Origin: Deltaproteobacteria bacterium RBG_13_61_14 | GTDB taxonomy: Bacteria > RBG-13-61-14 | Assembly (NCBI GenBank): GCA_001797815.1 | Contig: MGQK01000120.1 | Location: 1,542 to 7,731, forward strand | Direction: 5' to 3' | DNA: 6,190 nt | Shown here: one piece after another, positions 1-6,190 of the stretch | Layout: each line of letters starts with the position of its first letter | How positions within the stretch are numbered: the first letter of the stretch is position 1 | The notes under the pieces: model-generated | Seen by the model: the letters and a program-made list of their open reading frames with translations, nothing else | Told to the model about the DNA's origin: nothing | Database searches by the model: none | Program-made: the position numbers and the translations under genes

Positions 1-40
1 CCGAGAGTTTTTCTGGGGCATCTGGTTTTTTATTGTTCAT
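1..40 (-). CDS. Start of an unidentified leftward gene (partial)
   Basis: Only the first 13 codons are in the window, reading M-N-N-K-K-P-D-A-P-E-K-L-S from an ATG at 40-38. A strong Shine-Dalgarno sequence (GGAGG) lies five bases before the ATG, so this looks like a real gene start and not a chance ORF. The start is lysine-rich and hydrophilic, with no signal peptide. It runs in the same direction as the XRE regulator gene to its right, but 189 bp separate them, so it may have its own promoter; I found no convincing one. Function cannot be told from 13 residues. Position suggests a cargo or regulatory gene of the integrated element. Confidence 0.5.
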   Translation of the reverse strand, partial: MNNKKPDAPEKLS

Positions 41-110
41 CGAATCCTCCAAAATTTTTATTTTTCCTCGTCTAGCGAGTAAGGATTGAAGGCATTTAGG
101 GAAAATCGGC

Positions 111-139
111 TTGACAAAAAGGCGGGAAAAAGCTATAAT
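111..139 (+). promoter_or_regulatory. Perfect consensus sigma70-type promoter
   Basis: TTGACA at 111-116 and TATAAT at 134-139 are separated by exactly 17 bp, matching the housekeeping consensus at all twelve positions. Transcription should start near 147. No credible coding sequence with a ribosome site follows before the terminator at 186-221, so the promoter appears to serve a short RNA. It points opposite to both neighbouring genes. Confidence 0.75.
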
Positions 140-146
140 TATTATT

Positions 147-221
147 GAGATAGCGCTTTTTACCGTTCAAGTCTTTTTATCCCCCGGCTCCAAACCTTCA
201 ACCCGTTGGAGCCATTTTTTT
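147..221 (+). ncRNA. Candidate small RNA, about 75 nt
   Basis: A perfect promoter (111-139) and an intrinsic terminator (186-221) enclose a stretch too short for a normal gene, and I see no start codon with a ribosome site in it. The predicted transcript has a U-rich single-stranded 5' part, then an unpaired UCCCCC (180-185), then the terminator hairpin. A pyrimidine-rich single-stranded segment beside a terminator stem is a common layout for regulatory RNAs that pair with purine-rich ribosome sites. Inside this window UCCCC can pair with GGGGA at 803-807, just before the xis-like start codon, but five pairs alone are weak. It lies between two leftward genes in the element, so a role in element regulation is plausible but is inference. 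Confidence 0.45.
186..221 (+). terminator. Intrinsic terminator
   Basis: A perfect 8-bp stem, GGCTCCAA (186-193) with TTGGAGCC (206-213), has a 12-nt loop and is followed by A and seven T (215-221). The T run is on the plus side only, so it ends rightward transcripts such as the candidate small RNA. On the minus strand the stem is followed by a G run, so it is unlikely to stop the XRE transcript. Confidence 0.75.
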
Positions 222-229
222 ATCAAAGT

Positions 230-472
230 CTATTTGTTATCGGGACGGGTCAGGCCATTCTTTGGTCCCTCCTTTTTCAGCAATACTTTCGGATTCACCT
301 CGATCGGATCAGTCCCCAGAATTTTCACAATTACCGCCAATTCCTCCGGGGTGGCGATAATCGTGCCCCGTTCGATCCGGCTAATTCGGGATTGGGAAAA
401 TCCGGTCAGCTCGGCGAGTCGGTCCTGAGACAGGTCCCTGGCAACCCTTAAAATTTTTAACTTCGACACCAT
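230..472 (-). CDS. XRE/Cro-CI-type helix-turn-helix regulator, 80 aa
   Basis: A small cytoplasmic DNA-binding protein, probably the repressor of the element. Residues 4-52 form one HTH_3 (XRE) domain. LSQDRLAELTGFSQSRISRIE at about 14-34 shows the usual SQ..LA..TG.SQS.IS.IE pattern, so the recognition helix is around 26-34. The remaining 28 residues are a short, basic, proline- and lysine-rich tail with no second domain, so there is no peptidase or ligand domain of the LexA or classical CI kind. The ATG at 472 is chosen because AAAAGGAGA lies eight bases upstream; an ATG six bases before that SD-proximal start is followed at once by a stop. The gene has its own promoter (529-558) and faces the xis-like and integrase genes, as in phage lysogeny switches. 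An antitoxin is the main alternative, but no toxin-like partner is visible. Confidence 0.85.
   Translation of the reverse strand: MVSKLKILRVARDLSQDRLAELTGFSQSRISRIERGTIIATPEELAVIVKILGTDPIEVNPKVLLKKEGPKNGLTRPDNK
448..460 (-). promoter_or_regulatory. Candidate operator palindrome inside the XRE gene start
   Basis: On the minus strand this reads TTAAAA-A-TTTTAA, a perfect 6-1-6 palindrome over codons 5-9 of the XRE gene. Its 9-bp core AAAAATTTT recurs at 51-59 (minus), just before the ribosome site of the gene starting at 40, and at 567-575 (plus), beside the XRE promoter. Three copies near three control points suggest a binding site, but the area is AT-rich and chance cannot be excluded. Confidence 0.25.
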
Positions 473-528
473 TTCTACATTCTCCTTTTCCTTTTTTAAT
501 CAGCGAAAATCTCGCTTTTATATGGTTT

Positions 529-558
529 AGTATAGCATGAGCGGGGTGGATTAGTCAA
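529..558 (-). promoter_or_regulatory. Promoter of the XRE regulator gene
   Basis: On the minus strand TTGACT (558-553) and TATACT (534-529) are 18 bp apart. A TG one base before the -10 makes an extended -10. Transcription should start near 522, giving a leader of about 50 nt before the ATG at 472. The palindrome at 565-577 adjoins the -35 on its upstream side. Confidence 0.65.
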
Positions 559-564
559 GCACCC

Positions 565-577
565 CCAAAAATTTTGG
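565..577. promoter_or_regulatory. Candidate operator palindrome beside the XRE promoter
   Basis: CCAAAA-A-TTTTGG is a perfect 6-1-6 palindrome seven bases upstream of the -35 of the XRE promoter. A related 13-bp palindrome, CAAATA-A-TATTTG, is at 765-777 in the leader of the xis-like gene, exactly 200 bp away. Both fit a repressor or Cro-like dimer site that controls the two divergent transcripts. Assignment to the XRE protein is inference. Confidence 0.35.
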
Positions 578-584
578 TTAATTG

Positions 585-594
585 CCCCCCCCCC
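585..594. repeat. Run of ten C between divergent genes
   Basis: A homopolymer of ten C sits in the 335-bp gap between the XRE gene and the xis-like gene, upstream of both core promoters. Such runs slip easily and can vary spacing or be miscounted in sequencing. The rest of the gap (473-807) holds the two promoters, the palindromes listed separately and no small ORF with a ribosome site that I could find. Confidence 0.5.
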
Positions 595-695
595 GGAGTC
601 AGTTTCACTTTTCCGGCCCAAAAAAAGTTGAAAGCCCTCGCAGCCAGCTGCCATGCGGGTTTGAGCGGTTCACAACACAAAACTGCATATAACCA

Positions 696-723
696 TTGAC
701 ATTTCTCAAGGGACTGGGATAAT
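696..723 (+). promoter_or_regulatory. Promoter of the xis-like / integrase transcript
   Basis: TTGACA (696-701) and GATAAT (718-723) are 16 bp apart, with TG at 715-716 giving an extended -10. Transcription should start near 730, leaving a leader of about 78 nt before the ATG at 808. It diverges from the XRE promoter. Confidence 0.65.
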
Positions 724-756
724 CAAAGTAGGCCTGAGAGCCAATTAAATATAATT

Positions 757-781
757 CCCCCAGGCAAATAATATTTGGGGG
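757..781 (+). promoter_or_regulatory. Hairpin in the leader of the xis-like gene
   Basis: CCCCCA (757-762) pairs with TGGGGG (776-781) in the predicted mRNA, and an alternative, shifted palindrome CAAATA-A-TATTTG occupies 765-777. The hairpin ends about 14 bases before the AAGGAG ribosome site. It could be an operator in DNA, an RNA hairpin affecting translation, or both. Confidence 0.35.
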
Positions 782-807
782 AAGAGGAGATTAAAAGGAG
801 AAGGGGA

Positions 808-1029
808 ATGTCGACTAAAAGCACCAGTCCGGTAAAAGAGGATCCTGCCGCATTACTCACCGTTCAGCAGGTCGCCCGACGCCTTGCCGTCAGCAAAAGC
901 CTGGTCTATGAATGGACCGATGAAGGCCGATTGGCCTATGTTGACCTTGGCCAGGATGGTCGCCGCCGGTGCCTACGTTTTAAGCCTGAAGACCTGGAGA
1001 AATTTATCCAAGACCATGCCCGGAATTAA
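808..1029 (+). CDS. Excisionase-like helix-turn-helix protein (Xis), 73 aa
   Basis: A small DNA-binding protein of the MerR-like HTH_17/excisionase type, expected to bend DNA at the element ends and favour excision, and possibly to act as a regulator. Residues 17-38 (LTVQQVARRLAVSKSLVYEWTD) are the helix-turn-helix. The segment from about 39 to 68, with GRLAYVDLG, RRRCLRF and the final helix PEDLEKFIQ, is the wing and closing helix usual for this family. The first 14 residues are a polar extension. ATG at 808 is chosen because AAGGAG lies seven bases upstream and the domain is complete from there; an in-frame TTG at 775 would add residues encoded by the ribosome site itself. The integrase gene lies 207 bp downstream in the same direction, the classic xis-int order. 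Its role as excisionase rests on this context. Confidence 0.75.
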   Translation: MSTKSTSPVKEDPAALLTVQQVARRLAVSKSLVYEWTDEGRLAYVDLGQDGRRRCLRFKPEDLEKFIQDHARN

Positions 1030-1053
1030 ACCAAGCTATAACCCCTTGGTTTT
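1028..1053 (+). terminator. Weak stem-loop after the xis-like gene
   Basis: AAACCAAG (1028-1035) pairs with CTTGGTTT (1045-1052) around a 9-nt loop, directly at the stop codon, followed by only one more T. The stem is AT-rich at its base and the U run short, so it is at most a leaky terminator or attenuator in front of the integrase gene. Confidence 0.3.
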
Positions 1054-1169
1054 GATCCAGCGTGGCTCTACTGGTTTCCCAGGAGCTCTGAGAGGTGGTT
1101 TTTTAATAAAAAATTGGGGTTGGCCGACCCTGAACAGGCCGATTAAAAACGTGGAAAGGGAGATAAAAA

Positions 1170-1253
1170 ATGGCGGGAAATTGTGGTATAAGAAAAGATG
1201 GAAAAGCGGTAACCGGCTCGTGGAAAGGAGGTTCGCATGGCGAACGTCTTTAA
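1170..1253 (+). CDS. Possible 27-codon leader ORF overlapping the integrase start
   Basis: An ATG at 1170, preceded by AAAGGGAG at a normal distance, opens a 27-codon frame that ends with TAA at 1251-1253, seventeen bases inside the integrase gene. The peptide would be basic and glycine-rich (it includes GIRKDGKAVTGSWKGG). A reading frame that spans the integrase ribosome site and start could couple or dampen integrase translation. No family is recognisable and the frame is short enough to arise by chance. The rest of the 1030-1236 gap shows only the stem-loop listed above. Confidence 0.25.
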   Translation: MAGNCGIRKDGKAVTGSWKGGSHGERL

Positions 1254-2268
1254 GCGGGCCGGGAAAGACGGGAGGGCGACCTGGTGTATTCGATACCAGG
1301 ACTCCTCCGGCAATGACATCCGGCAGGCCACCCGGGCCAAGACCAAGCGCGAGGCGGAGTTGCTCCTGGCCAAGGCGATCCAGGAGATCGCGGACGGCAC
1401 CTACGAGCTAAAGCAACGCCAGCGCGAGGTGACGTTCTTTGAAATCTGCGATGATTTCATGGCCTTCAGCCAGGCGCATAGAAAAAGTTGGAAACGGCAT
1501 CGAGACTCCTTCAACCATCTGAGAAAGTTCTTTGGGGATTGCCGTGCCCAAGAAATTAAGCCCTCCCAAATCGAGGATTTCATTCTGCAACGAAAAAATT
1601 GCAGAGATCGAAAAGGACGCCCACCCTCGCAGGCCACCATTAACCGGGAACTTTCAACTTTGCGGACAACATTCAATCGTGCTATCCATAATTTTAAATG
1701 CTCCCTCAACCCTATGCGGCACATCACATTGCCCAAAGAGAACAACGTCCGAAATAGGGTTCTCTCGGCCGATGAATTTGAGCGCCTTTGGGAATTATCA
1801 CCGATGCACCTAAGGCCCATCCTGATTACTGCCCATGAAACGGGAATGAGGTCCGGTGAGATTTTTGGTCTCCAGTGGGACCAGGTCGATTTACAGAAAG
1901 GCTTTATCTACCTTAAGCCGGAGCAGACCAAGACCCAAGAGGGACGCAAAGTCCCCATCAGCCCCAGGCTTCTTGAGACCCTCTCCGCCATGAAGAAAAA
2001 AACCGGAACCGTTTTCGGTTACCAGGGCAAATCCGTAAAGTCGATCAAGACGGCTTTCAAGAGGGCTTGCCGCTTGGCGGAAATCGAGAACTTCCGATTC
2101 CACGATTTTCGGCATACTTTCGTCACCAACATGCGGAGGGCAGGCAAGCAGGACCGGGCAATCATGGCCATCACCGGCCACAAGACCATGGTGGTATTCA
2201 CGCGCTACGACACGGTTGACGAGGAGGATCTCAAGCGGGTGGTCGGGTGGGATGAAAGGCGAGGTTGA
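1237..2268 (+). CDS. Tyrosine recombinase (phage/island integrase), 343 aa
   Basis: Site-specific recombinase that integrates and excises the element by strand exchange through a 3'-phosphotyrosine link. Residues 1-60 form a short N-terminal arm-binding type domain (FKRAGKDGRATWCIRYQD, then TKREAELLLAKAI). About 65-160 is the core-binding SAM-like domain, and about 175-340 is the catalytic domain. Catalytic residues visible are R205 (TGMRSGE), K232 in the beta-hairpin, H289 and R292 (FHDFRH), H315 (GHK) and the nucleophile Y324 (TRYDTVDEEDL). All are present and the length is normal, so the enzyme should be active. ATG at 1237 follows AAGGAGG at five bases. The gene ends 71 bp before the encoded 3' end of a tRNA-Lys gene, the usual position next to the attachment site. 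The xis-like gene lies upstream. It is likely transcribed with xis; I saw no good promoter of its own. Confidence 0.95.
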   Translation: MANVFKRAGKDGRATWCIRYQDSSGNDIRQATRAKTKREAELLLAKAIQEIADGTYELKQRQREVTFFEICDDFMAFSQAHRKSWKRHRDSFNHLRKFFGDCRAQEIKPSQIEDFILQRKNCRDRKGRPPSQATINRELSTLRTTFNRAIHNFKCSLNPMRHITLPKENNVRNRVLSADEFERLWELSPMHLRPILITAHETGMRSGEIFGLQWDQVDLQKGFIYLKPEQTKTQEGRKVPISPRLLETLSAMKKKTGTVFGYQGKSVKSIKTAFKRACRLAEIENFRFHDFRHTFVTNMRRAGKQDRAIMAITGHKTMVVFTRYDTVDEEDLKRVVGWDERRG

Positions 2269-2274
2269 AAAATC

Positions 2275-2296
2275 CTGGCACATTTCTGGCACATTT
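2275..2296. repeat. Perfect tandem 11-bp repeat, candidate integrase arm sites
   Basis: CTGGCACATTT occurs twice head to tail with no gap (2275-2285 and 2286-2296), starting six bases after the integrase stop and ending 42 bp before the CCA end of the tRNA. Direct repeats between int and att are where the N-terminal domain of many tyrosine recombinases binds (arm-type sites). The repeat is seen directly; its role is inferred. Confidence 0.6.
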
Positions 2297-2339
2297 AAAA
2301 AAGGGATCACGCCGCCTTGAGCGTAACCCCTTGATTTTT
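2297..2339. terminator. Two-way terminator between integrase and tRNA
   Basis: AAGGG (2301-2305) pairs with CCCTT (2328-2332) and an inner ACGC with GCGT, with a small internal loop. On the plus side a T run (2335-2339) follows, and on the minus side six T (complement of 2297-2302) follow. It can therefore end integrase transcripts rightward and the tRNA transcript leftward. The stem is imperfect. Confidence 0.45.
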
Positions 2340-2385
2340 GGAGGGCCGTGCGGGATTCGGACCCGCGACCAACGGATTAAAAGTC
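2339..2385. other. Probable attachment site (att) in the 3' half of tRNA-Lys
   Basis: An integrase gene, tandem arm-like repeats and the 3' end of a tRNA lie in order within about 150 bp. Tyrosine recombinases of islands and phages commonly recombine within the 3' half of tRNA genes, and the element restores that half. The crossover would fall somewhere between the anticodon loop (about 2379-2385) and the CCA end. The matching second copy was not found in this window and should lie at the other, left end of the element. Exact core limits cannot be set from one side. Confidence 0.55.
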
Positions 2386-2415
2386 CGCTGCTCTACCAGA
2401 CTGAGCTAACGGCCC
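2339..2415 (-). tRNA. tRNA-Lys (anticodon TTT)
   Basis: Reads lysine codons AAA/AAG. The minus strand folds as a full cloverleaf: a 7-bp acceptor stem GGGCCGT/ACGGCCC (2415-2409 with 2349-2343), D arm GCTC/GAGC, a 5-bp anticodon stem with loop CTTTTAA (anticodon TTT), a 5-nt variable loop and T stem GCGGG/CCCGC. CCA is encoded (2341-2339). Two bases are unusual. The T loop reads TCCGAAT where TTCGAAT is nearly universal, so position 55 is C in place of T. The discriminator base 73 is T, where bacterial lysine tRNAs normally have A or G. Both lie in the 3' half, which an integrating element would supply. The gene should still be read as a tRNA, though it may be a weakened or altered copy. Confidence 0.92.
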
Positions 2416-2429
2416 CTTTTGACCCAAAT

Positions 2430-2458
2430 ACCATAACACGCCCCGAGTCGAGGCGCAA
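2430..2458 (-). promoter_or_regulatory. Promoter of the tRNA-Lys gene
   Basis: On the minus strand TTGCGC (2458-2453) and TATGGT (2435-2430) are 17 bp apart, with a start expected near 2423, a few bases before the mature 5' end at 2415. The -35 lies only four bases from the left flank repeat of the MITE-like element, so sequence just upstream of the promoter has been replaced by that insertion. Confidence 0.5.
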
Positions 2459-2470
2459 GCCTGAAAATGC

Positions 2471-2617
2471 TCTTGCCACCCCCATTTTTTGACCGCACCG
2501 TAAATTTTCGGACTTTGTAGGGGCGCAATTCATTGCGCCCAGTTTCTGCAAGGGCGCGATAAATCGCGCCCCTACCCCGCGCCGCGAGGGGTTCCCGGAA
2601 AAATGGGGGCGGGCAAG
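2471..2617. mobile_element. MITE-like element with inverted ends and a 9-bp flank duplication
   Basis: A non-coding 147-bp unit has near-perfect inverted ends: CTTGCCACCCCCATTTTT (2472-2489) and AAAAATGGGGGCGGGCAAG (2599-2617), which differ by about one substitution and one base of length. Immediately outside, TGAAAATGC stands as a 9-bp direct repeat at 2462-2470 and 2618-2626, as expected for a target duplication. The inside carries two opposed REP hairpins. It encodes no transposase and must have been moved by an enzyme supplied elsewhere. The flank repeat and the ends are seen directly; transposition is inferred. The family is not recognised. Confidence 0.6.
2517..2575. repeat. Pair of inverted GTAG-headed REP hairpins (BIME-like)
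   Basis: The left unit (2517-2540) is GTAG followed by a hairpin GGGCGCAAT/ATTGCGCCC. The right unit (2552-2575), read on the minus strand, is GTAG followed by GGGCGCGAT/ATCGCGCCC. An 11-bp spacer separates them, and the outer GTAGGGGCGC/GCGCCCCTAC also pair. A GTAG head plus a GC-rich hairpin is the signature of REP sequences mobilised by RAYT (TnpA_REP) transposases, and two opposed copies form a BIME. The two hairpins differ by matched changes that keep base pairing. Confidence 0.75.
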
Positions 2618-2652
2618 TGAAAATGCATATGTAATGGACCTCACTATTTATC

Positions 2653-2675
2653 GAAAAGGGGAGAAACCCCTTTTC
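2653..2675. terminator. Stem-loop terminator after the dehydrogenase remnant
   Basis: GAAAAGGGG (2653-2661) pairs perfectly with CCCCTTTTC (2667-2675) around a 5-nt loop. Because the stem itself holds A4 and T4, it works in either direction. It lies 32 bp after the stop codon of the leftward dehydrogenase remnant and is probably its original terminator. Confidence 0.55.
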
Positions 2676-2707
2676 TTCGGTCCGGAGCCTGACCATCCGC
2701 CGGCGCT

Positions 2708-2923
2708 CTAAAGGCCGAGCAGGGTGCGGGCGATGATCTGGCGCTGGATCTCCGAGGTGCCGCCCCCGATGGTGGCGAGCAGGGAATCGCGCAGCCACCG
2801 CTCCACCTCGAACTCCCGCATGTAGCCGTAACCGCCGTGGAGCTGGAGCGCGTCCAAATAAACCTTCCGCGCCGCCTCCCGCAGCGCCACCTGCTCCTCG
2901 GTCAAACTGAAATCCAGCGCCAT
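2708..2923 (-). pseudogene. Acyl-CoA dehydrogenase with a large internal in-frame deletion, 71 codons left
   Basis: Normal acyl-CoA dehydrogenases have about 380 residues and oxidise acyl-CoA with FAD, passing electrons to ETF. Here residues 1-20 (MALDFSLTEEQVALREAARK) are a typical N-terminus, and residues 21-71 are a typical C-terminus with LQLHGGYGY, the likely catalytic Glu at 37 (REFEVER), GGGTSEIQ and a final IARTLLGL. The roughly 310 residues between them, with most of the FAD and substrate sites, are missing, so no enzyme activity is expected. The frame is open, AGGAGG lies seven bases before the ATG at 2923, a promoter is visible (2956-2984) and a terminator follows. The junction falls at EAARK-V, a sequence type that occurs at both ends of the family, so deletion between short similar sequences is likely. 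It may still be expressed as a micropeptide. Confidence 0.75.
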
Positions 2924-2955
2924 CGGCTGCCCTCCTGGCAAAAAATACCGCTTCC

Positions 2956-2984
2956 ATGCTAGTCGAGACCGCGGGGAATGGCAA
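2956..2984 (-). promoter_or_regulatory. Promoter of the dehydrogenase remnant
   Basis: On the minus strand TTGCCA (2984-2979) and TAGCAT (2961-2956) are 17 bp apart, 33 bp before the ATG at 2923. The match is moderate. Confidence 0.4.
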
Positions 2985-3007
2985 TAGCCCGGCGGTTTTG
3001 CTAAGAT
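2979..3007 (+). promoter_or_regulatory. Possible promoter for the 33-codon ORF and ilvD
   Basis: TAAGAT (3002-3007) is a fair -10, with a poor -35 (TGGCAA, 2979-2984) at 17 bp, overlapping the leftward promoter above. It is the best rightward candidate before ilvD; no promoter is visible in the 60 bp directly before ilvD. Confidence 0.25.
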
Positions 3008-3038
3008 GCACCCACATTCTTCGGCTGGAGGAAAATCC

Positions 3039-3140
3039 ATGTTCAAGTCGCCGGTTGCGCTGGCCGTGATCTGCTCCATTCTGTTCCTGGGCGAAGCGGC
3101 GACCGCGGCCAAAGTGGCGGGCGTCTGGCTCCTGAGATAA
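3039..3140 (+). CDS. 33-aa hydrophobic ORF: signal-peptide stub or leader peptide
   Basis: ATG at 3039 follows GGAGG at seven bases, so translation is likely. The product is MFKSPVALAVICSILFLGE followed by AATAAKVAGVWLLR. Residues 3-17 look like the basic start and hydrophobic core of a signal peptide, with an AxA-type cleavage site at about 22-24, leaving only nine residues. KVAGV right after the cleavage site is reminiscent of secreted chalcone-isomerase-like proteins, so this may be the stub of a truncated exported protein, matching the decayed dehydrogenase next door. Alternatively, 11 of 33 codons are Val, Leu or Ile, and a hairpin (3146-3173) and ilvD follow, the layout of an attenuation leader. 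The hairpin lacks a U run, which argues against classical attenuation. Neither reading is proven. Confidence 0.45.
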   Translation: MFKSPVALAVICSILFLGEAATAAKVAGVWLLR

Positions 3141-3145
3141 GCGAA

Positions 3146-3180
3146 CCCGCCCTTCGTCAGAACGAAGGGCGGGCTGCAAG
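3146..3180. repeat. REP-like hairpin repeat, copy 1 (upstream of ilvD)
   Basis: CCCGCCCTTCGT (3146-3157) and ACGAAGGGCGGG (3162-3173) form a perfect 12-bp stem with loop CAGA, followed by CTGCAAG. There is no T run, so it is not a standard terminator. Copy 2 at 4847-4885 has the same plan, with the same loop and outer sequence but different stem pairs. Confidence 0.65.
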
Positions 3181-3200
3181 AAGGATAGAGGAGGAAAACC

Positions 3201-4847
3201 GTGATGAAGAAACCGAAGAGTCGGCGGATATTCGAGGACCAGGGCGCGCCCATCGGCATTGTCCGGCTTTCAATTTTGAAAGGGATTGGGGTGGACGTGG
3301 AGGAGTTGCGGAATAAGCCCATGATCGCGGTGGTCAACTCCCACACCGACCTGAACCCCGGCCACGCCCACCTGAAATACCTGGCCGAGCGGGTCAAGGA
3401 AGGCGTGCACGCGGCCGGAGGCCTGCCCTTCGAGTTCAACGTCCCGGCGCCGTGCGACGGCATCGCCAACGGCAACGAGGGCATGCAGTTCATCCTGCCC
3501 CAGCGCGAGCTGATCGCGGACATGGTCGAGACCTACGTGCGCTCGCAATGGTTCGACGGCCTGGTCCTGATCTCGGGCTGCGACAAGATCAACCCCGGCA
3601 TGCTCATGGCTGCGGCCCGGCTCGACCTCCCCGCCATCTACCTGTCCGGCGGACCGGGCGTCTGGCAGATCCGCTTCACCCCCGGCCGCAAAAAGAGCGT
3701 GGACCACAAGGACTACTCCGACTTCGCCCAGAAGATCGCCACCGCCACCTGCGCCTCCTGCGGCGCCTGCGAGATCATGGGCACCGCCAACACCTTCCAG
3801 TGCCTGGCCGAGGCCCTGGGCATGGCGCTCCCGGGTTCCTCCAACGTCCCCGCCTTCCACGCGGACAAGCTCCGCTTCGCCCGCCAGACCGGGATGCGGG
3901 TAGTGGCGATGGTGGAGGAGGAGCTGACCGCGAGGAAGATCATGACCCAGGCCGCGCTGGAAAACGCGGTGATGGTGGACCACGCCATCGGCGGGTCCAC
4001 CAATTCAACTTTGCATTTGCCGGCCCTGGCCCGGGAGCTGGGCTTGGAGCTGCCCCTCTCGGTCTTCAACGAATTCAACCGCAAGGTGCCGACGCTCTGC
4101 GGCATCAGTCCCAGCGGGCCGTTCGGGGTGGTGGACCTCTTTTCCGCCGGCGGCATCCCCGCGGTGATGAAGCGGCTCAGCGCCGACATCCGCCAGGACG
4201 CTCTGAGCGTGACCGGCAAGACCATGGGCGAGGTGATCGCGAGCGCCAAGGTGCTGGACCCGGAGGTGATCCCGCCGCGCGAGCAGCCGCACTTCATTGA
4301 GGGCGGGACCGCGGTGCTCTTCGGCAACCTGGCGCCGGACGGCGCGGTGGTCAAGCAGTCGGCCGTGGCCCGGGACATGCTCGCCTTCACCGGCAGGGCG
4401 CGGGTGGTGGAAACCGAGCAGGGCGCTATGGACGTGGTCCGCAAGCGCGAGATCAAGGAGGGGGAAGTGCTGGTGATCCGCTACGAGGGGCCCAAGGGCG
4501 GACCGGGCATGCCCGAGCTCTTGAGCGTCACCGTCATGCTCGATCTGCTCCAGTTCAAGAAAGTGGCGCTGGTCACCGACGGCCGCTTCTCCGGCGCCAC
4601 CGCCGGCCCCTGCATCGGCCACGTCTCGCCCGAAGCCTATGACGGCGGCCCGCTTGCCGCGGTCCGGGACGGCGACGAGATCGAGATTGACATTCCTCAG
4701 CGCAAGCTCGAGGTGAAAATCAGCGAGAGCGAGATCAAAAAGCGGCTGCAAGGGTTCAAGCCGCTCGAGCGCGAGGTGCCGGCGGGCTATCTCCGCCGCT
4801 ACCGCCGGATGGTGAGCAGCGCGGCCAAGGGGGCCGTTTTGGATTGA
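3201..4847 (+). CDS. ilvD: Dihydroxy-acid dehydratase (IlvD/Edd family), 548 aa
   Basis: Cytoplasmic Fe-S enzyme that removes water from 2,3-dihydroxy-isovalerate and 2,3-dihydroxy-3-methylvalerate to give the 2-keto acids for valine, leucine and isoleucine. The match runs end to end at normal length. Cluster ligand cysteines are C85 (PCDGIA), C127 (SGCDK) and C190 (CASCGAC). Mg-site residues are E93 (NEGM), D128, the probably carbamylated K129, and E429 (RYEGPKGGPGM), with the likely catalytic base S464 (DGRFSGAT). GGSTN, NLAPDGAVVKQSAV, GHVSPEA and the closing GYLRRYRRMVSSAAKGAVL are typical. NSHTDLNPGHAHL near residue 46 and CGACEIMGTANTF at 187-199 depart from the commonest forms, so a sugar-acid dehydratase of the same family cannot be excluded; no other ilv gene is nearby. 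GAGGAGG suits both GTG 3201 and ATG 3204. The MBL gene follows after 42 bp. Confidence 0.9.
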   Translation: MMKKPKSRRIFEDQGAPIGIVRLSILKGIGVDVEELRNKPMIAVVNSHTDLNPGHAHLKYLAERVKEGVHAAGGLPFEFNVPAPCDGIANGNEGMQFILPQRELIADMVETYVRSQWFDGLVLISGCDKINPGMLMAAARLDLPAIYLSGGPGVWQIRFTPGRKKSVDHKDYSDFAQKIATATCASCGACEIMGTANTFQCLAEALGMALPGSSNVPAFHADKLRFARQTGMRVVAMVEEELTARKIMTQAALENAVMVDHAIGGSTNSTLHLPALARELGLELPLSVFNEFNRKVPTLCGISPSGPFGVVDLFSAGGIPAVMKRLSADIRQDALSVTGKTMGEVIASAKVLDPEVIPPREQPHFIEGGTAVLFGNLAPDGAVVKQSAVARDMLAFTGRARVVETEQGAMDVVRKREIKEGEVLVIRYEGPKGGPGMPELLSVTVMLDLLQFKKVALVTDGRFSGATAGPCIGHVSPEAYDGGPLAAVRDGDEIEIDIPQRKLEVKISESEIKKRLQGFKPLEREVPAGYLRRYRRMVSSAAKGAVLD

Positions 4848-4885
4848 ACCCACCCTTGGCGCAGACGCCAAGGATGGGCTACAAG
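4847..4885. repeat. REP-like hairpin repeat, copy 2 (between ilvD and the MBL gene)
   Basis: A 13-bp stem with one mismatch (4849-4861 with 4866-4878) has loop CAGA. Read on the minus strand it begins CTTGTAGCCC, so it has a GTAG head before the hairpin, as RAYT-linked REPs do. It begins at the last base of the ilvD stop codon and ends four bases before the MBL start codon, filling the gap where a ribosome site would be expected. It shares loop and flanks with copy 1. Confidence 0.65.
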
Positions 4886-4889
4886 ACGG

Positions 4890-5594
4890 ATGAAAGTCTA
4901 TTTTATTGGCCAGAGCACGTTTCGGATCACGCTGCAAGACGGCACCGTGCTCCTCACCGACCCCTGGTTCGCGGGCCGGGGATTCTGGCGCGCGGTGCCG
5001 CCGGCTTGTTCGCCTGGAGAACTCGGCCGGGTGGATTTCATCCTGGCCTCGCACAACCACCTCGATCATATTGACCGGCCCAGCCTGGCGCTGGCGCAAG
5101 AGCAGGGCGCGACCGTGGTCGGCTCCGAGCGGGCGGTCAAACGCGCGGCCAAGGCCGGGGTGAAGAATGCCGTAGCGCTCCGGCCGGGGGAGGAAAAAAG
5201 TTTTGCCGGCTTCACGGTGAAGGCGACCCCCGCGTTTCATCCTTTGGCCATAGATGCGATCGGCTTTCTGATCCGGACCGAAGGCCGGCAGATTTATTTT
5301 TGCGGGGACACGCGGTTTGATCCGCGGCTGGTCCAGTTCCTCCAAGGGAGCGGGAAAATTGACCTGGCCTTTTTGCAGATCGCCTGCGCGGTCTATTTCG
5401 GCAAGGACGACGGCTTGCGGTTGGAAACCGCGGCGGAGCTGGCCCAAGCATTTTCGCCGCTGGTGGTCGTGCCCATGCATTATCATGGCCGCTTCAAGGT
5501 CAAGGTGGACCCGGAGCGGCTAAGAGAACTGCTGGAAGGAACCGGGATCGAGACGCTGGTGATCGGGCTGGGCGAGGAAAAGGAGTTGGCATAG
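4890..5594 (+). CDS. MBL-fold metal-dependent hydrolase (UlaG-like), 234 aa
   Basis: A single-domain cytoplasmic metallo-beta-lactamase-fold protein of the UlaG/UPF0173 type. The motif HNHLDH (H55, H57, D59, H60) after a beta strand, H117 (FHP), D140 (CGDT) and H197 (MHYHG) supply the full set of ligands for two metal ions. The opening MKVYFIGQSTFRI and DPWF near 24 are typical of this group, which supports the ATG at 4890. Substrate cannot be told: relatives include the L-ascorbate-6-phosphate lactonase and many uncharacterised hydrolases. The length is normal and no signal peptide is present. Only a weak purine-rich sequence precedes the start because a hairpin repeat fills the gap after ilvD, so translation may be weak or coupled. 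Its stop TAG shares a base with the GTG of the next gene, indicating one operon and coupled translation. Confidence 0.88.
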   Translation: MKVYFIGQSTFRITLQDGTVLLTDPWFAGRGFWRAVPPACSPGELGRVDFILASHNHLDHIDRPSLALAQEQGATVVGSERAVKRAAKAGVKNAVALRPGEEKSFAGFTVKATPAFHPLAIDAIGFLIRTEGRQIYFCGDTRFDPRLVQFLQGSGKIDLAFLQIACAVYFGKDDGLRLETAAELAQAFSPLVVVPMHYHGRFKVKVDPERLRELLEGTGIETLVIGLGEEKELA

Positions 5595-6190
5595 TGCGAA
5601 AGAGGCAAAGCGTTATCTTGATGGTAATGATCTGGGCGGGCTTTGGCCTCCAAGCCGCGCGGACCGCGGATCAAAGACTCGGGCCGGTCGTTCCCACCGT
5701 TTTTCTGGCCGAGCAGGAGGGTCAACTCCACCAGCTCGTGATGCTCACGTTGCCGAAAGGACTGCAAGGCGAGTTTGTGGCAAGGGCAAAACAAGGTGAG
5801 ATGGAAACCGAATCCAAGTTTTCCCTGGCCGCTCCGCAAGCGGCGGTCCCGATCCTGGTGCCGGCTTGCCCGGCCAAGAGCTGCCCCGCCCGCATCACGC
5901 TCCAGGATGGATCCGGCCGGGAGATCGCCGGCACCGAGTTCGAGCTTGCTTATCAGCGCCGGTGGAAGGTTTATCTCGCGCCCTTCTCCCACATTGACGT
6001 GGGCTTCACCAATTCCCAGCGCAAGATCCTGGCCCAGAACCTGGACAACCTGCGTGCGGCTTTGCAGTTGATCGAGCAGACCCGCGATTACCCCGAAGGC
6101 GCGCGCTTCAAGTTTTTCACCGAGGTGAGCTGGCCGACTTCCGAGTTCCTTTACTCCGAAGCGACGACCGCGCAAGAAAAAGAGAAGATG
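5594..6190 (+). CDS. Secreted glycoside hydrolase family 38-like protein, N-terminal part
   Basis: GTG at 5594 overlaps the last base of the MBL stop codon, and AAGGAG lies eight bases upstream. The frame stays open for 199 codons to the window edge. Residues 1-25 form a signal peptide (basic RKR, hydrophobic ILMVMIWAGFGL, cleavage near AARTA), so export is expected. Residues about 30-120 are a beta-rich N-terminal region of no recognised family, with a closely spaced cysteine pair (C92 and C97). From about 124, WKVYLAPFSHIDVGFTN matches the start of the GH38 alpha-mannosidase catalytic domain, where the H and D of SHIDxG (H133, D135) bind zinc. RFKFFTEVSWPTSEFL at about 171-186 fits the next conserved strand. 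GH38 enzymes cleave alpha-mannosides; the substrate here is unknown. Assignment rests on the short catalytic start, as the nucleophile region is outside the window. Confidence 0.7.
   Translation, partial: MRKRQSVILMVMIWAGFGLQAARTADQRLGPVVPTVFLAEQEGQLHQLVMLTLPKGLQGEFVARAKQGEMETESKFSLAAPQAAVPILVPACPAKSCPARITLQDGSGREIAGTEFELAYQRRWKVYLAPFSHIDVGFTNSQRKILAQNLDNLRAALQLIEQTRDYPEGARFKFFTEVSWPTSEFLYSEATTAQEKEKM

Follow-up and report, generated by a model that had tools for sequence, protein, structure and literature searches.

CTTGCC-ended MITEs at a fixed position upstream of sigma70-type promoters, probably moved by an IS4-type transposase

We analysed a 6,190-nucleotide stretch of bacterial DNA (the window) and observed that a short repeat beside its tRNA-Lys gene belongs to a multi-copy MITE family, most members of which stand at one fixed distance upstream of a sigma70-type promoter. 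The same ends and the same register recur in other genomes, around elements of different content. Judged from these sequences, the window unit is probably a non-autonomous derivative of an IS4 group, moved in trans by a transposase that would cut just upstream of sigma70 promoters.

The window unit is one of many copies of a MITE

The features of the unit and of the adjoining promoter are as follows (window positions).

2339..2415, minus strand: tRNA-Lys (TTT), whose promoter is the one targeted
2430..2435, minus strand: -10 box TATGGT of the tRNA-Lys promoter, at a 17-bp spacer
2453..2458, minus strand: -35 box TTGCGC of the same promoter, starting 3 nt outside the duplication
2462..2471, plus strand: target site duplication, left copy, TGAAAATGCT, from the alignment of copies
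2472..2617, no strand assigned: MITE, gene-less, 146 bp, from its ends and the aligned genomic copies
2472..2490, plus strand: left terminal inverted repeat, CTTGCCACCCCCATTTTTT
2517..2540, plus strand: GTAG-type REP hairpin 1, GTAGGGGCGCAATTCATTGCGCCC
2552..2575, minus strand: GTAG-type REP hairpin 2, opposed to hairpin 1 and forming a REPIN-like pair with it
2599..2617, minus strand: right terminal inverted repeat, CTTGCCCGCCCCCATTTTT read on the minus strand (inward)
2618..2627, plus strand: target site duplication, right copy, TGAAAATGCA, 9/10 identical, from the alignment of copies

The whole host genome (4.74 Mb, 132 contigs) was searched, the matching places were fetched, and their ends and duplications were located. 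About 40 places match the window unit at E<1e-20 and the copies number about 40-50, with unit lengths of 114-149 bp (most of them 135-149 bp). The end motif, with <=2 mismatches allowed, occurs 85 times in the host genome vs 3 times for the reversed pattern. Given this copy number and the excess of end motifs, the unit is a repeat and not a chance arrangement. It is short and gene-less, has inverted ends and a target site duplication, and is present in many copies, as a MITE should be. The earlier note had proposed a MITE with a target duplication and intact ends, an idea that depended on other copies being present somewhere; the ends and the aligned host copies bear it out, and the genome search supplied the copies. 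The MITE was not found in the 40 relatives searched, one of which shares the REP hairpins only.

The inverted ends of the window copy span 19 nt (79% complementary, and 93% over the inner 14 nt) and begin CTTGCC. The direct repeat TGAAAATGC at 2462-2470 and 2618-2626, which had been read as a 9-bp duplication around a 147-bp unit, comprises the nine identical positions of a 10-bp duplication; comparison of the host copies gives 10 bp, so that 9 bp was rejected and the unit corrected to 146 bp. Among 45 scored host copies, the two duplicated stretches are identical at 10/10 positions in 20 and at 9/10 in 8. The suggestion that the unit had moved very recently found no support, as the host copies are 76-98% identical to it and its own duplication and ends carry mismatches. 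The window unit also folds far better than its shuffled versions (z -5.8, 0/200 shuffles), a strong fold that comes from the GTAG hairpins and the paired ends.

Copies stand in a fixed register to sigma70-type promoters

Among the 40 host copies with a readable duplication, 32 have a sigma70-type promoter starting exactly 3 nt outside it. These promoters point away from the element and are of the form TTGACA, 17 bp, TAnnnT, whereas at any other offset (0 to 39 tested) a promoter was found in only 0-4 copies. Promoter scores came from an E. coli-type -35/-10 matrix set in advance. The offset of 3 was spotted by eye in the first 20 copies; the later copies (L021 on) and the other genomes described below form an independent check.

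A good -10 at 16-18 bp was present in 66% of the copies with a good -35, vs 2.0% of 1128 control -35-like sites drawn from the fetched host loci only (p=5.5e-16). In a stricter comparison confined to TTGA-type -35 boxes, 25/29 copies had a -10 vs 12/160 intergenic TTGA sites (p=3e-18). The aligned targets showed no base preference within the duplicated 10 bp, followed by nn-C-TTGACA-17-TAnnnT, the base before TTG being C in 25/34 targets. The target logo outside the duplication is the canonical sigma70 promoter. The MITE was found in both orientations relative to the target (23 and 8 copies), and about 20% of the copies had no clear promoter. By a crude ORF check, 10/17 loci with long flanks had a correctly oriented gene start on the side where the promoter lies.

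The distance from the element end to the -35 box is 13 bp. Counted back from the usual transcription start, the duplication covers about -48 to -39, and DNA at this position is bound by the C-terminal domain of the alpha subunit of RNA polymerase. That the window unit adjoins the tRNA-Lys promoter, as pointed out in the earlier note, is correct; the placement is an insertion rule of the whole family and not incidental. Another copy (L029) sits likewise before a tRNA-Met gene.

Two further observations concern individual copies. The copy in L035 (about 308-448) is flanked by an in-register promoter on each side (TTGATA-17-TATGAT and TTGACC-17-TAATAA), as though it had inserted between two back-to-back promoters. 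In L076 (551-659) and L087 (1239-1500), MITE copies or ends are interrupted by another repeat, a GGGGTCAGAGCTAAACTTTAAA-like sequence, which is probably a further mobile family.

Surroundings of the unit in the window

On the far side of the tRNA-Lys gene, the window carries the following genes.

230-472, minus strand: Cro/C1-type regulator
775-1029: excisionase-like HTH_17 protein
1237-2268: tyrosine integrase (PF00589, E 8.9e-25)

This set of integrase, excisionase-like and regulator genes (230-2338) ends at the 3' side of tRNA-Lys, and the region probably marks one border of an island that integrated at this tRNA gene. On the other side of the MITE, what is left of an acyl-CoA dehydrogenase at 2708-2924 (minus strand) covers the C-terminus alone (profile positions 96-150 of PF00441); it looks like a gene remnant between the MITE and ilvD (3201-4847).

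The same ends and register occur in other genomes

The species genome collection was searched with a 20-base form of the MITE end, which matched 38 stretches. Many of these stretches come from deltaproteobacterial, acidobacterial, Nitrospinota, Desulfuromonadales or Troglogloeales genomes. Four Arthrobacter-type matches (L119, L120, L137 and L139) were set aside as chance, their flanks being near-identical to one another and coding-looking. The MITEs of the relatives are 93, 191, 192 and about 325 bp long and have unrelated interiors; their duplications agree at 8-10 of 10 bases, and their promoters stand in the same register. When the ends from the other genomes were pooled, the predicted offset yielded a promoter for 23 of them, whereas no other offset did so for more than 4. 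Since the register is kept with different hosts and different interiors, the rule belongs to the ends and their enzyme, and not to the host or the REP interior.

Autonomous relatives carry an IS4-type transposase

An acidobacterial element of 1925 bp has the same ends (as a 23-bp inverted repeat) and two genes, the first coding for a 102-aa DUF6788 protein (E 1.2e-11) and the second for a 399-aa transposase (DDE_Tnp_1, E 2.6e-14). In a 1.2-kb Nitrospinota element, perfect ends enclose a DUF6788 gene together with a degraded form of the acidobacterial-type transposase, and a -35 box is in register on both sides of the element. When 396 genomes from the acidobacterial phylum were searched for the transposase, relatives turned up in five further genomes; where the ends of these relatives are visible, they begin CTTGCC. 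In the autonomous element of L159 all 10 bp of the duplication agree and GG-CTTGACA follows, and at L160, L158 and L162 we found TTGACA with a -10 at 17 bp, at offsets 3, 2 and 2, respectively. The autonomous elements in L155, L156 and L157 showed no promoter on the readable side. The companion of the transposase gene varies: it is often DUF6788 (L154, L156, L157 and L133), in L155 it is a DruA-family gene, and no companion was seen in L158.

The transposase of the relatives passes the PF01609 cut-off (53.9 vs 23). It does not pass a curated NCBIfam IS4 model, the nearest being IS4_2 (136 bits vs a cut-off of 152). In six aligned transposases D109, D175 and E285 are invariant, with spacings of 66 and 110, as are Y278, R281, E285 and K292 of the YREK motif. 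These values fall within the D(60-110)D(100-150)E and Y(2)R(3)E(6)K patterns of the IS4 family, and the 10-bp duplication agrees with the roughly one helix turn that this family duplicates at its target. By the published definition (PMC2266710), to which both the DDE spacing and the YREK residues conform, we class the relatives' transposases as IS4-type. The CTTGCC-ended group is probably a new IS4 subgroup. No solved structure was matched by sequence with the transposase profile.

The transposase of L148 had no match at E<=1e-20 in 386 diverse genomes, and none in plasmids or viral contigs, indicating that the driver is rare. In L155 (71-2225) a DruA-family gene (PF14236, E 1.1e-37) lies beside a transposase of the same group, with one CTTGCC end within reach. 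This DruA-family protein is a relative of the Druantia defence protein, and DruA-type proteins may be transposon companions.

In the host genome itself no transposase of the CTTGCC group was found (best weak match, E 0.0057). The host assembly is incomplete (95%), and several of its contigs end in MITE copies; the driver is either lost from the host or unassembled. The three DDE_Tnp_1 genes of the host were considered for this role and rejected, as none has CTTGCC ends. An autonomous partner in the same genome, as looked for with a MITE, was not found in the host; such partners exist in other genomes. A CTTGCC-ended transposase, which the earlier note had recommended looking for, does exist and is of IS4 type, only not in the host. 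As no host transposase of this group was found, the link of the window unit to IS4 rests on the identical ends and the same target register elsewhere.

The interior of the MITE is a REPIN-like pair

The two opposed GTAG hairpins that had been noticed inside the unit were located at 2517-2540 and 2552-2575. The host genome has 194 GTAG hairpin matches (palindromic ones counted on both strands) and 0 for the reversed pattern, together with 19 genes for Y1-type transposases (RAYT superfamily). REP pairs without MITE ends also occur free in this genome (L202, L203 and L212). The interior therefore shows what is expected of a REPIN or BIME, namely opposed GTAG hairpins, free copies and Y1-type genes in the same genome. 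Between the two possibilities raised earlier, a MITE carrying REP-derived folds or REPs inserted into a MITE, the REPs do lie inside, and a MITE carrying a REPIN is favoured by the free REP pairs in the host and by the other interiors of the relatives' MITEs. The simplest reading is that the MITE captured a REPIN before multiplying, the REPs being cargo, and the captured REPIN would probably play no part in transposition.

The host is also rich in other REP families, with further classes of palindromic GTAG hairpins, for example GTAGGGGCGACCGGCCGGTCGCCCCTAC. Identical 24-base GTAG hairpins were seen at many places in a distant genome of another family (G033), without the MITE, which shows that this REP class crosses wide taxonomic distances.

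Proposed mechanism and alternatives

In the explanation that we favour, a transposase now missing or unassembled in the host would make cuts 10 bp apart, at a constant place just upstream of sigma70 promoters, so that the duplicated 10 bp come to lie at about -48 to -39 with the -35 box 3 bp beyond. Insertion outside the -35 leaves the core promoter intact and breaks no gene, and such targeting would pay by sparing the host. Both hexamers and their spacing matter though the cut lies outside them, and from this we infer that promoters are most likely found through promoter-bound RNA polymerase or its DNA bend, and not by reading the -35 and -10 boxes. Going further, we tentatively put forward, at slightly below an even chance, that an IS4-type lineage present in several phyla independently evolved docking on sigma70 RNA polymerase, with insertion at the alpha-CTD/UP-element position. 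Docking might proceed through the DUF6788 companion or a domain of the transposase.

In the main rival reading, the enzyme would recognise, at a set distance, no more than a short CTTGnC word resembling its own ends, and would strike promoters because CTTGACA occurs in them. The CTTGCC ends do resemble the targeted CTTGAC, and the frequent C before TTG (25/34 targets) fits this reading; the -10 box, however, lies 17 bp off and is as conserved as in real promoters (25/29 vs 12/160), and we consider the reading unlikely. It is highly improbable that insertion was random and that selection retained the copies upstream of promoters as harmless or expression-helping. Most copies are indeed intergenic and their position spares the core promoter, but selection would tolerate many positions, whereas the register holds to the single base (32 copies at offset 3, 0-4 at any other) and is found again in unrelated genomes, where the MITEs differ in content.

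Two other alternatives concern the driver. Were it a Mutator-like enzyme of the ISKra4/ISLre2 type, with the ends of the IS4 elements shared by coincidence, the host family would join the only elements reported to target promoters (PMC3942029), at a distance close to the 13 bp found here. This is very improbable in view of a 20-base end match combined with the same 10-bp duplication and register in IS4-carrying elements, the transposases of which match DDE_Tnp_1 (PF01609) and IS4 models, while no Mutator-type model was matched. That the REPs are the mobile part, driven by a RAYT, with the ends incidental, is scarcely credible. The 19 Y1-type genes and 194 hairpin matches speak for it, and the Y1-type genes are candidates for the RAYT gene that the earlier note had advised seeking; the ends and duplication, however, are not of the Y1 kind, flank the REP pair from outside and are kept in relatives whose interiors differ, and REP pairs occur free of MITE ends. 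Y1 enzymes are not known to produce duplications of 10 bp.

Relation to known elements and significance

Insertion upstream of promoters has been described for TnGBS/ISLre2 (p-MULT 3) and some ISKra4 elements (p-MULT 4), all with Mutator-like transposases, the insertions lying 13-17 bp upstream of the -35 (PMC3942029). The elements described here share with TnGBS/ISLre2 and ISKra4 a fixed short distance upstream of a sigmaA/sigma70 -35, a DDE transposase and, for near-symmetrical-ended elements, insertion in both orientations. They differ in having an IS4-type transposase (PF01609, YREK) in place of a Mutator-like one, other ends, a distance of 13 bp from end to -35 where 15-17 bp are reported for TnGBS/ISLre2 and ISKra4, and a MITE with a REPIN interior. 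They thus show the fixed position upstream of a sigmaA/sigma70 promoter that characterises p-MULT elements, without the Mutator-like transposase.

With the IS4 family they have in common the DDE spacing, the Y(2)R(3)E(6)K motif, a duplication of about 10 bp and a single-ORF transposase. The subgroups of this family are IS10, IS50, IS231, IS4Sa, IS4, ISH8 and ISPepr1 (PMC2266710); CTTGCC ends with a 10-bp duplication fit none in the subgroup table, IS10 having CT ends and 9 bp. The DUF6788 companion is a further difference, as is promoter targeting, which is not described for the family: the word promoter is absent from the IS4 family review (PMC2266710), as the term IS4 is from PMC3942029. In the open literature (subscription papers and ISfinder being outside its scope) we found no promoter-targeting IS4 element. 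Judging by the sequences at hand, we rate the CTTGCC elements as having a known target, promoters, and an enzyme family different from that of the Mutator-like precedents.

The likeness to REPINs and BIMEs (GTAG REPs, Y1 RAYT) lies in the interior of opposed GTAG hairpins and in the abundant Y1-type genes of the host; here, in contrast, the whole unit moves by its inverted ends with a 10-bp duplication, the REPs being inside. Ty3 and similar eukaryotic retrotransposons insert at a fixed position just upstream of transcription starts, including those of tRNA genes. The placement is alike, but the elements and the polymerases are unrelated and the comparison is an analogy only. If docking on RNA polymerase proved true, the IS4-type lineage would be the equivalent of Ty3 in bacteria and would stand apart from the Mutator-like elements that target promoters.

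The data indicate that, among bacterial transposons, promoters are targeted by enzymes other than Mutator-like ones too, and two unrelated enzyme families become comparable for the way in which they find promoters. If targeting is guided by the polymerase, a contact between transposon and RNA polymerase becomes directly testable. As the gene and the core promoter are spared, such an element could be put to use for integration at safe sites. In uncultured bacteria, the places where it has inserted chart active promoters in a natural way, and two of the targets are tRNA promoters.
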